From contig NC_015577.1 of the NCBI RefSeq assembly GCF_000214355.1, forward strand, positions 3,339,389 to 3,403,388: DNA of 64,000 nucleotides, given 5' to 3'. Under the pieces are notes generated by a model. That model was not told the DNA's origin and made no database searches. It was given only the letters and a program-made list of their open reading frames with translations. Of this stretch, positions 1 to 64,000 are shown one piece after another. Each line of letters opens with the position of its first letter. Within the stretch, counting starts at the first letter, position 1. Position numbers and translations under genes: made by a program. The DNA comes from Leadbettera azotonutricia ZAS-9. Its GTDB lineage: Bacteria > Spirochaetota > Spirochaetia > Treponematales > Breznakiellaceae.

Positions 1-323
1 CCATACTCCTGGTTTTCTTCGGCGGGCTTAAAGCAAGGGGGCCCATAGGCTGGCTTAAGAACCTGCTTAACCCCGTGCCCATGATGCTGCCCTTTAATCT
101 CCTGGAATACATTATAAGGCCCTTGTCCCTCTGCCTCCGGCTTTTTGGGAATATACTGGGCGGTTTTATTATCATGCTTCTTGTGGAAAAGGCTTTACCC
201 ATTCCGGCCATAGTGCCGGCAGTGCTTTCGGTTTACTTTGATTTTTTTGACGGCCTCATACAGGCTGTGGTCTTTACCTTCCTTACGACCCTCTTTGTGG
301 CTGAAGCGGTAGAGACGGAATAG
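1..323 (+). CDS. atpB: F-type ATP synthase subunit a (partial, 5' end outside window)
   Basis: This is the C-terminal part of the membrane F0 subunit that forms the proton half-channels. The reading frame is already open at base 3 and enters from outside the window. The segment LSLCLRLFGN contains the arginine that in this family faces the c-ring and is essential for proton transfer. Hydrophobic helices follow to the C-terminus. It is the first visible gene of a full atp operon and is followed 41 bases later by atpE. The identity is secure from the motif and gene order; the N-terminus cannot be judged. Confidence 0.93.
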   Translation, partial: ILLVFFGGLKARGPIGWLKNLLNPVPMMLPFNLLEYIIRPLSLCLRLFGNILGGFIIMLLVEKALPIPAIVPAVLSVYFDFFDGLIQAVVFTFLTTLFVAEAVETE

Positions 324-364
324 GGAATACGCCCCCTGGGGCTATATATAAGGAGAGTACTATA

Positions 365-583
365 ATGGAACTGGTTTATCTTATCGGCGCAGGCGTCGCG
401 GTACTTACGGGCCTTGGAGCCGGCATTGGCATCGGCATTGCCACAAGCGGAACCGCGCAGGCAATTTCACGGCAGCCTGAGGCTTCGGGGAAGATCATGA
501 CCGCATTCTTTCTGGGCATAGCCCTTGCGGAAGCCACCGCCATTTACGGTTTCGTTACCGCCATACTTTTGGTCACGAGATAG
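365..583 (+). CDS. atpE: F-type ATP synthase subunit c
   Basis: This 72-residue protein forms the rotor ring of F0. It is a two-helix hairpin with a glycine-rich first helix (GAGIGIGIA), the polar loop RQPE that contacts the stalk, and a second helix carrying the ion-binding carboxylate Glu56 (ALAEAT). The residues that mark sodium-binding c subunits, a Gln in helix 1 and a Ser directly after the Glu, appear here as Ile and Ala. I therefore infer proton rather than sodium coupling. A GGAG ribosome site lies just upstream of the ATG. The length is normal for the family. Confidence 0.95.
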   Translation: MELVYLIGAGVAVLTGLGAGIGIGIATSGTAQAISRQPEASGKIMTAFFLGIALAEATAIYGFVTAILLVTR

Positions 584-592
584 CGGCGCATT

Positions 593-1102
593 ATGATTGC
601 CTTTTCTCTATCGACCTTCCTGATAACCATTGTCAATGTAGGGGTGCTCTTTTTTGTGCTGAGGGCTGTGCTCTTTAAACCGGTAACAAAGTTTATGGAA
701 GATCGCTCTGCCAAAATAGCGGATGCCCTTGCGCAGTCCGAGAAGGAGAGGAATCAGGCCAAGGCCCTGCTTGCCCAGTACGAGGGGCAGCTCAAGAGCG
801 CCGAATCCGAAGCAGTGGCGATCATACGCGCTGCCAAAGAGAATGCGCAGATTGAAGCAGACAGGATCATCGCCGAGGGCAGGCTGTCTGCAGAAAACAT
901 ACTCGGCAATGCCAAAAAGCAGATTGAGGCCGAACAGCGCGCGGCCCTTGCGGAATTCCGCAAAGAGGCTGCAGAACTTGTGACCCTTGCGGCAGGCGGC
1001 CTGGTGAAAAGGGAATTCAAAGCAGACGATAATAAACAGTACGCAGAAATGCTGTTAAAAGAAGCTGCTGCCGGGCTTCCCTCGAGGATCGGGAAGAACT
1101 AG
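593..1102 (+). CDS. atpF: F-type ATP synthase subunit b
   Basis: This is the peripheral stalk subunit of 169 residues. An N-terminal membrane helix (about residues 5-27) is followed by a long charged, alanine-rich stretch predicted to be a coiled coil. It holds the F1 head still against the turning rotor. It starts nine bases after the atpE stop and ends directly before the atpH ATG with no gap, as expected in a translationally coupled operon. The sequence is poorly conserved in this family, so the call rests on architecture and position between atpE and atpH. Confidence 0.9.
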   Translation: MIAFSLSTFLITIVNVGVLFFVLRAVLFKPVTKFMEDRSAKIADALAQSEKERNQAKALLAQYEGQLKSAESEAVAIIRAAKENAQIEADRIIAEGRLSAENILGNAKKQIEAEQRAALAEFRKEAAELVTLAAGGLVKREFKADDNKQYAEMLLKEAAAGLPSRIGKN

Positions 1103-1639
1103 ATGTTCAATCCGGAACGGTGGGCTGCGGCCTTCGTCAATTCCCTCGGCCCTGACTCGGGCGAAGGACTTGAAGCGCTTAAGGCAGTTTCTGCCTGGGT
1201 GAAGAAGCTCCCCGGTGCGGTCTTCGGCAGTTTTCAGGCTGAAAAAGTCAACAGCCTCGTGCTTGAAGCGGGGGCAAAGACCGGCGGAATTCATCCTGCC
1301 CTAAAAATGGCATCCCGTTTCGTTTCCCTCTTAATAAAAAGGAACATGTTCCGTCATATCGATTCGGTAATAAAAGAAGCAGAAAAACTATTGGATAAAG
1401 AACGGGGCGTACTTCGTGTTTTTGCCGAATCGGCCTTCCCGCTTGACGGCGAGACGGAAAAGCGCATTAGCGAAGAAGTCAGGCACAGCACAGGGGCAAA
1501 AGAAATACGCCTTGAAAAGAGTATCAATCCCGGACTCATTGGCGGGTACAGGCTGCGCATAGGGGACGAAATCATCGACGCCTCCATACGCTTACAGCTC
1601 AAGCTTATGGCCAACGATCTGGCCGCTGGAGGAAGCTAA
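1103..1639 (+). CDS. atpH: F-type ATP synthase subunit delta
   Basis: This 178-residue soluble protein lies between subunits b and alpha, the standard place of the delta (OSCP) subunit that ties the peripheral stalk to the top of F1. The C-terminal part has the usual hydrophobic, glycine-containing ending seen in LIGGYRLRIGDEIIDASIR, which resembles the family motif GG..I..GD..iD.S. The stop codon overlaps the atpA start by one base (TAATG), implying coupled translation. The N-terminal half is divergent and would not be recognised alone. Confidence 0.9.
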   Translation: MFNPERWAAAFVNSLGPDSGEGLEALKAVSAWVKKLPGAVFGSFQAEKVNSLVLEAGAKTGGIHPALKMASRFVSLLIKRNMFRHIDSVIKEAEKLLDKERGVLRVFAESAFPLDGETEKRISEEVRHSTGAKEIRLEKSINPGLIGGYRLRIGDEIIDASIRLQLKLMANDLAAGGS

Positions 1640-3141
1640 TGGCGAATTACGGAGACCTCACCAAGGTCCTGCAGGAACAAATAGAACACTGGGAAGGGCG
1701 CGCCTCTTCCGAATCCACAGGCTTCGTGGTGGAGGTAGGCGACTCGGTTGCCACCGTCTACGGCCTTACAAAAGCCATCTATGGCGAGCTTGTGGAATTC
1801 GCGTCCGGCGCTACAGGCATTGCCTTGAACCTTGAAGAAGACGGCGTGGGCGTTGTGCTCCTCTCGGGGGAAGACGGGGTCAAAGATGGCGAGGAAGTAA
1901 AAGGTTCCGGACGGGTAGTATCAGTGCCGTCGGGTTTGTCCCTCATGGGGCGGGTTGTGAATCCCCTGGGTGCCCCTGTGGACGGTAAAGGCCCGATACA
2001 GGCTGAAGAATGGCTCCCCGTGGAGTCCCCTGCGGCGCCGGTCATTGCCAGGGGCAGTGTTGACACTCCCATGCAGTCAGGTTCCCTTTCAGTGGACGCC
2101 ATGATCCCTATAGGCAGGGGCCAGCGGGAGCTCATCATAGGCGACCGCCAGACCGGAAAGACCGCAGTCGCCATTGATGCCATTATCAACCAAAAGGGGA
2201 AAGACCTTTACTGCGTGTACTGCGCCATTGGGCAGAAATCCTCTTCAGTAGCGGCGCTTATAAAGAATCTGGAAAAAGCAGGGGCCATGGATTATACCTT
2301 TGTGGTGTTGGCTTCGGCTTCGGACTCGGCCGCGTTTCAGTACCTGGCACCTTATTCGGCTGTCGCCATGGCGGAACACTTCATGCATCAGGGCAAGGAT
2401 GTGCTGGTTGTCTACGACGATCTTTCCAAACACGCCGTGGCTTACCGTACCATAAGCCTCCTGCTCCGCAGGCCACCCGGACGCGAAGCCTTCCCGGGGG
2501 ATGTATTCTACCTTCATTCCCGTCTTTTGGAACGGGCAGCAAAACTGTCGCCCGAACGGGGCGGCGGCTCCATTACCGCCCTGCCTATCGTGGAAACACA
2601 GGCGGGGGACATATCCTCTTATATTCCTACCAATGTAATTTCCATTACAGACGGCCAAATTTTTTTGGATTCCGAACTTTTCAATTCAGGTTTCAGGCCC
2701 GCTATCGATGTAGGCCTTTCAGTAAGCCGCGTGGGCGGCTCGGCCCAGTGCAAGGCTATCAGAAAAATTTCGGGCCGCTTAAGGCTCGACCTTGCCCAGT
2801 ACCGGGAAATGGCCGCCTTTGCGCAGTTCGGAAGCGACCTTGACAAGGCAACCCAGGACAAGCTCGCGCAGGGCGCACGGCTCATGGAAGTCCTGAAGCA
2901 GCCCCAATTCCAGCCCTATGCGATAGCGGATCAGTACGCCATACTTTTTGTTTCCCTTAATGGACACTTAATGAGCATTGAGACAGCAAAAGTGCCGGCT
3001 TTCATAAAGGGCTTCCTTGAGTATCTCTCGGTCCACAACGGAAAGACAATGGAGACCCTCAACAAGACCGGGGAGTCCTCAAAAGAGATAGAGGAAGAAC
3101 TGACTAATGCGGTTGAAAGCTTCAAACAGGTGAACAGGTAG
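1639..3141 (+). CDS. atpA: F-type ATP synthase subunit alpha
   Basis: This is the 500-residue non-catalytic nucleotide-binding subunit of the F1 head. The P-loop GDRQTGKT lies at about residues 168-175. The family stretches IGQKSSSVA and DDLSKHAVAYR and the arginine-containing VGLSVSRVGGSAQ region are all present. Length and domain order (beta barrel, nucleotide-binding domain, C-terminal helices) match the family. It alternates with the beta subunit in an alpha3beta3 ring. Nothing unusual is seen. Confidence 0.97.
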   Translation: MANYGDLTKVLQEQIEHWEGRASSESTGFVVEVGDSVATVYGLTKAIYGELVEFASGATGIALNLEEDGVGVVLLSGEDGVKDGEEVKGSGRVVSVPSGLSLMGRVVNPLGAPVDGKGPIQAEEWLPVESPAAPVIARGSVDTPMQSGSLSVDAMIPIGRGQRELIIGDRQTGKTAVAIDAIINQKGKDLYCVYCAIGQKSSSVAALIKNLEKAGAMDYTFVVLASASDSAAFQYLAPYSAVAMAEHFMHQGKDVLVVYDDLSKHAVAYRTISLLLRRPPGREAFPGDVFYLHSRLLERAAKLSPERGGGSITALPIVETQAGDISSYIPTNVISITDGQIFLDSELFNSGFRPAIDVGLSVSRVGGSAQCKAIRKISGRLRLDLAQYREMAAFAQFGSDLDKATQDKLAQGARLMEVLKQPQFQPYAIADQYAILFVSLNGHLMSIETAKVPAFIKGFLEYLSVHNGKTMETLNKTGESSKEIEEELTNAVESFKQVNR

Positions 3142-3150
3142 GGGGCTGGG

Positions 3151-4062
3151 ATGGCGAACTTACGTGACGTACGCCTGCGCATGCGGGCCATACGCCAGAC
3201 CCTTCAGGTAACCAAGGCTATGAACCTCATCTCCACGGCAAAACTGCGAAAGGGCCGCCGAATACTTGAGGACACTGAACCTTTCTTTACCCGTATCCAA
3301 AAATCCATGTTCGACATACTCTCCGGAGCAGGCAAGTTCGATGCCCACGTCCACCACACTATGCTGGAAAGCGAATTCTTCGCCCATACCAACGACACAA
3401 GCAATTATAATACCGCAATAATAGTGGTCACCAGCGACAAGGGCCTTGCGGGCGGATACAATGCAAACATTTTCCGCCAGGTAACCCAGCTATGCGCAAA
3501 AGTAAGAAACCCCATCCTGATACTCATAGGTTCAATCGGGTACCGCTATTTTATCCATTCGCCCTATCTCATACTGGAAAATTTTTCTTTTAAATCGAGG
3601 CTGCCCGAACTGGACGATGCAAAGGAAATATCGGACTATGTAATATCCCAATTCCTCTGGGGCATGTTCGACGAAGTGCACATAGTCTATACCCACATGC
3701 ACAGCTCCATAAAGCTTTTGCCCACAGAACGGCAGATACTTCCCCTCAATGTGGGGAAAATGCAGAAAGAATTCGAAGCCAACGGTGGCAAGCGGGCTGA
3801 ACTTCAATTTGAATATCTCCCCACTGAACAGGCAGTCTTTGACTCCCTTGTTCCCCTCTACATAAAGGGGATAATCTACGGCTCCCTCGTGGAGTCTTAC
3901 GTGAGCGAGCAAAGCGCCAGAATGGCTGCCATGGACGAAGCGTCCAAGAGCGCGGAAGATATGCTCGACAGTCTGCAAATTAATTACAACCGGGCCCGCC
4001 AGGCGGGCATCACCCAGGAAATGACGGAAATTATCGGCGGTTCGTCCGCCTTGAGCGATTAA
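3151..4062 (+). CDS. atpG: F-type ATP synthase subunit gamma
   Basis: This is the 303-residue central rotor shaft. The N-terminus (MANLRDVRLRMRAIRQTLQV) and the C-terminal helix ending near YNRARQAGITQEMTEIIGG are the two conserved segments that form the coiled coil inside the alpha3beta3 head. The internal motif VVTSDKGLAGGYNANI is also typical. It is slightly longer than the common length of about 290 residues. The gene sits between atpA and atpD, with short gaps on both sides. Confidence 0.96.
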   Translation: MANLRDVRLRMRAIRQTLQVTKAMNLISTAKLRKGRRILEDTEPFFTRIQKSMFDILSGAGKFDAHVHHTMLESEFFAHTNDTSNYNTAIIVVTSDKGLAGGYNANIFRQVTQLCAKVRNPILILIGSIGYRYFIHSPYLILENFSFKSRLPELDDAKEISDYVISQFLWGMFDEVHIVYTHMHSSIKLLPTERQILPLNVGKMQKEFEANGGKRAELQFEYLPTEQAVFDSLVPLYIKGIIYGSLVESYVSEQSARMAAMDEASKSAEDMLDSLQINYNRARQAGITQEMTEIIGGSSALSD

Positions 4063-5463
<1,401 letters not shown>

Positions 5464-5471
5464 GGCCCGAT

Positions 5472-5897
5472 ATGGCAAATCTCTTTCCCTTCGAAGTCCA
5501 TACCCCCTACCGCCGCTTTTTCAGCGATGAGGTCGAGGCCATTGCCCTCACCCTCATTGACGGCGAGGCAGCAGTCTACGCCAACCATTCGGCCTTTACC
5601 GCCCCTGTCTGTGCCTGCGCTTTGAGGATCAAAGGCAAGGACGGCACGTGGAAAACCGCCTTCACCGCCGAGGGCGTCCTGGAAGTGAAAAACCACAAGA
5701 CAGTGCTCATGTCGGACGCCGCAGAATGGCCCGAAGAGATTGATTACGAACGGGCCAAGGCAGCCAAAGAGCGGGCAGAAAAAACATTGGCCCAGGGGGG
5801 CATGAAGTTCGAGACTGACAACGCATCTTCCTCCTTCAAGCGCGCCGCCGTGCGCATGAAAGTCCGGGAAATCGGTAATTCGCAGAAAAACACTTAA
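5472..5897 (+). CDS. atpC: F-type ATP synthase subunit epsilon
   Basis: This 142-residue protein is the rotor foot and regulatory subunit. I start it at the ATG at 5472 (MANLFPFEVHTP), because this gives the normal N-terminal beta-sandwich and a short gap after atpD. A longer frame begins at 5388 but would lie inside atpD. The C-terminal part (ERAKAAKERAEKTL) is the helical hairpin seen in the family. It closes the operon. Confidence 0.9.
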   Translation: MANLFPFEVHTPYRRFFSDEVEAIALTLIDGEAAVYANHSAFTAPVCACALRIKGKDGTWKTAFTAEGVLEVKNHKTVLMSDAAEWPEEIDYERAKAAKERAEKTLAQGGMKFETDNASSSFKRAAVRMKVREIGNSQKNT

Positions 5898-5900
5898 TTA

Positions 5901-5939
5901 ACAGTATTACGTTTAATTTGACAGTAACACGTTTAATTT
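5901..5939. repeat. Tandem 19-base direct repeat between atpC and nadE
   Basis: Two copies, at 5901-5919 and 5921-5939, match at 17 of 19 bases and share the end ACGTTTAATTT. They fill the whole gap between the convergent genes atpC and nadE. No inverted repeat with a T-tract is visible, so this is not an obvious intrinsic terminator. Its function is unknown. Confidence 0.7.
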
Positions 5940-7691
5940 CTATATCTCGTAAATAACCCGCGCAATCGGCATTCTGCGGCCCATGCCGAAGGCCCTTGGC
6001 GAAACCTTGAGCACCGGAGGCGCCTGGCGCCGCTTGAACTCGGCCCGTGCAACAGTACGGATAATGCGCGCTGCGAGATCGGCGTCCCAGCCTTTCCGGA
6101 CAATTTCGTCCTTTGACAAATTATCATAGAGGTAGAGGCGCAAAATCTCATCCAGCACTTCGTAAGGCGGAAGGCTGTCCTGATCTTTCTGATTTGGCCT
6201 CAGTTCCGCCGAAGGCGGCTTGTCAATGATAGCAGGGGGAATAACAGCCTTGCCGTTAGCAGCAATACTGCGTTCATTGATGCGCCTGCAAAGGGCGAAT
6301 ACTTCGGTTTTAAAAACATCCCCTATGGGACCAAGGGCGCCGTCCATATCACCGTACAATGTGCAATAACCCATGGCAAGCTCGCTCTTGTTCCCCGTGG
6401 TGAGAAGCATGGAATTGAACTTGTTGGAAAAACCCATGAGCAGGGTGCCCCGTATGCGGGCCTGGAGATTTTCTTCAGCCACGTCAAAAGGTTTTTTTTC
6501 AAAGACCCCCTCAAGAGTGGAGAGAAAAGCATTGAAAGTCTGTTCAATGGGAAGGACTTCGTAACGGCAGCCCAGATTATCCGCCAGCTCTTTCGCATCG
6601 TCTTTGGAACCCTGGGAGGAAAAACGGGAAGGCATGCTAAAACAGGCAATGTTATCCGCGCCGATTGCTTTGACCCCAAGGTATGCCACCAAAGCCGAAT
6701 CAATACCCCCCGAGAGGCCGAGGTGGGCACGGGTAAAGCCGCACTTCTTCATGTAATCCTTAATGCCCATCACCAGGGCGTCTTCGAGAATGTCCAGCTC
6801 GTAACGGCTAAGGCCCACCTTGTAGGGATCGTCCTTTTCCGCAAAAAATCCCGGGGACTGCTTTGCATCCTCCGAAAGAGACGGCTGCGCCGTTTCTCCG
6901 GAATCCCATACAACAAGATCCTCCTCAAAAGCCTTTGCAGTAAGCCGTAAAGGATAATCATTGGCGGAAGCGGAGTCTTCGGCTTTTGCCGTAGGAGCCA
7001 CCACAAAGGAACGTCCGTCAAACACGATCTGATCATTGGCGCCCACAGCATTGACGTAAATGAGGGGAATGTTCCCCCGCACCGCAATACGTTCTGCCAG
7101 GTTCCTGCGTACTTTGAGTTTCCCCGCTACATAGGGCGAAGCTGAAGGCACACAGAGCAGTGAGATGCCCTGATCCAAAAGCTCCTTTACCGGGTCTTTG
7201 ACATAGAAGGTGCCGGGCGTATCGGTTTCGCGCCACACATCTTCGCAGATGGCAACCCCGATTCGTTCGCCCTTGTACTCGAACACATTCCACTTCTGGG
7301 CGGATTCAAAATTCCGTGCCTCGTCAAAAACATCATAGGTGGGAAGCAGGGTTTTTACCTGCTCAAAAGCCAGCTCCCTCCCATGGATAATGCCGTACAT
7401 ATTCACCAGGTTCTTGCCCCGGGAATAGGGGTTCCGGTTCACAAAGCCCAGCCCCACCGCAATATCAGGGGGCAGCTCCCGCTGGAGTATGTGGACAGTG
7501 CGGATATTGAGCTCCACAAACCTATCCTGATCCAGAAGATCCATGGGCGGATACCCGCAGACCGCAAGCTCCGGAAAAAGCACCAGGTCGGCCTTTTCGG
7601 CCCTGGCCTTGTTGGCAAAGGCGAGGAGCTTCTCCTTGTTGCCGGAAAAGTCCCCGATAGTGGAATTAATTTGTGCAATGGCGATACGCAT
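5940..7691 (-). CDS. nadE: Glutamine-dependent NAD+ synthetase
   Basis: This 583-residue enzyme makes NAD+ from nicotinic acid adenine dinucleotide, ATP and glutamine. The N-terminal half is a nitrilase-fold glutaminase: a catalytic Glu in LVLFPELAVCGYPP, the Lys region ARNFES, and a Cys in GVAICEDVW. The C-terminal half is an N-type ATP pyrophosphatase with SGGIDSA near residue 325. Length and two-domain order fit the glutamine-using bacterial form. It is convergent with the atp operon and appears to be a single-gene unit. Confidence 0.95.
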   Translation of the reverse strand: MRIAIAQINSTIGDFSGNKEKLLAFANKARAEKADLVLFPELAVCGYPPMDLLDQDRFVELNIRTVHILQRELPPDIAVGLGFVNRNPYSRGKNLVNMYGIIHGRELAFEQVKTLLPTYDVFDEARNFESAQKWNVFEYKGERIGVAICEDVWRETDTPGTFYVKDPVKELLDQGISLLCVPSASPYVAGKLKVRRNLAERIAVRGNIPLIYVNAVGANDQIVFDGRSFVVAPTAKAEDSASANDYPLRLTAKAFEEDLVVWDSGETAQPSLSEDAKQSPGFFAEKDDPYKVGLSRYELDILEDALVMGIKDYMKKCGFTRAHLGLSGGIDSALVAYLGVKAIGADNIACFSMPSRFSSQGSKDDAKELADNLGCRYEVLPIEQTFNAFLSTLEGVFEKKPFDVAEENLQARIRGTLLMGFSNKFNSMLLTTGNKSELAMGYCTLYGDMDGALGPIGDVFKTEVFALCRRINERSIAANGKAVIPPAIIDKPPSAELRPNQKDQDSLPPYEVLDEILRLYLYDNLSKDEIVRKGWDADLAARIIRTVARAEFKRRQAPPVLKVSPRAFGMGRRMPIARVIYEI

Positions 7692-7769
7692 GATAGGGTA
7701 AGGATAGCCTAAAACGGGGAAAAGTTAAACTGGTAAGCAATAAGAGCTGTATTGCCGACAAAACAAGTG

Positions 7770-7798
7770 TTGATTTTTCTATCTTTTTCCCGGATAAT
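7770..7798 (+). promoter_or_regulatory. Candidate sigma-70-type promoter
   Basis: TTGATT at 7770-7775 and GATAAT at 7793-7798 are separated by 17 bases, close to the sigma-70 consensus. They lie in the gap between the divergent nadE and the DUF433 remnant/DUF3943 gene. A second TATAAT sits at 7823-7828. This would drive the rightward genes. It is inferred from sequence only. Confidence 0.4.
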
Positions 7799-7861
7799 TT
7801 ATGATATGTAACAATTAGATCGTATAATCCAACAGTCTGTATCCGTGGCATTAGGGTAACA

Positions 7862-8113
7862 GTGGGGATGATCGTTGGGCAGATAGGCGCAGGTCATAGC
7901 ATTGACGAAATTCTTACCGATTACCCCTATCTAGAACGGGAGGATATTCTGCAGGCTGTACGCTATGCTGTATGGCGGGCAGAAAAAAGGGAAATTGTAC
8001 CTTTAGACCAAAAAATAGGAGGCAAATTTATTGGATTATTGCATGAAAAAAACTATATCATTTTCTATTTTATTCCTTGCGTTATTTGGGCAGATAAATG
8101 CTCAGGAAATTAA
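7862..8113 (+). pseudogene. DUF433 antitoxin-like remnant
   Basis: The frame encodes VTVGMIVGQIGAGHSIDEIL, then YPYLEREDILQAVRYAVWR, a clear DUF433 (VapB-type antitoxin) core. Family-like residues (NPTVCIRGIR) continue upstream of the first usable start (GTG 7862) back to about 7823. No ATG, GTG or TTG with a ribosome site precedes them. At the other end the frame runs on 83 bases into the next gene with unrelated sequence. The partner toxin is absent. I read this as an N-terminally broken remnant; translation from GTG or a rare ATT start remains possible. Confidence 0.55.
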
Positions 8114-9428
8114 AGATAACAAATCAGAAAAAAAATTGTATCCGGCATTGTTGGGCGGATTGTTTTCAAATACCATATTTCATTTGACAGGCCGTTTATT
8201 TGGAGCAGATTTTTCCCAAACAAGTTTGGAAAGCTTTAAAACAAATCTTACATCGGCCTGGGTATGGGATAATGATACTTTTTTGCTTAATCACCCCGGC
8301 CATCCATATCAAGGCGGGTTATACCATGCGGCAGCCAGGTCAAACGGCTTTAACTTTTATGAGTCGATCTTCTTTGATATGACCGGAAGCATAACATGGG
8401 AACTTTTTGGCGAAACAGATATACCCTCATTAAACGATCTTGTTGTTACCTCATTTGGAGGGGCCGCTTTTGGTGAAATGCTGCATCTTCTTTATCTGGA
8501 GATAGAATCGCCCTGGGCTGCTGCTTTAGTAAGCCCTATGGATGCGCTTGATAATGTGATTTTCAAAAAAAAACCTCCAAAAACCCATAATCTTAATTAT
8601 TTTTCCGTTATGACAGCCTCAGGGCACATACAGTCAATTAAAGAAGACAGACAAATATTCGAACAACTGCGAAGTAATAATAATTATCCTGCGCCTTTAA
8701 AAACATTCACCGCAAATATAGGGGGCGAAATAATCTATGGGGATCCATTTATTCAGAATTCAAAAAAGCCTTATTCTCAATTTGAAATTAAATTGCAACT
8801 GGGTGGTTCATTTACTTTTCCCTGGTTTGACTGGACAATATTAAGCGATGGTTATCTTATATCGTTTAATCCGATACATTCTGAAAAAAATATATTATCT
8901 ACAGGATTGTCCATGCATTATGATTTAATTGTAGGCAATTACACCAATTTTGCCAGTAATGCGCTTGACTGGTCCATTAAATGGATGCATATATTTAAAA
9001 ATACTGAATTTGCATTAAAAACACATGCTGGTTTGACATTTCTTGGTTCATCAGAATACTATCCTTTCGCTGAACTGTCCGGAATGCATTTAGAAACCTA
9101 TGAAACAGATAATGATTATGGCATAGGAGGTAATATCAAAAGCTTTTTTACCCTGCAAAATTCTAAATACGGCAAATTAACATTAGGTGTATGCAGCTAT
9201 TTACTCTATATTATCCCCTGGAATAAACCTGAATCCCAAGGTATTGAATTTTTAAATTTATCATTTTTTGACTATACCATTCCATTAACCAAAAAATTTT
9301 CTATTTTTGTAAACAATTCGCTGTATTTGAAGACCGGTACATCGCATAGAAAGACTAATGTCATCTCAATTGCTGACAGAATTCTTCTGGGTGTTCAATG
9401 GGTATTTTTAGACAGAAAGTCTATATAA
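8031..9428 (+). CDS. DUF3943-like envelope protein
   Basis: This 465-residue protein starts at a TTG at 8031 that sits eight bases after a perfect AGGAGG. The ATG at 8043 is too far from that site. A signal peptide (KKTISFSILFLALFGQINAQ) is followed by the DUF3943 signature residues (WVWDNDTF, HPGHPYQG, WELFGE, PSLNDL). The C-terminal half alternates polar and aromatic residues, suggesting an outer-membrane beta-barrel. The function is unknown. Base composition is clearly more AT-rich than the flanking nadE and nitroreductase genes, which suggests recent transfer together with the broken DUF433 gene upstream. Confidence 0.75.
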   Translation: MDYCMKKTISFSILFLALFGQINAQEIKDNKSEKKLYPALLGGLFSNTIFHLTGRLFGADFSQTSLESFKTNLTSAWVWDNDTFLLNHPGHPYQGGLYHAAARSNGFNFYESIFFDMTGSITWELFGETDIPSLNDLVVTSFGGAAFGEMLHLLYLEIESPWAAALVSPMDALDNVIFKKKPPKTHNLNYFSVMTASGHIQSIKEDRQIFEQLRSNNNYPAPLKTFTANIGGEIIYGDPFIQNSKKPYSQFEIKLQLGGSFTFPWFDWTILSDGYLISFNPIHSEKNILSTGLSMHYDLIVGNYTNFASNALDWSIKWMHIFKNTEFALKTHAGLTFLGSSEYYPFAELSGMHLETYETDNDYGIGGNIKSFFTLQNSKYGKLTLGVCSYLLYIIPWNKPESQGIEFLNLSFFDYTIPLTKKFSIFVNNSLYLKTGTSHRKTNVISIADRILLGVQWVFLDRKSI

Positions 9429-9435
9429 GCAATGC

Positions 9436-9942
9436 TTAAATAATCAACTTTTCCAGCGGATGCCTAACAGCATGCCGATCCGAAGGCTCGGCATCGTCCG
9501 CAGGATAACCTGTCGGAAGAAACGCCACCGGAATGATATGTGGGGGCAGTTTGAATTCCTCCCTGGTTTTTGCAGGATCGAAAAACATAACCCAGGTAGT
9601 ACCCAGCCCGATATCAGCAGCCTGGAGCATCATCTGGGTAGTGACAATGCTGGCATCCACCTCGCCGCTCTTTTCCCCGTCAAAACTCCGCACCCAGCAT
9701 TCATTCTGATCATAGCAGACAAGAAACACCAGGGATGTTTCAAAACGGAAACGGGTGCAGGCATCAACCTTCTTCAGCTCCTCATCCGTATCAATCACCA
9801 GAATTCGCTGGGGCTGTTTATTTGCCGCAGTCGGGGCGTTCCGGGCCGCCTCTAAAATAAGATCAACCTTCTCTTTTTCTACAGCTCTGTCCTTAAACTT
9901 CCTCACCGAATACCGCGCAGCAGCCAATTCCTTAAAACCCAT
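9436..9942 (-). CDS. Nitroreductase-family protein
   Basis: This 168-residue flavoprotein of the nitroreductase fold has the N-terminal FMN-phosphate signature ARYSVRKFKD and the helix AARNAPTAANKQP. The C-terminal segment with DIGLGTTWVMFFDP also fits. Such enzymes use FMN and NAD(P)H to reduce varied small molecules; the substrate cannot be told. It is on the short side for the family, like the compact one-domain members. It lies just downstream of hflX on the same strand. Confidence 0.85.
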   Translation of the reverse strand: MGFKELAAARYSVRKFKDRAVEKEKVDLILEAARNAPTAANKQPQRILVIDTDEELKKVDACTRFRFETSLVFLVCYDQNECWVRSFDGEKSGEVDASIVTTQMMLQAADIGLGTTWVMFFDPAKTREEFKLPPHIIPVAFLPTGYPADDAEPSDRHAVRHPLEKLII

Positions 9943-9963
9943 AAAAACCTCCGTTTTATATTT

Positions 9964-11235
9964 CTAGCCTACCACAAATTCCTTCAGCTTCCCCGCAGTC
10001 CTCTCATCAACCCGCGCATCCATCTCGATAAACTCGTCCTCATATTTCTCCGACAGGACTGTGCCGCTGCGGTGGAGCATTGCCGCCAAATCGCTGCGGG
10101 CATGGGGGAAGCGGAAGGATTGCACTGCCCCGGCGAGGAGGGATTCCATGCGCGCCAGAAGATCGCTTAGGCCCTCGCCGGTACTGGCCGAAAGGGGGAT
10201 GGCCCCTTCGTAACGGGTTTTAAGATCTTCTATATATGCCGAAGCTTCCGGGCGGTCGGCTTTGTTGAGGACTGTGAGCATGGGGACCTTGTCGGCGCCC
10301 AGTTCGCGGAGAACCTGGAGGGTAGTGTCATAATAAGCCGGGGCATCCGGGTCCGAAGCGTCAAGGACGTGAATGAGCAGATCGGAGAGACTGGCTTCTT
10401 CCAGGGTGGAACGGAAGGCATTGACGAGGTTGTGGGGGAGGCGGCGTATGAAGCCGACAGTGTCCACCAGGAGTATGGGGAGGCCGCCGGGGAGAAGGAG
10501 GCGGCGGCTGGTAGAGTCCAGGGTGGCAAAAAGCTTGTCTTCAGCAAGGACCTCCGCGCCGGTAAGGGCGTTGAGGAGAGTGGACTTGCCGGCGTTGGTA
10601 TAGCCCACAATGGCACAGACCTGCATGCCCTGCTTTTGACGCTGCTTGCGCTGGGTGTCGCGCTGGCGGCGGACAGTTTCGAGCTCTTCTTCCAGGCGGT
10701 GTATGCGCTGTTCCACAAGGCGGCGGTCGGTTTCGAGGCGGGTTTCGCCTGAGCCCTTTGTGCCGTAGCGGCCGCCTCGCTGGCGGTTAAGGTCTATGTA
10801 TTTGTGCTGAAGCCGTGGGAGGGAATAATAGAGTTCAGCCAGGCTTACCTGAAGGTCTGCTTCGCGGGTGCGGGCGCGGCCCGAGAATATCTGGATTATG
10901 AGTTCCTGCCTGTCGATGACTGAGATTCCGGTAAGCTCTTCCCAGTTGCGCTGCTGGGACGGACTGATGTCGCGGTCAAAGACAAGGCAGTCGGCTGCCA
11001 GTTCAATGGCTTTTTCAGATAGCTCTGCCGCCTTTCCTGTCCCCATGCCATATTGGGCGTGGTTCTCGCGTATGTGGACGGTCTCCTGGCCGGCTATTTC
11101 GAGGCCCAGGGTTCCGCAGAGGTCAAGAAGCTCGCGGCCAAGGGATTCGGCTTCTTTTTTGGAGATTTTATTGTCCCTGATGCCTATAAGAAAGGCCCTG
11201 GGGGCTTTTTCTTCCGTGGAGAGAGTCTCTTTCAT
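9964..11235 (-). CDS. hflX: Ribosome-associated GTPase HflX
   Basis: This 423-residue GTPase has an N-terminal HflX domain, the motif GGRYGTKGSGETRLE, a coiled-coil stretch, and then the G domain: G1 GYTNAGKST, G3 DTVGFI and G4 NKAD. HflX binds the 50S subunit and rescues stalled or stressed ribosomes. The start (MKETLSTEEKAPRAFLIG) gives a normal length. It faces the repeat-rich membrane protein gene across a 114-base divergent gap. Confidence 0.95.
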   Translation of the reverse strand: MKETLSTEEKAPRAFLIGIRDNKISKKEAESLGRELLDLCGTLGLEIAGQETVHIRENHAQYGMGTGKAAELSEKAIELAADCLVFDRDISPSQQRNWEELTGISVIDRQELIIQIFSGRARTREADLQVSLAELYYSLPRLQHKYIDLNRQRGGRYGTKGSGETRLETDRRLVEQRIHRLEEELETVRRQRDTQRKQRQKQGMQVCAIVGYTNAGKSTLLNALTGAEVLAEDKLFATLDSTSRRLLLPGGLPILLVDTVGFIRRLPHNLVNAFRSTLEEASLSDLLIHVLDASDPDAPAYYDTTLQVLRELGADKVPMLTVLNKADRPEASAYIEDLKTRYEGAIPLSASTGEGLSDLLARMESLLAGAVQSFRFPHARSDLAAMLHRSGTVLSEKYEDEFIEMDARVDERTAGKLKEFVVG

Positions 11236-11349
11236 CCTCTCTTTATAGCATAAATCTGGAATTTGCTATATACTAATCTATGTTATTGAGGGTTTTCGGC
11301 CGATAATAGGTAGAGACTTTCTAAATTCTATACATAGGGTATTTTTGGA

Positions 11350-13917
11350 GTGACGGTTTCACAGAAAGCAGCATTAAGCTTACTTATCTCTGTCGTACTC
11401 TTCGCAGGGTTTACCGTATTGGCATATACGGGCCTTTTCGATCTGGTCGAGGCCAAATTCTACAACCCTTCCATCGCTTCATCCCTGGCAAAAGAAGTTT
11501 CCAAGGACGCTGATTCCATTGGCGGTTTTTTGACCGAGCTTGAGGGACGTTTCCAGGACAGCTTGCAGGATGCTGCAATCAAACGCAGTTTTCTCCCCAA
11601 TCAAAGCGCGGAAGATATTTTTGAGCGTTCCCGCATATATGGCGTGCTCCTGGAATCCCTCGGAGGGCTTCAGTGGGTACGCTTTGTTGATGTAGGTGGC
11701 ATACGGCTCCACTATTCTACCTGGCAGCCCGACATATTGAGGCAGGACAGGCTTTCGACAGCTTACCGCAATTACAGCGACGATACCGGAAACATCCCCT
11801 ACGAGAGCATTGCCCAGGCTGATCGGGGCAAGCCCCGCCTCATTCCGGACGAGACCGGCAACCGCATACTTTTTTCCCTTCCTTTTTATGATTCTTTTGA
11901 TGTCTTCCGGGGTACTGCGCTTTTTTCCCTTTCCATAAGGGCTGTGGGCGAAAGGCTCATCAGCGAAGGGCGCATCAAGGTCGGCGAGAATATTTCAGTT
12001 ATCACAAGCCCTGCGGGTATTGTGACAGGCGCGCCTGTATCTGCCGAGGGGGCTTTAATTCCCCGGATTTCTTCGATATGGAACGAAGGGCTGCTTAACC
12101 TCACTGCCCTTGATTCGTCAGGCTCCGCTTCCTCATTGGCATTGATTTCAGCCAAAACCAGCCAGGGTATCTTTGCGGGCCGCCTTGTGGACGAAGGTCT
12201 TTTCGCCTTCCCCCAAATGATGAAGATGATACTATTGGCTTCGTTCTTCCTCACCGTGTATCTCACTGTTTTCCTCCTCTTTAATTTGAGGCAGGATCCC
12301 CTCACTATAGTTCAGAACCGCCTCAAGCAGCTCCAAATTTCCCTTATTGAACAGTACTACGACAGAAAGAGCGACATGGACTGGGGTCATTGGACCCGCG
12401 AGCTTGAACAGCGCCGCGACGAAATCCGCAGCGAACTCAAGCGGGGCCTTGGCCCAACCAAAGATAAAGATGATATTGACTCCCTCATCGACAAATCCTG
12501 GGACGAGCTTCTGGGTGTCATAGGCGGGCGCAAAGAAACCAGCATTGATGAAGCCAAGCTTCAGACCATATTGAATAAAATTCTCGCAGCGCCTACTGCC
12601 GCAGTACCCCCCGCTTCCGCAGCGCTGTCAGCTCCCGCAGCCGCAACGGGAATACCTGTGGAAGCCCCCGCAGAAGAAGTTGAAGAACTAACAGAAGCCG
12701 AACCTGCTGAGGAAGTCGAAGAACTGGCAGAGGCCGAACCTGCTGAGGAAGTCGAAGAACTAACAGAAGCCGAGCCTGCGGAAGAAGTTGAAGAACTAAC
12801 AGAGGCCGAGCCCGCTGAGGAAGTCGAAGAACTAACAGAGGCCGAGCCTGTGGAAGAAGTCGAAGAACTGGCGGAAGCCGAGCCTGTTGAGGAAGTCGAA
12901 GAACTGGCGGAAGCCGAGCCTCTTGAGGAAGTCGAAGAACTAACAGAGGCCGAGCCCGTGGAAGAAGTCGAAGAACTAACAGAGGCCGAGCCCGCTGAGG
13001 AAGTCGAAGAATTGCCTGAAGTTGGAGAAGGACTCCCGACAGAAACTGCAGGAAAACCCGCCAATGCGGACTTCGAAGCCCCAACCCAGCCACCTACCAA
13101 TGTGAAGCTGGTCTTTGGCGAAGATGACATCCCCTATATAGTAGAATCCTCGGGCCTTGAGCTTGTTGACGAAGATATAGACAAGGTCATAGAGGCCATG
13201 CGGCCTGAAAGCGATGAACCTGCTGAACTTGAAGAATTGGAAGAACTTGAAGAGGGCGAAAGCGGCATTGCAGAAGAAGGGGAGGCGTCGGCTGACAGCA
13301 AAAAAACGCCCCGCATGTCGGAAATGGATTTGGCTGACTTAGCCAGCAAGATAGAATTCAGCACCCTCCCTGATACTGATGAAGAAGAAGCCCTCCTGGA
13401 AAAAGAGCTTGAAATAGTTTCTCCCTTTGAAACCATGCTTTCGGGGTTCGACGATAAAGCTGAAACGACACTTGATGAAGAGCCGGTGCTTGAAGAGGCC
13501 GTGGAAGAAGCGAAACTCCCTGTGGAAATCCCGGCAGAGCCCCCTGCGGAAGAACCTTCAGAGCTTGAATCACCGGATGAAAAAAAAAACCCCTTAAAGA
13601 ACCTTGCGGATGCTGAAGCTCCCGGAAGCGGCCCCAACACCAAACTTGAAGCCTTTACCGTAAATTCGGGCATGTCCGTGATTTACAAGCCCTTCTTCCT
13701 TGAAGAATACGGCGATCCGGAAGAACTTGAAGCCATGCCTGGGGAAGATGATATTGAAGAAATTGCCTCCAAACCAGACACTGCGGATGACGATGCAATT
13801 ATAGAAGAACGCGAAGGCGTGCATTATGTAAACAAGGCTATACTGGATTCGGGTACCAAAGAACAGCTCAACGAAGATTTTAAAAATCTTGTAGATTCAA
13901 TAATACAGTTAAAGTAA
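11350..13917 (+). CDS. Membrane protein with long acidic 12-residue repeat tract
   Basis: I do not recognise a family for this 855-residue protein. The start is a GTG at 11350 preceded by GGAG with very short spacing. A first membrane helix (residues 8-30) and a second (about 295-315) bracket an extracytoplasmic sensor-like domain, as in chemoreceptors and histidine kinases, but no HAMP, kinase or MCP domain follows. After helix 2 a charged linker leads into nine perfect-length repeats rich in Glu, then a long acidic tail. The tail contains conserved-looking islands (VYKPFFLEEYGDPEELE near 780). It may be a scaffold or envelope-stress protein; the function is unknown. Confidence 0.8.
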   Translation: MTVSQKAALSLLISVVLFAGFTVLAYTGLFDLVEAKFYNPSIASSLAKEVSKDADSIGGFLTELEGRFQDSLQDAAIKRSFLPNQSAEDIFERSRIYGVLLESLGGLQWVRFVDVGGIRLHYSTWQPDILRQDRLSTAYRNYSDDTGNIPYESIAQADRGKPRLIPDETGNRILFSLPFYDSFDVFRGTALFSLSIRAVGERLISEGRIKVGENISVITSPAGIVTGAPVSAEGALIPRISSIWNEGLLNLTALDSSGSASSLALISAKTSQGIFAGRLVDEGLFAFPQMMKMILLASFFLTVYLTVFLLFNLRQDPLTIVQNRLKQLQISLIEQYYDRKSDMDWGHWTRELEQRRDEIRSELKRGLGPTKDKDDIDSLIDKSWDELLGVIGGRKETSIDEAKLQTILNKILAAPTAAVPPASAALSAPAAATGIPVEAPAEEVEELTEAEPAEEVEELAEAEPAEEVEELTEAEPAEEVEELTEAEPAEEVEELTEAEPVEEVEELAEAEPVEEVEELAEAEPLEEVEELTEAEPVEEVEELTEAEPAEEVEELPEVGEGLPTETAGKPANADFEAPTQPPTNVKLVFGEDDIPYIVESSGLELVDEDIDKVIEAMRPESDEPAELEELEELEEGESGIAEEGEASADSKKTPRMSEMDLADLASKIEFSTLPDTDEEEALLEKELEIVSPFETMLSGFDDKAETTLDEEPVLEEAVEEAKLPVEIPAEPPAEEPSELESPDEKKNPLKNLADAEAPGSGPNTKLEAFTVNSGMSVIYKPFFLEEYGDPEELEAMPGEDDIEEIASKPDTADDDAIIEEREGVHYVNKAILDSGTKEQLNEDFKNLVDSIIQLK
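12673..13014 (+). repeat. 36-base in-frame tandem repeats (9.5 units)
   Basis: Nine consecutive 36-base units (12673-12996) plus a partial tenth encode EEVEEL(T/A)EAEP(A/V/L). Units differ mainly at third codon positions and at two residues, so they expanded by duplication and then drifted under coding constraint. The tract probably varies in copy number between strains. Confidence 0.95.
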
Positions 13918-13937
13918 TGCAGCTAAGTGTAAAAATT

Positions 13938-14909
13938 TTATTTCATTAAATTGCGGGGATTAACCGTAACACCGTCTTTATAAACCGTAAAATGCAGATG
14001 GGGGCCGGTACTGATTCCTGTGCTTCCCACATCCCCTATCCTTTCCCCGGTTCCTACAAAAGCCCCGGCTTTTACCCTTGCAAGGCTCAGGTGGCCGTAA
14101 AGGGTGCGGTATCCTGAATGGTGGGAAACGACTACATAGTTGCCGAAGGTATCATTGTAGCCTACAGAACTCACCCTGCCGGCCATGGCTGCCCTGACCG
14201 CTGTCCCCTGGAGGGCACCTACGTCGAGGCCCGAATGGAACTGGCGGTCGCCGCCGAAAGGATTCGCCCTGTAGCCATAATTCGAAGTAATCCAGCCGGA
14301 AACAGGCCAGATAAAAAGATCGCCGTTGATCTCCTGGCGGTTAACCCAATCCATCTTTGCGCCGGGAATAAAGAGGCTGTCGTTTTCAACGAGGGTATCG
14401 GAAAAAAGCTCGTTGGCAATAACAATGGCTTCGGCGCTGACTTCATATTTTTCAGCGATGGCAGAAACAGCCTCGTCTTTTTTAGCCGCATAATAAACGC
14501 CATCCTGGTTGGGTATCTTCAAAATTTGGCCGATTTGAAGGAGCCTGGAATTTTTAATCCCATTCACCGAAAGGATGGTATCCTGATTGAGACCCGCCTT
14601 CATGGCGATATCTCCAATATAGTCGCCCTTCTCCACTTTATAGGAAGAAAAGGCAAGTATATGGGGCCTGGAATATTCTTCGGGTTCGGGGAGGCCTGAA
14701 AGTTCAAGGTCAATGGAAGCTTCGATAATAACCGGATTCTCGCCGGGGAGCATCCCGCCGCCCATGCCGTTTTTAGCCCTCCCCACGAGAGTTTCAGCGG
14801 GGGTATCAGGCTGGGCAGACCAACCCCAAGGCAGATAGAGAACGAGGCAAGAGAGGAGAAGGGTACGAAGAAGGTTCTTATCCTTCAGCCATATAAAATC
14901 AGCCATCAT
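13938..14909 (-). CDS. LysM/M23 family peptidoglycan endopeptidase
   Basis: This 323-residue exported protein has an N-terminal hydrophobic segment (LLLSCLVLYLPWGW) acting as signal or anchor. Two LysM modules follow (about 95-140 and 145-190; YKVEKGDYIGDIAMKAGL and YYAAKKDEAVSAIAEKY), then a C-terminal M23 metallopeptidase. The zinc-site motifs HSGLD and HLHF are intact, so it should be an active cell-wall hydrolase rather than an EnvC/NlpD-type activator. The start could be the ATG at 14909 or the adjacent one at 14906. It is downstream of the DUF151 gene on the same strand. Confidence 0.9.
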   Translation of the reverse strand: MMADFIWLKDKNLLRTLLLSCLVLYLPWGWSAQPDTPAETLVGRAKNGMGGGMLPGENPVIIEASIDLELSGLPEPEEYSRPHILAFSSYKVEKGDYIGDIAMKAGLNQDTILSVNGIKNSRLLQIGQILKIPNQDGVYYAAKKDEAVSAIAEKYEVSAEAIVIANELFSDTLVENDSLFIPGAKMDWVNRQEINGDLFIWPVSGWITSNYGYRANPFGGDRQFHSGLDVGALQGTAVRAAMAGRVSSVGYNDTFGNYVVVSHHSGYRTLYGHLSLARVKAGAFVGTGERIGDVGSTGISTGPHLHFTVYKDGVTVNPRNLMK

Positions 14910-14926
14910 CTCCCTTTATCGGAACA

Positions 14927-15481
14927 TTATACCATTTTGCCCTGGTCTTTATCCAGCAGGCTGATCTTGTCCCGTATTGAGGCAGCCTTTTCGTAATCTT
15001 CAGCAACCAGGGCTTCTTCAAGTTCATGCCTCAGGAGGGTCAAAGGGCTCTCGATCTTCCCTCCCATAACGGAATCCATGGGGCTCCCGGCTTTTTCCAG
15101 CACCAGGGGAGAGACAAAAACCGGGCATTTCCTGCGCAATGCCAGGGCCAGGGCGTCAGAGGGCCGGGCATCCAGGACAATGGGCTGGGTACTCATAGGG
15201 GCAGAAAACAAAAGCCTGGCATAAAAGACATCTTCCTTTATATCATAAATTTCGGCTCTCATAAAGATGAAGCCTGCCTTATCTGCCAGGTTGAGAAGAA
15301 GGTCATGGGTAAGGGGCCGCTCGACCTGGTAATTTTCAATGGCTACTATGATGGACTGGGCTTCCAAAGGCCCTATGAAGATGGGGATTATCTCTTCCCC
15401 TTTAAGGGGCTTAAGGAAAACCACATTCCCTTCCTCGGTCCGGGCAATAGTCCAGATTTCAGCTTCCAGCAAACCGTTCAT
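14927..15481 (-). CDS. Bifunctional nuclease (DUF151) domain protein with UVR motif
   Basis: This 184-residue protein has the BFN/DUF151 domain in residues 1-140, including LDARPSDALALALR and the IPIFIGPLEAQSI region. A C-terminal UVR motif follows (LRHELEEALVAEDYEKAASIRD), as found in UvrB, UvrC and ClpC adaptors. The DUF151 family is linked to nuclease activity in some bacteria, but its role here is not known. It lies ten bases after the polyprenyl synthase gene and 17 before the M23 peptidase, likely one operon. Confidence 0.88.
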   Translation of the reverse strand: MNGLLEAEIWTIARTEEGNVVFLKPLKGEEIIPIFIGPLEAQSIIVAIENYQVERPLTHDLLLNLADKAGFIFMRAEIYDIKEDVFYARLLFSAPMSTQPIVLDARPSDALALALRRKCPVFVSPLVLEKAGSPMDSVMGGKIESPLTLLRHELEEALVAEDYEKAASIRDKISLLDKDQGKMV

Positions 15482-15490
15482 ATTTTTCCT

Positions 15491-16573
15491 TTAACTGATC
15501 AAATCTACGAGGCCCGCCATGAGTTCCCGGCCTTCTTTTTTTAGGGGAAAGCCCGCAGCCTCCGCCCCGGTAAAGACCTTGCGGCTTTCGCCGATAAGTC
15601 GAAGCCCCCGCTGGTTAGCATCTTCCAAAACCCCGGCGACATCAAGGGCCGCGATAAATTCCTCAACCTCCGGAACGCCTGCGCCCCCTTTTCGGGCTGC
15701 CGCAAAACAGCGGGAGGCGAATTCTTTTTTGGCAGGGTTCCGGTGAAGGTAAAGCAAAACAGGGAGGCTCTTTTTCCCCTCCACCACATCGTCACCCCGC
15801 TTCTTGCCGGGAATGCCGGTGGTAAGGTTTTTGACATCGTCCAGAATCTGAAAACCCACGCCAAGTTTTTCAGCAGCCTCGCCAAAGGCATTGGCCAAGG
15901 CTAGAGCCTTGGGATCATCATATTGAGCTGCGCCGAAAAAGCCGCAATGTATCCCAAGCACCGCAGCCAGCCTTGCCAGGCAGCCGGTCTTGAGCCGGCA
16001 CATGCGGTCGTATTCATCAAGCCCAGGGAGAGAGCCATAATCGCGGTGCCAGGCAATGTCCATGGCCTGACCCAAATGGAGGCGGCGCATGTATTCGCCC
16101 CAAATTTGGCAGACCCTGTTTTTCGCTTCCGCCGAGGCATGCCAGGCTGAAATACAGCTTAATGGAAGAAAGTAAAGAAAAGCCCCGCTATTGATAGCCG
16201 AATCGCTGCCATAAATAAGATGCACCGCCGGTTTGCCCCTGCGCTCGTCCGAATTGTCCTCTATATCGTCATGGATAAGGCTGGCGTTATGGGGGAATTC
16301 AACCAGCGGCGTCAGGGCCAGGGCAGCCTCGGCGCCCTGTTCACCCGAAACACATTCCGCAGCCAAAAGCATGAGCAGGGGCCGCCACCTCTTGCCGCCC
16401 CGGTTCACCAGGTCCCATCCCGGCAGGGAAAGGGATTTTTCAAGCCCGGCGCTGACGCTGTCCCCAGGAAGGGCAAAAACATCTTCCAGCCAGGAAGGGC
16501 CGGGGTTTTCCGGCAGCCAGGTTCGGAGAACCGCTTCAATTTTTTCAAGCCTGGCAGTATACTCATTTTTCAT
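15491..16573 (-). CDS. Polyprenyl diphosphate synthase family protein
   Basis: This 360-residue trans-isoprenyl diphosphate synthase condenses isopentenyl diphosphate onto an allylic primer. GGKRWRP at about 60-66 and the first Asp-rich motif DDIED (LIHDDIEDNSDERRGKP) are intact. The second Asp-rich motif reads DDVKN, lacking the last Asp of the usual DDxxD, which many short-chain enzymes also vary. The chain length made cannot be read from this. It is divergent from rlmE. Confidence 0.85.
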   Translation of the reverse strand: MKNEYTARLEKIEAVLRTWLPENPGPSWLEDVFALPGDSVSAGLEKSLSLPGWDLVNRGGKRWRPLLMLLAAECVSGEQGAEAALALTPLVEFPHNASLIHDDIEDNSDERRGKPAVHLIYGSDSAINSGAFLYFLPLSCISAWHASAEAKNRVCQIWGEYMRRLHLGQAMDIAWHRDYGSLPGLDEYDRMCRLKTGCLARLAAVLGIHCGFFGAAQYDDPKALALANAFGEAAEKLGVGFQILDDVKNLTTGIPGKKRGDDVVEGKKSLPVLLYLHRNPAKKEFASRCFAAARKGGAGVPEVEEFIAALDVAGVLEDANQRGLRLIGESRKVFTGAEAAGFPLKKEGRELMAGLVDLIS

Positions 16574-16620
16574 ACAGTATCTTATTCTACATGAGCACCG
16601 TTCCTCATGGAAGGGTTACA

Positions 16621-17259
16621 ATGGCGAACTACGAAAAACTTGACTTCTGGTCCCTCAAGGCGCAAAAAGAGGGCTACCCTGCCCGCTCGGTTTATAAGCT
16701 CAAGGAGATGGACGAAAAGTTCAGCCTTCTCAAGCGGGGCATGAAGGTACTCGACCTGGGGGCAGCCCCCGGAAGCTGGAGCCTCTATGTGCTGCGGAAG
16801 ATGGCAGCCTGGGGAGAGGCTGCCAATAGCAACCGGCCAGCTTCCACTCTTGTTTCCATCGATCTCTCCCCCCTTTCGCGGGTGTATGATCAGGGGCTTT
16901 TTGACAGCAGCAATTTCTTTTTTATCCAGGGCGATATGACATCCCCGGAAAACACCGAAAGCATATTTTCCCGGGGGGGCTACAATCTCCTCCTGAGCGA
17001 CGCTGCCCCGGCCACCACGGGCAACCGTTCCGTGGATACCCTCCGCTCCCTCGGCCTGGCCGAAATGGCCCTGCATTACGCTGAGAACGCCCTTGCCCAG
17101 GGCGGAAACATGGCGGTAAAAGTGTTCCAGGGCGGGGATACCAGTTCACTGCTCAAAAAAATCCGCAGCCTCTTTGAGAGCGGAAAAAGCTTTAAGCCCC
17201 AAGCATGCAGGCCCGGATCATTTGAGACCTATTATGTGGGGCTGGGGAAAAAAACTTAG
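16621..17259 (+). CDS. rlmE: 23S rRNA 2'-O-ribose methyltransferase RlmE (FtsJ)
   Basis: This protein methylates a uridine of 23S rRNA using SAM. The SAM-binding motif LDLGAAPGSW and the preceding RSVYKLKEMDEKF are typical of FtsJ. Catalytic Lys and Asp residues are in the expected segments (LLSDAAP, MAVKVFQGGD). I start at the ATG at 16621, five bases after GGAAGGG, giving 212 residues. An upstream ATG at 16591 would add ten residues with no ribosome site. The last bases overlap the end of the convergent NYN-domain gene. Confidence 0.92.
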   Translation: MANYEKLDFWSLKAQKEGYPARSVYKLKEMDEKFSLLKRGMKVLDLGAAPGSWSLYVLRKMAAWGEAANSNRPASTLVSIDLSPLSRVYDQGLFDSSNFFFIQGDMTSPENTESIFSRGGYNLLLSDAAPATTGNRSVDTLRSLGLAEMALHYAENALAQGGNMAVKVFQGGDTSSLLKKIRSLFESGKSFKPQACRPGSFETYYVGLGKKT

Positions 17260-18041
17260 CGCGCCTTGCGCTTCCAGCGAATGTAGACCTGGCGGCCCGT
17301 GCCGTTGGCCTGGGGCCTTTCCTCGGTTTCAAACTGGGGGATGGCCCTGAACATGTCGCCCAGCTTATTAAAGCCATAGAGCCGGGGATCAAAATCGGTG
17401 GAGCGGTTGTTTATCTTCTGCCCGACGCCGCCGAGGTAGGCCCAGCCTGATTCTTCGGCCAAGTCGTCCACAACGTCCTGCAAAAGCTTTAAAAGCTTCC
17501 TGTCCACTTTTTTGATTTCTTTTTTGGTTTTTGCAGCCGGCCTGGCTTCATCCTCATCCTGCTCCTCTCCGGTATCGCGCAGTATTTCTGTGTAAATGAA
17601 TTTATCGCAGACAGAGACAAAAGCCTTGGGGGTTTTCTTTTCGCCAAAGCCGTAGACTGTGCGGCCGCTTTCGCGGATACGCGCCGCAAGGCGGGTAAAG
17701 TCCGAATCGCTCGAAACAATGCAGAAGCCATCGAGTTTTTCGCTGTAAAGCAGATCCATGGCGTCTATGATCATTGCCGAGTCAGTGGCGTTTTTTCCCT
17801 GGGTATAGGCAAACTGCTGAATGGGCTGTATGGCATATTCCAGAAGCCGTTCCTTCCACTGGCGCAGGTTGGTGCTGGTCCAGTCGCCATAGATGCGTTT
17901 AACGCTGGCGACTCCGTATTTGGCAACTTCGTCAAGAAGGCCCTCGATAATGGCGGGCTGTGTATTGTCCGCATCAATTAAAACCGCTAATTTGGCCTGG
18001 CTGACTTCAGCGGCCTGATTTGAAAATGGCAATAGTGGCAT
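17256..18041 (-). CDS. NYN-domain (LabA/DUF88-like) putative RNase with C-terminal LOTUS-like domain
   Basis: This is a 261-residue protein. The N-terminal NYN/PIN-like domain has acidic catalytic candidates in LIDADN, GKNATDSAMIIDAMDLL and VSSDSDF. The C-terminal 70 residues (LLKLLQDVVDDLAEESGWAYLGGVG) resemble an OST-HTH/LOTUS RNA-binding module. This arrangement is common in bacterial NYN proteins and suggests an RNA nuclease with its own RNA-binding tail. Targets are unknown. Confidence 0.85.
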   Translation of the reverse strand: MPLLPFSNQAAEVSQAKLAVLIDADNTQPAIIEGLLDEVAKYGVASVKRIYGDWTSTNLRQWKERLLEYAIQPIQQFAYTQGKNATDSAMIIDAMDLLYSEKLDGFCIVSSDSDFTRLAARIRESGRTVYGFGEKKTPKAFVSVCDKFIYTEILRDTGEEQDEDEARPAAKTKKEIKKVDRKLLKLLQDVVDDLAEESGWAYLGGVGQKINNRSTDFDPRLYGFNKLGDMFRAIPQFETEERPQANGTGRQVYIRWKRKAR

Positions 18042-18057
18042 AGTATAAATAACTCCT

Positions 18058-20181
18058 TCATTCTCCGAATATAGATTGTTTGATACGCCTCAATAAACTT
18101 ATTCTCCCCAGGGGCAGGCGTATCTCGCCGGCGGAAAATTCCGCTGCAGGCAGGTCTGCAAGCTCTTCCCCCTGGTCATCGTTTCTAAAAACCGGCTTAA
18201 GAACCAGCACGCTTTCTCCTTCTTTCTTTTCCAGCCCCGAGGGAATACCTCTGGTCTGATTGACGCCTCCGCCTGCGCGGGGCCAGGACACTTCCAGCAA
18301 AGATCCTGAAGCAATGGCCTGCTTTGCCAGGACCGATTTCCCCACATAGTCGAGGCCGCGGGCTTCAAGCTTTTCGTGGCGTATTGCAGCCCCTTCAAGC
18401 TGGGCATCGCTCAACACAAGGCGGCGCTCTATACGGGCGGATAATTCGTCCCGTTCCGCTTTGCCAAGGCGCAGATCCTTAAGCCGTTGGCGGAAGCGTT
18501 CCTGGACAGGGGAAGGCTGTTTTTTAATTCCTGACTGCGATGCTGTGGAAGCTGCTGAAGAAACAGGAAGCTCAATAGCAGCGCCTGAGTCGATATGGGG
18601 GAAAGCTCTTGGCCCTATGGGCATCCTGCTGCCTTCTGTGTTCAGGAATGCGGGCTGGGCTATGATGTCCACACCGGCTTTGCGCAGGGCTGCGACAGCT
18701 TCGGATTTCCCTTCGGCTTGTATCAGATAGACACCAGGGGCAAGGGTTATCCGTATAAGGGAAGCTACCGGTTCCGCCTCCGCCAGGTAACGGCGATCTT
18801 CCGACAGTGTTAGTACTAATCCCTGGCGCAGCGACACTGCGTTATAGCGGGTTTCCCAGTCTTTCAGGGTCCAGCCCAGGTTTGAATCTATGCGGCCCCC
18901 CGAAAGGCGATCCAGGGTTTCAAGCATATAGGCGGAACTTAAGCCCCGGTCAAAACCGGTTACAGCCGAACGCCGGGTAAGCTCAAAACCTGTGCCCAAA
19001 ATACCTTTGGCCGAGCAAAAGCCGGAAAGGGCAAGGGCATCGGCAAATTGAATTTCCGGGTAAATAATAAATGAAAAAGATGAATCCATGGCAATAGCAG
19101 TATTGCTGCTTTTTCTATCAGTATCAGTAAAAATCACGATGCGCCAGGAACCGCCTGTTCCGTCAATAAGGCCGGTTTTTTCCATTGCTTCCATGACCGG
19201 ATCAAAGGGAAGGGGTTCTGATTTTTCAAAGAGCCTGTAGCCCCAGGCATTTCCTGCTCCTGCATCTTCCCTGTTCAGTATTCCTGCGAAACGCCGCAGG
19301 GTGATCTTGGGGTACTGGCGTTCAGGATCGGGAAGTTCGCAGAAACGGCGTATGAAAGAAGCAATAACCCTGATGCACCCCCGGTTTAATGCAAAATTAT
19401 CGGAAGCATCTTCATTGAGGCTCAGGTATATCCCTGCTGCCCAATACTCCCTCCTCTCCCGGGAACTGAGCTTTCCGAATTCCTTAATGCTGCTGTCTTC
19501 GGGGACAAGCCTTCCATCGCCCATGGAAAAAAGCCCCATCTGCAGCAATGCGCTTACCGACAGTTCAAGGTCGAGACCCGGGAAGAGCCGCTTCCCTTCT
19601 TCCAAAACCTTTTTGCGTATTCCGCCCTCAGCCTTGAAAAAATCATCCTCCCCTGAGCAGAAGGCAAAGAGGGCTGCCATAGCCCTGTTATCGGGGATAA
19701 AGGCAGGCCCCTTGCTCTCGCCGGGTTCTTTGACAGCCGAAGAAGGGAAAAGTATGCTCCCATCCTGGGCAATAGGCGCAAGAACGGATTCCAGCGCGGG
19801 GTTAAGCGCAAGGCGTCTTTGATCCCCATCCTGTATGCGATAGATAATAAGCCGCTCTTCAAGGTTCAGCAGAAGTGTGTGAAGATCCCCCGAAGGCAGG
19901 TCGCCGGTAAAAAAACTGTCAAGATCAACAGGTTCAGGCTCTTTTAACAGCGCCACTGCCGCAATGAGTTTATGATCCCTTTCATCAAGATATCCTGAAA
20001 TGATCTGCCGTATCTCCTCTTTGGAGAGGAGCATAAAAAGATCATCCACAAGACGCTGTTTGTTGAAGGGGGTTTTAACGCTGCCGAAGATGCTCCGCAT
20101 CAGCTCAAAAAAGTTTGAATCAGGCAGAGTCATGAGGGCGGACTTCCATTGCTCTATGGGACGAAAAATCGAAACCTTCAT
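18058..20181 (-). CDS. Helicase-associated XPB/Ssl2 N-terminal-domain-like protein
   Basis: This protein of about 707 residues is encoded directly after the XPB helicase. I start at the ATG at 20181, where it overlaps the helicase stop as ATGA; the longer frame from 20232 would lie inside the helicase. It lacks helicase motifs. The C-terminal half (SLRQGLVLTLSEDRRYLAE and the later GVYLIQAEGKSEAVAALRKAGVD) resembles the XPB/Ssl2-type domain found as a separate protein in actinobacteria and spirochaetes. I infer a regulatory or DNA-recognition partner of the helicase; the mechanism is unproven. Confidence 0.7.
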   Translation of the reverse strand: MKVSIFRPIEQWKSALMTLPDSNFFELMRSIFGSVKTPFNKQRLVDDLFMLLSKEEIRQIISGYLDERDHKLIAAVALLKEPEPVDLDSFFTGDLPSGDLHTLLLNLEERLIIYRIQDGDQRRLALNPALESVLAPIAQDGSILFPSSAVKEPGESKGPAFIPDNRAMAALFAFCSGEDDFFKAEGGIRKKVLEEGKRLFPGLDLELSVSALLQMGLFSMGDGRLVPEDSSIKEFGKLSSRERREYWAAGIYLSLNEDASDNFALNRGCIRVIASFIRRFCELPDPERQYPKITLRRFAGILNREDAGAGNAWGYRLFEKSEPLPFDPVMEAMEKTGLIDGTGGSWRIVIFTDTDRKSSNTAIAMDSSFSFIIYPEIQFADALALSGFCSAKGILGTGFELTRRSAVTGFDRGLSSAYMLETLDRLSGGRIDSNLGWTLKDWETRYNAVSLRQGLVLTLSEDRRYLAEAEPVASLIRITLAPGVYLIQAEGKSEAVAALRKAGVDIIAQPAFLNTEGSRMPIGPRAFPHIDSGAAIELPVSSAASTASQSGIKKQPSPVQERFRQRLKDLRLGKAERDELSARIERRLVLSDAQLEGAAIRHEKLEARGLDYVGKSVLAKQAIASGSLLEVSWPRAGGGVNQTRGIPSGLEKKEGESVLVLKPVFRNDDQGEELADLPAAEFSAGEIRLPLGRISLLRRIKQSIFGE

Positions 20182-21935
20182 TTTGCCGCCTCTGCCTGCG
20201 GCGCGGGCAGGGCCAATTCTTCTGCAGTCCAATGCTGAATGGAATATTTGTAACCCTGCTCAGCCAGGAACTGCTGGCGATTGGCGGCAAAATCCTCTTC
20301 CACTGTATAACGGGACACAAGGGTATAAAACCAGGAACTGCGGCCTTCATCCTTGGGGCGCAATATACGCCCCAGCCTTTGGGCCTCTTCCTGGCGGGAA
20401 CCAAAACTGCCCGACACCTGAATCGCCATGGAAGCGTCGGGAAGATCGATGGCAAAGTTTGCAACCCGGCTTACCACTATCACCCGTACTTCTCCCTTTT
20501 TGAAGGCGTTGTAAATTTTTTCCCTTTCGGTGTTGGGGGTTTTTCCGGTAATAAGGGGGACTTTTAACAGTTTTGCCAACGAATCAAGCTGGCTTAGGTA
20601 TTGGCCTATGACGAGGATCTGATCATCAGGGTGGTTCTGAATAAGCTCAACAACTGCCTCTTCCTTAAGGGGGTTCTCGCTGGCCAGGCGGTACTTTTCC
20701 CGGGGGGCAGCTACCGCGTAGGGTATCTTGAGATGTCCGGGAAGCTCGAGACGTATCTCGGTACAGAAAGCTTCGGCTATCCAGCCCTTGCCTTCAAGAT
20801 CCTTCCAGGGCACATCATAACGCTTGGGACCCACAAGGCTGAACACCGCATCCTCTGCGCCATCCTCCCTTACAAGGGTAGCGGTGAGCCCAAGGCGGCG
20901 CACTGCCTGAAGTTCGGCAGTAACCCTGAACACAGGGGCAGGAAGCAAATGCACTTCATCGTAAATGATAAGCCCCCAGGGTCTTTCCCTGAAAAGCTTG
21001 AAATGGGGAAAATCCGCAGCCTTGTCGGGCCGCCAGGTAATGATCTGATAGGTTGCAACCGTTACCGGCGCAACTGATTTTGAATCCCCTGTGTACTCGG
21101 CTATCTCCTCCTTTTTCAATTCAGTCTTGTCAAGGAGCTCTTCCATCCATTGATGAACCGCAGCCACATTGGTTGTAAGGATCAAGGTGTTGGTTTTAAG
21201 GAGGGACATGAAAGCCATGCCCACCACGGTCTTGCCTGAACCGCAGGGCAGCACCACCACGCCGTAGCCCGAACCCGGCCCGCCCGATCCAAGCACAGCC
21301 TTGGCAGCCTCGACCTGATAATCCCGGGGCGCAAAAGGCCGGCCCGAAGAAGCGGGATCTTTTAGGCGTATATCCAACGGCTCGCCCTTTGCAAAAGGGG
21401 CTTCGTCCTGCACAGGCCAGCCCAGGCGTATGAGTTCACGCTTCACGCTGCCCCGGTCTGTAAATTTCAATTTGAAGCCGGAAAAGCCGGGGCCTTTTAC
21501 TAAGTACTTATCGAGAATTTTCGCAGCCCCGATTTCCCTGGCGATGGCCTCGTCCTCTGATACAAGAAAAAGCTCATTGGGAAGCTCCTCCGCGCCCTCA
21601 CCCGCGACAAGGCGTATCTTGCCATAACGGGCCATGGTATCGGAAAAACCTTCGGTAACGCCCGAGGGTATGGCATAGCGGGTGAATTCGTTCAAGGCCG
21701 CGGTCACGCCTTCAGGAGTATAGCCTGCACTGGCCGCATTCCAGAGAGAGAGGGGGGTTATTCGATAGGTATGTATATGCTCGGGCGATTTTTCCAGTTC
21801 TGCAAAGGGCAGAATAGCCGAACGGGCCTCCTCTGCGCGGGGGGCATGGACATCCAGCAGCAAGGTTCGGTCGCTTTGCACAATTAAGGGGTTTTCCATG
21901 ACCGCAGCCCCGGGTTCCCTCCTATTTTTTAACAT
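20178..21935 (-). CDS. XPB-type DNA repair helicase
   Basis: This 585-residue superfamily 2 helicase resembles bacterial and eukaryotic XPB (ERCC3). An N-terminal damage-recognition-like domain (1-190) is followed by motif I LPCGSGKT, motif II DEVH, motif III LTAT and motif VI QRLGRILRP. The RED-like VREDG segment after LTAT is characteristic of XPB. The start may be 21935 or the ATG at 21899. T. pallidum carries a related gene (TP0380, from memory). It is coupled to the downstream partner protein. Confidence 0.9.
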   Translation of the reverse strand: MLKNRREPGAAVMENPLIVQSDRTLLLDVHAPRAEEARSAILPFAELEKSPEHIHTYRITPLSLWNAASAGYTPEGVTAALNEFTRYAIPSGVTEGFSDTMARYGKIRLVAGEGAEELPNELFLVSEDEAIAREIGAAKILDKYLVKGPGFSGFKLKFTDRGSVKRELIRLGWPVQDEAPFAKGEPLDIRLKDPASSGRPFAPRDYQVEAAKAVLGSGGPGSGYGVVVLPCGSGKTVVGMAFMSLLKTNTLILTTNVAAVHQWMEELLDKTELKKEEIAEYTGDSKSVAPVTVATYQIITWRPDKAADFPHFKLFRERPWGLIIYDEVHLLPAPVFRVTAELQAVRRLGLTATLVREDGAEDAVFSLVGPKRYDVPWKDLEGKGWIAEAFCTEIRLELPGHLKIPYAVAAPREKYRLASENPLKEEAVVELIQNHPDDQILVIGQYLSQLDSLAKLLKVPLITGKTPNTEREKIYNAFKKGEVRVIVVSRVANFAIDLPDASMAIQVSGSFGSRQEEAQRLGRILRPKDEGRSSWFYTLVSRYTVEEDFAANRQQFLAEQGYKYSIQHWTAEELALPAPQAEAAK

Positions 21936-22006
21936 AACCGAATTATTATATAGGAAAGAAGAAAAAGTTTAAAGGGGAAAGGTGTATTTTTTCAATTGAA
22001 ACCGGC

Positions 22007-22035
22007 TTGAATAGGGCATATACGTCATTTATACT
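22007..22035 (+). promoter_or_regulatory. Candidate promoter with near-leaderless spacing
   Basis: TTGAAT (22007-22012) and TATACT (22030-22035) are separated by 17 bases. A second overlapping pair, TTGAAA (21996-22001) and TATACG (22019-22024), has the same spacing. The sulP ATG is at 22042 with no ribosome site before it, so the downstream promoter would give a nearly leaderless transcript. Confidence 0.4.
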
Positions 22036-22041
22036 GCCTTT

Positions 22042-23721
22042 ATGCCGAATTTCAACCTTGTTTCTCTTAAAGACTTTATACCCCGCAGCTTCGAAATCTT
22101 TTCCAGAAAAAATGGCAAAGGTTATGATTGGGCTTCCTTTGGCAAGGACTGCCTCGCGGGCGTTACCGTGGGGGTGGTTGCCCTGCCCCTTGCCATGGCC
22201 TTCAGCATTTCAGCAGGGGGGACCCCCGCCCAAGGCCTCTATACCGCCATCACCGCGGGCTTTTTGGTAAGCTTTTTGGGGGGCAGCAAATTCCAGATAG
22301 GCGGCCCCACCGGCGCTTTTGTGGTGATCATCTTCGGGATAATTGCCAAGCACGGCATGGCGGGGCTTGCAACTGCCGGCATCCTGGCAGGCGTCATACT
22401 CATCATCATGGGTCTCACCGGCCTTGGGCGGTTCATTAAATTTATCCCCTATCCGGTAACGACCGGTTTTACCACCGGCATAGGGCTATTGATTTTTTCC
22501 CAGCAGGTAAAGGATTTCTTCGGCCTCAGCCCCGCTGCAAGCTCCCCTGAATTTATACATATGTGGGGCGGGTATATAAAATCCATTAATACCATAAGCC
22601 CTGTAACTTTAGGGCTCGGCCTGGGAACCATGACAGTAATACTGTTAATCAAAAAATTCTATCCCCGCATTCCCGCAGCTGTAGTGGGCATCATTGCCGC
22701 TGCAGTTGCATGCAAAGTGTTATCCCTCCCCGCAGAAACCATAGGTATGCGTTTCGGGGCCATACCCCAGTCCCTGCCCAGGCCTGAATTGCCCGCGTTC
22801 AGCTTTGCATTGATACGGGAGGTACTGCCGGACAGCCTGGCCATCGCGTTGCTTGCAGCCATAGAGTCCCTGCTTTCGGCAGTTGTGGCGGACGGCATGA
22901 GCGGGGACAGGCACAATGGCAATATGGAACTTGTAGCCCAGGGTTTTGGAAATATAGCCTCGATACTTTTCGGCGGCATACCCGCCACAGGGGCCATCGC
23001 AAGAACTGCCACCAATATTAAAGCCGGGGCCGCAAGCCCGGTCGCGGGGATGATACACGCCCTTACCCTTCTCCTCTTCATACTTTTCCTTGCCCCCCTT
23101 GCGTCGGCAGTGCCGCTGGCAAGCCTCTCCGCAGTACTTATTATAGTAAGCTGGGACATGAGCAATATCCCGCGTTTTGTCCGCATACTGTACAAAGCGC
23201 CCAAGAGCGATGCCCTGGTGCTGCTTACCACTTTTGCACTTACCGTATTGGTGGATCTTACTTTTGCTGTCGAAGCAGGAGTAGTGCTGGCTGCCTTCCT
23301 TTTTATGAGAAGGATGATGGAAGTTACGGATATAAGGCCCGACGGCCACAGAATAGGGGATGAAATTGTTTACGGCAAACCCGATGAAGCAGCAGCAAAA
23401 CCCAAAGCCCCTAAAAATATAGAAATTTATGAAATCACCGGACCTTTCTTTTTCGGCGTTGCCGATTCGCTCCAGAGGATACTCATGGGGATAGAGAAAA
23501 AGCCCAAGACCTTTGTGCTCCGTATGAGGGATGTGCCCGCAGTTGACTCCACAGGCATTGCCGCGCTTGAATCTTTCCTTGCCCAATGCAGGCATCGGAA
23601 GATAAACCTCATCCTCTGCGAAATAAGGGAACAGCCCCGCAAGGCCCTGGAGAAATCGGGCTTTATTGAAGAATTGGGCCCGGCCAATTTATGCGGAACC
23701 CTGGAGGAGGCCCTGGCATGA
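22042..23721 (+). CDS. SulP-family anion transporter with STAS domain
   Basis: This is a 559-residue inner-membrane transporter. The N-terminal portion has the SulP signature (AGVTVGVVALPLAMAFSIS, GGPTGAFVV) and about 10-12 membrane helices. The C-terminal cytoplasmic STAS domain (from about residue 440) carries VDSTGIAALESF. SulP proteins carry sulfate, bicarbonate, dicarboxylates or other anions; the substrate cannot be assigned. The stop overlaps the panE-like start as ATGA, giving an operon with the next two genes. Confidence 0.9.
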   Translation: MPNFNLVSLKDFIPRSFEIFSRKNGKGYDWASFGKDCLAGVTVGVVALPLAMAFSISAGGTPAQGLYTAITAGFLVSFLGGSKFQIGGPTGAFVVIIFGIIAKHGMAGLATAGILAGVILIIMGLTGLGRFIKFIPYPVTTGFTTGIGLLIFSQQVKDFFGLSPAASSPEFIHMWGGYIKSINTISPVTLGLGLGTMTVILLIKKFYPRIPAAVVGIIAAAVACKVLSLPAETIGMRFGAIPQSLPRPELPAFSFALIREVLPDSLAIALLAAIESLLSAVVADGMSGDRHNGNMELVAQGFGNIASILFGGIPATGAIARTATNIKAGAASPVAGMIHALTLLLFILFLAPLASAVPLASLSAVLIIVSWDMSNIPRFVRILYKAPKSDALVLLTTFALTVLVDLTFAVEAGVVLAAFLFMRRMMEVTDIRPDGHRIGDEIVYGKPDEAAAKPKAPKNIEIYEITGPFFFGVADSLQRILMGIEKKPKTFVLRMRDVPAVDSTGIAALESFLAQCRHRKINLILCEIREQPRKALEKSGFIEELGPANLCGTLEEALA

Positions 23722-24647
23722 GAATCAACTCAGTATTAATCGCAGGCGCAGGAGCCATAGGCCTCCTGGTTGCCGAAACCATATACAGGGCAGACCCTGC
23801 CTGTGTGTCCATATTGGCAAAAGGCGCACGCCTTGAACGGTACAGGAAAAACGGCCTCGCGGTGAATGGCGAACGCCTCGATTTTAAATTCGGCAGTGAA
23901 AAGCCTGTCGATCTCATTATCATCGCTTCAAAGTTCCATCATTTAAATCAAATAATTGAAGATATAAAACCCTATGTAGGCAAAGACACCATCATCCTTT
24001 CGTTATTGAATGGCATATCCAGCGAAGACATCATCGGTAAAATTTACGGCAGCAGCCGCCTCCCCCTGGCAATGATCATCGGCACAGATGCTTTGCATCA
24101 ACATGAAGAAACCACCTATACCCAAAAGGGGATTATCAATTTTGGCGATGCAGAAGGCAATAATGGGGAACGCGAAAAAAACGTAGCCGATTTTTTTGCT
24201 CGTGCCAAAGTCCCCTTTGCCCTGCAGCCCAACATGAAACGCATGCTTTGGTATAAATACATGATCAATGTAGGGGCAAATCAAACCACCGCTGTCCTTC
24301 GCCTCCCTTATGCGGCGGTGCAGAACAATGGCAATCCCCATCAGGTCAACGAGGCCTGCCAATTGGTAGAAAAAGCCATGAGTGAAGTGATAGCCATTGC
24401 CAATGCCCAAGGCATTGATCTCAACAAGACAGATATTGCCAACTGGTATAAAACGGTGAATACCCTTAACCCGGCAAGCTATACTTCCATGTGCCAGGAT
24501 GTGCTCGCGTACCGCAAAACCGAAGTTGAAATGTTCGGTTTTACCATGATGGAATTGGGAAAGAAATTGAATATTCCGGTTCCGGTAAACGAGATGCTCT
24601 ATCTGCAGATCAGGACTATTGAACAGACTTACAGGAGGGAAAAATGA
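23718..24647 (+). CDS. 2-dehydropantoate 2-reductase family protein
   Basis: This protein of about 309 residues has the Rossmann dinucleotide motif GAGAIG at the N-terminus and the ketopantoate reductase pattern (LNGISSEDII, catalytic Lys region MLWYKYMINVGANQTTA). The family reduces ketopantoate with NADPH in pantothenate synthesis. Paralogues act on other 2-oxo acids, so I do not insist on PanE. The start at 23718 overlaps the sulP stop (ATGA) and follows GGAGGAGG. It ends in a second ATGA overlap with the thymidylate-synthase-like gene. Confidence 0.85.
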   Translation: MRINSVLIAGAGAIGLLVAETIYRADPACVSILAKGARLERYRKNGLAVNGERLDFKFGSEKPVDLIIIASKFHHLNQIIEDIKPYVGKDTIILSLLNGISSEDIIGKIYGSSRLPLAMIIGTDALHQHEETTYTQKGIINFGDAEGNNGEREKNVADFFARAKVPFALQPNMKRMLWYKYMINVGANQTTAVLRLPYAAVQNNGNPHQVNEACQLVEKAMSEVIAIANAQGIDLNKTDIANWYKTVNTLNPASYTSMCQDVLAYRKTEVEMFGFTMMELGKKLNIPVPVNEMLYLQIRTIEQTYRREK

Positions 24648-25393
24648 AAGAAATCTTTGTAGAAGGAAGGACCCTGCCCGAAACCTACCACAAAGCCCTA
24701 TGCACCCTAAAAGAAAAAGGCTCCGTAATCCCCTGTACCGACTGGAACCAGCAGCAGCTTGAATGTGCCATGACCTTATATGTCACTAGTCCTACAGAAG
24801 AGCCCAGGATAAGCAGCCTGTTTATAGGGGGCTTTCATGAACTGCAGCAGTACTGCATGGAAATGCTCGACGGCCTTTTAAATTTCAGGATAGGCAAAGG
24901 CTGGGACTATACCTACAACCAGCGTTTCAGCGAATTTTATGATTACGTCATTAAAGAGCTCAAGCGGAACAGTGAAACAAGGAGGGCTGTCATTTCCATC
25001 CGGGACAATAAGGCAGACACCAAAGAAGGCGCGGACCCCGCCTGCCTCCAAAGCATACAGTTTTTTATCCGCGAAGGCAAACTCGACATGATGGTACTTT
25101 TCAGGAGCAACGATCTTCCCGAAGCAACTTACATGAACGCCTTCGCCTTAATCATGCTCCAGGAAAAAATAGCCCGTGAGCTGGGACTTGACATCGGGAC
25201 CTATACCCACAGATCCAATTCCATGCACTGCTACGAAAAGGATTTTAAGCTTCTGGATAATTATATTAAATCCATTAATACAAAAAGCCGTGAAGAAATA
25301 AGCTACAACTACAAAGGCGACTGGGAAGATCTTATGAAAGAAGAGATACCAGGCATTCTGAAATTTGCAGAAAACCTGAAAGATAAGGAATAG
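24644..25393 (+). CDS. Thymidylate synthase-family protein
   Basis: This 249-residue protein has the ThyA fold pattern: SETRRAVISIRDN, DPACLQSIQFFIREGKLDMMV with a cysteine at the catalytic position, FRSNDLPEATYMNAFALIMLQEKIA, and a late THRSNSMHCYEKDF. It is shorter than classical ThyA and lacks the usual N-terminal Arg loop and PPCH form (DPAC here). It resembles the divergent archaeal-type or dCMP-hydroxymethylase-like branch. It may methylate or hydroxymethylate a pyrimidine nucleotide. It is translationally coupled to the preceding reductase. Confidence 0.75.
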   Translation: MKEIFVEGRTLPETYHKALCTLKEKGSVIPCTDWNQQQLECAMTLYVTSPTEEPRISSLFIGGFHELQQYCMEMLDGLLNFRIGKGWDYTYNQRFSEFYDYVIKELKRNSETRRAVISIRDNKADTKEGADPACLQSIQFFIREGKLDMMVLFRSNDLPEATYMNAFALIMLQEKIARELGLDIGTYTHRSNSMHCYEKDFKLLDNYIKSINTKSREEISYNYKGDWEDLMKEEIPGILKFAENLKDKE

Positions 25394-25524
25394 TTATCGA
25401 ATAAGGACACGAAGGACGGAAAGGGGCAGCACGGCGTCTCTATTGCATGAATCAGCCACGATTTTTAAAAAAATACCATAAATTTGCAAAAATCACTGCA
25501 AAACCACTTGACAATAAGTGTTAT

Positions 25525-25547
25525 ATATGTCGAACATATTGTATGTT
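25525..25547. promoter_or_regulatory. Two overlapping palindromes, candidate metal-responsive operator
   Basis: ATATGT-CGA-ACATAT (25525-25539) and AACATA-TTG-TATGTT (25533-25547) are both perfect inverted repeats, and they share seven bases. They begin 11 bases after a perfect TTGACA (25508-25513) and lie about 50 bases before the iron operon start. Overlapping dyads of this size fit a Fur- or DtxR-type dimer-of-dimers site. The link to iron is inferred from the genes downstream. Confidence 0.5.
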
Positions 25548-25596
25548 AGGCTAGAGTAACTTGATAGCCTGAAAGGGCGCTTCCAAGGAGTAAATG

Positions 25597-26808
25597 ATGA
25601 ACAAGAAGTTAGTCTCATCTATCTTTATGCTTGTTTTGGCTGTTATGCTTGTTTCGCCTGTATTCGCAGCCTTTGAGACCTGGGGTGATATGGTGACGGA
25701 GATGGCCGGGCATATCGACGAGGCATGGACGCTTTATGCGGCGGGCAATGTAAAAGGGGCAAAGGCCAAGGTCGATACCGCCTACTATGGGTATTATGAA
25801 AAATTCGGCTTCGAAAAAACCGTAATGTCCCAAATTTCGGGGGCCCGGGCTGCGGAGGTTGAGTACCAGTTCAGCCTGGTAAAAAAGGCAATGACCGCCG
25901 GAGCTCCGGGCGCGGAGGTACGGGAAGGCCTGGATCTCCTGATTTCCCTGCTTAGGGCCGATGCGGATCGGCTTGACGGCAAAAAAGAAAGCGCCCTTGC
26001 CGTGTTCCTCAGTTCCCTGCTCATTATCGTAAGAGAGGGCTTTGAAGCCATTCTCATCGTAGGGGCGATTATCGCCTATCTCCTAAAAAGCGGTAACAAG
26101 AACAGCGTAAAGCCCGTATATATCGGATCCCTTGTTGCCCTGGCCGCAAGCGTTCTCATGGCCTATATATTGAACCTGCTTGCCGGCGCCGCGACAGGAC
26201 AGAACCAGGAAATTATCGAAGGCGCAACCATGCTTTTGGCTGTGGTCGTCCTTTTCTATGTGAGCAACTGGATGGTTTCAAAGGCCGAAGCGGAAGCCTG
26301 GAGCGGTTACATTGAAGGGAAGGTCAAGGCGGGGATAAGCAAAGGCAGCGTTTTCTCCCTGGCCTTCGCCGCCTTCCTTGCCGTGTTCCGTGAGGGAGCA
26401 GAAGTGATTCTGTTTTATCAGGCCCTGATTGCCAATACGAAAACCTTTATGAATATGATTTGGGTGGGATTGGCTGTGGGCGCTGTGCTCCTGGTAGGGG
26501 TTTATATTGTTATCCGCGTCTTAAGCCTTAAAATTCCGCTTAAACCCTTCTTCCTCGGTACCAGCGTGCTGCTCTTTATCATGTCCATTTCTTTTATCGG
26601 CAACGGCATCAAAGAATTGCAGGAAGGAAATGTCGTCAGCGTAAGCCCGGTGCCTTTTGTGAGCTCCGTGGACATTTTGGGCATCTACCCTACGCTGGAA
26701 ACGCTTATTCCCCAAATGATTCTGCTTATAGTGTCTGCAGCTGTTTTTGTGCTGCAGCTTAAAAAGGGTTCAAACCCAGGCCGTAGCGCCCAGGGAAAAA
26801 ATATTTAG
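25597..26808 (+). CDS. FTR1-family high-affinity iron permease
   Basis: This 403-residue iron permease has a signal peptide, then an extracytoplasmic helical domain (residues 25-130), then seven membrane helices. The two REXXE iron-binding motifs are present: REGFE near 145 and REGAE near 265. AGGAG lies six bases before the ATG at 25597; an adjacent ATG at 25594 is possible. It heads an operon that matches the Campylobacter P19 system in order. The upstream overlapping palindromes suggest metal control. Confidence 0.92.
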   Translation: MNKKLVSSIFMLVLAVMLVSPVFAAFETWGDMVTEMAGHIDEAWTLYAAGNVKGAKAKVDTAYYGYYEKFGFEKTVMSQISGARAAEVEYQFSLVKKAMTAGAPGAEVREGLDLLISLLRADADRLDGKKESALAVFLSSLLIIVREGFEAILIVGAIIAYLLKSGNKNSVKPVYIGSLVALAASVLMAYILNLLAGAATGQNQEIIEGATMLLAVVVLFYVSNWMVSKAEAEAWSGYIEGKVKAGISKGSVFSLAFAAFLAVFREGAEVILFYQALIANTKTFMNMIWVGLAVGAVLLVGVYIVIRVLSLKIPLKPFFLGTSVLLFIMSISFIGNGIKELQEGNVVSVSPVPFVSSVDILGIYPTLETLIPQMILLIVSAAVFVLQLKKGSNPGRSAQGKNI

Positions 26809-26822
26809 AGGAGGGAAGTACA

Positions 26823-27407
26823 ATGAAAATCAAAAATCTGATGGTACTTCTAATAATGACGGTGTTCGCAGTAACGGCTTTTGTCGGATGCGAAAAAAAA
26901 CAGGTGGCACAAGCGGCAAGTACGGTCAGCCCGGAGGAAGCGGCGGGGTTTGAAGAATTTCCCCTTGGCGACGATCATGAACTAGGGCCTCTCAATGTGG
27001 CGGGTGTGTATTTTCAGCCTGTTGACATGATCCCTGCGTCCATGGGTCTGCCTGCTTCGCAGTCGGATATTCATATTGAAGCGGATATTTCGGCACTGGA
27101 AAATGAATTGGGTTACGGCGTCGGCGATTTTGTGCCGAACCTTACAGTCCGCTATGAAATTTCCCAGGCCTCGGGCTGGAAAATCGACGGCACCTTTATG
27201 CCGATGAACGCCAGCGACGGCCCCCATTACGGCGCCAATGTCAAGCTCAACGGTATCGGTGATTATAAGGTAATTTTCTATATCACCAATCCGGAGGCTC
27301 AGGGCTATGTGCTGCACGTTGACAAAACCACCGGTGTTCCCGGCAGGTTCTGGTCAACGCCCCTGGTAGCCGAATGGGATGTAACTTATCCCGGCCCGGC
27401 CTGGTAA
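26823..27407 (+). CDS. tpd: Tp34/P19-family periplasmic iron-binding lipoprotein
   Basis: This 194-residue lipoprotein has a signal peptide ending in FVGC, with the lipid-bearing cysteine at residue 23. The mature part matches the Tp34 (TP0971)/P19 family: GVYFQPVDM, SDIHIEADISA, FVPNLTVRYEI, FMPMNASDGPHYGANV and a YPGPAW-type ending. Metal-ligand candidates are the His and Met residues in these segments. It should pass ferrous or ferric iron to FTR1. AGGAGG precedes the start. The next gene begins immediately after its stop. Confidence 0.9.
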   Translation: MKIKNLMVLLIMTVFAVTAFVGCEKKQVAQAASTVSPEEAAGFEEFPLGDDHELGPLNVAGVYFQPVDMIPASMGLPASQSDIHIEADISALENELGYGVGDFVPNLTVRYEISQASGWKIDGTFMPMNASDGPHYGANVKLNGIGDYKVIFYITNPEAQGYVLHVDKTTGVPGRFWSTPLVAEWDVTYPGPAW

Positions 27408-28667
27408 ATGTCCCGTTATTTTCTGCTGGTTGTACAGTCTTCCATCGGCACAGTGATATTGCTGGCGATGCTTTTGGCGCTGCTCTCGTCCCCTGCCCTT
27501 AAAGGCAGCGGGAAAGGGCGGGGTCTGCCATTTCTCTGCCTTGCAGGAACTTTGGCGGCTTTGGTGCTGGCTTTTCTCCGCCGTACCACTGCTGTCAATA
27601 TAGGGAAAATCAGTACTTTTACCGCAGCCCTGGCAATTATCGCAGGTATTGTTTTCCTGTTCCGGGAATTGCGTCAAAAGGCACGAATCAGCCTATCCGG
27701 CGTTTCTTTTTTTGCAGATACCGCGTTGGTGTTTTTGCTGCCTTTTTACGCTCTTCCGGCAGTTTTTTTGTATCCCTCTGAATTCCTTCTTGCAGGAGAA
27801 AGCGCCTTTAGCACTGATTTTCTTTTTAAGTGCATAGGCTACCTTGCGGGCATTGGTCTTTCGCTTCTTACCGGTTTGTGTCTTTATAAAATAGGCCGGG
27901 GGATGGGAAAGGGGCTCAGCCTTATCCTGTGCGGGGCTTTAATAATCAATATGGCAAACCAGGTATGCACTGTGCTGCAATTTCTTTTTGCACGGCGCAT
28001 GATCCCCATGAACCGGACAATTTTCCGCCTTATTACCCCGGCCCTGAACAACAGCATTGTTTTTCTCTTTGGGATTCTGGCAATTACCTCTGTGCTGCCG
28101 GTGCTGGCTTTTATCCAAAGCTGCACCTTTGGGAGCGGCAGCCATCGTCAAAAGACTTATTCCAATCCTGCGGAACGCAGGAAGGTGCATGCAGTATCCC
28201 GGCACAGAAAACAGCTCTGCATCACCCTGGCGGCATCATACGCGGTTACGCTGCTCAGCCTTACGGTCCTGAAAGCATGGAACGAAAAGGGTGTGGAACT
28301 TTCGCCTGCCGAATCCTACAATCTCTCAGGCAATGAAATTGTCATTCCTCTTGAACTCATAGAAGATGGCCATTTGCACCGTTATAATTACCGGGCATCC
28401 GAAAATATAGAAATGCGTTTTATCATTATTAAAAAGAATGAAAGCGCTTATGGCGTAGGGCTTGACGCCTGCGACATTTGCGGGCCTACCGGTTATTACG
28501 AGCGCAAGGACGAAGTAATCTGCCGCCTTTGCGATGTGGTAATGAACAAGGCCACCATAGGTTTCCGCGGCGGCTGCAATCCTGTACCTTTGGCATATAC
28601 ACTGCGAAGCGGAAATATGATCATCCAAACCGAAAGCCTTGAAATTGAACGGGCGCGCTTTAAATAG
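27408..28667 (+). CDS. DUF2318-type membrane protein with CxxC motifs
   Basis: This 419-residue protein has about eight membrane helices in residues 1-250, one more near 270-290, and a soluble C-terminal domain. That domain holds CDIC (near 355) and CRLC, plus a later Cys in RGGCNPVPL. This is the DUF2318 pattern found beside FTR1 and P19. The cysteines could bind a metal or a cofactor for electron transfer during iron uptake. It begins right after the tpd stop. Confidence 0.85.
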   Translation: MSRYFLLVVQSSIGTVILLAMLLALLSSPALKGSGKGRGLPFLCLAGTLAALVLAFLRRTTAVNIGKISTFTAALAIIAGIVFLFRELRQKARISLSGVSFFADTALVFLLPFYALPAVFLYPSEFLLAGESAFSTDFLFKCIGYLAGIGLSLLTGLCLYKIGRGMGKGLSLILCGALIINMANQVCTVLQFLFARRMIPMNRTIFRLITPALNNSIVFLFGILAITSVLPVLAFIQSCTFGSGSHRQKTYSNPAERRKVHAVSRHRKQLCITLAASYAVTLLSLTVLKAWNEKGVELSPAESYNLSGNEIVIPLELIEDGHLHRYNYRASENIEMRFIIIKKNESAYGVGLDACDICGPTGYYERKDEVICRLCDVVMNKATIGFRGGCNPVPLAYTLRSGNMIIQTESLEIERARFK

Positions 28668-28675
28668 GAGCGGAT

Positions 28676-29941
28676 ATGTTTTTCAGAATGACATTTGGCG
28701 CCTTGTTCCGGCAAAGAGGCAAGATGCTGATGGTCGCTTTTACCGTGGCCCTGGGCGCTTCACTGGCAACGGCCATGCTCAACGTGATGTTCGATGTGGG
28801 GGACAAGGTTAATCAGGAACTTAAAGCTTACGGCGCCAATATTACCGTGCGTCCCCGGGGGGCGTCATTGCTGGACGAACTGTACGGCCTTGGGGAAGAT
28901 TCGGGCGCCCAGAAATACCTTGCGGAAAGCGATCTTGGAAACATAAAAACGATTTTTTGGGCTTTCAACATTGTTGATTTTACGCCCTATCTCAATATAC
29001 ACGCCCGTCTTAAAGGCGAAACAGTGAAACTAACCGGAACATGGTTCAACCATCATCTTGAACTGCCCACAGGCGAAACCGTCGATACGGGTATGCTCAA
29101 TATGAAGAGCTGGTGGCACATTGAAGGTTCCGTATCCGGCGAAAATACCTGCCTTGTGGGACGCATAGCCGCCGAACGGCAGGGGATAAAAGTTGGCGAT
29201 ACCATTACTCTAGAAGTAGGGGGCAAAACCGCCTCGTTTACTGCGGGAGGAATATTCAATTCCGGTGCTGAAGAGGATGAGTATATCTATATCCCCCTGG
29301 CTGCCGCGCAGAATCTTGCGGGCCTTGAAGGTCTTGTTAGTTCTGTAGAAGTAAGCGCCCTTACCACCCCGGATAATGAACTTTCCCGCAGGGCTGCCCA
29401 GGACCCGAAAAGCCTTTCCATAAAAGAGTGGGACACCTGGTACTGCACTGCCTATTCAAGCGCAATCTGTTATCAGATTGACGAAGTAATAAGCGGGGCT
29501 GTTTCCAAACCTCTGCGGCAGGTGGCCGAATCGGAAGGCGCCATCTTGCAAAAGACCCAGCTTCTCATGCTCCTTATCACCCTATTGAGCCTTGCAGGTT
29601 CCGCCCTGGCCATTTCAAATCTGGTAAGCGCCGGGGTAATGGAACGGTCTGCGGAGATAGGCCTTTTAAAAGCGGTAGGCGCCGAGGATGGGGAAGTAAT
29701 GGGCCTGGTATTGGCGGGGGTCATCATCACCGGCATTGCAGGCGGAATAATGGGGTATTTTGCCGGCCTCGGCTTTGCGCAGATCATCGGCTACTCGGTG
29801 TTTGGGCAGTCCATTGCCATTAAAACCATGGTTATCCCTCTGGTTGCCGTTTTGATAACTTTGGTAACACTGGCAGGCAGCATTCCTGCCATGCGCCTGC
29901 TCCTGTCCCTGCGTCCGGCGGAGGTTTTGCATGGCCGCTAA
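28676..29941 (+). CDS. ABC transporter permease, MacB/FtsX-like (first)
   Basis: This is a 421-residue permease. One N-terminal membrane helix is followed by a large extracytoplasmic domain (about 45-280) and three C-terminal helices of the FtsX type (AEIGLLKAVGAEDGEVMGLVL is the conserved coupling segment). Such permeases act as mechanotransmitters or extruders rather than classic importers. In the Campylobacter P19 cluster two homologues occupy the same place. It overlaps the second permease by 11 bases. Confidence 0.88.
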   Translation: MFFRMTFGALFRQRGKMLMVAFTVALGASLATAMLNVMFDVGDKVNQELKAYGANITVRPRGASLLDELYGLGEDSGAQKYLAESDLGNIKTIFWAFNIVDFTPYLNIHARLKGETVKLTGTWFNHHLELPTGETVDTGMLNMKSWWHIEGSVSGENTCLVGRIAAERQGIKVGDTITLEVGGKTASFTAGGIFNSGAEEDEYIYIPLAAAQNLAGLEGLVSSVEVSALTTPDNELSRRAAQDPKSLSIKEWDTWYCTAYSSAICYQIDEVISGAVSKPLRQVAESEGAILQKTQLLMLLITLLSLAGSALAISNLVSAGVMERSAEIGLLKAVGAEDGEVMGLVLAGVIITGIAGGIMGYFAGLGFAQIIGYSVFGQSIAIKTMVIPLVAVLITLVTLAGSIPAMRLLLSLRPAEVLHGR

Positions 29942-31100
29942 ACCGTTCTCCAAAAGCGCATTTCGATTCTATTTGCGCATGGTAACCAGCTCCCTTATCA
30001 GACGGCGTTCGCGCATGGCGGTAGCGCTTTTGGCTATTGCAATAGGCGCAACAATACTGTCAGGGCTTATTACCATTTATTATGATATTCCCCGGCAAAT
30101 GGGGCAGGAGTTCCGTTCATACGGGGCCAATTTTTTATTGTACCCCTCGGACTCCGAAACCCTGAGCGACAGGACAATTCAGGCCGCAAGAGCCCTGCTG
30201 CCCGAAGGAACCATGGGCATTGCCCCTTACCGTTACCGCATGGCCAAAATAAACGAACAGCCCTTTATGGCCGCAGGCACTGAACTTACCGAGGCGCGCA
30301 AGACCAGCCCGTACTGGGCGGTGGAAGGCAGCTGGCCCGAGACCCCAAACGAGGCACTTATCGGCGAAGAAGTGGCTGAACATATACGCCTGGCGCCGGG
30401 CAGCGCTTTTGCACTTACCGTTTCAGGCAATGGCGGCAAAATCCAGGGGTCAAAGGACTTTATTGTTTCCGGTGTTCTGCGTACAGGCGGTGCGGAGGAA
30501 GCTTTTATATTCATGTCCCTTGAGGACTTTAGCCTCCTGGGCGCGGAAGAAGGTATTGCGGGCGGGGAAGGCGCCGATGTGGTTGAATGCAGCATCAATG
30601 CACCAAGGGAAACCCTGGAGGCCGCCGCCCATCGCATCAATACAGAAGTTGACGGCATAGAAGCCCGGCTTGTGCGGCGTGTTACTGAATCGGAAGGCGC
30701 GGTACTGGGTAAACTGCAAACCCTTATCTACCTGGTAACCATTATTGTGCTTTTACTCACCATGATTTGTGTCGCTACCACGATGATGGCAGTGGTAACC
30801 GAGCGGCGCAAAGAAATAGGTTTGCGCAAAGCCCTGGGCGCGGCAAACAGCAGCCTGGTTATGGAATTTTTGGGAGAAGGTATTTTTCTCGGCGGTTTTG
30901 GCGGCGCTCTGGGTGGACTTCTTGGGTTTGTGTTTGCCCAGACAGTAGGGCTAAAGGTGTTCAACCGCGCCATTGCCTTCAACGGCCTCCTTTTACCCGC
31001 AACCATATTCGCTGCCATCATCATCACCGGCATAGCTTGTTTAATTCCATTGCGGAGCGCAACAAAAGTTGACCCCGCAGTGGTACTGAGAGGAGAATAA
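29931..31100 (+). CDS. ABC transporter permease, MacB/FtsX-like (second)
   Basis: This 389-residue permease is paralogous in layout to the preceding gene: an N-terminal helix after SLIRRRSRMAVALLAIAIGA, an extracytoplasmic domain, and three C-terminal helices with RRKEIGLRKALGAANSSLVM. The two proteins probably form a heterodimer driven by the ATPase encoded two bases downstream. Substrate or signal is unknown, with iron handling implied by context. Confidence 0.88.
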   Translation: MAAKPFSKSAFRFYLRMVTSSLIRRRSRMAVALLAIAIGATILSGLITIYYDIPRQMGQEFRSYGANFLLYPSDSETLSDRTIQAARALLPEGTMGIAPYRYRMAKINEQPFMAAGTELTEARKTSPYWAVEGSWPETPNEALIGEEVAEHIRLAPGSAFALTVSGNGGKIQGSKDFIVSGVLRTGGAEEAFIFMSLEDFSLLGAEEGIAGGEGADVVECSINAPRETLEAAAHRINTEVDGIEARLVRRVTESEGAVLGKLQTLIYLVTIIVLLLTMICVATTMMAVVTERRKEIGLRKALGAANSSLVMEFLGEGIFLGGFGGALGGLLGFVFAQTVGLKVFNRAIAFNGLLLPATIFAAIIITGIACLIPLRSATKVDPAVVLRGE

Positions 31101-31102
31101 AA

Positions 31103-31774
31103 ATGGATTTACTGGAACTACAGGATATTTCCAAAATTTACGGAAAGCTCGAAGCCCTGCGGCATATAGACCTCAAGGTCAAGAAGGGAGAGTGGCTTGC
31201 CATCATGGGCCCGTCAGGTTCGGGAAAGACCACGATGATGAACATCATTGGCTGTATGGACAAGCCTTCGTCAGGAGAAGTGGTGCTGGACGGAATCACC
31301 ATTTCACGGGAAAGCGCCAAATCCCTTACGGCCATACGCCGGGACAAGATAGGCCTGGTATTTCAGCAGTTTCACCTCGTGCCCTACCTTTCGGCCCTGG
31401 AAAATGTGATGGTAGCCCAGTATTACCACAGCATGCCCGATGAAAAAGAAGCCATGGAGGCCCTGGATCGGGTGGGCCTAAGCGGACGTGCCAAACATCT
31501 CCCTGCCCAGCTTTCTGGCGGCGAGCAGCAGCGGGTGTGCATTGCACGGGCCCTTATCAATTATCCGGCTCTGATCCTCGCAGACGAACCCACGGGCAAC
31601 CTCGACGAGGCAAACGAAAGCATCGTCATCGACATTTTCAAACAGCTCCATGCCGAGGGCAGCACCATTATTGTGGTGACCCACGATCCCGAAGTCGCCG
31701 AAGACGCCGAGCGTACCATTATACTGGAGCACGGCCGTATTGCCAGAATAGAAAACAACGGGAGCACAACATGA
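31103..31774 (+). CDS. ABC transporter ATP-binding protein (LolD/MacB type)
   Basis: This 223-residue ATPase has Walker [10 protein letters not shown] near 36-44, the Q-loop ([18 protein letters not shown]), signature LSGGEQQR, Walker [14 protein letters not shown] and switch His in VVTHDPEVA. It belongs to the LolD/MacB/FtsE group, which pairs with FtsX-like permeases. Its stop overlaps the next start as ATGA. Confidence 0.93.
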
Positions 31775-32178
31775 AAGAAATCATTGTCGTTTTTATACTC
31801 ACTCTGGGACTTCTGCTTTTATCCGCCTGCGGAAAATCCGCTATCAAAGACGGCGTGTATTCTGGCAGAAGCTCTCCCGACGACACCGGGGCTTACGGGG
31901 AAGTAAACATCACAGTAAGCGCAGGAAAGATCAACACCTGCGATTTTGTTACCTGGCAGAAAGACGGAACCATAAAGGACGAGGACTATGGTAAAGTAAA
32001 CGGTGAAATTTCCAACCGTGCCTTTTATGACAAGGCCCAGCTTGCGGTCCGCGCCATGAAAACCTACGCCGCCCAATATGTTGCAAAACAGAATCTGAAA
32101 TCAGTAGACACCATAAGCGGCGCAACCAATTCCTATGACCAATTTGTCGAGGCTGTAGAAGAAGCGCTTAAGAAGTAA
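31771..32178 (+). CDS. FMN-binding-domain lipoprotein
   Basis: This 135-residue lipoprotein starts at the ATG at 31771 (ATGA overlap with the ATPase). A longer frame opens at 31537 but runs through the ATPase gene. The signal peptide ends with the lipobox LLSAC. The FMN-binding motif DTISGATNSYDQF matches the site where ApbE attaches FMN to a threonine in NqrC/RnfG-like proteins. In Campylobacter the same operon position is held by thioredoxin-like proteins, so a flavin-based extracytoplasmic redox carrier seems to replace them. No apbE gene is in the window. Confidence 0.85.
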   Translation: MKEIIVVFILTLGLLLLSACGKSAIKDGVYSGRSSPDDTGAYGEVNITVSAGKINTCDFVTWQKDGTIKDEDYGKVNGEISNRAFYDKAQLAVRAMKTYAAQYVAKQNLKSVDTISGATNSYDQFVEAVEEALKK

Positions 32179-32341
32179 AGGCGTTCCTTTAAAACAAAGA
32201 GTCCCTCGAACCGTCCTTTATCGATTATTTCTTCTGTTTTTGAAACTGACCCACCTTGACAAAAAATATAAGTGTTGATAATCTTATTATATGAAATATG
32301 GGCATCTTTAAAAACGAGCTGAACTGTGATAAAATAAATTC

Positions 32342-33199
32342 ATGAAACAGCATGGATTTTTTGATGAAAATGATAGGCTTAAAGAATTAAGCACACTCGG
32401 CGATCCCCTGGAAAAATTAAACAAATACATCAATTGGGATAATTTTCAGGGGATATTAACCAAAACATTGAAAAAAGAAGCACAGGGGCCGGGAGGCAGA
32501 CCGCCTTTTGATTATGTGATGATGTTTAAAATACTGATATTGCAAAAACTGTACAATGTAAGCGACGATCAGGCCGAATACCAAATAAAAGACCGATTGA
32601 GTTTTCAACGGTTTCTGGGATTGGCTCTGTGCGATACCGTTCCCGACGCGAAAACGATATGGCATTTTCGGGAAGAACTGGTAAAGGCAAACATATTGGA
32701 CACGATATTTTACCGATTTGTCAGGCAGCTTGAGGAGCAGGAAATAATAAGCTGCAGCGGAAGCATAGTGGACGCGACCTTTGTGGACGCTCAGCGGAAG
32801 CGGAACAACAAGGGGAAGGAAAAAAGGAAAAAGCATAAAAAGTCACAAAAGGACATTAATGCCCGCTGGGCGACCAAAAACAAGGAATGGCATTACGGAT
32901 ATAAAGACCATATAAAAATAGACGCGGAAAGCAAACTGATAACGAAGCTCAGTGCGACCAGTGCAGCAGTACATGACAGTCAGGAATTATCAAAATTGGT
33001 GGATGAGAAAGGATACCGGAACCGGCCGTTAACAAAGACACAGAAAGCGAACAACACGCGGAAATCGAAAATACGGTCGCGGGTTGAGCATGTATTTGCC
33101 ACGATGACGAATACGATGAGAGGGATAGTGGTCCGGAGTATAGGGATGGCATGGGCACACGCTAACATAGCACTTATGAATTTGACCTATAATTTCTAG
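32342..33199 (+). pseudogene. IS5-family transposase with internal deletion
   Basis: The 285-residue frame begins with the IS5-type N-terminus (GGRPPFDYVMMFKILILQKL, LSFQRFLGL, PDAKTIWHFRE). It has the first catalytic Asp in SIVDATFVDA and the catalytic Glu in RVEHVF. The segment carrying the second Asp (usually within a DSAY-type motif) is missing: LSKLVDE joins directly to KGYRNRPLT. Full-length relatives are about 40-50 residues longer. The frame is kept but the enzyme should be inactive. I could not find convincing terminal inverted repeats in the flanks (32179-32341 and 33200-33318). TTGACA at 32256 may be its promoter. Confidence 0.75.
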
Positions 33200-33318
33200 C
33201 GGTATATGTTTCTTATGAAGGGAAAGCGGGCATATGCATAGGGGGAGTCTATCCGCGACACACGATTGTGGGCAAGAGCGAATGAATGAGGCAATAATTA
33301 GAGTCTGTCTATAAAGTG

Positions 33319-33346
33319 TTAAGTTTTGTCCTGGTCTTACTATAAT
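33319..33346 (+). promoter_or_regulatory. Candidate promoter shared with 47080-47107
   Basis: TTAAGT (33319-33324) and TATAAT (33341-33346) are separated by 16 bases and preceded by GTG. The same GTGTTAAGTTT block, with TATACA at identical spacing, occurs at 47080-47107 before another small AT-rich gene. The block here directly follows AGAGTCTGTCTATAAA, which looks like an insertion-sequence end, so a mobile-element origin is possible. Confidence 0.4.
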
Positions 33347-33381
33347 CCGGTATAAAATGAAATTTATGGAGGATGAACAGT

Positions 33382-33606
33382 ATGGCAACACTTATGAAAT
33401 GTATTTCTGATGTTTTGACCGGCGGTTTGACTGCAGCCAGAGCTGTTTTAGGGTTTAATTTTCATATAATAGTTGCACAAATAGCAAACTTAATAGTATG
33501 CATGATGGTTGGAAGAGGCTTAACACTTGCTGCTAATGCCGCCTTACAAAAATTTGCAGGCCTTTTATTTGGTACTATGATATATGTTTCGGAGGAATGC
33601 AAGTAA
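33382..33606 (+). CDS. Small hydrophobic protein of unknown function
   Basis: This 74-residue protein starts at the ATG at 33382, nine bases after ATGGAGG; an in-frame ATG at 33373 abuts that site and is less likely. Two hydrophobic segments (about residues 22-42 and 50-68) are split by a short polar loop. There is no cleavable signal. It resembles small holin- or bacteriocin-sized membrane proteins only in layout, and I recognise no family. It is AT-rich, has its own promoter-like block, and is coupled directly to the next small gene. Confidence 0.55.
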   Translation: MATLMKCISDVLTGGLTAARAVLGFNFHIIVAQIANLIVCMMVGRGLTLAANAALQKFAGLLFGTMIYVSEECK

Positions 33607-33903
33607 ATGTTCATCTCTATATTAATATTACTACTTGTTATAAGTTTAACCATAGCATTAAAAAATATTTCAATTAAGAAAATTAATAATCTCATTGATA
33701 AAAAATTTAAAGAAGGATTCTATGCTAGAACTAATGGTTTTATACGATTTTTTATTAATAAATTCAATAAATATCAACTTATCAATCAGCAATATACTAG
33801 GATCTATAGAAAACGCGCAAACATGATTTGTAATATTACAATGGCAGTACTAATCACGTTTTGGATAATTTTATTTCTTGTAAGATATATTCGGTCGGCA
33901 TAA
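33607..33903 (+). CDS. Small two-helix membrane protein of unknown function
   Basis: This 98-residue protein starts directly after the stop of the preceding gene with no gap. One membrane helix at each end (about 2-20 and 75-95) flanks a strongly basic middle (KKINNLIDKKFKEGFYARTNG, RIYRKRANM). Composition is very AT-rich, unlike the core genes. The family is unknown. Tandem tiny membrane proteins beside a type III CRISPR locus could be an effector pair, but nothing in the sequence proves it. Confidence 0.55.
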   Translation: MFISILILLLVISLTIALKNISIKKINNLIDKKFKEGFYARTNGFIRFFINKFNKYQLINQQYTRIYRKRANMICNITMAVLITFWIILFLVRYIRSA

Positions 33904-33922
33904 ATTCATCATTTATTAAGCA

Positions 33923-34087
33923 TTACCCAGTTTTTTTGGCAAACCTGCTGCGCTCGGATCGTAGCCAGTTTTCATGCTCTTTGTTTACCAAATCAAAATA
34001 ATAAAACGAGTCTTTTGGTAATTCCTTCATTCTTGCCTGCATCCATTGATAGTAATTGATATACAAATTGAAAAGAGAAATAACCAG
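33923..34087 (-). other. In-frame open extension after the csx20 stop codon
   Basis: After the csx20 TAA (34088-34090) the same frame stays open for 54 more codons to a TAA at 33923. The last 39 codons follow an ATG at 34042 and read MQARMKELPKDSFYYFDLVN and then KEHENWLRSERSRFAKKTG, a protein-like composition. No ribosome site precedes that ATG. This is either a severed C-terminal part of Csx20 or a decayed neighbour. Confidence 0.35.
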
Positions 34088-34486
34088 TTACTCAAGTTCA
34101 GAATAACGTTTATAACGCCTAAAGCACACATGCTCAAACACATAACTCCGGTGAACAAGCTCGCCATCCCTTTCCTCTTTTGCAATACGTTTGGTAACCG
34201 CATGCACTGGTACAAGTCTCCGTCCAAGAGCATAGTCCACCAGCGCGAAAGTCATGCCGAATTCACCCTGCAATACGACAACATCATCGGCTTTAGCCTC
34301 GGAAAGCCATGAGGCAAAGGGCTCAAGATGTGCCTGGGTCAGAAATTTGTCCGTGGGTACTGCGCTCCATAAAGCCTTTAATTCTTCAGAGGGGTAGATG
34401 CAGTTTTCGCAGCCAAAATCATTAGCAAGTTCGGCTTTTTGATTTTCGGTAAGAGCGTGGTTCAAGAGGCAGTAGGCGGTTGGCAT
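34088..34486 (-). CDS. csx20: Csx20-like CRISPR accessory protein, putative ring nuclease
   Basis: This 132-residue protein is the last gene of the Cmr operon and overlaps the csx1 end by 25 bases. N-terminal HALTENQKAELANDFG, the YPSEELKALWSAVP segment, VVLQGEFGMTFALVDYAL and the C-terminal FEHVCFRRYKRY match my recollection of the Csx20 family. Csx20 has been proposed to degrade cyclic oligoadenylates and so switch off CARF effectors. Its position next to a CARF-HEPN effector supports that role. I am fairly but not fully sure of the family name. Confidence 0.6.
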   Translation of the reverse strand: MPTAYCLLNHALTENQKAELANDFGCENCIYPSEELKALWSAVPTDKFLTQAHLEPFASWLSEAKADDVVVLQGEFGMTFALVDYALGRRLVPVHAVTKRIAKEERDGELVHRSYVFEHVCFRRYKRYSELE

Positions 34487-35784
34487 ATATTCCTCAGTCT
34501 CCCGAACAGTTGTTTTATTTCTTTTTTAAATATTGAATAGCTATTAGCTCTAGCATCAAATCCACCATGATTTATATCATTACGCAACCAACTTACCTTG
34601 TTATAAACCACTGCAAAATTTTTCAATGCACTGTTGTTGATATCCAAGCTTAAATTTTGGATTAATTGTTTATCGTCGTTAGTGAATTTCCAATCATCTA
34701 TATTTTTATTACTGTTAAAGCGATATGTATAATTGAGATACTTTCTCAAAACTTCTCTGTATTCCCTATTATGAAAGTCTGCTTTTTGTTGACTTAATAA
34801 ATAAGTAATTATTCCCTCTTGCATCATTGTCAAAGCCTCAGGAAGCATTTTATGATCCAAATGCCATTTAACAGCATGTAGAAAATTTAATGGTTCTTTG
34901 GTTTTAAAAGGAATAATTTTTTCTCTGAGGCGATCGAAAATAGGCTTAAAAGGCGCTTGATAATTTCCGGCAGCTTCAAGTTTATCAATATTCTCCCTGC
35001 AATTTTGAAATATTTTCCCATTAATAATCTCTGATCCTCGCAATGTAGCCATAGATTCAGTAACCGCCTCGATTGAACTCTTAACCCCTGCAGTTGAAGA
35101 TGTAGATTGATCTTTCATTTCTTCACTTATGGGATACTGCTTTGAAGAAGGGCTGGGAATATTAACAATTTCCATTAATTTATCACCAATACCATAATTA
35201 ACAAATGTATCAGCTGCTGAAGACCATTGCATTAATTGGTAAAAGGGCGTCAAATTAAAAATAGGCGCTGTATTCTCTTCATTTCTTGCCTCATATGCAC
35301 CATAATAAATACCCATAACATTAATATTCTTCAGATGTCGTGCGTAATTCAGGATAGCAAAACCAAGCATTGGCAATGAACGGAAACCATGTGTAATATC
35401 AAATATTACAGAATCATCATTATCCAGCACGTCATATATTTTACTAAATATATCCCAAATTTCCATTTCCGATTTTCCATCCGGAATATCAACTGTTTCA
35501 ATTTTAGCCGTAGTATTGAGTGATTCCAAAATCGATTTTAGCCCAATTTCAGGAACATCCCAATGTTTCTCTTTTGCCCCTTCTGTAAGAACAATAAATA
35601 TCTTATCATTTTCAGTATAATTTTTACAGAAAAAATCAATTGTAGCTCGTTGGGCAAATTTGGTTTTTATCTTATTTCCAGAATATGAATAAACACATTC
35701 CTTGTAATCGCCAGTTCCAAGGAATGCTATAAAAATATTTCTCCGCTTTGAAGGCTTGCTCTCCTGGGATGTATTATCCATCAT
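34462..35784 (-). CDS. csx1: CARF-HEPN ribonuclease, Csx1/Csx2 (TIGR02221-like)
   Basis: This is a 440-residue type III CRISPR effector. The N-terminal CARF domain of TM1812 type carries FLGTGDY near residue 20 and DITHGFRSLPMLGFAILN near 130-147, the ligand-pocket loop. The C-terminal HEPN domain has the catalytic RxxxxH motif as RNDINH at about 399-404. It should be an RNase activated by the cyclic oligoadenylate made by Cmr2. GAGG lies seven bases before the ATG. It is followed by csx20 in the same operon. The gene is more AT-rich than the cmr genes. Confidence 0.88.
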   Translation of the reverse strand: MMDNTSQESKPSKRRNIFIAFLGTGDYKECVYSYSGNKIKTKFAQRATIDFFCKNYTENDKIFIVLTEGAKEKHWDVPEIGLKSILESLNTTAKIETVDIPDGKSEMEIWDIFSKIYDVLDNDDSVIFDITHGFRSLPMLGFAILNYARHLKNINVMGIYYGAYEARNEENTAPIFNLTPFYQLMQWSSAADTFVNYGIGDKLMEIVNIPSPSSKQYPISEEMKDQSTSSTAGVKSSIEAVTESMATLRGSEIINGKIFQNCRENIDKLEAAGNYQAPFKPIFDRLREKIIPFKTKEPLNFLHAVKWHLDHKMLPEALTMMQEGIITYLLSQQKADFHNREYREVLRKYLNYTYRFNSNKNIDDWKFTNDDKQLIQNLSLDINNSALKNFAVVYNKVSWLRNDINHGGFDARANSYSIFKKEIKQLFGRLRNICQPPTAS

Positions 35785-35802
35785 TAATTACCTCATATTA
35801 AT

Positions 35803-36867
35803 TTAAGACTTACTATCTTCAATATATTCAAATTCTTTTGGATTTCCATCCCTTATATAAGTAACTTTTACCATTGTTTTTGGTGCCTTTCCCAAAGGCA
35901 CCCCACGGGCTGAGGCAAATATTTTAGGAAACTCCAACAAATTTATTCTCCAATTTTTTTTTAACATATCCAGCTTTGCCTCATACGTATTGCCTATAAC
36001 AAGACCGCCTTTTTCTGCCTTTGGTTTGGCTTTTTGCGGTGTTTCGGTTTTGATAAACCTGCCATAACCGATTGACGTTTTGCCGCCAAAACCAAGCAAA
36101 GAAAAGGCTGTTGCAAACATGGCATGAACAGCGCTGGTATCATCTTCGGTAAAAACAGCATCAGAGTCGCCTGAAGCCAATGGCAGGAAAAAGGCACGAA
36201 AAACAAAATCACAGCCTTCCCCAACGGTGAGAAATTTAATAGGAATGGGGAATTCAGTCTCAACAGGGCCTTTGGCGTTTTGGTTCATATAATAACCCGA
36301 ATAATGGGGGTTCATTATATCGATTTTTAATACGGGCGGTTTAAGGGGGTAGGCATCAAGGATCACAAGCTGGCCCCTTGTTTCCTGGGTACCAAAATAT
36401 TTTTTCAGCATTTTATCATCAATTTCGCCATTGTTAACAAGAGAGGGATCTTTTTCGGCCAAATTAAGCGCATGGGCTATCCGCAAAACCCCTTTTATAG
36501 AACTGGCTGGCAAGAATGGGCACCCGGTATTTCTGTCCAGTATCATACCGGTTTCATTGGGATGCCCTGAACCAAGGCCGCTGATAAAGGGAGAACTCAA
36601 TTTAGCATAAATAGCAACGGGTTCAAGACTAGTTCCCCTAACCATATCATTAATAATGGATTCCTGCCTGTTATGAATAGCTTTTAATAAATCTTCTGAA
36701 CTATCCAGGCAATTATTGGCTATCTCCAAAAGGCTCTTAACGGTATCGGTATTAGGTTTGACTGATGCATCAGTTTCGCGCCACTCCACCAGGCGTGGAA
36801 AGGCCAGCGAAAAATTTGCCGTTTTTCTGTTTAGCAGATCCTTCATTGACAAGGGAAGGGGCAGCAT
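35803..36867 (-). CDS. cmr6: Type III-B RAMP protein Cmr6
   Basis: This 354-residue subunit of the Cmr effector complex caps the 3' end of the crRNA backbone. The RAMP segments LSSPFISGLGSGHPNETG, PFLPASSIKGVLR and the glycine-rich LGFGGKTSIGYGRF are present in the right order. It sits one base after cmr5. SD-like GGGGAAG precedes the start. Normal in length and context. Confidence 0.9.
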   Translation of the reverse strand: MLPLPLSMKDLLNRKTANFSLAFPRLVEWRETDASVKPNTDTVKSLLEIANNCLDSSEDLLKAIHNRQESIINDMVRGTSLEPVAIYAKLSSPFISGLGSGHPNETGMILDRNTGCPFLPASSIKGVLRIAHALNLAEKDPSLVNNGEIDDKMLKKYFGTQETRGQLVILDAYPLKPPVLKIDIMNPHYSGYYMNQNAKGPVETEFPIPIKFLTVGEGCDFVFRAFFLPLASGDSDAVFTEDDTSAVHAMFATAFSLLGFGGKTSIGYGRFIKTETPQKAKPKAEKGGLVIGNTYEAKLDMLKKNWRINLLEFPKIFASARGVPLGKAPKTMVKVTYIRDGNPKEFEYIEDSKS

Positions 36868-36868
36868 A

Positions 36869-37243
36869 TCAATTCTTCCCCTCTATTGCCTGGAACGCTC
36901 TTGCATAGCGCTTCAGCCATTCAAGAAGCTTAAGCGTTTCATGCTGGGCTTTTAGATACTCAGCCTGATCCAGGCTATTAAATTTCTTTAAGAATTCTAA
37001 ATTGTGTGCTTCCGGGACAAACTGTTCCTTAATGAGCCATTCTTTAATAATATTAAAAACCTTGCCCTCATTTCCATCTATCCCCCTTGAAAGCAAAAAG
37101 GCCAAGGTCTGACCAAGGCCATTCATAAGGAGCATAGTAGGAGTACTCACAATAAAGCTAACGCTTTTAGAAGGAACAGGAGTTCCAAAATTTGCAATTT
37201 GTTCCAGGGCAAATTCAGCCCTTTTCTGTTGTTTGGTCTGCAT
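36869..37243 (-). CDS. cmr5: Type III-B small subunit Cmr5
   Basis: This 124-residue helical protein forms the inner filament of the Cmr complex. I start at the ATG at 37243 (MQTKQQKRAEFALEQI), which follows AGGAG by five bases; an ATG at 37261 would overlap cmr4 and lacks a site. The N-terminal QQKRAEFA and the middle NGLGQTLAFLLSRG are typical of Cmr5. Family length matches. Confidence 0.88.
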   Translation of the reverse strand: MQTKQQKRAEFALEQIANFGTPVPSKSVSFIVSTPTMLLMNGLGQTLAFLLSRGIDGNEGKVFNIIKEWLIKEQFVPEAHNLEFLKKFNSLDQAEYLKAQHETLKLLEWLKRYARAFQAIEGKN

Positions 37244-37251
37244 AAAAACTC

Positions 37252-38145
37252 CTACATCCACTTTAATTCAAAAATACCGCGGCCCATTGTTTCATCGCCG
37301 CCCACCTGTATATGATCTTTGATGACTTCATCCTTAATATGCTGACGTATAGTCTCGGCTTTAATCTTTTCGCCAATGTTTTTTGTTTCGCCCCAGTGGA
37401 TAATGCAATACATAAGGCTATCCGCAGGCAGTTCTTCCTGATAACGCAGTGAACCTGTAGTGGTTGCTCCGGTTTTTTGATCTATAGCAATCTGTGCGGC
37501 GATCTGCGTACAGTCGCTTACCCCATAATCAAAAATACCATCGGCTACAACCAAAAGCTTTCCAGCACCTTCAAAGTATTTCAACAAATCTTTTAGGCTA
37601 TCAGCCGTTTTGGATTCATCAACTTTAACTTCATAATCTTCAAGAAGAATGCTGCCTTTAAGCCCTCCTGAAACACACAGGGCATTGCTATCGTTGATCC
37701 ATGATGTATCTTTATTTAACTCGTCAGGGGTTTGCACTTTTATTCCAGTAATTGCCAAATCCCTGCTAAGCCTTTTTAATACGGCGGGGCAGGTAATCCA
37801 GACAAAAGGAGCGGCGCTCGACCTCATGGGGAAGGCCAGAATTTTCGCATCAGAGACTGAAATAGCGCCGGCATAACCATTTGCGGCATTTTCCACCCTG
37901 TCGGTCCCGAAAATGTTTTTGGTAATATCTTCAAAATATTTTAATTCGTTATTATTGGGGATATTGTTTTTATACCGATCAAAATTAGCCCGCAGGGATC
38001 CTTTCATTCCTGACGATTGTATAACAGGCCAATTGGTATGGCGTTCCCGCTGTATAGGCGAATCGACAGTCCCAAGGGAAGAACCGCTTCCAGCGTGGCA
38101 GGGGCTTACCGCATACATACGCATAATCGAATAGTCATTATCCAT
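37252..38145 (-). CDS. cmr4: Type III-B RAMP protein Cmr4 (target-RNA nuclease subunit)
   Basis: This 297-residue backbone subunit cuts target RNA at six-base steps. The N-terminal MYAVSPCHAGSGSSLG and the loop VDSPIQRERHTNWP are typical, with Asp28 at the catalytic position known from other Cmr4 proteins. The C-terminal GGDETMGRGIF is the expected glycine-rich loop. The RNase activity should be intact. Confidence 0.93.
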   Translation of the reverse strand: MDNDYSIMRMYAVSPCHAGSGSSLGTVDSPIQRERHTNWPVIQSSGMKGSLRANFDRYKNNIPNNNELKYFEDITKNIFGTDRVENAANGYAGAISVSDAKILAFPMRSSAAPFVWITCPAVLKRLSRDLAITGIKVQTPDELNKDTSWINDSNALCVSGGLKGSILLEDYEVKVDESKTADSLKDLLKYFEGAGKLLVVADGIFDYGVSDCTQIAAQIAIDQKTGATTTGSLRYQEELPADSLMYCIIHWGETKNIGEKIKAETIRQHIKDEVIKDHIQVGGDETMGRGIFELKWM

Positions 38146-38157
38146 TGCTCACTCCTC

Positions 38158-39141
38158 TTATTTATTTCCCAAAGGGATGCAGACAGAATTCACTTTTTTC
38201 TGAAACACTGCTCCTGCGGGTATCCAATTTTTAGTGGATTTATGAAAACCTTTTGCTAAATCCCAGCCTGCAATTGAAAACAATTTTTGCGAAGCCGCTA
38301 TTTTTCCGACAGTTTCCTGCGTCGCTTCAATGGGCGCAAGGGAAACATACAAGCTGCTGCTATTTGCCTGAGCCTTCCCCAATTCCAATGGAAAATCTAT
38401 TTTTTTATAGGAACAGATCCTCCTTTCTCCCCCAAGGGTAAGGGCACCCTTATCCTTTAACCCGCAATCACGATCAAAAAGAACCAATAACTCAATATCA
38501 TCTTTAAGGCGTATATGCTGAGCCGAATATAGTGCGCCCTGAATCACGCTTCTTTTTTCATCTATACCAATGCCAATGCGCATTTCGGTTGAGAAAATAT
38601 CGCTGCGCAATATAATATCATCTTTTCCAATGATATTATTATCAGAAACAATAAAATCAAGGGAGACCCATAAATCCTTCATGGGTTGGGCGTCTTCTTT
38701 TGGGACAACAAAATAAAGCTCCCCTTCGGAACTTTCAATATCAAGACTGGAAAAATCTTCCTGCAATAATTTGGCAGGGACAACCTTTTTCCCGATATAA
38801 TCAGAAGGGCGAATTAGTTTTTCTTTGGTATCAATATACCAGAGTGCGGGCGCGGGGGCATAAATAGCATCTCCCTTTTTAACAAGAATGCCATCGATGG
38901 TAAAGGGCGTACTATCGGAACCATATTTGCCGATTGTCGCTTCGATTTCTCCTGCTTTCCCATTTTTATAATCCTCAAAAGAGATATGGCGTTCATTGAG
39001 GATTGCAGTACGTACAGCCCCGCTTATCACAGACACCGGAGGGGGGAAAAGGGGCAGTGACTGAATTTGGCCGGCTTCCATGGGAGTATTTCCCCGAAAG
39101 AAAAGAGTATCCAGGGGCTTAAAGGTATAACAAACGTCCAT
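38158..39141 (-). CDS. cmr3: Type III-B RAMP protein Cmr3
   Basis: This 327-residue subunit binds the crRNA 5' tag next to Cmr2. The N-terminus is the classic Cmr3 sequence (FKPLDTLFFRGNTPMEAG, then FPPPVSVISGAVRTAIL). It lies three bases downstream of cmr2 on the same strand. Nothing unusual seen. Confidence 0.92.
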   Translation of the reverse strand: MDVCYTFKPLDTLFFRGNTPMEAGQIQSLPLFPPPVSVISGAVRTAILNERHISFEDYKNGKAGEIEATIGKYGSDSTPFTIDGILVKKGDAIYAPAPALWYIDTKEKLIRPSDYIGKKVVPAKLLQEDFSSLDIESSEGELYFVVPKEDAQPMKDLWVSLDFIVSDNNIIGKDDIILRSDIFSTEMRIGIGIDEKRSVIQGALYSAQHIRLKDDIELLVLFDRDCGLKDKGALTLGGERRICSYKKIDFPLELGKAQANSSSLYVSLAPIEATQETVGKIAASQKLFSIAGWDLAKGFHKSTKNWIPAGAVFQKKVNSVCIPLGNK

Positions 39142-39144
39142 ATC

Positions 39145-41616
39145 TTATCCTTCCCTTCCGGATGCTAAAAAAGCCGCAATAATTACCGCTTCCTGATTGA
39201 TTATTAATTTCGGACTACCAGGTTTTTTTATAATGCTTACCCCTGCCAGGGCATTGGTATAATTTTCCAATTCTTCTTTCGTAAGGCTTTTATTTGCCTG
39301 GTCGGAATGTCCCAGTTCGTACCGGAAAAGTTTTGCGATCTTTGCCCTATTGTCTTCGGTATCGGACTTAACCAGCGGCTCAAGGGATGTTTCCATTGCC
39401 TTTTCAGCCAAGCGGTAAAGCAGGGATGTTGAAAGCCTATCCCCGGCAACGCCTTGAATAAGTGTCTTAAAAGAACTGAGGCGGCTCCCGCCGAATATAT
39501 GGCTTGATTCATTTTCGTCCCATTTGAACCAGACATTCCTATCCCCGCCTGAACGTTTAGAAAGCCTTATAGCCAACGCATTCCTGCCTGCTTCGTGTTT
39601 GGCAATGCCTTCCAACACTTCGTGGGCGCTGCGTATTACTTCGCGGAGAGGCTCCTTATAATGGGCAATCACTATGGCGCCTGAAATGGAAATACCTTCT
39701 GCGCCGCTTCCCAAATGGAGGGAAATTTTTGAAAGCCCCGGTGAACCGCGCTCAACAGGATAAGCTCCTTCATTGTTGTAAGCTGCAAAAGACAGGGTAT
39801 AGGCTTTGCGGATCTCATCGGCTGTTTCAATAGCTGTAGACACCGGCATTATGGCGCACACATCATCGCCGCCGGCATAAATAAGGCGGCCCCTGCCCCG
39901 GACAACAGATGAATTAACACCATAGCGGGCAAAATTGTTCAGGGAGTCGGAAATTGCTGCATGCAGAGCAGGACTCATGGTCTTTTCGGTTTTAATGGTT
40001 GAACCATTGATAAGATCGCCCATTTTATCGCCATCCATTAAAAGGAGGGCATAATATTTATCCTTATTTGTATAGGAGATATTATAATAACTCGCTTCAT
40101 GCTGAAAATCGTACCCTTCAGGCTCGATTTCGTTATTATACATTGCGTCAGTTATTTTCTTTTCGTCAAGGTTTTTATCAATCCCCTTTAATTCATTAAG
40201 GAAATCTTTTGCCGCCATTTCGGTGGTCGAGGGAAATTTACTGTCGAAAAGGGCGTTATATAAAATTCTGTTCCCGGTTTTCTGTATCGCGATGGGCAAA
40301 AAACGCTTTACCGCACAAATAGCGCAGAGCCTTTCGTTCTTGCCGACTTGAGTATAGTTATCCTTTTCGGGGTTTGTTCTATCCCCGAGAGTTTTCCAGA
40401 ATTCCTTAATCCCGGCACTGTAGACCTGTGCCTTTGTATTCCCGGCATCATCCATAGAATGAAGCGCCTCATGCTCGCCACAGAGGGGGCATTTTTCGCC
40501 TTCCTGAATATTTTTAAGTTTTAGGGGTTTCATTTTTCCGGCGGCAAGCACCCCCTGAACCAGGGAGTGGGATGCACCGTAGAGCATAACATTGCCGGCA
40601 ACAAATTCTTTTTCCCATTTATCAGGGGGAAGCAGTTTTGCCGCCTTATCCTTGTCTTCCGGGGCAAGGAATTTGATCTTGGCCCATGAAAACTTCCAGT
40701 AACTGTCTATCTGATTTGACCAGAGAGCATCAAATTTAGCGCCGGATCCGGTCCTGTCGGCAATGTACTTTTTGACAATTTCCGCCTGGCGTATCCATTC
40801 ATCATTGATGGTCTTTTCAATTTCCCTGCAAATTAACGAAGCCGATTCTTTTGGCGCAACAAAAACAAATTTATTTGGGAATGCGGCGATGGAAACAGAT
40901 CCATTGTCCAATGCCGCCAACTGGGCATCTGTTTCAATTAGAAACGATTTTAATTTGTATTTATCTTCAAGCAGATCATTTATCATGGATTGATTGTGCA
41001 GCGAAGGATAGAGAATATGATCAGGCCCTAATTCCCGCATCACATGGGAGAGCCCGGCAAAGGCAAGATACGAAAGCAAGATCGATCCGGCCCAAAAATC
41101 GCGGAGCTTGCGGGCATGGCCGATAAAATCCTGCACCGGCGTTATGGAAAAGGCCACCAACGCAGCCTTGCCTGACGCATCCATGGAACCAGCCGATTCA
41201 AAAGCCGACTTAAAGCTTAATTGCTGCCACAGGGAATTATCAGGGTCCTTTGGATCTCCAGGGAGTATATCCCACAGAGCCCCAAAGCCGCCCGCATTGT
41301 TCAGGCGAAGCCTTTTTGGAAAAGCAAAAAAGAAATACTGGAAAGCGGCGTCTGCCCATGCTTCGGTTCCCGGGGCAAGGCCATTCTTTTCGCTCAACAG
41401 TCCAAGATCTTTATCCATAATGCCCTTTAGCTCTGCCTGTAATTTGCCCACATCAAAAACAGGGAGATCGAGAGGAAGTTTTTCCCCCACCAAAGGATGA
41501 ATTATCGCAGGAGATTTAATAAAAGCACCGTCTTTTGCCAAGCCATCAATTAATCCACGGACAATGGCGTCCTGCCAGAGTGTTACTTTTTTATGCCAAT
41601 AATTTTCCGGCTTCAT
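39145..41616 (-). CDS. cmr2: Type III-B Cas10 subunit Cmr2, cyclase-type, HD motif apparently lost
   Basis: This 823-residue large subunit has an intact palm motif GGDD (IYAGGDDVCAIMP, near residue 580), a second palm segment (LLLMDGDKMGDLINGS) and a zinc ribbon (CPLCGEH and CAIC). It should make cyclic oligoadenylates on target binding. The N-terminal HD nuclease motif of other Cmr2/Cas10 proteins (LHDPP-like) appears as LWQDA, with Gln in place of the His. I infer no DNase activity. Its stop/start contact with cmr1 is an ATGA overlap. Confidence 0.93.
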   Translation of the reverse strand: MKPENYWHKKVTLWQDAIVRGLIDGLAKDGAFIKSPAIIHPLVGEKLPLDLPVFDVGKLQAELKGIMDKDLGLLSEKNGLAPGTEAWADAAFQYFFFAFPKRLRLNNAGGFGALWDILPGDPKDPDNSLWQQLSFKSAFESAGSMDASGKAALVAFSITPVQDFIGHARKLRDFWAGSILLSYLAFAGLSHVMRELGPDHILYPSLHNQSMINDLLEDKYKLKSFLIETDAQLAALDNGSVSIAAFPNKFVFVAPKESASLICREIEKTINDEWIRQAEIVKKYIADRTGSGAKFDALWSNQIDSYWKFSWAKIKFLAPEDKDKAAKLLPPDKWEKEFVAGNVMLYGASHSLVQGVLAAGKMKPLKLKNIQEGEKCPLCGEHEALHSMDDAGNTKAQVYSAGIKEFWKTLGDRTNPEKDNYTQVGKNERLCAICAVKRFLPIAIQKTGNRILYNALFDSKFPSTTEMAAKDFLNELKGIDKNLDEKKITDAMYNNEIEPEGYDFQHEASYYNISYTNKDKYYALLLMDGDKMGDLINGSTIKTEKTMSPALHAAISDSLNNFARYGVNSSVVRGRGRLIYAGGDDVCAIMPVSTAIETADEIRKAYTLSFAAYNNEGAYPVERGSPGLSKISLHLGSGAEGISISGAIVIAHYKEPLREVIRSAHEVLEGIAKHEAGRNALAIRLSKRSGGDRNVWFKWDENESSHIFGGSRLSSFKTLIQGVAGDRLSTSLLYRLAEKAMETSLEPLVKSDTEDNRAKIAKLFRYELGHSDQANKSLTKEELENYTNALAGVSIIKKPGSPKLIINQEAVIIAAFLASGREG

Positions 41617-42716
41617 TGCTGAGCCCCCATGCGGCTAAGGCCATTTTGCCCATCAAGATACGCATGAACTTTTTCCCATACTTCCTTATCGTTTATTTTC
41701 GTACCTGTCAGCAATTCCTGTTTATAGGGAATGTGAATAATACGGGCGCTTAAATTTTTATCCGAAACCCTGGCAATTTTCAACAACAACTGGGATGGAA
41801 CCCTTTCGATACTTTTATTTTTCCTCTCACTTAGTTCATGATGTGTTACCGGATAGCCCAGGACATACCGTTCGGCAGTGGTTTTATCATCAGTGGGGAA
41901 TTTAAAACTTGTCCTTAATTCAAGATAAAGCTTTGCAAGCTGTCCCAGCAATTCCTCATAATCATTGCCTCTCTCAACTTCCCATGCCAACAGAGAAGTA
42001 TCATCCTTCCCGATGTAATGGGGATAGCTGCGTTTTTCATTGGAGCTAAAACCTTTTTCCCAATCCACAGCGCATTCTTTAATCCTGCCGACGCCAGGCA
42101 GTATCTGTTTATTGCCTCCCTGCAGCTGCCGCACCGATAAAGACCCCCAGCCGTTTCTGGATCGGGACCCAATGGCGCCGAAATTATGAATCAGGGTCAT
42201 AATATATTTGATGGAATCTACTTTATCTTTGGGCATTAGAATTTCAAGCTGAACTCTGGAACCCGGTATAATGTATTTTTTGTATTTTATCGTAGAAGAG
42301 CGTTTGGAACCATTTTGATCCTTATGAGCCTCTTTTTCATAACTTACCGGCCCATAACCCAAATACAAAGCCGCATCTATATCCAATCCGCCCTGGCCAA
42401 CTTCAGGATGATATACCCTTCCAAGATTTATCGCTTCATTACTATCGGTACACTGAGAATTTACAATCCGTATGCGTATTCTGCTTGCGCTGTTCCCCTC
42501 GCCGCTTGCAGAGCCGAACAGTTTCGCCTCTTCCTTCCATAAATTTTCGGGTGATAAATTTTCGTTGCCGGCCACACGCCACCAGCGGCGGATAAGGTTT
42601 TTAAAGGGAGGGGTTCTCAGTTCGGCATTGCCATCGTGGCCGCCGAGGAAGGCAGGAGTCAAGAATTCGAATTCGTACTCAACTTTTTCAGTACCGTAGT
42701 ACCGTGAAATATTCAT
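41613..42716 (-). CDS. cmr1: Type III-B RAMP protein Cmr1
   Basis: This 367-residue RAMP subunit acts at the 3' end of the Cmr complex. The N-terminal YEFEFLTPAFLGGHDG, LRTPPFKNLIRRWWRV and the glycine-rich IGSRSRNGWGSL are diagnostic. It is the second gene of the minus-strand cas operon, beginning one base after cas6 ends and overlapping cmr2 by four bases. Confidence 0.92.
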   Translation of the reverse strand: MNISRYYGTEKVEYEFEFLTPAFLGGHDGNAELRTPPFKNLIRRWWRVAGNENLSPENLWKEEAKLFGSASGEGNSASRIRIRIVNSQCTDSNEAINLGRVYHPEVGQGGLDIDAALYLGYGPVSYEKEAHKDQNGSKRSSTIKYKKYIIPGSRVQLEILMPKDKVDSIKYIMTLIHNFGAIGSRSRNGWGSLSVRQLQGGNKQILPGVGRIKECAVDWEKGFSSNEKRSYPHYIGKDDTSLLAWEVERGNDYEELLGQLAKLYLELRTSFKFPTDDKTTAERYVLGYPVTHHELSERKNKSIERVPSQLLLKIARVSDKNLSARIIHIPYKQELLTGTKINDKEVWEKVHAYLDGQNGLSRMGAQQ

Positions 42717-43661
42717 CTATATCCCTTTTTCCCATACGCTAATCCTGCCCAACCCGAAGTTGGCGTTCTTCCCCGTATGAAAGATGCCGGCAAACCGGAG
42801 GAGGGCCCGCTCGAAGGAAGTGAATTCGCCTGAAAGAACCATATCGCCCATGAGACCCCCGAGCTGCATGGAAACACGCTGGCGGGCCGAGTAGTGCTCA
42901 AAATCCCGCCATACAAGATTGTCATTAATTATATGCCATTTGCCGGAGAACTGATAGCCCCCAGAATTTATTCCGGCGCTTCCATATTGGGAACAAAGGG
43001 CCAAAGCCCTGCGGAAAAGGGAAGCTGCAAAGTCCCCGGCTTCCAAGCTTTTTACGTAACGCCCATCGATCTTGAGCCTTAAAGGCGAATCGGCGCGTAC
43101 CAGAAGTTCCCGCTGTTCCGGTTTATCATCGCTTGACAGATCGGCTTCCCAGAGATCGGGCTCGGCGCCCGTATCCAGAGACTCCCTGTCAAGAAGAATG
43201 GAAGCACCCCCGTAAACCACATCTTTTATCAGGAAAGAAACGCGTTCCCTCAGTACACCAAGCTCGCCCGCCTTCTTGAGGGCATAATAAAAATACGGCA
43301 GATACTTTACGGCCTGCCCCATACATACAAGATTGAGGTTGAGTGCGTCATACTCGCCGGGTAGAAAGTGTTCGGTTTCAATGATCACAGGATGGGGGAA
43401 CCTGTCCCTGCCCGCCAATACCTCGTTGCTGCGGGGCGCAATGGACTCGAAGGCAAACCCATACGCACAGGCCGAACTGAACATGCAGCTCCCGCAAACC
43501 GATCCATGGGCAATGCAGCAAATCCGCCTGAGGTGCAGCCCCATGACGCTCCTCACCACAAAAGCCGGGGGCGCCAGAAACCTCGCCTTGCCGTTAAACT
43601 CCAGTTTGAAGGCAACTTTTTTATAAAGCAATCGCATCATATCAACTATAACCTTACCCAC
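42717..43661 (-). CDS. cas6: Cas6-family CRISPR RNA endoribonuclease
   Basis: This protein of up to 314 residues resembles the PF10040-type Cas6 found in type III loci. N-terminal features include an FLAPPAFVVRSVMG segment and a cysteine cluster (CCIAHGSVCGSCMFSSAC). The C-terminal half ends in the RAMP glycine-rich stretch FAGIFHTGKNANFGLGRI. The start is ambiguous: GTG at 43661, or ATG at 43640 or 43637. It should cut the array transcripts in the repeat. It is the first gene of the leftward operon, and a minus-strand TATAAT (43716-43711) in the leader may drive it. Confidence 0.82.
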   Translation of the reverse strand: MGKVIVDMMRLLYKKVAFKLEFNGKARFLAPPAFVVRSVMGLHLRRICCIAHGSVCGSCMFSSACAYGFAFESIAPRSNEVLAGRDRFPHPVIIETEHFLPGEYDALNLNLVCMGQAVKYLPYFYYALKKAGELGVLRERVSFLIKDVVYGGASILLDRESLDTGAEPDLWEADLSSDDKPEQRELLVRADSPLRLKIDGRYVKSLEAGDFAASLFRRALALCSQYGSAGINSGGYQFSGKWHIINDNLVWRDFEHYSARQRVSMQLGGLMGDMVLSGEFTSFERALLRFAGIFHTGKNANFGLGRISVWEKGI

Positions 43662-43681
43662 CCCCTGCGGATAGTATCCCC

Positions 43682-43937
43682 CTTGACAAAGGGAGGCAAT
43701 CTGCCCAAAAATTATACTTGGTACTGGTATTCAACAGAAATCGCAAACCTCGGATTTGCTTAAAAACCCCTAAAAAAGGGGTAGGTTTGCGAAAGTTATA
43801 ATTGCTTACAGGATAAGGAATTATGGAAAAAACGAGCGGAGCGGCATTGGGCAAAGAGGAAAATCCTGGTTTTTTGAGGGAGGTATGCGAAACAGGGCTT
43901 ATAAGTCTATATGGGATAAGGAATTATGAATGGCAAT
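43682..43937 (+). promoter_or_regulatory. CRISPR leader 1 with conserved hairpin
   Basis: This block precedes the 19-repeat array and has a twin at 46665-46818. It starts with CTTGACAAAGGGAGGCAATC. An inverted repeat follows: outer arms CGCAAACCT (43742-43750) and AGGTTTGCG (43783-43791), inner arms ACCCCT and AGGGGT (43766-43771, 43777-43782). A conserved TATAAT lies at 43797-43802. The last part holds a 103-base segment bounded by two copies of GGATAAGGAATTATG (43811-43825 and 43914-43928), which is absent from leader 2. Leaders carry the array promoter and integration signals. Confidence 0.8.
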
Positions 43938-45272
43938 GTCTGAACAAATGACCTGATTAAAGGGATTAAGACACGGAGGGTTCCAGTATTTGCAACCTCG
44001 GACCGCTCAAGTCTGAACAAATGACCTGATTAAAGGGATTAAGACCCAACAGAAAGACGGAGGTATGGGTATCTACGTTATGGTCTGAACAAATGACCTG
44101 ATTAAAGGGATTAAGACGTTATCCTGCCCAGGTGCCAGCTACCTGCGGATACCAGTCTGAACAAATGACCTGATTAAAGGGATTAAGACGCTTTTGGATT
44201 CGGCCTCTTCGACAACGGGTTCAGCAGGTCTGAACAAATGACCTGATTAAAGGGATTAAGACACTACTACGCGGTCTCGGCCTCTTCAGATTCAGCTACG
44301 TCTGAACAAATGACCTGATTAAAGGGATTAAGACTCGGAACTTGTTAAAAGTTCAACCTTTTTTCCTAATTGTCTGAACAAATGACCTGATTAAAGGGAT
44401 TAAGACCAGTTTTTGTTTGATCATCGATCGGATATGGATCGAGTCTGAACAAATGACCTGATTAAAGGGATTAAGACTCGATATCAGAGTTTACAATGGG
44501 TTTTCTTATAAATGAGTCTGAACAAATGACCTGATTAAAGGGATTAAGACCATGTTATCAATCTGTTCTTTAGCTTCAGGATAGTTCTCGTCTGAACAAA
44601 TGACCTGATTAAAGGGATTAAGACTGATGGTCCCACACATGTATCCGCACCTTATTCCTAACGTCTGAACAAATGACCTGATTAAAGGGATTAAGACTCG
44701 CCACCTTTCGAGAACATCATCATCTGTAACATTGTCTGAACAAATGACCTGATTAAAGGGATTAAGACACTTTAACTCCACCTATCAACTTTAATTTCCC
44801 TCTAGTGTCTGAACAAATGACCTGATTAAAGGGATTAAGACAGATTCCTCTGATATTTTGGGTGAACATTGAGTTTTGTCTGAACAAATGACCTGATTAA
44901 AGGGATTAAGACTCAACGGGTGGCAGAGTTTCGGGCGGCTCCGACAGTGTCTGAACAAATGACCTGATTAAAGGGATTAAGACCTCGATACAACCCAAGC
45001 GATCATCTTTTCGTGCAGAAGTCTGAACAAATGACCTGATTAAAGGGATTAAGACAGCATCTTCCGCCAATCGATACCTGCCCATACACCAGTCTGAACA
45101 AATGACCTGATTAAAGGGATTAAGACTAGCGGCATCTTTTTCGGCCCTCGCAGCCAATCTGCGGATGGTCTGAACAAATGACCTGATTAAAGGGATTAAG
45201 ACGACTTCTACATCCAGCTCTTCAGGTTTGAATGTACGAGTGTCTGAACAAATGACCTGATTAAAGGGATTA
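43938..45272 (+). CRISPR. CRISPR array 1: 19 repeats of 35 bases, 18 spacers
   Basis: Repeats begin at 43938, 44011, 44083, 44155, 44228, 44300, 44372, 44443, 44516, 44590, 44663, 44734, 44807, 44878, 44949, 45021, 45092, 45168 and 45242. Each starts GTCTGAACAAATGACC and ends GGGATTAAGAC. Spacers are 36-41 bases. The last repeat is degenerate after base 31, marking the trailer, so the leader is on the left and transcription runs rightward. The predicted 8-base crRNA 5' tag is ATTAAGAC, a usual type III form. I saw no spacer that clearly matches another place in this window. Confidence 0.98.
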
Positions 45273-45363
45273 TGCTTATAAATGACACTTTTTTACCCGA
45301 CGATCTTATAAAGATGCATTAAAAACGTTCGTACCGTTAGAATGTTTTTAAGCGGGGGTATTT

Positions 45364-46380
45364 ATGCCTGTGGTATATGTCATTTCAGATCATGGAAGGC
45401 TTCATAAAGCGAATGAAATATTCGAGTTTACTGATGCCAATGGCGATACAAAGAAAATATTTCCCCATACTATGGAGAGCCTGATCATAACAGGCATGGT
45501 AACCATTACCGGCGAGGCGATGAGGCTTCTTATGCAGCATCAGATTAATACCCTGTTTGTCAGTCCCAATGGGAAGTATAATGGAAAGCTAAATTTTGCC
45601 AATGCCAAGAATATATTTTTAAGAAAAAAACAGTATGCCATTTCTGACAATGACGCCCTGGCGCTGCCCATTGCAAAATCCATCGTACTGGCAAAGATAA
45701 AAAACGAAATAAGCTTTGTTCAGCGCATAAAACGCAAAAACGGTTATGATGATGAATTTAGCCAGGCGATTCAGGCATTAAAGGCAGCCCTTGAGGGGGC
45801 AGAATGTGCGGAAAACCATGGCGAACTTCGGGGCCATGAAGGTATTGCCGCCAGGAATTATTTTTCGGTATTCAGGCATAATCTTATTCCCGAGTGGGCG
45901 CAGTTCCCCAGGAGGAGTAAGAATCCGCCCTTGACTAATATCAATTCGGTGCTGAGCTTCCTGTATACCCTGCTTATGTATCGTGTTGAAACAGCCATAG
46001 AAATCACCGGGCTTGACCCAATGGCAGGCTTCCTGCATGCGGCAGAATACGGGAAAAATGCCCTGGTCTTTGATCTGATGGAAGAATTCAGAACCCCAAT
46101 TGCTGATACGCTGTGCTGCGCATTATGCAACCTTGGCGCCCTGTTACCCGGCGATTTTGAACCGGCAGATATTAGCGGGGATACAGCGGCAATTTATCTA
46201 AACAAGGAAGGATTAAGCAAGGCTATTTCTGCCTTCGAAAAGAAAATGGAAACAAAGCTGCACTATCAGCCGCTTAACACCGAATTGTCCCTGGACGAAA
46301 TTATTATTGAGCAGGTTAAGCATTTTAAAAGGGTACTTATGGGGGAAGAAAGTGAATACCGTGGGTATCTGTACAAATGA
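45364..46380 (+). CDS. cas1: CRISPR integrase Cas1
   Basis: This 338-residue spacer integrase has metal ligands in the expected places: Glu159 in GHEGIAARNYF, His225 in GFLHAAEYG and the Asp pair region NALVFDLMEEFR. GGGGG precedes the start by six bases. The 90-base gap from array 1 contains an AT-rich hairpin (AAAAACGTTC with GAATGTTTTT) that may end the array transcript. The gene overlaps cas2 as ATGA and lies between the two arrays. Confidence 0.96.
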   Translation: MPVVYVISDHGRLHKANEIFEFTDANGDTKKIFPHTMESLIITGMVTITGEAMRLLMQHQINTLFVSPNGKYNGKLNFANAKNIFLRKKQYAISDNDALALPIAKSIVLAKIKNEISFVQRIKRKNGYDDEFSQAIQALKAALEGAECAENHGELRGHEGIAARNYFSVFRHNLIPEWAQFPRRSKNPPLTNINSVLSFLYTLLMYRVETAIEITGLDPMAGFLHAAEYGKNALVFDLMEEFRTPIADTLCCALCNLGALLPGDFEPADISGDTAAIYLNKEGLSKAISAFEKKMETKLHYQPLNTELSLDEIIIEQVKHFKRVLMGEESEYRGYLYK

Positions 46381-46652
46381 CCTACCTTTTTGCCTATGAC
46401 ATATCCGACTGCCACCGCCGGAACCTTGTTGCAAAAAAACTTGAACAATTCGGTTTTCGTATTCAAAGGTCAATCTTTCAGTGCGATGTTTCTCCCTCGG
46501 TGGCGGAGGATATAAAACTTGCGCTCCGACGGTACATAAACGAAAAAGAAGACAGTCTATTAATCTATCCGCTTTGCGCAGACTGCCTGGAAAAAGCGTG
46601 CATAATCGGCAATAGAACGCTGCCGCCTGTTTCAAGCTATGAAATACTCTAA
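46377..46652 (+). CDS. cas2: CRISPR adaptation protein Cas2
   Basis: This 91-residue protein with the ferredoxin-like Cas2 fold begins MTYLFAYDISDCHRRNLVAK, with the conserved Asp in YDIS. RIQRSIFQCDV and LIYPLCADCLEKA complete the pattern. It bridges two Cas1 dimers in the integration complex. Leader 2 begins 12 bases after its stop. Confidence 0.95.
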   Translation: MTYLFAYDISDCHRRNLVAKKLEQFGFRIQRSIFQCDVSPSVAEDIKLALRRYINEKEDSLLIYPLCADCLEKACIIGNRTLPPVSSYEIL

Positions 46653-46664
46653 AACGGCCCAGAC

Positions 46665-46818
46665 CTTGACAAAGGGAGGCAATCTACTCAAAATTATGTT
46701 TGGTATTAGTGTGTAATAGAAATCGCAAACCTCGGATTTGCTTAAAAACCCCCAAAAATGGGGTAGGTTTGCGAAAGTTATAATTGCTTACAGCACAAGG
46801 AATTATGAAGGGTAACGT
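46665..46818 (+). promoter_or_regulatory. CRISPR leader 2, twin of leader 1
   Basis: The block repeats the layout of leader 1: TTGACA at 46666-46671, outer arms CGCAAACCT (46724-46732) and AGGTTTGCG (46765-46773), inner arms ACCCC and GGGGT, and TATAAT at 46779-46784. The segment from the hairpin's right arm through TATAATTGCTTACAG is identical in both. It lacks the 103-base segment of leader 1, so the first repeat starts only 34 bases after TATAAT. Confidence 0.8.
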
Positions 46819-46997
46819 ATCTGAACAAATGACCTGATTAAAGGGATTAAGACGTGCCAGTGCAGTTCATTAAGTTAGTGCAGTTATAGAGTCTGAACAA
46901 ATGACCTGATTAAAGGGATTAAGACGCTTCCGGTACTGTTCCGAACATTGCCATCTTCATTTGTCTGAACAAATGACCTGATTAAAGGGATTAAGAC
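46819..46997 (+). CRISPR. CRISPR array 2: 3 repeats, 2 spacers
   Basis: Repeats at 46819, 46891 and 46963 have the same 35-base sequence as array 1, except that the leader-proximal copy starts with A instead of G. Both spacers are 37 bases. The shared repeat and leader mean that one Cas1-Cas2 and one Cas6 can serve both arrays. The short length suggests recent origin or loss of spacers. Confidence 0.95.
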
Positions 46998-47079
46998 TAA
47001 TTTCCTTTCTGTTACAGTTGGAAAAAGATTACTGTGCTAAAAAGCCAAAAAAATTTACAGAAAAGTTATTTGTTAAGTG

Positions 47080-47107
47080 TTAAGTTTCTTATTTTTTGCA
47101 CTATACA
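47080..47107 (+). promoter_or_regulatory. Candidate promoter, twin of 33319-33346
   Basis: TTAAGT (47080-47085) and TATACA (47102-47107) are 16 bases apart within the block GTGTTAAGTTT, as upstream of the small genes at 33382. It lies 36 bases before the small gene at 47144. The match in both sequence and spacing is the only evidence. Confidence 0.35.
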
Positions 47108-47143
47108 AAGATGTAGAGGGAAGACAAAATAAAGGAGAGAGAT

Positions 47144-47338
47144 ATGAAAAGTTCATTTTTTGGTATAGGTAATAGTTTTGGATTCTCTAGGTCAATTTTT
47201 GAAAATATTGGGAAGTCACCAAAGAAAGATACACTCAAATCCAAATTTATATTTAGGGAAAGACCGATTTTGATATTTGACCCTGGTACAGGAAATGAAC
47301 CGAAAGTACCAAAGGATGTTTCCGAATTCAAGAAATAA
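47144..47338 (+). CDS. Small protein of unknown function
   Basis: This 64-residue basic protein (MKSSFFGIGNSFGFSRSIF at the start, then a Lys-rich middle) begins seven bases after AAGGAG. A promoter-like block lies upstream. It has no membrane helix or signal, and I recognise no family. It is convergent with the sigma-like gene and lies between CRISPR array 2 and that operon. The ribosome site makes it more likely real than chance. Confidence 0.45.
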   Translation: MKSSFFGIGNSFGFSRSIFENIGKSPKKDTLKSKFIFRERPILIFDPGTGNEPKVPKDVSEFKK

Positions 47339-47376
47339 CATTTTGCCCCATTTCTCAACAAGCGGATTGTAAAATA

Positions 47377-48126
47377 TTATTCACAGTCAAAATCTATATT
47401 ATACTTCTTTATAAGATCTCTTAATTGCGGTCTTAGCCTTTCCTTAAATATGCGAACATCTGCACTTACACGTTGTATTAACTTATTATGCATAGCAGCT
47501 ATATCAGTCTTGGAAATAAGGTCCTTATTGTTAGAATATTTATTTAACATATCGTAATCAATAAACGAATAATCAGTATTTAAATTTTCAACACTTAATA
47601 AAAAATCAAAAAATTCTTCTGTCAATATCATTTTACGATATTTAGTTTGTGCATTTTTATTTAAATTTTGATATTCTAACTCAATAATTTCAAGAATTTC
47701 TTGTTTTCGTTGAGAAATCTCTTTATCTTCATATATTTCACTTTCATCCCTTAGAGACGGGAAAATATTTTCATCTTCATTTCCTAAAAACAGCAAAGTA
47801 TTTTTATCCTCTTTTCTTTCTTTAAAATTCCTTACCAAAACACGTTTTATGGATCTCTTCAAATAATGCATAAATGGAAAACCCTTATTTGCATTAAAAG
47901 TGCGCAAACAATCCATAATGACCATATATATCTCAGGTTCATTTTCATAATATGATTTTTTTGACCTTGAAACGCCAGCATACCAATAATATTTAACATA
48001 GTCAATTATATCCAAAACAAGCTTTGTTGCAAGGCTTTGTTTGGCAGCTTCCATATTTTCACCGGATACTGAAAAATATTTTGAGTTGTTAATATCATTT
48101 TCGAGCTGCTCTTTGCTTTTAGTCAA
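47377..48126 (-). CDS. Sigma-factor-like protein
   Basis: This 249-residue AT-rich gene probably starts at TTG 48126; an ATG at 48051 is the alternative. Residues about 65-110 (EIYMVIMDCLRTFNANKGFP, then FMHYLKRSIKRVLVRNFKER) resemble sigma-70 region 2, which binds core polymerase and the -10 element. The C-terminal segment ISKTDIAAMHNKLIQRVSAD looks like a region 4 helix-turn-helix. The middle is charged. It is the last gene of the five-gene minus-strand operon, 17 bases after the CARF-like gene. The family resemblance is by eye and divergent. Confidence 0.5.
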   Translation of the reverse strand: MTKSKEQLENDINNSKYFSVSGENMEAAKQSLATKLVLDIIDYVKYYWYAGVSRSKKSYYENEPEIYMVIMDCLRTFNANKGFPFMHYLKRSIKRVLVRNFKERKEDKNTLLFLGNEDENIFPSLRDESEIYEDKEISQRKQEILEIIELEYQNLNKNAQTKYRKMILTEEFFDFLLSVENLNTDYSFIDYDMLNKYSNNKDLISKTDIAAMHNKLIQRVSADVRIFKERLRPQLRDLIKKYNIDFDCE

Positions 48127-48143
48127 GTTTTAAAACCCCCATT

Positions 48144-48755
48144 TTATAATGTAAAAACATCGTTAAGCATTTTTAACGCTGTCTCAGCGTCACGGTTTTC
48201 CATAGCTCCAATTAGCTTCTGTAAATAATAAATCGATGTTATATCATAAATCATGGGATTGTAAGGTTTTGGTGGAAAATCAATTTTTCCATACAGAATA
48301 TACAACACTGACACATTATTAAAAGTATCTGCAAAATTTAAAGCGCATAGAAGAATGAAGGGAAAGGGTTTGCTGCCATAGGTAATATCTGCTATCACCT
48401 CTGTATCTTTGCCTATTTTTTCAATCAGCTGGTTTAAAAGAAATTCAAAGACTTTTTTTTCCGGCTCAAAGGGCAGCTCAATGATATCTTCAGATATATC
48501 AGGATTTATACCTGAAGTAACGTGTAATAATTCATCCTTAAACTTTTTTACATATTCGTTCCCCATGTTTTCGCCGCCCAGGGTAACAATAAATATAATT
48601 TTCACTTTTTCTTTTGGCTGCAGGGTCTTTGCCAAAATACCATTTATTGGAAACATAACTTTTCCATCATACTCGATAGCGCTGTTTCCTTTGACAGGAT
48701 ATTGGAGTGAATAAACAGCACCTTTCATGGGCATTGTAACAATTACGGTTTTCAT
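48144..48755 (-). CDS. Stand-alone CARF-like protein (TM1812/Csx1 type, no effector domain)
   Basis: This is a 203-residue protein. Residues about 130-150 read DITYGSKPFPFILLCALN, closely parallel to DITHGFRSLPMLGFAILN in the Csx1 of the same locus; this is the ligand-loop region of TM1812-type CARF domains. A preceding IIFIVTLGGENMGNEYVKKF also fits. The chain ends soon after the CARF fold, with no HEPN, PD-D/ExK or HTH part. It could be a cyclic-oligoadenylate sensor that acts on a partner, or a ring nuclease. AGGAG is seven bases before the ATG. Neighbours are a membrane coiled-coil protein and a sigma-like protein. Confidence 0.65.
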   Translation of the reverse strand: MKTVIVTMPMKGAVYSLQYPVKGNSAIEYDGKVMFPINGILAKTLQPKEKVKIIFIVTLGGENMGNEYVKKFKDELLHVTSGINPDISEDIIELPFEPEKKVFEFLLNQLIEKIGKDTEVIADITYGSKPFPFILLCALNFADTFNNVSVLYILYGKIDFPPKPYNPMIYDITSIYYLQKLIGAMENRDAETALKMLNDVFTL

Positions 48756-48768
48756 AGATTTTCTCCTT

Positions 48769-49077
48769 TTATACTGAAGCTAAGGTAATCTGGTTTTTTT
48801 TAAGCTGCTCAACTTTTTCCATATTTTCTTTAATCGACCTGTTTTTTAGGGATATTGCCTTTCTCAATTCATATCTATGCCTAAAATGCCATATTTTTAA
48901 AGCATGCATTTGCTTTTTTAACTCAGACACTTCATTTTCAAGATTCTTGATAATTTTAAGCAGCTGTTCAATCTGCTTCCGTAAATTCTTATTGTCAATC
49001 CATTGAAGGATATTGACAACCATCGAAGAAGTAGTAGAAATACCTAAAGCGATGACAAGCCAAGCTAAAAACGGCAT
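48769..49077 (-). CDS. Small membrane-anchored coiled-coil protein
   Basis: This 102-residue protein has one N-terminal membrane helix (residues 3-25, FLAWLVIALGISTTSSMVV). The rest (about 30-100) is a heptad-like coiled coil rich in Lys, Glu, Leu and Ile (LRKQIEQLLKIIKNLENEVS). AAGGAG lies eight bases before the ATG, and the gene overlaps the upstream gene end by 13 bases. No family recognised. Its form suits a membrane tether that oligomerises or docks a soluble partner. Confidence 0.7.
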   Translation of the reverse strand: MPFLAWLVIALGISTTSSMVVNILQWIDNKNLRKQIEQLLKIIKNLENEVSELKKQMHALKIWHFRHRYELRKAISLKNRSIKENMEKVEQLKKNQITLASV

Positions 49078-50261
49078 AAAATTTTCTCCTTGTTACTATA
49101 TAATTGATATTCCTCTTCAAAGGACGAAATATACTCTTCTATCGTTTTATCAGGCAATTTATTTTGGGTTGTTTTATCATATAAAATATCTATTTCTTTT
49201 CCGTTGCTCTTTATACGTTTATGTTGATTAATTACTAATTTTATGGAATGCTTTACTGTATTAAGCATAACAGGAAAATTTACCCTAAACAAAGCATGGG
49301 GATCATGCATTATCAGCCTTATAGATGTAATTGTTAAATTGGATGTCATTACCATCGCATTGGCCGCCAAAAGCATAGGTTGATATTTTAGATTATTTCC
49401 GATAATAAAATTTATTTTTTTGGTCTGTGTATAATAATCATACACAGACCAGGCATGTATAATGAGATTTGTAATAAAGCCAGGAAGGTTTTGATAAACA
49501 AAAGTTCTGGAATTATATAATTGACTCCGATAAGCAGCTGCTATTGCGTCTCTTGTTTGCTGGCTTCCAAACTGCATTAAAAAAGTTGTTCCCGGGTAGG
49601 GTAATGAATTTGCATTACAAAAATCAGAAACCATGTGCGCTAAATAAGAAACGATAGCTTGCATAACGTTTGGAATACCTTTTCCAAATTGAGCGGTTAT
49701 TATATTTCCAAATTTATCAATTCCCCGGTAATTTCCTGAAATGATTTGTATTATACCTTCGATAAAGCGGAGCGGATCATGCCCAAATGAATATTGCTCA
49801 TGAATCGACTTTAATCCAATCATGGGAAAATCCTGGAAATCGATGGGAGCGCTTGCACCGTCCCTAAAGGAATCTGAGATGTTATCAAAAAAATCCTTAA
49901 AACTTGTAATTTTTTTTGATTTCATTAAGCCTGCTATTCTTCTATCCAATGGTCGCAAAATTGAAGTTTGTGTAATTATTGTATCAAGAATTATGCCGAC
50001 AGTTCCGGCAATAAACACGGCTATCCAATCTTGCTTTTGCCACGTTTCATCAAAGTACTCAATACCCATATCTGACAACATATCAAGAAGTACTTTATCA
50101 TCTTTCCTGTCTCTATATGAGGCATCGAGAAAATTCGGATTGCTGTTTAACTCGACATCTGTATAGTTAAATTTATTCATATCCCGTTTCAAAGAATTAA
50201 TATCTTCATATATGTTGAGAATCTTGTTTTTCTGTGATAATATGTCATCATTCATTTTCAT
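49065..50261 (-). CDS. Large membrane-associated protein of unknown function
   Basis: This protein of about 398 residues starts at the ATG at 50261, nine bases after GAGGAG; a longer frame from 50360 overlaps the WYL gene and lacks a site. An N-terminal charged helix region is followed by a hydrophobic segment (WIAVFIAGTVGIILDTIITQ). Central motifs are FGHDPLRFIEGIIQI and YLAHMVSDF followed by a PYPG stretch. More hydrophobic helices lie near the C-terminus (PGFITNLIIHAWSVYDYYTQ, LLAANAMVMTSNLTITSIRL). The H-M-V-S-D plus proline layout reminds me of a widespread, unnamed family of bacterial membrane proteins. Function unknown; it may be the membrane-acting component of this operon. Confidence 0.65.
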   Translation of the reverse strand: MKMNDDILSQKNKILNIYEDINSLKRDMNKFNYTDVELNSNPNFLDASYRDRKDDKVLLDMLSDMGIEYFDETWQKQDWIAVFIAGTVGIILDTIITQTSILRPLDRRIAGLMKSKKITSFKDFFDNISDSFRDGASAPIDFQDFPMIGLKSIHEQYSFGHDPLRFIEGIIQIISGNYRGIDKFGNIITAQFGKGIPNVMQAIVSYLAHMVSDFCNANSLPYPGTTFLMQFGSQQTRDAIAAAYRSQLYNSRTFVYQNLPGFITNLIIHAWSVYDYYTQTKKINFIIGNNLKYQPMLLAANAMVMTSNLTITSIRLIMHDPHALFRVNFPVMLNTVKHSIKLVINQHKRIKSNGKEIDILYDKTTQNKLPDKTIEEYISSFEEEYQLYSNKEKILCRF

Positions 50262-50341
50262 GCCAAACAACTCCTCAACCTGGATTTTATCCTTTCGGAT
50301 ATGCCTATATATAGCTGTCAAACTGAAAAACTTAACAGGTT

Positions 50342-51037
50342 CTATGAGTAAGCATTGCATGAATCCAGGAAAAAGTCCCGGAAATACTTTTTAAGATCCG
50401 GAGGCTCAATTACCAGCGCTTCCTTGCCAAATTTAATAAAATAATTTTTGATTTGTTCCCTGGAACAATTAAAGACATATATGTTACCATCGATGATTTC
50501 ATCGTATAGCGGCCTGAGATGCAATTGTTGCCTGTAATATTTCTTTCCAAGTTCTGTGAGCATCACTTTGATGCTCTTTACGTCACCCAGGAGAAAAGGC
50601 GCCCCTTTCTTGAGGAGAAGGTTTTCAAGTTCCAGTTTTTGATCTCTGGTAATTTTCCCGCTTTTTCCACGCATAATTTTTATTTCTTTAATGCGGGAAA
50701 TGCGGAATGAAGCGGGAATATATTCGTCAGTACTATCGGCCTTGGAACTGTACCCTGTTAAATAATAATACGTAGACTGAGGATCTGTCATAACACGATA
50801 AGGTTTCAGATAATATGTTACCGATTTATCGGAATTCCCCGGAGTGATTTTAAGACGTTTCCCCGATTGTATAGCTTCTTTTGCTTCGCGGATTTCATTA
50901 AAGAAAAATATACGCTCCCGTTTATAATAAGGCAGTTCGATGTATTCCTCAAATACCGCTTTAAGATAGCGGCCGATTTTTTGATTATAATAGTAGTCCT
51001 CTCCACAGTCCGAGGAGGCGCCAGTCAGGTACTCCAT
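50342..51037 (-). CDS. WYL-domain transcriptional regulator, C-terminal part (frameshifted)
   Basis: The frame encodes a WYL domain (YYLKPYRVMTDPQSTYYYLT, then FRISRIKEIKIM) and a C-terminal extension (QQLHLRPLYDEI, FGKEALVIEPPDL) of a WYL family known from clostridia. The same frame stays open upstream of the ATG at 51037 with good family-like residues (YLGILNEIPKLKSQDALRND). The true gene therefore continues into the fragment at 51148-51405 and is split at an A8 run (T8 at 51208-51215 on the plus strand). WYL proteins sense nucleotide-like or other ligands and often control CRISPR or defence loci. It heads the operon that contains the CARF-like and sigma-like genes. Confidence 0.7.
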   Translation of the reverse strand: MEYLTGASSDCGEDYYYNQKIGRYLKAVFEEYIELPYYKRERIFFFNEIREAKEAIQSGKRLKITPGNSDKSVTYYLKPYRVMTDPQSTYYYLTGYSSKADSTDEYIPASFRISRIKEIKIMRGKSGKITRDQKLELENLLLKKGAPFLLGDVKSIKVMLTELGKKYYRQQLHLRPLYDEIIDGNIYVFNCSREQIKNYFIKFGKEALVIEPPDLKKYFRDFFLDSCNAYS

Positions 51038-51147
51038 ATTTTTCGTGTTTAGCCGGAATTTACGTCCTTCTCCTTTGGGATGAGAATGGGTGATCCGTTT
51101 TAAGCGTTTCTCATCATGCTCCTGAAATTTTCTTAAAATATCGTTTC

Positions 51148-51405
51148 TTAAAGCATCTTGCGATTTAAGTTTGGGGATTTCGTTAAGAATACCCAGGTAT
51201 TTTCCTCTTTTTTTTCCAGTGTTAGGGTAATAGATGACAAAGCATCCTCATGAAAATTACTGAATACCCTATTTAGGAAATTGGAAAGATGGCCTTCCCT
51301 GGTTCCATAAAAATCGGCTATGTCATTTTCAACGATGTTCCAGGCTCTTATGCTTAGATTGATATGCTGTTTAAAATCCATGCTGCCTTGGTCTTCAAAC
51401 GCCAT
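51148..51405 (-). pseudogene. WYL regulator, N-terminal part (frameshifted at A8)
   Basis: This N-terminal piece starts at the ATG at 51405, eight bases after GGAGG. It encodes FKQHINLSIRAWNIVENDIA and then TREGHLSNFLNRVFSNFHEDAL, the N-terminal domain that precedes WYL in related regulators. After the A8 run the frame drifts and stops at 51148. Adding one A, or a -1 slip on A8, would continue as KKRGKYLGILNEIPK into the WYL frame. Mutation, programmed slippage, phase variation and assembly error are all possible causes. Confidence 0.65.
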
Positions 51406-51439
51406 TTTTTTGCCTCCAATCATATCAAAGTACCTATAC

Positions 51440-51489
51440 TAGGAACATAATATATTAATATTCAGCGAATATCAAGCGATTTAGGAACA
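51440..51489. promoter_or_regulatory. Direct repeat TAGGAACA in the WYL/radical SAM divergent gap
   Basis: TAGGAACA occurs at 51440-51447 and 51482-51489, 42 bases apart, about four helical turns, in the AT-rich gap between the WYL regulator and the divergent radical SAM operon. This could be an operator for the WYL protein. No other evidence. Confidence 0.3.
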
Positions 51490-51581
51490 AAAATAATTAT
51501 TTCTGTACTCTGTAATGTCCCTAAGAATAGGGTATTTTTCTATTGAGCATGATGATACGGACTTTAGAAAAGGAGAACACT

Positions 51582-52508
51582 ATGTCAGAAAATAAACTTT
51601 CGGTTATCTGGAACGTCACCGGCAAATGCCCCTGGACCTGTACATTCTGCTGTATGGACTCCGGCCCCAAAAATTGCATGCCCGAGATGACCCTGGAAGA
51701 AAAATTTCTGATAGCCAATCAGCTTGGCGCCAATGGGTGCAGGGTCGATCTCTCCGGCGGAGAAGTTATGCTCAACAGAAAGGACCATCTCCTCGTGATA
51801 GAGCGGCTCTGGGCAAATCTGGGCCGGAGGAATCTCGGCATTTCCTGTTCAGGTGCATTTATTGATGAAAAACTTGCATCCTGGTTGGCGCCTAAAGTTT
51901 CCGATGTGGAAATGACCATGGATGCTCATCCCGACCGGAATTTCCCCTGGCGCCCGGCTGCCTACCACCAAACTGCCGCAAGAGCCGCCAAAGCCCTGCT
52001 TGCCGCAGGAGTCAAAACAGGTCTCCAAACCGTAACCACCAATGAACATAAAGCCGAGGGACTTCTGGAAGAACTCTACGCATGGATCTGCGATGCCGGC
52101 ATTGATAACTGGAGTATCCTCAAATTCTTCCCTTCCGGTCGGGGTGTAGCGTACCCGGAGCTTGAACTCTCCGATGAAGACGCCAAGGAAATGGTCACAC
52201 GGATCAGGGCTTTAGATGCCGGGAATACTTCTGCCCGTAAACCCAAGCTCGATATTCATTACCAGATGCCCGGTTCGGAAAAAGCCAGCGAGTGCCGCTG
52301 TGTAAAACGGTCCATTGGCATTTTGCCCGACGGCAGGGTTACTGCATGCTTCTGGGGCCTTGACATGGCAGGCAGGTTCCTTGACGATAAATTCTACTTG
52401 GGAAACCTGCTGAAAGAGAACCTCGGGAAGATACTTTCCAGCCCTAAAGCCCGCTATTGGCTGGACTACTGCGGTGGATGCGCCATAGGCGATGATGCCG
52501 CAGATTAA
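51582..52508 (+). CDS. Radical SAM protein with SPASM/twitch-like tail
   Basis: This 308-residue protein starts at the ATG at 51582, seven bases after AAGGAG. The radical SAM cluster motif is C16-x3-C20-x2-C23 (CPWTCTFC), followed by the glycine-rich VDLSGGEVMLN. The C-terminal region has additional cysteines (ECRC, ACFWG, CGGC) in the layout of SPASM or twitch domains that bind extra FeS clusters in peptide- or cofactor-modifying enzymes. It heads a four-gene operon. No precursor peptide gene is evident nearby, so the substrate is unknown. Confidence 0.82.
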   Translation: MSENKLSVIWNVTGKCPWTCTFCCMDSGPKNCMPEMTLEEKFLIANQLGANGCRVDLSGGEVMLNRKDHLLVIERLWANLGRRNLGISCSGAFIDEKLASWLAPKVSDVEMTMDAHPDRNFPWRPAAYHQTAARAAKALLAAGVKTGLQTVTTNEHKAEGLLEELYAWICDAGIDNWSILKFFPSGRGVAYPELELSDEDAKEMVTRIRALDAGNTSARKPKLDIHYQMPGSEKASECRCVKRSIGILPDGRVTACFWGLDMAGRFLDDKFYLGNLLKENLGKILSSPKARYWLDYCGGCAIGDDAAD

Positions 52509-52533
52509 ACACATGAAAGCAGGAGGTAGTTTA

Positions 52534-53544
52534 ATGATCCCTTTTTATGCCTTAAGTTTCCTCTCCGGTTTTTTTGAAACAGGACCTCTTATGATGACCC
52601 TTGTATCGGGTTTTACCGGAGGAATAGTATCTTCAGCTATAGTACAGGCCCTTGCCTGCGTCCTCTGCTATCAGATTGGAAATCTTGCTCCCTGTCCGGT
52701 GCAACTATCCAGGCCCATAATTATTGCCTCAGGACTTTTGGGAACGTTCTGTTTTACAGTGGCTATGCTATCGCTGCCCCATGCTGCTGTTTTGGCAGCG
52801 AGGCTCCTGGGCTCCGCCTTTATCTCTGTGTGTATACAATCTGCCAGAAGTGTAATGAAAAGCGGCGCTTCAAAAATGTTTAAGCGCGGCGCGCGGGTCG
52901 CAGGTTTCGCTCTGGGTTTTTTCTGTACTCCCCTATTGGCCCCTGTGGCGGCAGTCCTCGCTGTTATCTTTAGTATTGCTGCACTGCGCCGTATCCCTGC
53001 CATAAAGAGCCGCGTCATCCTGCCCCGGCTTGACGGCCTTAACGCCGTCATGATTTTTCACCAGATGCACTATTTTGTCTATTGTTATGCCGCCTTTATC
53101 ATCGCCTTTGAACTGGGCGGAAGAGCCTCCGCTGTTCTTGCATTCCTGGCAAGCTGGACAGTTTACGTTTTAAGCCCTCTTCTCTACAGAAAGGTTAAGG
53201 ATCCCCGCAAAGCTTTTTTCTTCGGCCATTCCCTGCTGGTTATTATTCTTACGGGTATCTATTTTGTACCGCCACTCCCGGTAAAGCTACTACTTTACCT
53301 TATGACCGGAATTGGCGGAACCACCGAATTCTGCATTGGAAACCTTGCAAAGAAATGGGGACTGTACCGTGAGGATGTCCAGGGTTTTTCAGAAAATATC
53401 GGCCATGTTTTGGGGGTTGCTGCCTGTCTTTTGCTTTTCATCATTCAGGGCGATCTCCAAATAAGTCTGCTTTTTGCCGCAGCCTTCGCCCTGACAGCCA
53501 TAGCGTGCATGGCAAAAAAAGTCATCTCAATTAGTAAGGAGTAA
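52534..53544 (+). CDS. Polytopic membrane protein, transporter-like
   Basis: This 336-residue protein starts at the ATG at 52534, seven bases after AGGAGG. It has about ten hydrophobic helices and resembles a major-facilitator-type permease by layout (YALSFLSGFFETGPLMMTLV at the start, basic loops after helix pairs). It shows no firm family signature. Between two radical SAM genes it may export or import the cluster's product or substrate. The gap to the next gene is two bases. Confidence 0.65.
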   Translation: MIPFYALSFLSGFFETGPLMMTLVSGFTGGIVSSAIVQALACVLCYQIGNLAPCPVQLSRPIIIASGLLGTFCFTVAMLSLPHAAVLAARLLGSAFISVCIQSARSVMKSGASKMFKRGARVAGFALGFFCTPLLAPVAAVLAVIFSIAALRRIPAIKSRVILPRLDGLNAVMIFHQMHYFVYCYAAFIIAFELGGRASAVLAFLASWTVYVLSPLLYRKVKDPRKAFFFGHSLLVIILTGIYFVPPLPVKLLLYLMTGIGGTTEFCIGNLAKKWGLYREDVQGFSENIGHVLGVAACLLLFIIQGDLQISLLFAAAFALTAIACMAKKVISISKE

Positions 53545-53546
53545 CT

Positions 53547-54371
53547 ATGAACATCAACCAGATTAAAGCCGGAAGCATCATTACCAAATCCAAACTCCCC
53601 GATGCTGATTATGTCATTAATCCCTACATAGGGTGCAACCATGGCTGCATTTACTGCTATGCCGAGTTTATGTCCCGTTTCACCGGCCATGGAAATGAAA
53701 AGTGGGGAGACTTTATGGATATCAAGGATGGCTATCCCATGCCCCGACTGGAAAAATTTGAGGGGAAAAGCATTCTTTTTGGATCAGTCACAGATCCCTA
53801 CAACCCGCTGGAAAAAAAATACCAAAAGACCAGGGAGTTACTCAAAGTCTTTGCGGAAAGCGGGGTAAAAGCAAGAGCCGAGATTCTCACGAAATCTGCT
53901 CTGGTAAGACGGGATTTGGACCTGCTCACCCGGATTCCCAATATCAGGGTTGGCATCTCCCTTTCTGCTACAGACGCCAAGTTTGCGCGTGTCATTGAAA
54001 GTCATGCCCCGTCTCCTCAGGAAAGAATTGAAACTATGCGCATCCTTAGCGAAGCGGGGATCACGGTGTATGCTTTCATTTCGCCTATTTTCCCCTTTTT
54101 CTCCGACTGGAAGGCCGTAGCTTCGGAAGCAGGGAAATATGCCGATGAGATTTGTTTTGAAAATCTCAATTTACGGGGAGGATACAAAAAACGCGTCCTT
54201 GATATTATCAAAGAAGAATACCCTGAAAAATACAATGACTTTGAAAAAATCTATAGTTCAAAGGAAATTTTTCAAACATTCTGGGAAAACGAAGCAAAAG
54301 TTATTAAAAAATTCATGAAAGGAAAAAAATACAAAATATATTTCTTCCACGAAAAAATAAAGAAGGCATAA
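53547..54371 (+). CDS. SPL-like radical SAM protein
   Basis: This 274-residue radical SAM protein of the spore photoproduct lyase-like/Rv2578c group has the cluster motif CNHGCIYCYA (C-x3-C-x2-C-Y) near residue 29 and INPYIGC before it. FGSVTDPYNPLEKKYQKTRE and the EILTKSALVRRDLDLL segment are typical of this group. The actual reaction is unknown for most members. It is in a tight operon with the preceding transporter and the following DHOD-like gene. Confidence 0.85.
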   Translation: MNINQIKAGSIITKSKLPDADYVINPYIGCNHGCIYCYAEFMSRFTGHGNEKWGDFMDIKDGYPMPRLEKFEGKSILFGSVTDPYNPLEKKYQKTRELLKVFAESGVKARAEILTKSALVRRDLDLLTRIPNIRVGISLSATDAKFARVIESHAPSPQERIETMRILSEAGITVYAFISPIFPFFSDWKAVASEAGKYADEICFENLNLRGGYKKRVLDIIKEEYPEKYNDFEKIYSSKEIFQTFWENEAKVIKKFMKGKKYKIYFFHEKIKKA

Positions 54372-54381
54372 GGAGGAATTT

Positions 54382-55566
54382 ATGAAAACAAATTTTCTGG
54401 GTTACGAATTGAAGGGCCAGATCATTGCGGCTTCCTGCCCGGCAACGGAAAGCCTTATAGGAATACTATTATCTTGTTCAAACGATGCCGGAGCTGTCGT
54501 TCTAAAAACAGCATCATCAACACGCCTTAATCAGAATGAAACAGAAGGCGGAAGGCATTGTCTTATCAATAAACAGGGTTTCTGGGCAAAATCTACATTC
54601 AACCGCGAAATCATGTCCCTGAATGAAGAGCTTGAATTATTGACACAGATCTCAAGAATTCCATCATTTGGATTCGTACCGTTCATTGCCAGTGTTACCG
54701 AATTGGAAATGGATATCGAGAAATGGCTTGCCGATTGCAGGGCTGTAGAAAATGCGGGCGCCGATGCCATACAGCTTGACCTTTTTTATATAGAAAATTT
54801 ATTGGCTGTTTCCGACTTCGAGGAAAAATTTATTAGCCTTCTGAAGGAGATCCTCAGTCATACCAAAGTTCCTGTGATGCCGAAGCTGAATATAGGCCTT
54901 CCTGCCGAGTACGCTGCTTTCCTTTTGAAGAAAGCGGGGATCAAATACGTATCCCTCCTTGACTCCATCAAATCCCCGGCTCCGTTAAGTTTTTCCCCCG
55001 AAGGGCAGCCAGCCGTTAATAAAACACTCTTGGGATCCGGCCTGTCAGTCTTCGGCAGCTTCATGCTGCCCATCACCCGGAATTATACCCAGGTACTCTG
55101 CAGAGAGGGGTTTGAGGTATGCGCCGGAGGAGGCGTCAAAACAGCCGAAGACATTGCCGATCTTCTTTTTCTTGGGGCTAAAACAGTACAGATAGCGACT
55201 GAAATTCTTCTGCATGGTTTTAAGCGTATTAAAACACTGACTGATGAAACCTCTGCTTTACTAAAAAAGGCTGGCATCACAGATGAAGAGAGCATAAAAA
55301 CAACAGGACAGAATCTGTACAATCCGCTTCCAAAGTCCGCTAAGTACCATGCCCAATGGAATATTGAAAAATGCATGCTGAAAAAACATCCTGAAGACTG
55401 CTTTCATTGTTCATATAATCATGGACACGCCAATGGTCAAGCCTTCTGTCCGTGTATTAATTACGGCGGATTAAAAACAATCGCGATTCACGAAAGTTGT
55501 GAAGGCTGCGGCCTTTGTGCCCAACTCTGCCCGCACGGCGCTATTGAAATGACAAGAATAGATTAA
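54382..55566 (+). CDS. Dihydroorotate-dehydrogenase-like flavoprotein with C-terminal 4Fe-4S motif
   Basis: This 394-residue protein has a DHOD/PreA-type TIM barrel (residues 1-300), with the FMN-phosphate segment VCAGGGVKTAEDIADLLFLG. A C-terminal ferredoxin motif CEGCGLCAQLCPHGAIEM follows, plus other cysteines (CFHC, FCPC) before it. The usual catalytic loop of DHODs is not clear, so pyrimidine synthesis is not implied. It could be the electron-delivering or reducing enzyme of the radical SAM cluster. It follows AGGAGG with a ten-base gap from the SPL-like gene. Confidence 0.75.
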   Translation: MKTNFLGYELKGQIIAASCPATESLIGILLSCSNDAGAVVLKTASSTRLNQNETEGGRHCLINKQGFWAKSTFNREIMSLNEELELLTQISRIPSFGFVPFIASVTELEMDIEKWLADCRAVENAGADAIQLDLFYIENLLAVSDFEEKFISLLKEILSHTKVPVMPKLNIGLPAEYAAFLLKKAGIKYVSLLDSIKSPAPLSFSPEGQPAVNKTLLGSGLSVFGSFMLPITRNYTQVLCREGFEVCAGGGVKTAEDIADLLFLGAKTVQIATEILLHGFKRIKTLTDETSALLKKAGITDEESIKTTGQNLYNPLPKSAKYHAQWNIEKCMLKKHPEDCFHCSYNHGHANGQAFCPCINYGGLKTIAIHESCEGCGLCAQLCPHGAIEMTRID

Positions 55567-55724
55567 GATTGGGCCAATTCAACAAGCAATATTGCAAAAA
55601 AATCGAGCAGAAGACTTCAGGGATTAGGCAATTTTTATAATTAGCCTATTGTAATACTTTATAAGTATCCGCAGGGGATTTACCGTGGCCTCTCTGGACA
55701 CCCAATGCCGCTTCAACATCATCT

Positions 55725-56369
55725 TTACCTTGCAGCCTGCCTTAACAGTGGTTCTTTTCTGGCCAATAGAAGGGCATTCACCTCGGGGATTGAATAGATC
55801 ATGTTTTCCATGCAAAAGCTGATAATCAGGTCGAAGATAACACTGCGGCTTAATGTATAACCAGCGCTTTCAAGCAGGGCGTCCATCTCACTATCTGAAA
55901 GCTTTAGGGCAAGGCCAAAAGAAATAACCGTGTTTTTAGAAGGCTTGTAAGCTCTCTCACCCATGATCCGGGAATAGAGCTTGCGGTCAATGTCAGCAGC
56001 CTTGTAGAGTTCAGGCGACTCAAGGCCACGTTCTTTCCGCAGGCGATCCAGCATAACGGAGAAAGTCTCCTTGTTTTTCTGGATCTCAATATAGGATGAA
56101 ATATCGCTATCAGGTTTCTCCTTCAGAAGGCGCTTTTTTGAAGCCTTCCGAGGCAACATAGATGCCTCTTGTTCTTCATAGGCCGGTTCTTCACGGACTA
56201 CATTTTCAGAGCGCAGCCTATAGGATTCTACCTTCTCAAAACTAATAGCCGAGACAGAACCGATAATTCCCTGAGATGCCAGGAAATCGGGAATGATCTG
56301 GTTTTTTGCTATATAGCGGTCTAATGCTTCAAGTAGAAGGCTTTTGCCGTCTTCGTCTTTTTTCATCAT
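55725..56369 (-). CDS. Helix-turn-helix-type regulator of the VWA pair
   Basis: This 214-residue protein probably starts at the ATG at 56369; a longer open frame extends over the divergent gene but is not credible. The N-terminal 90 residues are charged and poorly structured. The C-terminal half reads FSVMLDRLRKERGLESPELY, then ADIDRKLYSRIMGERAYKPS, an XRE-like HTH followed by SFGLALKLSDSEMDALLESAGYTL. This architecture is often found next to VWA proteins. It is divergent from the VWA gene with a 73-base gap. Confidence 0.65.
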   Translation of the reverse strand: MMKKDEDGKSLLLEALDRYIAKNQIIPDFLASQGIIGSVSAISFEKVESYRLRSENVVREEPAYEEQEASMLPRKASKKRLLKEKPDSDISSYIEIQKNKETFSVMLDRLRKERGLESPELYKAADIDRKLYSRIMGERAYKPSKNTVISFGLALKLSDSEMDALLESAGYTLSRSVIFDLIISFCMENMIYSIPEVNALLLARKEPLLRQAAR

Positions 56370-56442
56370 GTCGTTTCCAGGGCGACCACCGCCCTCCTCC
56401 TTTGCCGTATATTCACTATAGATAATATCCAAGGAGCGAAAA

Positions 56443-57024
56443 ATGAACAACAATCTTACCGAGATAATTTTCCTGCTGGACAGGAGCGGTTCCATGGCAG
56501 GTCTTGAAAATGACACCATCGGGGGCTTCAACGGCTTTGTAAAAAAGCAAGCCGAGTTGGGGCCGGCCAAAGTGACCACCGTTCTATTTGACGACCGCTG
56601 CGAGATACTGCATAACGGCATCAGGGCCGAAACTGCCAGCCTCTCAAGTAAGGAATACTTTACCAGGGGGAATACCGCCCTCCTTGATGCTGTAGGCAAA
56701 ACCATCAAGGACGTGAAGAAGCGGATCAAATCAAGCGAGGCAGACAGGCCGGACAAGGTCATCTTTGTCATAACCACCGATGGCCTTGAAAATGCCAGCC
56801 GGGAATACACGTACCAGGACATCAAGGACAAAATCGAAAAACAGACCAAAAAGCATGGCTGGGAATTTATCTTTATGGGGGCCAATATCGACGTCGCCAA
56901 AGAAAGTGCCAATTTGGGCATTAAGGCCGATATGTCTTTTTGCTATGAGGCATCAGTAGCAGGAACTGCCGCTATGTTCAGCAAGGCAAGCGGACTGGTC
57001 GGAAGCCTACGAGAAAAGGAATAA
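56443..57024 (+). CDS. VWA-domain protein
   Basis: This 193-residue single von Willebrand A domain has an intact MIDAS motif DRSGSM (residues 12-17), the later Thr in RGNTALLDAVG and Asp in VITTDGLENAS. It has no signal or membrane helix, so it is cytosolic, like TerY-type VWA proteins of stress or defence systems. AAGGAG precedes the start. The divergent HTH gene is its likely regulator or partner. Confidence 0.85.
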   Translation: MNNNLTEIIFLLDRSGSMAGLENDTIGGFNGFVKKQAELGPAKVTTVLFDDRCEILHNGIRAETASLSSKEYFTRGNTALLDAVGKTIKDVKKRIKSSEADRPDKVIFVITTDGLENASREYTYQDIKDKIEKQTKKHGWEFIFMGANIDVAKESANLGIKADMSFCYEASVAGTAAMFSKASGLVGSLREKE

Positions 57025-57057
57025 TTTTTTGGTGTAGCGCAGGTATCTGCCATAAGA

Positions 57058-57261
57058 CTACGCTAAACTAACACCATAGCTTTCCAGGAATTCTGCGGGA
57101 TTAAGTATCTGTGGTTCCTGGGGAAAATACCGGGTATTTCCGGTAATGAGGAAAGCTCCGCAGTATCTAGCTACATCATAGAATTTCCGATCCGTTTCAT
57201 CAGTCATGGGGATTTTCAGCCTCCCGAATCTCTGTCCTGGCAGCCTGGATTTCTGCTTCAA
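57058..57261 (-). pseudogene. Truncated PIN-domain toxin
   Basis: The frame ends with IPMTDETDRKFYDVARYCGA, FLITGNTRYFP and PAEFLESYGV, the C-terminal third of a VapC-like PIN RNase, including the late acidic residues. The N-terminal two thirds with the first catalytic Asp are absent, and the remaining frame overlaps the antitoxin gene. It should be inactive. Confidence 0.65.
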
Positions 57262-57499
57262 TCTCTTTATCGGTTAAAGGCCCACGTTCAACAGCTTCCT
57301 GCCAGATACTATTCAGCAGCCGCATAGACTTTGCCTGTCGGATGCTGTTCAAGGTTTCTTCAAAACTCGTATCGCTTACATTAACCAGAATAGCCGTAGG
57401 TTTGCCATTATTGGTTATCGTAATTTCACCGTCTTGCTTGAGCCTTTCCCAGGTTTCTTTTGACGCCGAGGTTAGTTCCCTGACTGAAACGAATTCCAT
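57200..57499 (-). CDS. Phd/YefM-family antitoxin
   Basis: This 99-residue antitoxin begins MEFVSVRELTSASKETWERL and continues ITITNNGKPTAILVNVS, the DNA-binding Phd/YefM fold. The C-terminal half is the toxin-wrapping tail. GAGG is seven bases before the ATG. The downstream PIN toxin is truncated, so this is an orphan antitoxin. It may persist as a repressor or protect against a related toxin elsewhere. Confidence 0.85.
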   Translation of the reverse strand: MEFVSVRELTSASKETWERLKQDGEITITNNGKPTAILVNVSDTSFEETLNSIRQAKSMRLLNSIWQEAVERGPLTDKEIEAEIQAARTEIREAENPHD

Positions 57500-57570
57500 G
57501 TTTTATACCTCTTTGTTATTTATATGCCATCATCAAACAATTGTAAAACTATTATCTGATATATAGTGAT

Positions 57571-57896
57571 TCAGACCAATCCTGATAAATTATCAGTACA
57601 CAAGAGTTTTCTCCAATTCCCACAGCTTTTTATCCAAGACCTGTTCGGCAGTACATTGGGGCATCCGATTTCGTTAAAAAAGGGCGCTGCATAATCCTTA
57701 AAGAGAATGTCGGTTTTCTCTCCTTGCTTTACCCTTCTTGATACGCCCAGTGAATAGCCAAGGTTTTGTTTTTTAATCCAGAAGAAATCCTTGATAGAAT
57801 CTCGCGGGTAACAACATCACGGAATTTAACATAGTACACGCCATTGGAAGATTTCACTAAATAGTAGTCCGCTTGGACTGATTCATTTTTAGCCAT
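57571..57896 (-). pseudogene. Tyrosine integrase N-terminal remnant, frameshifted
   Basis: From the ATG at 57896 the frame reads MAKNESVQADYYLVKSSNGV, then YYVKFRDVVTREILSRISSG, and stops at 57729 after 55 residues. A second frame continues GEKTDILFKDYAAPFFNEI before ending at 57571. This is the start of a phage-type tyrosine recombinase; the catalytic domain is missing. It lies 150 bases from the 3' end of a tRNA-Arg gene, the common integration site of such enzymes. Confidence 0.65.
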
Positions 57897-58009
57897 GCTT
57901 TCACCTCAAACTTCATAGTTGTCAGCAGTGCAAGGCTAAAAGCATAAAAAAGCAGGCTTGGGTACAATTTGGTTACAAATTCACCAAATAATAAAAAGTA
58001 CCCAATATG

Positions 58010-58041
58010 AAAAATCGTAATTCGTTATATTACAACGAATT
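58010..58041 (-). terminator. Intrinsic terminator downstream of tRNA-Arg
   Basis: Arms AATTCGTT (58019-58026) and AACGAATT (58034-58041) form an 8-bp perfect stem with a 7-base loop. On the minus strand this is followed by a T-rich run. It lies just after the tRNA 3' end. The stem is AT-rich, so strength is uncertain. Confidence 0.55.
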
Positions 58042-58046
58042 AGCAT

Positions 58047-58119
58047 TGATCCAGGGCCGAATCGAACGGCCGACCTGCCGCTTAGGAGGCGGCCGCTCTA
58101 TCCCCTGAGCTACTGGACC
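58047..58119 (-). tRNA. tRNA-Arg (anticodon CCU)
   Basis: The 73-base minus-strand sequence folds as a cloverleaf: acceptor GGTCCAG pairs with CTGGATC plus discriminator A, the D-arm contains GCTC-GAGC, the anticodon stem is GCCGC-GCGGC with loop CTCCTAA, and the T-arm is GGCCG-TTCGATT-CGGCC. The anticodon CCT reads AGG arginine codons. CCA is not encoded. An integrase remnant follows its 3' end, so it is probably an old attachment site. Confidence 0.95.
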
Positions 58120-58186
58120 TTATCTTGTTCATATAACCATTTACCGCCCATATTGTCAACTTACCTCCATACGGGGATAATTGGGC

Positions 58187-61100
58187 ATGGTAAAGCGTGT
58201 ATATATAGAAAAGAAAGAAGGTTTTGACGGCGAAGCACGCCATTTGCAGACGGAACTGGCGGACTTTTTGGGGGGTCAGTTCCCAGCGTTGGCAAAGCTC
58301 AAAGGCTTGAGACTGCTTAGGCGCTACGATGCTTCCCATCTTGACGATAAACAGTTTGAAGAAGTTACGGCTGCGGTCTTTTCAGAACCCCAGTGCGACA
58401 AGGTCTTTTATGGGGCCGCTCTTCCTGCGGGCAAGAACGATCGTTTCCTGGGGATTGAATACGTGCCGGGTCAGTACGATCAGCGCGCCGATTCGGCTGA
58501 ACAGTGCGCGGAGCTGGTAACCGGGGTCAAGCCCAGGATACGGTGCGCGGATTTCTACATTTTCGAAAGCGCCGAGGGAGGGTCCTTCTCCACTCCTCTT
58601 TCGGACGCTGCCCTTGAAGCGGTGAAGAAGTACCTCATCAACCCGGTGGATTCACGGGAGGCTTTGCCTGGGCTGCCTGATTCACTGGACGATGAAGAGA
58701 CCATCCCCAAAGATGTTGCCGTGCTCTCAGGTTTTATCAACAGCGATAAAAAGGCCCTCGAAGGCATGGCAAGGGATTTCGGCCTTGCCATGTCCGTGGA
58801 GGATCTGCTTTTCTGCCAGGATTGGTTCGCCAAAGAGGGCCGGGACCCTACCCTGGCTGAGGTCCGGGTACTGGATACCTACTGGTCTGATCACTGCAGG
58901 CATACCACGTTCAATACCATACTTGAAGAAATTAACGCTGAAGATGGGGACTTAAAAAGAGCCCTCGAGCTTTATGAAGAAGCCCGCAGGGAAGTGTATG
59001 GCGAAAAGGCAAAAACGCGGCGCAAGTCCCTTATGGATATGGCGACCCTTGGAGCCAAAGTTTTAAAAAAGCGGGGGCTTGCTTCCGATGTGGATGAATC
59101 CAAAGAGATCAACGCCTGTACCCTAAAAGTTAAGGCTGAATTTGCCGACGGCAGTTCCGAGCCCTGGCTTCTCCTCTTTAAGAACGAGACCCACAATCAT
59201 CCAACTGAAATCGAGCCTTCAGGCGGGGCGGCAACTTGTCTCGGCGGGGCAATACGGGACCCGCTTTCGGGCAGGGCCTTTGTCCACCAGGCCATGAGGA
59301 TAACCGGAGGGGGCGATCCCAGGGCGGCTCTGGCTGATACTCTGCCGGGCAAATTGCCCCAGCTCAAGATTGCGCGGGAAGCTGCCGCGGGTTATTCCTC
59401 CTATGGAAACCAGATCGGCCTTGCTACAGGGCAGGTGGCTGAATTCTATCACCCCGGCTTTTTGGCAAAGCGCATGGAATTGGGGGCTGTCATTGGGGCT
59501 GCCCCGGAGGCCTGGGTACGGAGGGAAGAGCCTCTGCCCGGGGACGCGGTAATACTGGTTGGCGGCAGGACAGGGCGGGACGGCATAGGGGGCGCTACAG
59601 GTTCTTCCAAAGTGCATACCGGCGAATCCGTGGAGCTGTCAGGGGCCGAGGTTCAGAAGGGAAATGCGGTTGAAGAGCGGAAGCTCCAGCGGCTTTTCCG
59701 CAAAAGCGAGGTAAGCCGCCTTATCAAGCGCTGCAACGATTTCGGCGCTGGGGGCGTGTCTGTTGCGGTAGGGGAATTGGCGGCGGGCCTGGACATCAAT
59801 CTTGATGGGGTTCCGAAAAAATATGCCGGCCTTGACGGTACGGAATTGGCTATCTCTGAATCCCAGGAACGTATGGCAGTGGTGGTTGCCTCTGCCGATA
59901 TCGAAACATTCATAGCCCTGGCCAGGGCCGAAAATCTTGAGGCAGTAATAGTAGCAAAAGTAACAGCAGGGGAAGATAGAGAAGATGAAGCCAGGCTCCG
60001 CATGGAATGGAGAGGCAAGACCATAGTCGATCTTTCCCGCGCTTTCCTCAACACCAATGGCGCTCCCCGAAGCGCAAGGGCGGCGCTGAAACGCGGTACA
60101 GGCAAAGGCGGCGAAAAGCCGGCAGAAATAATACCTGCGGGGATGCTTCTGGATATACTCGAAAGGGAATTGACCACCCTCAGATCCGGAAGCCGCAGGG
60201 GCTTGCAGGAACGTTTTGATGGTTCTATCGGCGCATCCTCGGCCCTGTTCCCCTGGGGCGGAAGCGAACAGGGGACGCCTGAATGCGGCATGGCTGCCCT
60301 TCTCCCCTCATTGGGGAAGCAATCCCGCACCGCAAGCCTCATGAGCTTCGGCTATGATCCGGAGGTCATGTCCGCAGATCCTTACACCGGGGCAAAAGGC
60401 TCCATTAAAGAAGCCCTGGCAAAATTCTGCTGCCTTGGCGGGGATTTCAGAAAAGCCAGGCTCAGTTTCCAGGAATATTTTGAGCGGCCCACAGACCCGG
60501 CTTCCTGGGGCAGGCCTGCCGCAGCCCTCCTGGCTGCATTTGAAGCCCAGATCCGGCTTGGGATCCCTGCAATAGGCGGCAAAGACAGCATGTCGGGGAA
60601 TTACAGGGATAATGCGCGGGGCATTAACCTCGCAGTTCCCCCGACCCTAGTTGCTTTTGCGGCGGGAACCGCAGAAGCAGAAAAAGTGCGTTCCGGCACT
60701 TTGACCGGTGATACAGGAAACGCAGTAATACTGTTAAATTGCGATATTGCTAATTGTAATACTGCTAATATTGATGAATTTGACAGTTTTACTGCTAATA
60801 TGGATATTTTATCCGAATTGGCATCAAAAGGCGTGCTCAGGGCGGCATACCCTGTAACAGCAGGCGGGATAGCCGCGACACTGGCGCTGATGGCGTTTGG
60901 CAACATGACCGGGGTAGAAGCGTATGCGCCTGTTTTTAAGCTTGTAAACAGCCTAAATTACCAGGGCTCTGTGCTGGCTGAAGTTGACGAAGCGACGGCC
61001 AGCAAGGACGAAGGCCGCTGGGTTATAGCAGCCCGCACCATTAGCGAACCTGTTTTCCGCATTGTCCAGGAAAGCCGGCCCGGGGACGATTCCATTGATG

Positions 61101-62110
61101 AAGAAAACCCCGAATCCAATGCAGCCGAATGTCCCCTTGAGATACTGCGCCGTGCCTACGAGTATCCCCTGGCCCAGGTATATCCCCAGACTTCCGGCGG
61201 GGCCACTGCAGCGGAACCTTCTGATGAAAAAGCAGCCCTGGAACTGCCCAAACCCAAAGCAGGCCGGGTTTCGCATTCCGCTTCCCTCCACGCTCCTTCC
61301 AAAATCTTGGGATCGCCCCTGGCAGTGCTGCCGGTATTCCCGGGGACTAATTGCGAATGGGATATGGAACGGGCTTTCCGCGAGGCAGGCGCCAGGGTGC
61401 AACAGGTAGTCTTCAGGAACCACAGCCCGGAAGACATCAAAGAATCCATCGGGGATCTGCGCGCGGCTTTTGGCAAAGCCCAGATCATCGCCTTTTCGGG
61501 GGGCTTCAGCGCGGGGGATGAACCTGACGGTTCGGGAAAGTTCATTGCAAATGTGATTCGCTCTCCCCTGATCGCAGATGCGCTTGCTGAATTCCTCGAA
61601 AGGCGGGAAGGCCTTATGCTGGGTATCTGCAACGGTTTCCAGGCTCTCATCAAAACAGGGCTTGTGCCTTACGGGAAGATTTTGCCGGCTGATCAAAGCA
61701 TGCCCACTCTCACATTCAATACTATAGGGCGGCACGTGTCACGGATGGTGCGTACAAAAGTAATGCCTTCATCCTCCCCCTGGCTTAGCCTGGAGGATAC
61801 CGGCAGCATTCATGTGATTCCCATAAGCCATGGCGAAGGCAGGGTTGCAATCAGGCCTGAGGAAGCGGAAGCCCTCTTCGCTCAGGCCCAGGTTCCCTTC
61901 TGCTATGCCGACGCTTATGGAAACCCCACCATGACGGAGCCGGATAATCCCAATGGATCTGCTTTTGCAATCGAAGGGCTTTCAAGCCCTGACGGGAGGA
62001 TACTGGGCAAGATGGGGCACTCGGAACGCTGCGGGGAATTTGTCCACATAAATATACCGGGAAATAAAAGACAGCGCATATTCGAGGCAGGGGTAAAGTA
62101 CTTTACCTGA
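58187..62110 (+). CDS. purL: Phosphoribosylformylglycinamidine synthase (single-chain)
   Basis: This enzyme of about 1307 residues makes FGAM from FGAR, glutamine and ATP in purine synthesis. The synthetase half contains DTYWSDHCRHTTF and NETHNHPTEIEPSGGAATCLGG (read as two adjoining motifs). The C-terminal class I glutaminase domain begins LAVLPVFPGTNCEWDMERAF and has the catalytic Cys in LGICNGFQ. This is the long one-chain form. The ATG at 58187 is preferred to the TTG at 58181. A locally AT-rich stretch (60730-60810) encodes an Asn/Ala/Asp-rich insertion. Confidence 0.94.
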   Translation: MVKRVYIEKKEGFDGEARHLQTELADFLGGQFPALAKLKGLRLLRRYDASHLDDKQFEEVTAAVFSEPQCDKVFYGAALPAGKNDRFLGIEYVPGQYDQRADSAEQCAELVTGVKPRIRCADFYIFESAEGGSFSTPLSDAALEAVKKYLINPVDSREALPGLPDSLDDEETIPKDVAVLSGFINSDKKALEGMARDFGLAMSVEDLLFCQDWFAKEGRDPTLAEVRVLDTYWSDHCRHTTFNTILEEINAEDGDLKRALELYEEARREVYGEKAKTRRKSLMDMATLGAKVLKKRGLASDVDESKEINACTLKVKAEFADGSSEPWLLLFKNETHNHPTEIEPSGGAATCLGGAIRDPLSGRAFVHQAMRITGGGDPRAALADTLPGKLPQLKIAREAAAGYSSYGNQIGLATGQVAEFYHPGFLAKRMELGAVIGAAPEAWVRREEPLPGDAVILVGGRTGRDGIGGATGSSKVHTGESVELSGAEVQKGNAVEERKLQRLFRKSEVSRLIKRCNDFGAGGVSVAVGELAAGLDINLDGVPKKYAGLDGTELAISESQERMAVVVASADIETFIALARAENLEAVIVAKVTAGEDREDEARLRMEWRGKTIVDLSRAFLNTNGAPRSARAALKRGTGKGGEKPAEIIPAGMLLDILERELTTLRSGSRRGLQERFDGSIGASSALFPWGGSEQGTPECGMAALLPSLGKQSRTASLMSFGYDPEVMSADPYTGAKGSIKEALAKFCCLGGDFRKARLSFQEYFERPTDPASWGRPAAALLAAFEAQIRLGIPAIGGKDSMSGNYRDNARGINLAVPPTLVAFAAGTAEAEKVRSGTLTGDTGNAVILLNCDIANCNTANIDEFDSFTANMDILSELASKGVLRAAYPVTAGGIAATLALMAFGNMTGVEAYAPVFKLVNSLNYQGSVLAEVDEATASKDEGRWVIAARTISEPVFRIVQESRPGDDSIDEENPESNAAECPLEILRRAYEYPLAQVYPQTSGGATAAEPSDEKAALELPKPKAGRVSHSASLHAPSKILGSPLAVLPVFPGTNCEWDMERAFREAGARVQQVVFRNHSPEDIKESIGDLRAAFGKAQIIAFSGGFSAGDEPDGSGKFIANVIRSPLIADALAEFLERREGLMLGICNGFQALIKTGLVPYGKILPADQSMPTLTFNTIGRHVSRMVRTKVMPSSSPWLSLEDTGSIHVIPISHGEGRVAIRPEEAEALFAQAQVPFCYADAYGNPTMTEPDNPNGSAFAIEGLSSPDGRILGKMGHSERCGEFVHINIPGNKRQRIFEAGVKYFT

Positions 62111-62777
62111 AAAAGCCAATCTTTGAATATTTGTGCCAGCGGCCCGAATTCTTCCTGTTCCCTTCATCCAAAACCTTGAAGAACCAGGCGGCGAAATCCG
62201 CCTCGGTTCCGGATTCTGCGGAACTGAACCCCAGAATCTGGAAAGGCTCATTGGACGAAGTGGCAAGCAGCCCCTGTGCCATAGCGCGGAAAGATGCTGC
62301 GGCGGAAGGCCCAAAAAGATCCGCAGGCGCGTCCTTTCCTCCGCCGGCGAGTATCTCGGGCACTACCAGGGCAAGGCTGCCCGATTGCCTGGAACGGAAA
62401 TAGAGGGCCAGTTCGCGGACAAGGAAAAACCAGCCCTTGATCTGATCATTTACCAAATTTTCAATTTCGCCGGGAACCAGGGCTTCTGCAGGGCGGTACA
62501 TAGCCGGGGGGGAACATACAAGGATTGCATCGTTTATTTGGCCCAGCCTGTTTTCCGCAGCAACCATGAGGGTGCGGGCAGAGATGGGGCTGCCGGGGCT
62601 CCACTGGAGGGGGAGCTTCCCCTTGTCCTGTTCAGCAGCAGGCTGAACAGCTTCGGGGCGGGGAAAAGGACTCGGAATGGGGGCAGCAGCGTACTGCTCC
62701 ACCCGCTTTACTGCTTCTGCGGCAGCTGCGGAAAAAAGGGATGATTCATTCCCGGCGATTAGGATGCCCCGTGTCAT
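62103..62777 (-). CDS. Degenerate SDR-like protein of unknown function
   Basis: This 224-residue protein has a weak short-chain-dehydrogenase pattern: ILIAGNESSLFSAAAAEAV at the start instead of the usual TGxxxGxG, AILVCSPPAMYRPAEALVPG in place of the NNAG strand, and LVNDQIKGWFFLVRELALYF. Catalytic Ser-Tyr-Lys are not evident, so it is probably not a typical oxidoreductase. It is convergent with purL (8-base overlap) and divergent from the MFS gene. Confidence 0.55.
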   Translation of the reverse strand: MTRGILIAGNESSLFSAAAAEAVKRVEQYAAAPIPSPFPRPEAVQPAAEQDKGKLPLQWSPGSPISARTLMVAAENRLGQINDAILVCSPPAMYRPAEALVPGEIENLVNDQIKGWFFLVRELALYFRSRQSGSLALVVPEILAGGGKDAPADLFGPSAAASFRAMAQGLLATSSNEPFQILGFSSAESGTEADFAAWFFKVLDEGNRKNSGRWHKYSKIGFFR

Positions 62778-62841
62778 GGATGGATTTTAGCCTGTCCCGG
62801 GGCTCTTGTGAAGCCTACCCCAAGTTTACTATGCTGTACCC

Positions 62842-64000
62842 ATGCCCGAAAAAAAATACAACCCCCTGCTTCTTGTGGTGATCTATGGGGATATTGCCCT
62901 TTACGGTTTTGTAAGCAGCATGAGGGGCGTCACCTTCCCGCTCATCAAAAATGGCTTCGGCGCTTCTTATTACGAGCAGGGGCTCATGACTGCCCTCATC
63001 TCTTTTGTGGCAGTGTGTTTCTGTGTCATACCCGGCATGTTCATGAGCCGCTTCGGGCTGAAAAAAACCATCGCGTCCGGTTTCATTGTCATGAGCCTTG
63101 GCATGGCCTCCCTCTATCTTGCTTCAAGCTTTTGGATGGCAGCGGCATTGCTTCTTATCTTGCAGGCAGGGTTCGGTTTTTTTGAAATCGGCCTCAATGG
63201 CATGGGGGTCCGCATATTCACTGTGCGTTCGGGATTGATGCTGAATTTCCTCCATTTCTTTTTCGGCTTCGGCGCCATAGGAGGCCCCAGGCTGGCAGGG
63301 TTTTTGATAAACAAGCTTGGCCTGAGCTGGCAGCACGTGTACCCCATAGCCCTGATTCCGGTTTTCATCTTATTCGCTGTTTCCATGATCGCTCAATTTC
63401 CGGGGAAGATGAAAAACGAGGAGGCTGTTTCGAATCAGCCTGAGGCGCGGAAAACCGAAACAGCCCCGGACCAAATTTCAATATTCCGCGCCCTCAAAGA
63501 GCCTATGGTGTGGATATTCGGCCTCATCATGGGCTTTGTCTGTTCCATCGAAGCATGTTCAATTTCCTGGAGCGGTCTTTATCTTCAGGATGTGTTCGGC
63601 CTCGATCCTGCCACCACCGGCGCGGCTTTTGTATCCGCATTTTTCCTGCTCTATTCCCTCTCCCGCTTATTCGGCGGTTTTTTCATTGAAAAAATCGGTT
63701 ATGTAAAAGTCACTATTGCTGCGAGTTTTATCACTACAATCCTGCTTCTTGCAAGCTTCTGCCTGGGGAGGCCCGGTATCTACCTCCTTCCGGTTTCGGG
63801 CATATTCATTGCCCTGCCCTACCCCACTATACTTGCGGTGAGCATAGGCGTCTTTAAAGAAAAAGCCCAGGCCATGAGCCCCGCTATTATCTCCATAGCC
63901 TTTGTCCTGAACGGCCTTGCGCAATTCGGCTTTGGAATATCGAATCGTTTCATAGGTGCAGCCTGGGCGTACCGGAGCTGCGTACTCTATGGGATCGTGC
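62842..64000 (+). CDS. Major facilitator superfamily transporter (partial, runs past window end)
   Basis: The frame is open from the ATG at 62842 to the end of the window (about 386 residues). It has about 10-11 hydrophobic helices. The first loop carries an MSRFGLKKTIASG motif, the MFS loop 2-3 signature. The layout (AALLLILQAGFGFFEIGLNG, FGFGAIGGPRLAGFL, SLSRLFGGFFIEKIGYVKV) resembles the FucP/sugar or fosmidomycin-type MFS group. No substrate can be named. The stop codon lies outside the window. Confidence 0.85.
   Translation, partial: MPEKKYNPLLLVVIYGDIALYGFVSSMRGVTFPLIKNGFGASYYEQGLMTALISFVAVCFCVIPGMFMSRFGLKKTIASGFIVMSLGMASLYLASSFWMAAALLLILQAGFGFFEIGLNGMGVRIFTVRSGLMLNFLHFFFGFGAIGGPRLAGFLINKLGLSWQHVYPIALIPVFILFAVSMIAQFPGKMKNEEAVSNQPEARKTETAPDQISIFRALKEPMVWIFGLIMGFVCSIEACSISWSGLYLQDVFGLDPATTGAAFVSAFFLLYSLSRLFGGFFIEKIGYVKVTIAASFITTILLLASFCLGRPGIYLLPVSGIFIALPYPTILAVSIGVFKEKAQAMSPAIISIAFVLNGLAQFGFGISNRFIGAAWAYRSCVLYGIV

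Follow-up and report, generated by a model that had tools for sequence, protein, structure and literature searches.

A diverged sigma-70-family protein encoded next to a CARF protein in Leadbettera azotonutricia: a proposed transcription switch for anti-phage defence in spirochaetes

Introduction

What is the function of a small, poorly recognisable protein encoded directly behind a CARF protein, beside a type III CRISPR locus? The question is raised by an open reading frame (ORF) of 249 aa, with a TTG start, located at 47377..48126 (−) of the 64,000-nucleotide stretch of the Leadbettera azotonutricia ZAS-9 genome analysed here (the window). The first-pass annotation, made from the sequence alone, described it as a divergent sigma-factor-like protein that closes a CARF operon, and proposed that such a partner of a CARF protein would tie phage detection to a transcriptional response, with two similar promoter-like blocks in the window as its possible targets. 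The family of this protein, the conservation of its partnership and the distribution of the putative promoters are considered here in turn, followed by the switch that they suggest.

Gene organization around the sigma-like ORF

According to the ORF list of the window, the sigma-like ORF closes a run of genes on the same strand, so that its place at the end of a CARF operon is real. The run opens with a BnzB-like gene (49065..50262, −; PADLOC BnzB, 5.7e-13), whose true start is probably the ATG at 50262, which has a GAGGAG ribosome-binding site. It is followed by a 102-aa coiled-coil or membrane-anchor-like protein (48769..49077, −), with weak and mutually inconsistent family matches, and by a CARF-only protein of 203 aa (48144..48755, −), separated from the sigma-like gene by a 17 bp gap. 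Upstream of the operon promoter described below lies a WYL-domain protein (50342..51037, −), recognised by Pfam/PADLOC-type profile matches, which is probably a separate regulator.

The neighbouring type III locus contains Cas10 and Cmr1-like genes, as found by profile search, and the translation of its cas10 gene (39145..41616, −) carries the GGDD cyclase motif. The cas operon ends with a 440-aa protein (34462-35784, −) that by eye looks Csx1/CARF-HEPN-like; it weakly matches the CARF profile of the sigma-linked family (1.2e-8), and a Pfam search returned no match for it.

Sigma-family identity of the 249-aa protein

The window protein is among the most diverged of its family. Searched alone, its best family match was spore_sigI (E 5.3e-4, single-sequence profile search); it matched no sigma family in Pfam and no PDB entry by phmmer, and single-sequence searches returned no plasmid, phage or viral-contig match. 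An Orthopox_F6 match in Pfam was below its cut-off and was set aside as unrelated. Because these searches yielded little, the sigma family was built through synteny with the CARF gene. The resulting profile of 59 homologues, compared with 64 chains, reached RpoD at 1.1e-9 and SigA at 1.6e-9, as well as RpoS and SigB structures, in alignments that span regions 2 and 3, and hhalign of the family against spirochaete sigma factors gave 97.4%. TIGR02937 was matched at E≤0.01 by 23 of the 59 homologues, and at 1.4e-9 by the one from genome G029 (locus L002), which belongs to another genus and has the same CARF–sigma pair; the G029 homologue also matched Pfam Sigma70_r2 above its cut-off. Under the curated TIGR02937 (sigma70-ECF) cut-off of 42.9, both the window protein (11.3 bits) and the homologue (37.8) score too low to be classed as ECF factors.

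Structure prediction points the same way. The AlphaFold model (pLDDT 85.8) shows a region-2 fold at residues ~6-110, and SigI (8i24) aligns to it at 3.0 Å over 98 residues. Nearly all top rows of the structure search were sigma factors; the best Foldseek E-value was weak (0.0084), probably because the orientation of the domains differs. Region 2 of sigma-70, which is responsible for core binding and −10 recognition, is accordingly recognised by profile, by fold and, in the homologue, by Sigma70_r2. Region 3 is kept by many homologues and has been lost in the window protein. The C-terminal part is less clear: a helix-turn-helix (HTH) is predicted at ~191-241, the C-terminal profile alone reached only 27% probability in hhalign, and Sigma70_r4 was matched weakly (0.08) in one family member, so that a region-4 HTH is plausible but weak.

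With the homologue profile reaching RpoD and SigA to 1e-9 and the model matching sigma factors, the protein almost certainly belongs to the sigma family. The profile comparison that the first-pass annotation had recommended returned sigma factors and no unrelated fold; of the two segments that it had read as spaced like those of small sigma factors, the region 2-like one is borne out by profile and fold, and the HTH-like one remains a prediction that is weak by sequence. Another diverged sigma-like protein, of 287 aa, is encoded at 3049857-3050720 (+) of the same genome (L108:4857-5720) in a housekeeping neighbourhood; considered as a family member, it was not a close relative of the CARF-linked sigmas.

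The CARF partner and the conservation of the pair

The upstream neighbour is a well-defined CARF protein (PADLOC CARF2--CARF, 2.5e-84). Its model (pLDDT 90.9) finds cA4-bound Csx1-Crn2 as best structural match (Z 14), followed by Csm6, Card1, Can2, Csa3 and ring nucleases, and it has the features of the CARF superfamily, namely a Rossmann fold, the conserved DxTxG motif and a K/R after strand 4. This K/R after the motif, which has been linked to nucleotide ligands in CARF domains and is mostly missing in RtcR (Makarova 2014, PMC4012209), is kept in 67/67 homologues with a detectable motif. The best structural match is only suggestive as to the ligand of this CARF protein; cyclic oligoadenylate is a plausible signal at this locus, because a GGDD Cas10 is encoded there.

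A CARF protein search found this protein in 18/395 genomes of the class, and a sigma-like gene accompanies 21 of the 23 class-level matches. Among named genomes, the search recovered 49 loci (a few of them on the same contigs as class-level loci), at which sigma-like genes were detected with a profile derived from those of the class-level set. Most are from Treponema/Spirochaetaceae; beyond spirochaetes there are two Fibrobacter loci (L033/L036), one Endomicrobium locus (L056) and one alphaproteobacterial locus (L062), all of them in MAGs, where the pair may reflect either horizontal transfer or binning error. The CARF gene is directly followed by the sigma gene at 45/49 loci, with a gap of −47 to +28 bp, and of the four loci without an intact pair, two lie where a contig ends (L032, L047) and the others are truncated remnants that are nearly identical to each other (L052, L053). 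In these remnants, the CARF ORF (9995-10792) has a sigma remnant fused in frame to its end, followed by a frameshift, and the upstream promoter remains; from their sequence they are decayed modules.

The partners differ in conservation: between the window and G029, identity is 57% for CARF and ~25–29% for sigma, so the former is far better conserved. Many clades are common to the CARF and sigma trees, and CARF and sigma are inherited together in many spirochaetes. The sigma-like partner of a CARF protein that the first-pass annotation had proposed is therefore a pairing conserved in dozens of genomes. One contig (G422:C20; L017, L024, L071) carries two convergent CARF–sigma modules with different sigmas, ~3 kb apart, and a Cas10.

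Putative promoters in the window genome

The two blocks noted at 33319 and 47080 share AAGTGTTAAGTTT, followed 12 bp on by ACTATA. Genome-wide pattern scans found their exact core, GTTAAGTTT-N13-CTATA, three times in the 3.86-Mb genome, clustered in 17 kb, so that the shared blocks are real. One copy (33318..33344, +) lies ahead of a 77-aa small hydrophobic protein (33373..33606, +), which is followed by a 98-aa membrane protein (33607..33903, +); another (47079..47105, +) precedes a 64-aa ORF with a ribosome-binding site (47144..47338, +), convergent with the sigma gene. The third, newly found copy (50310..50336, −) starts just past the stop codon of the WYL gene, and the GAGGAG ribosome-binding site and the ATG at 50262 come after it, an arrangement that places it at the head of the operon ending in CARF–sigma. 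A putative dedicated −35/−10 promoter thus stands near the sigma gene, and the window copies are very likely promoters of this sigma. The proposal that the blocks are its targets gained from this third copy and from the equivalents in relatives described below, all of it evidence from sequence.

The definition of the motif drew in part on the very sites that it describes; less circular are the third window site and the two whole-genome scans. A reversed control motif gave four matches in the window genome at ≤1 mismatch, which leaves the three exact, clustered copies as the informative part. The spacer after the 9-mer is N13; an earlier pattern with an N14-18 spacer found no match, and an N15 variant of the core had one site, at 344639, which is apparently unrelated. 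The sole one-mismatch core outside the region (3116497-3116523, +; L107 ~998-1024) lies ~100 bp ahead of the point where a ~340-aa ORF, DUF4062-like by eye, probably begins, and is a possible distant member of the regulon.

Related promoters in other genomes

Over the 3.1 Mb of G029, this −35 combined with CTAT is present at three near-identical sites, which lie together in a stretch of 3.6 kb. One stands 47 bp ahead of CARF, another at the junction of sigma and vWA, and the third in front of a small ORF that is itself upstream of the gene for an MkoA-like helicase. Treponema modules have a related motif, TRTCAACT-N16-CTAATA, positioned ahead of CARF and of the first gene after sigma (e.g. L035, L046). 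Scanned as TRTCAACT-N14–16-CTnnT[A/T] over 707 kb, it occurs 28 times on the module strand and once on the other, and a stricter form gave 12 matches in 20 genomes, most of them in module contigs, versus none for the reversed control. By k-mer enrichment TGTCAACT was obtained; automatic matching of U versus D windows was mostly noise.

At about 30/49 loci a site can be recognised ahead of CARF or behind sigma, and a Treponema-trained matrix gave no clear promoter match at roughly 19/49. Applied to the window, this matrix of another clade ranks two of the sites only 18th and 50th, and the third is not among the matches listed; the promoter motif therefore differs between clades. The best match of the matrix in the window (18.4 bits), at 33769 (+), falls within the 98-aa ORF and may be due to chance. 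The loci with the TTAAGTT-type promoter (the window, L003 and L027–L030, with L029 assigned from a looser site) form a single CARF clade with support 100/99.

Defence neighbours and Cas10

The same-strand genes 3′ of sigma, as annotated in cluster representatives, are varied. Depending on the locus, they include vWA–PP2C–kinase–SF1 helicase sets of TerY-P type, bpMoxR–vWA (PF20030, 3.6e-47), CBASS (patatin, CD-NTase and E2), AbiD/Abi_2, specificity and restriction subunits of type I RM, an AAA_21 ATPase and, in several relatives, cas6–cas10 operons of type III CRISPR. In a further unit of G029, the MkoA-like helicase (1.8e-105) is joined by a PDC-M26A protein, whose coiled-coil and AAA features recall, by analogy, those of CoCoNuT systems.

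With two profiles, Cas10 was detected in only about 7–8 of the 48 pair-bearing genomes, a count affected by MAG incompleteness and from which TIGR02578 matches at profile positions 7-149 in ~520-aa ORFs, judged to be HD-domain proteins, were left out. Neither profile found Cas10 in the near-complete genomes G318, G369, G048 and G275 or in the complete chromosome of T. vincentii OMZ 806. As most pair-bearing genomes lack a detectable Cas10, the CARF–sigma cassette should not be regarded mainly as an accessory of CRISPR.

A proposed CARF–sigma switch

The model proposed here, which we consider probable, is a two-component CARF–sigma transcription switch for anti-phage defence, with private promoters and self-amplification. 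The CARF protein would bind a nucleotide signal that is produced upon infection, and would control the sigma encoded immediately downstream, most likely as an anti-sigma released by the ligand, possibly as a co-activator. Free sigma would then take RNA polymerase to the private promoter, in the window of the type AAGTGTTAAGTTT-N12-ACTATA. These promoters would drive the CARF–sigma operon itself, as a positive feedback, together with nearby defence genes; the predicted targets in the window are the BnzB-like/102-aa/CARF/sigma operon and the two short units adjacent to the type III CRISPR genes. The outcome would be a sharp, self-amplifying switch. Computation supports the homology to sigma factors, the conserved pair and the promoters, the last by their position, direction and genome-wide rarity. 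Contact between CARF and sigma is suggested by their synteny, and we infer the nature of the ligand, whether the regulation is negative or positive, and the activity on RNA polymerase. That CARF directly gates sigma is reasonably likely, and the choice of anti-sigma over activator is tentative.

Other explanations have to be weighed against this switch. A sigma-descended protein might have given up RNA polymerase binding and act at the motif as an ordinary activator or repressor, while the housekeeping sigma starts transcription. The extreme divergence of the protein, its weak region 4 and the TATA-like −10 of the private motif would suit such a role; its best-conserved part, however, is region 2-3, the part that deals with RNA polymerase and the −10, and two boxes at fixed spacing with strong directionality resemble a promoter rather than an operator, which makes this reading unlikely. 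The promoter blocks themselves could be chance or housekeeping promoters, given that two such blocks alone could arise by chance once in several windows (a rough estimate) and that the Treponema matrix scores them only modestly. This is hard to reconcile with an exact core that occurs three times genome-wide, always in this region and once at an operon head, and with the replication of the pattern in another genus (G029), and it is the least probable of the alternatives.

It is conceivable, and about as unlikely as the loss of polymerase binding, that CARF is a ring nuclease, an off-switch that degrades the signal, with the sigma controlled separately and the operon shared without contact. Some stand-alone CARF proteins are ring nucleases, and the structural matches of the window CARF include ring nucleases of Sulfolobus, but the near-invariant pairing with sigma occurs mostly in genomes without Cas10, where there is no known source of cyclic oligoadenylate to turn off. 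As for a sigma that serves the type III CRISPR response only, like CalpS and CASP-sigma, the position of the window pair within a type III locus whose Cas10 has the GGDD motif and the pairs that precede cas6-cas10 operons in several relatives would be explained by it. The absence of Cas10 by two profiles from about 40/48 pair-bearing genomes, near-complete ones included, and the pairs that head TerY-P, MoxR-vWA, CBASS, AbiD and type I RM operons make it improbable, more so than either of the two preceding roles for the proteins. The ligand-gated CARF–sigma switch is thus retained as the preferred reading.

Comparison with known systems

SigI-type sigmas provide the nearest single-sequence match and a close structural match of region 2, at low sequence similarity. 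The partner of SigI is the membrane anti-sigma RsgI, whereas the window sigma is paired with a cytosolic CARF protein.

Other systems link a sensor to transcription in related ways. RtcR is one protein, CARF-AAA+-HTH, that acts through sigma-54 (PMC4012209, PMC11090510). As with RtcR and the RtcR-like regulators of CoCoNuT/RM superoperons, CARF sensing would drive adjacent defence operons, TerY-P/helicase ones included, largely outside CRISPR (PMC4012209, PMC11090510). In contrast to RtcR, the window CARF is a separate protein, with neither AAA+ nor HTH fused to it, and has a sigma-70-family factor of its own as partner. The paired CARF proteins also keep the K/R that RtcR mostly lacks. In type III-E systems, the Cas7-11-Csx29 protease cleaves Csx30, and CASP-sigma is clearly an ECF sigma by HHpred (PMC10028731). 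Common to CASP-sigma and the window sigma are a dedicated sigma in a CRISPR locus and predicted sites before locus genes; CASP-sigma has an adjoining inhibitor protein (PMC10028731), while the CARF–sigma pair lacks a protease, has a CARF sensor as partner and is mostly CRISPR-independent. Even at a threshold as permissive as E 1, the III-E sigma model NF041236 did not match the window sigma, and the Cas7-11/Csx29/Csx30 set that defines that system does not accompany it.

In CalpL-CalpT-CalpS, a SAVED-Lon sensor acts by cleaving the anti-sigma CalpT (PMC12751052, PMC11229360). A cyclic nucleotide signal would likewise lead to a sigma-factor response in the proposed CARF–sigma switch, with CARF instead of SAVED-Lon as sensor, and no Lon, SAVED-Lon, CalpT or separate anti-sigma was found among the operon proteins scanned. 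Csa3 regulators (CARF-wHTH) also couple ligand sensing by CARF to transcription (PMC8844856), as proposed here; they carry their own DNA-binding wHTH, whereas the CARF–sigma output would be a separate sigma factor.

No description of a CARF–sigma-70 pair was found in the literature searched, which did not include the 2020 CARF classification (Makarova 2020), where an earlier mention is possible. A broader reading, about as likely as not, is that the pair is a previously undescribed, portable ligand-gated cassette, in which CARF, on binding a nucleotide of infection, directly releases or arms its own sigma-70-family partner without a protease. Throughout spirochaetes this cassette would have been recruited to turn on CRISPR as well as many defence operons of unrelated kinds, and its promoter code would diverge along with it. 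If true, it would provide a further route, beside RtcR and WYL regulators, from one sensed nucleotide to many anti-phage defences, and it raises the question of what CARF proteins sense in genomes without Cas10. As the predicted promoters mark the regulon, the genes behind them in the window, namely the 77-, 98- and 64-aa ORFs and the BnzB-like gene, are candidate defence effectors.
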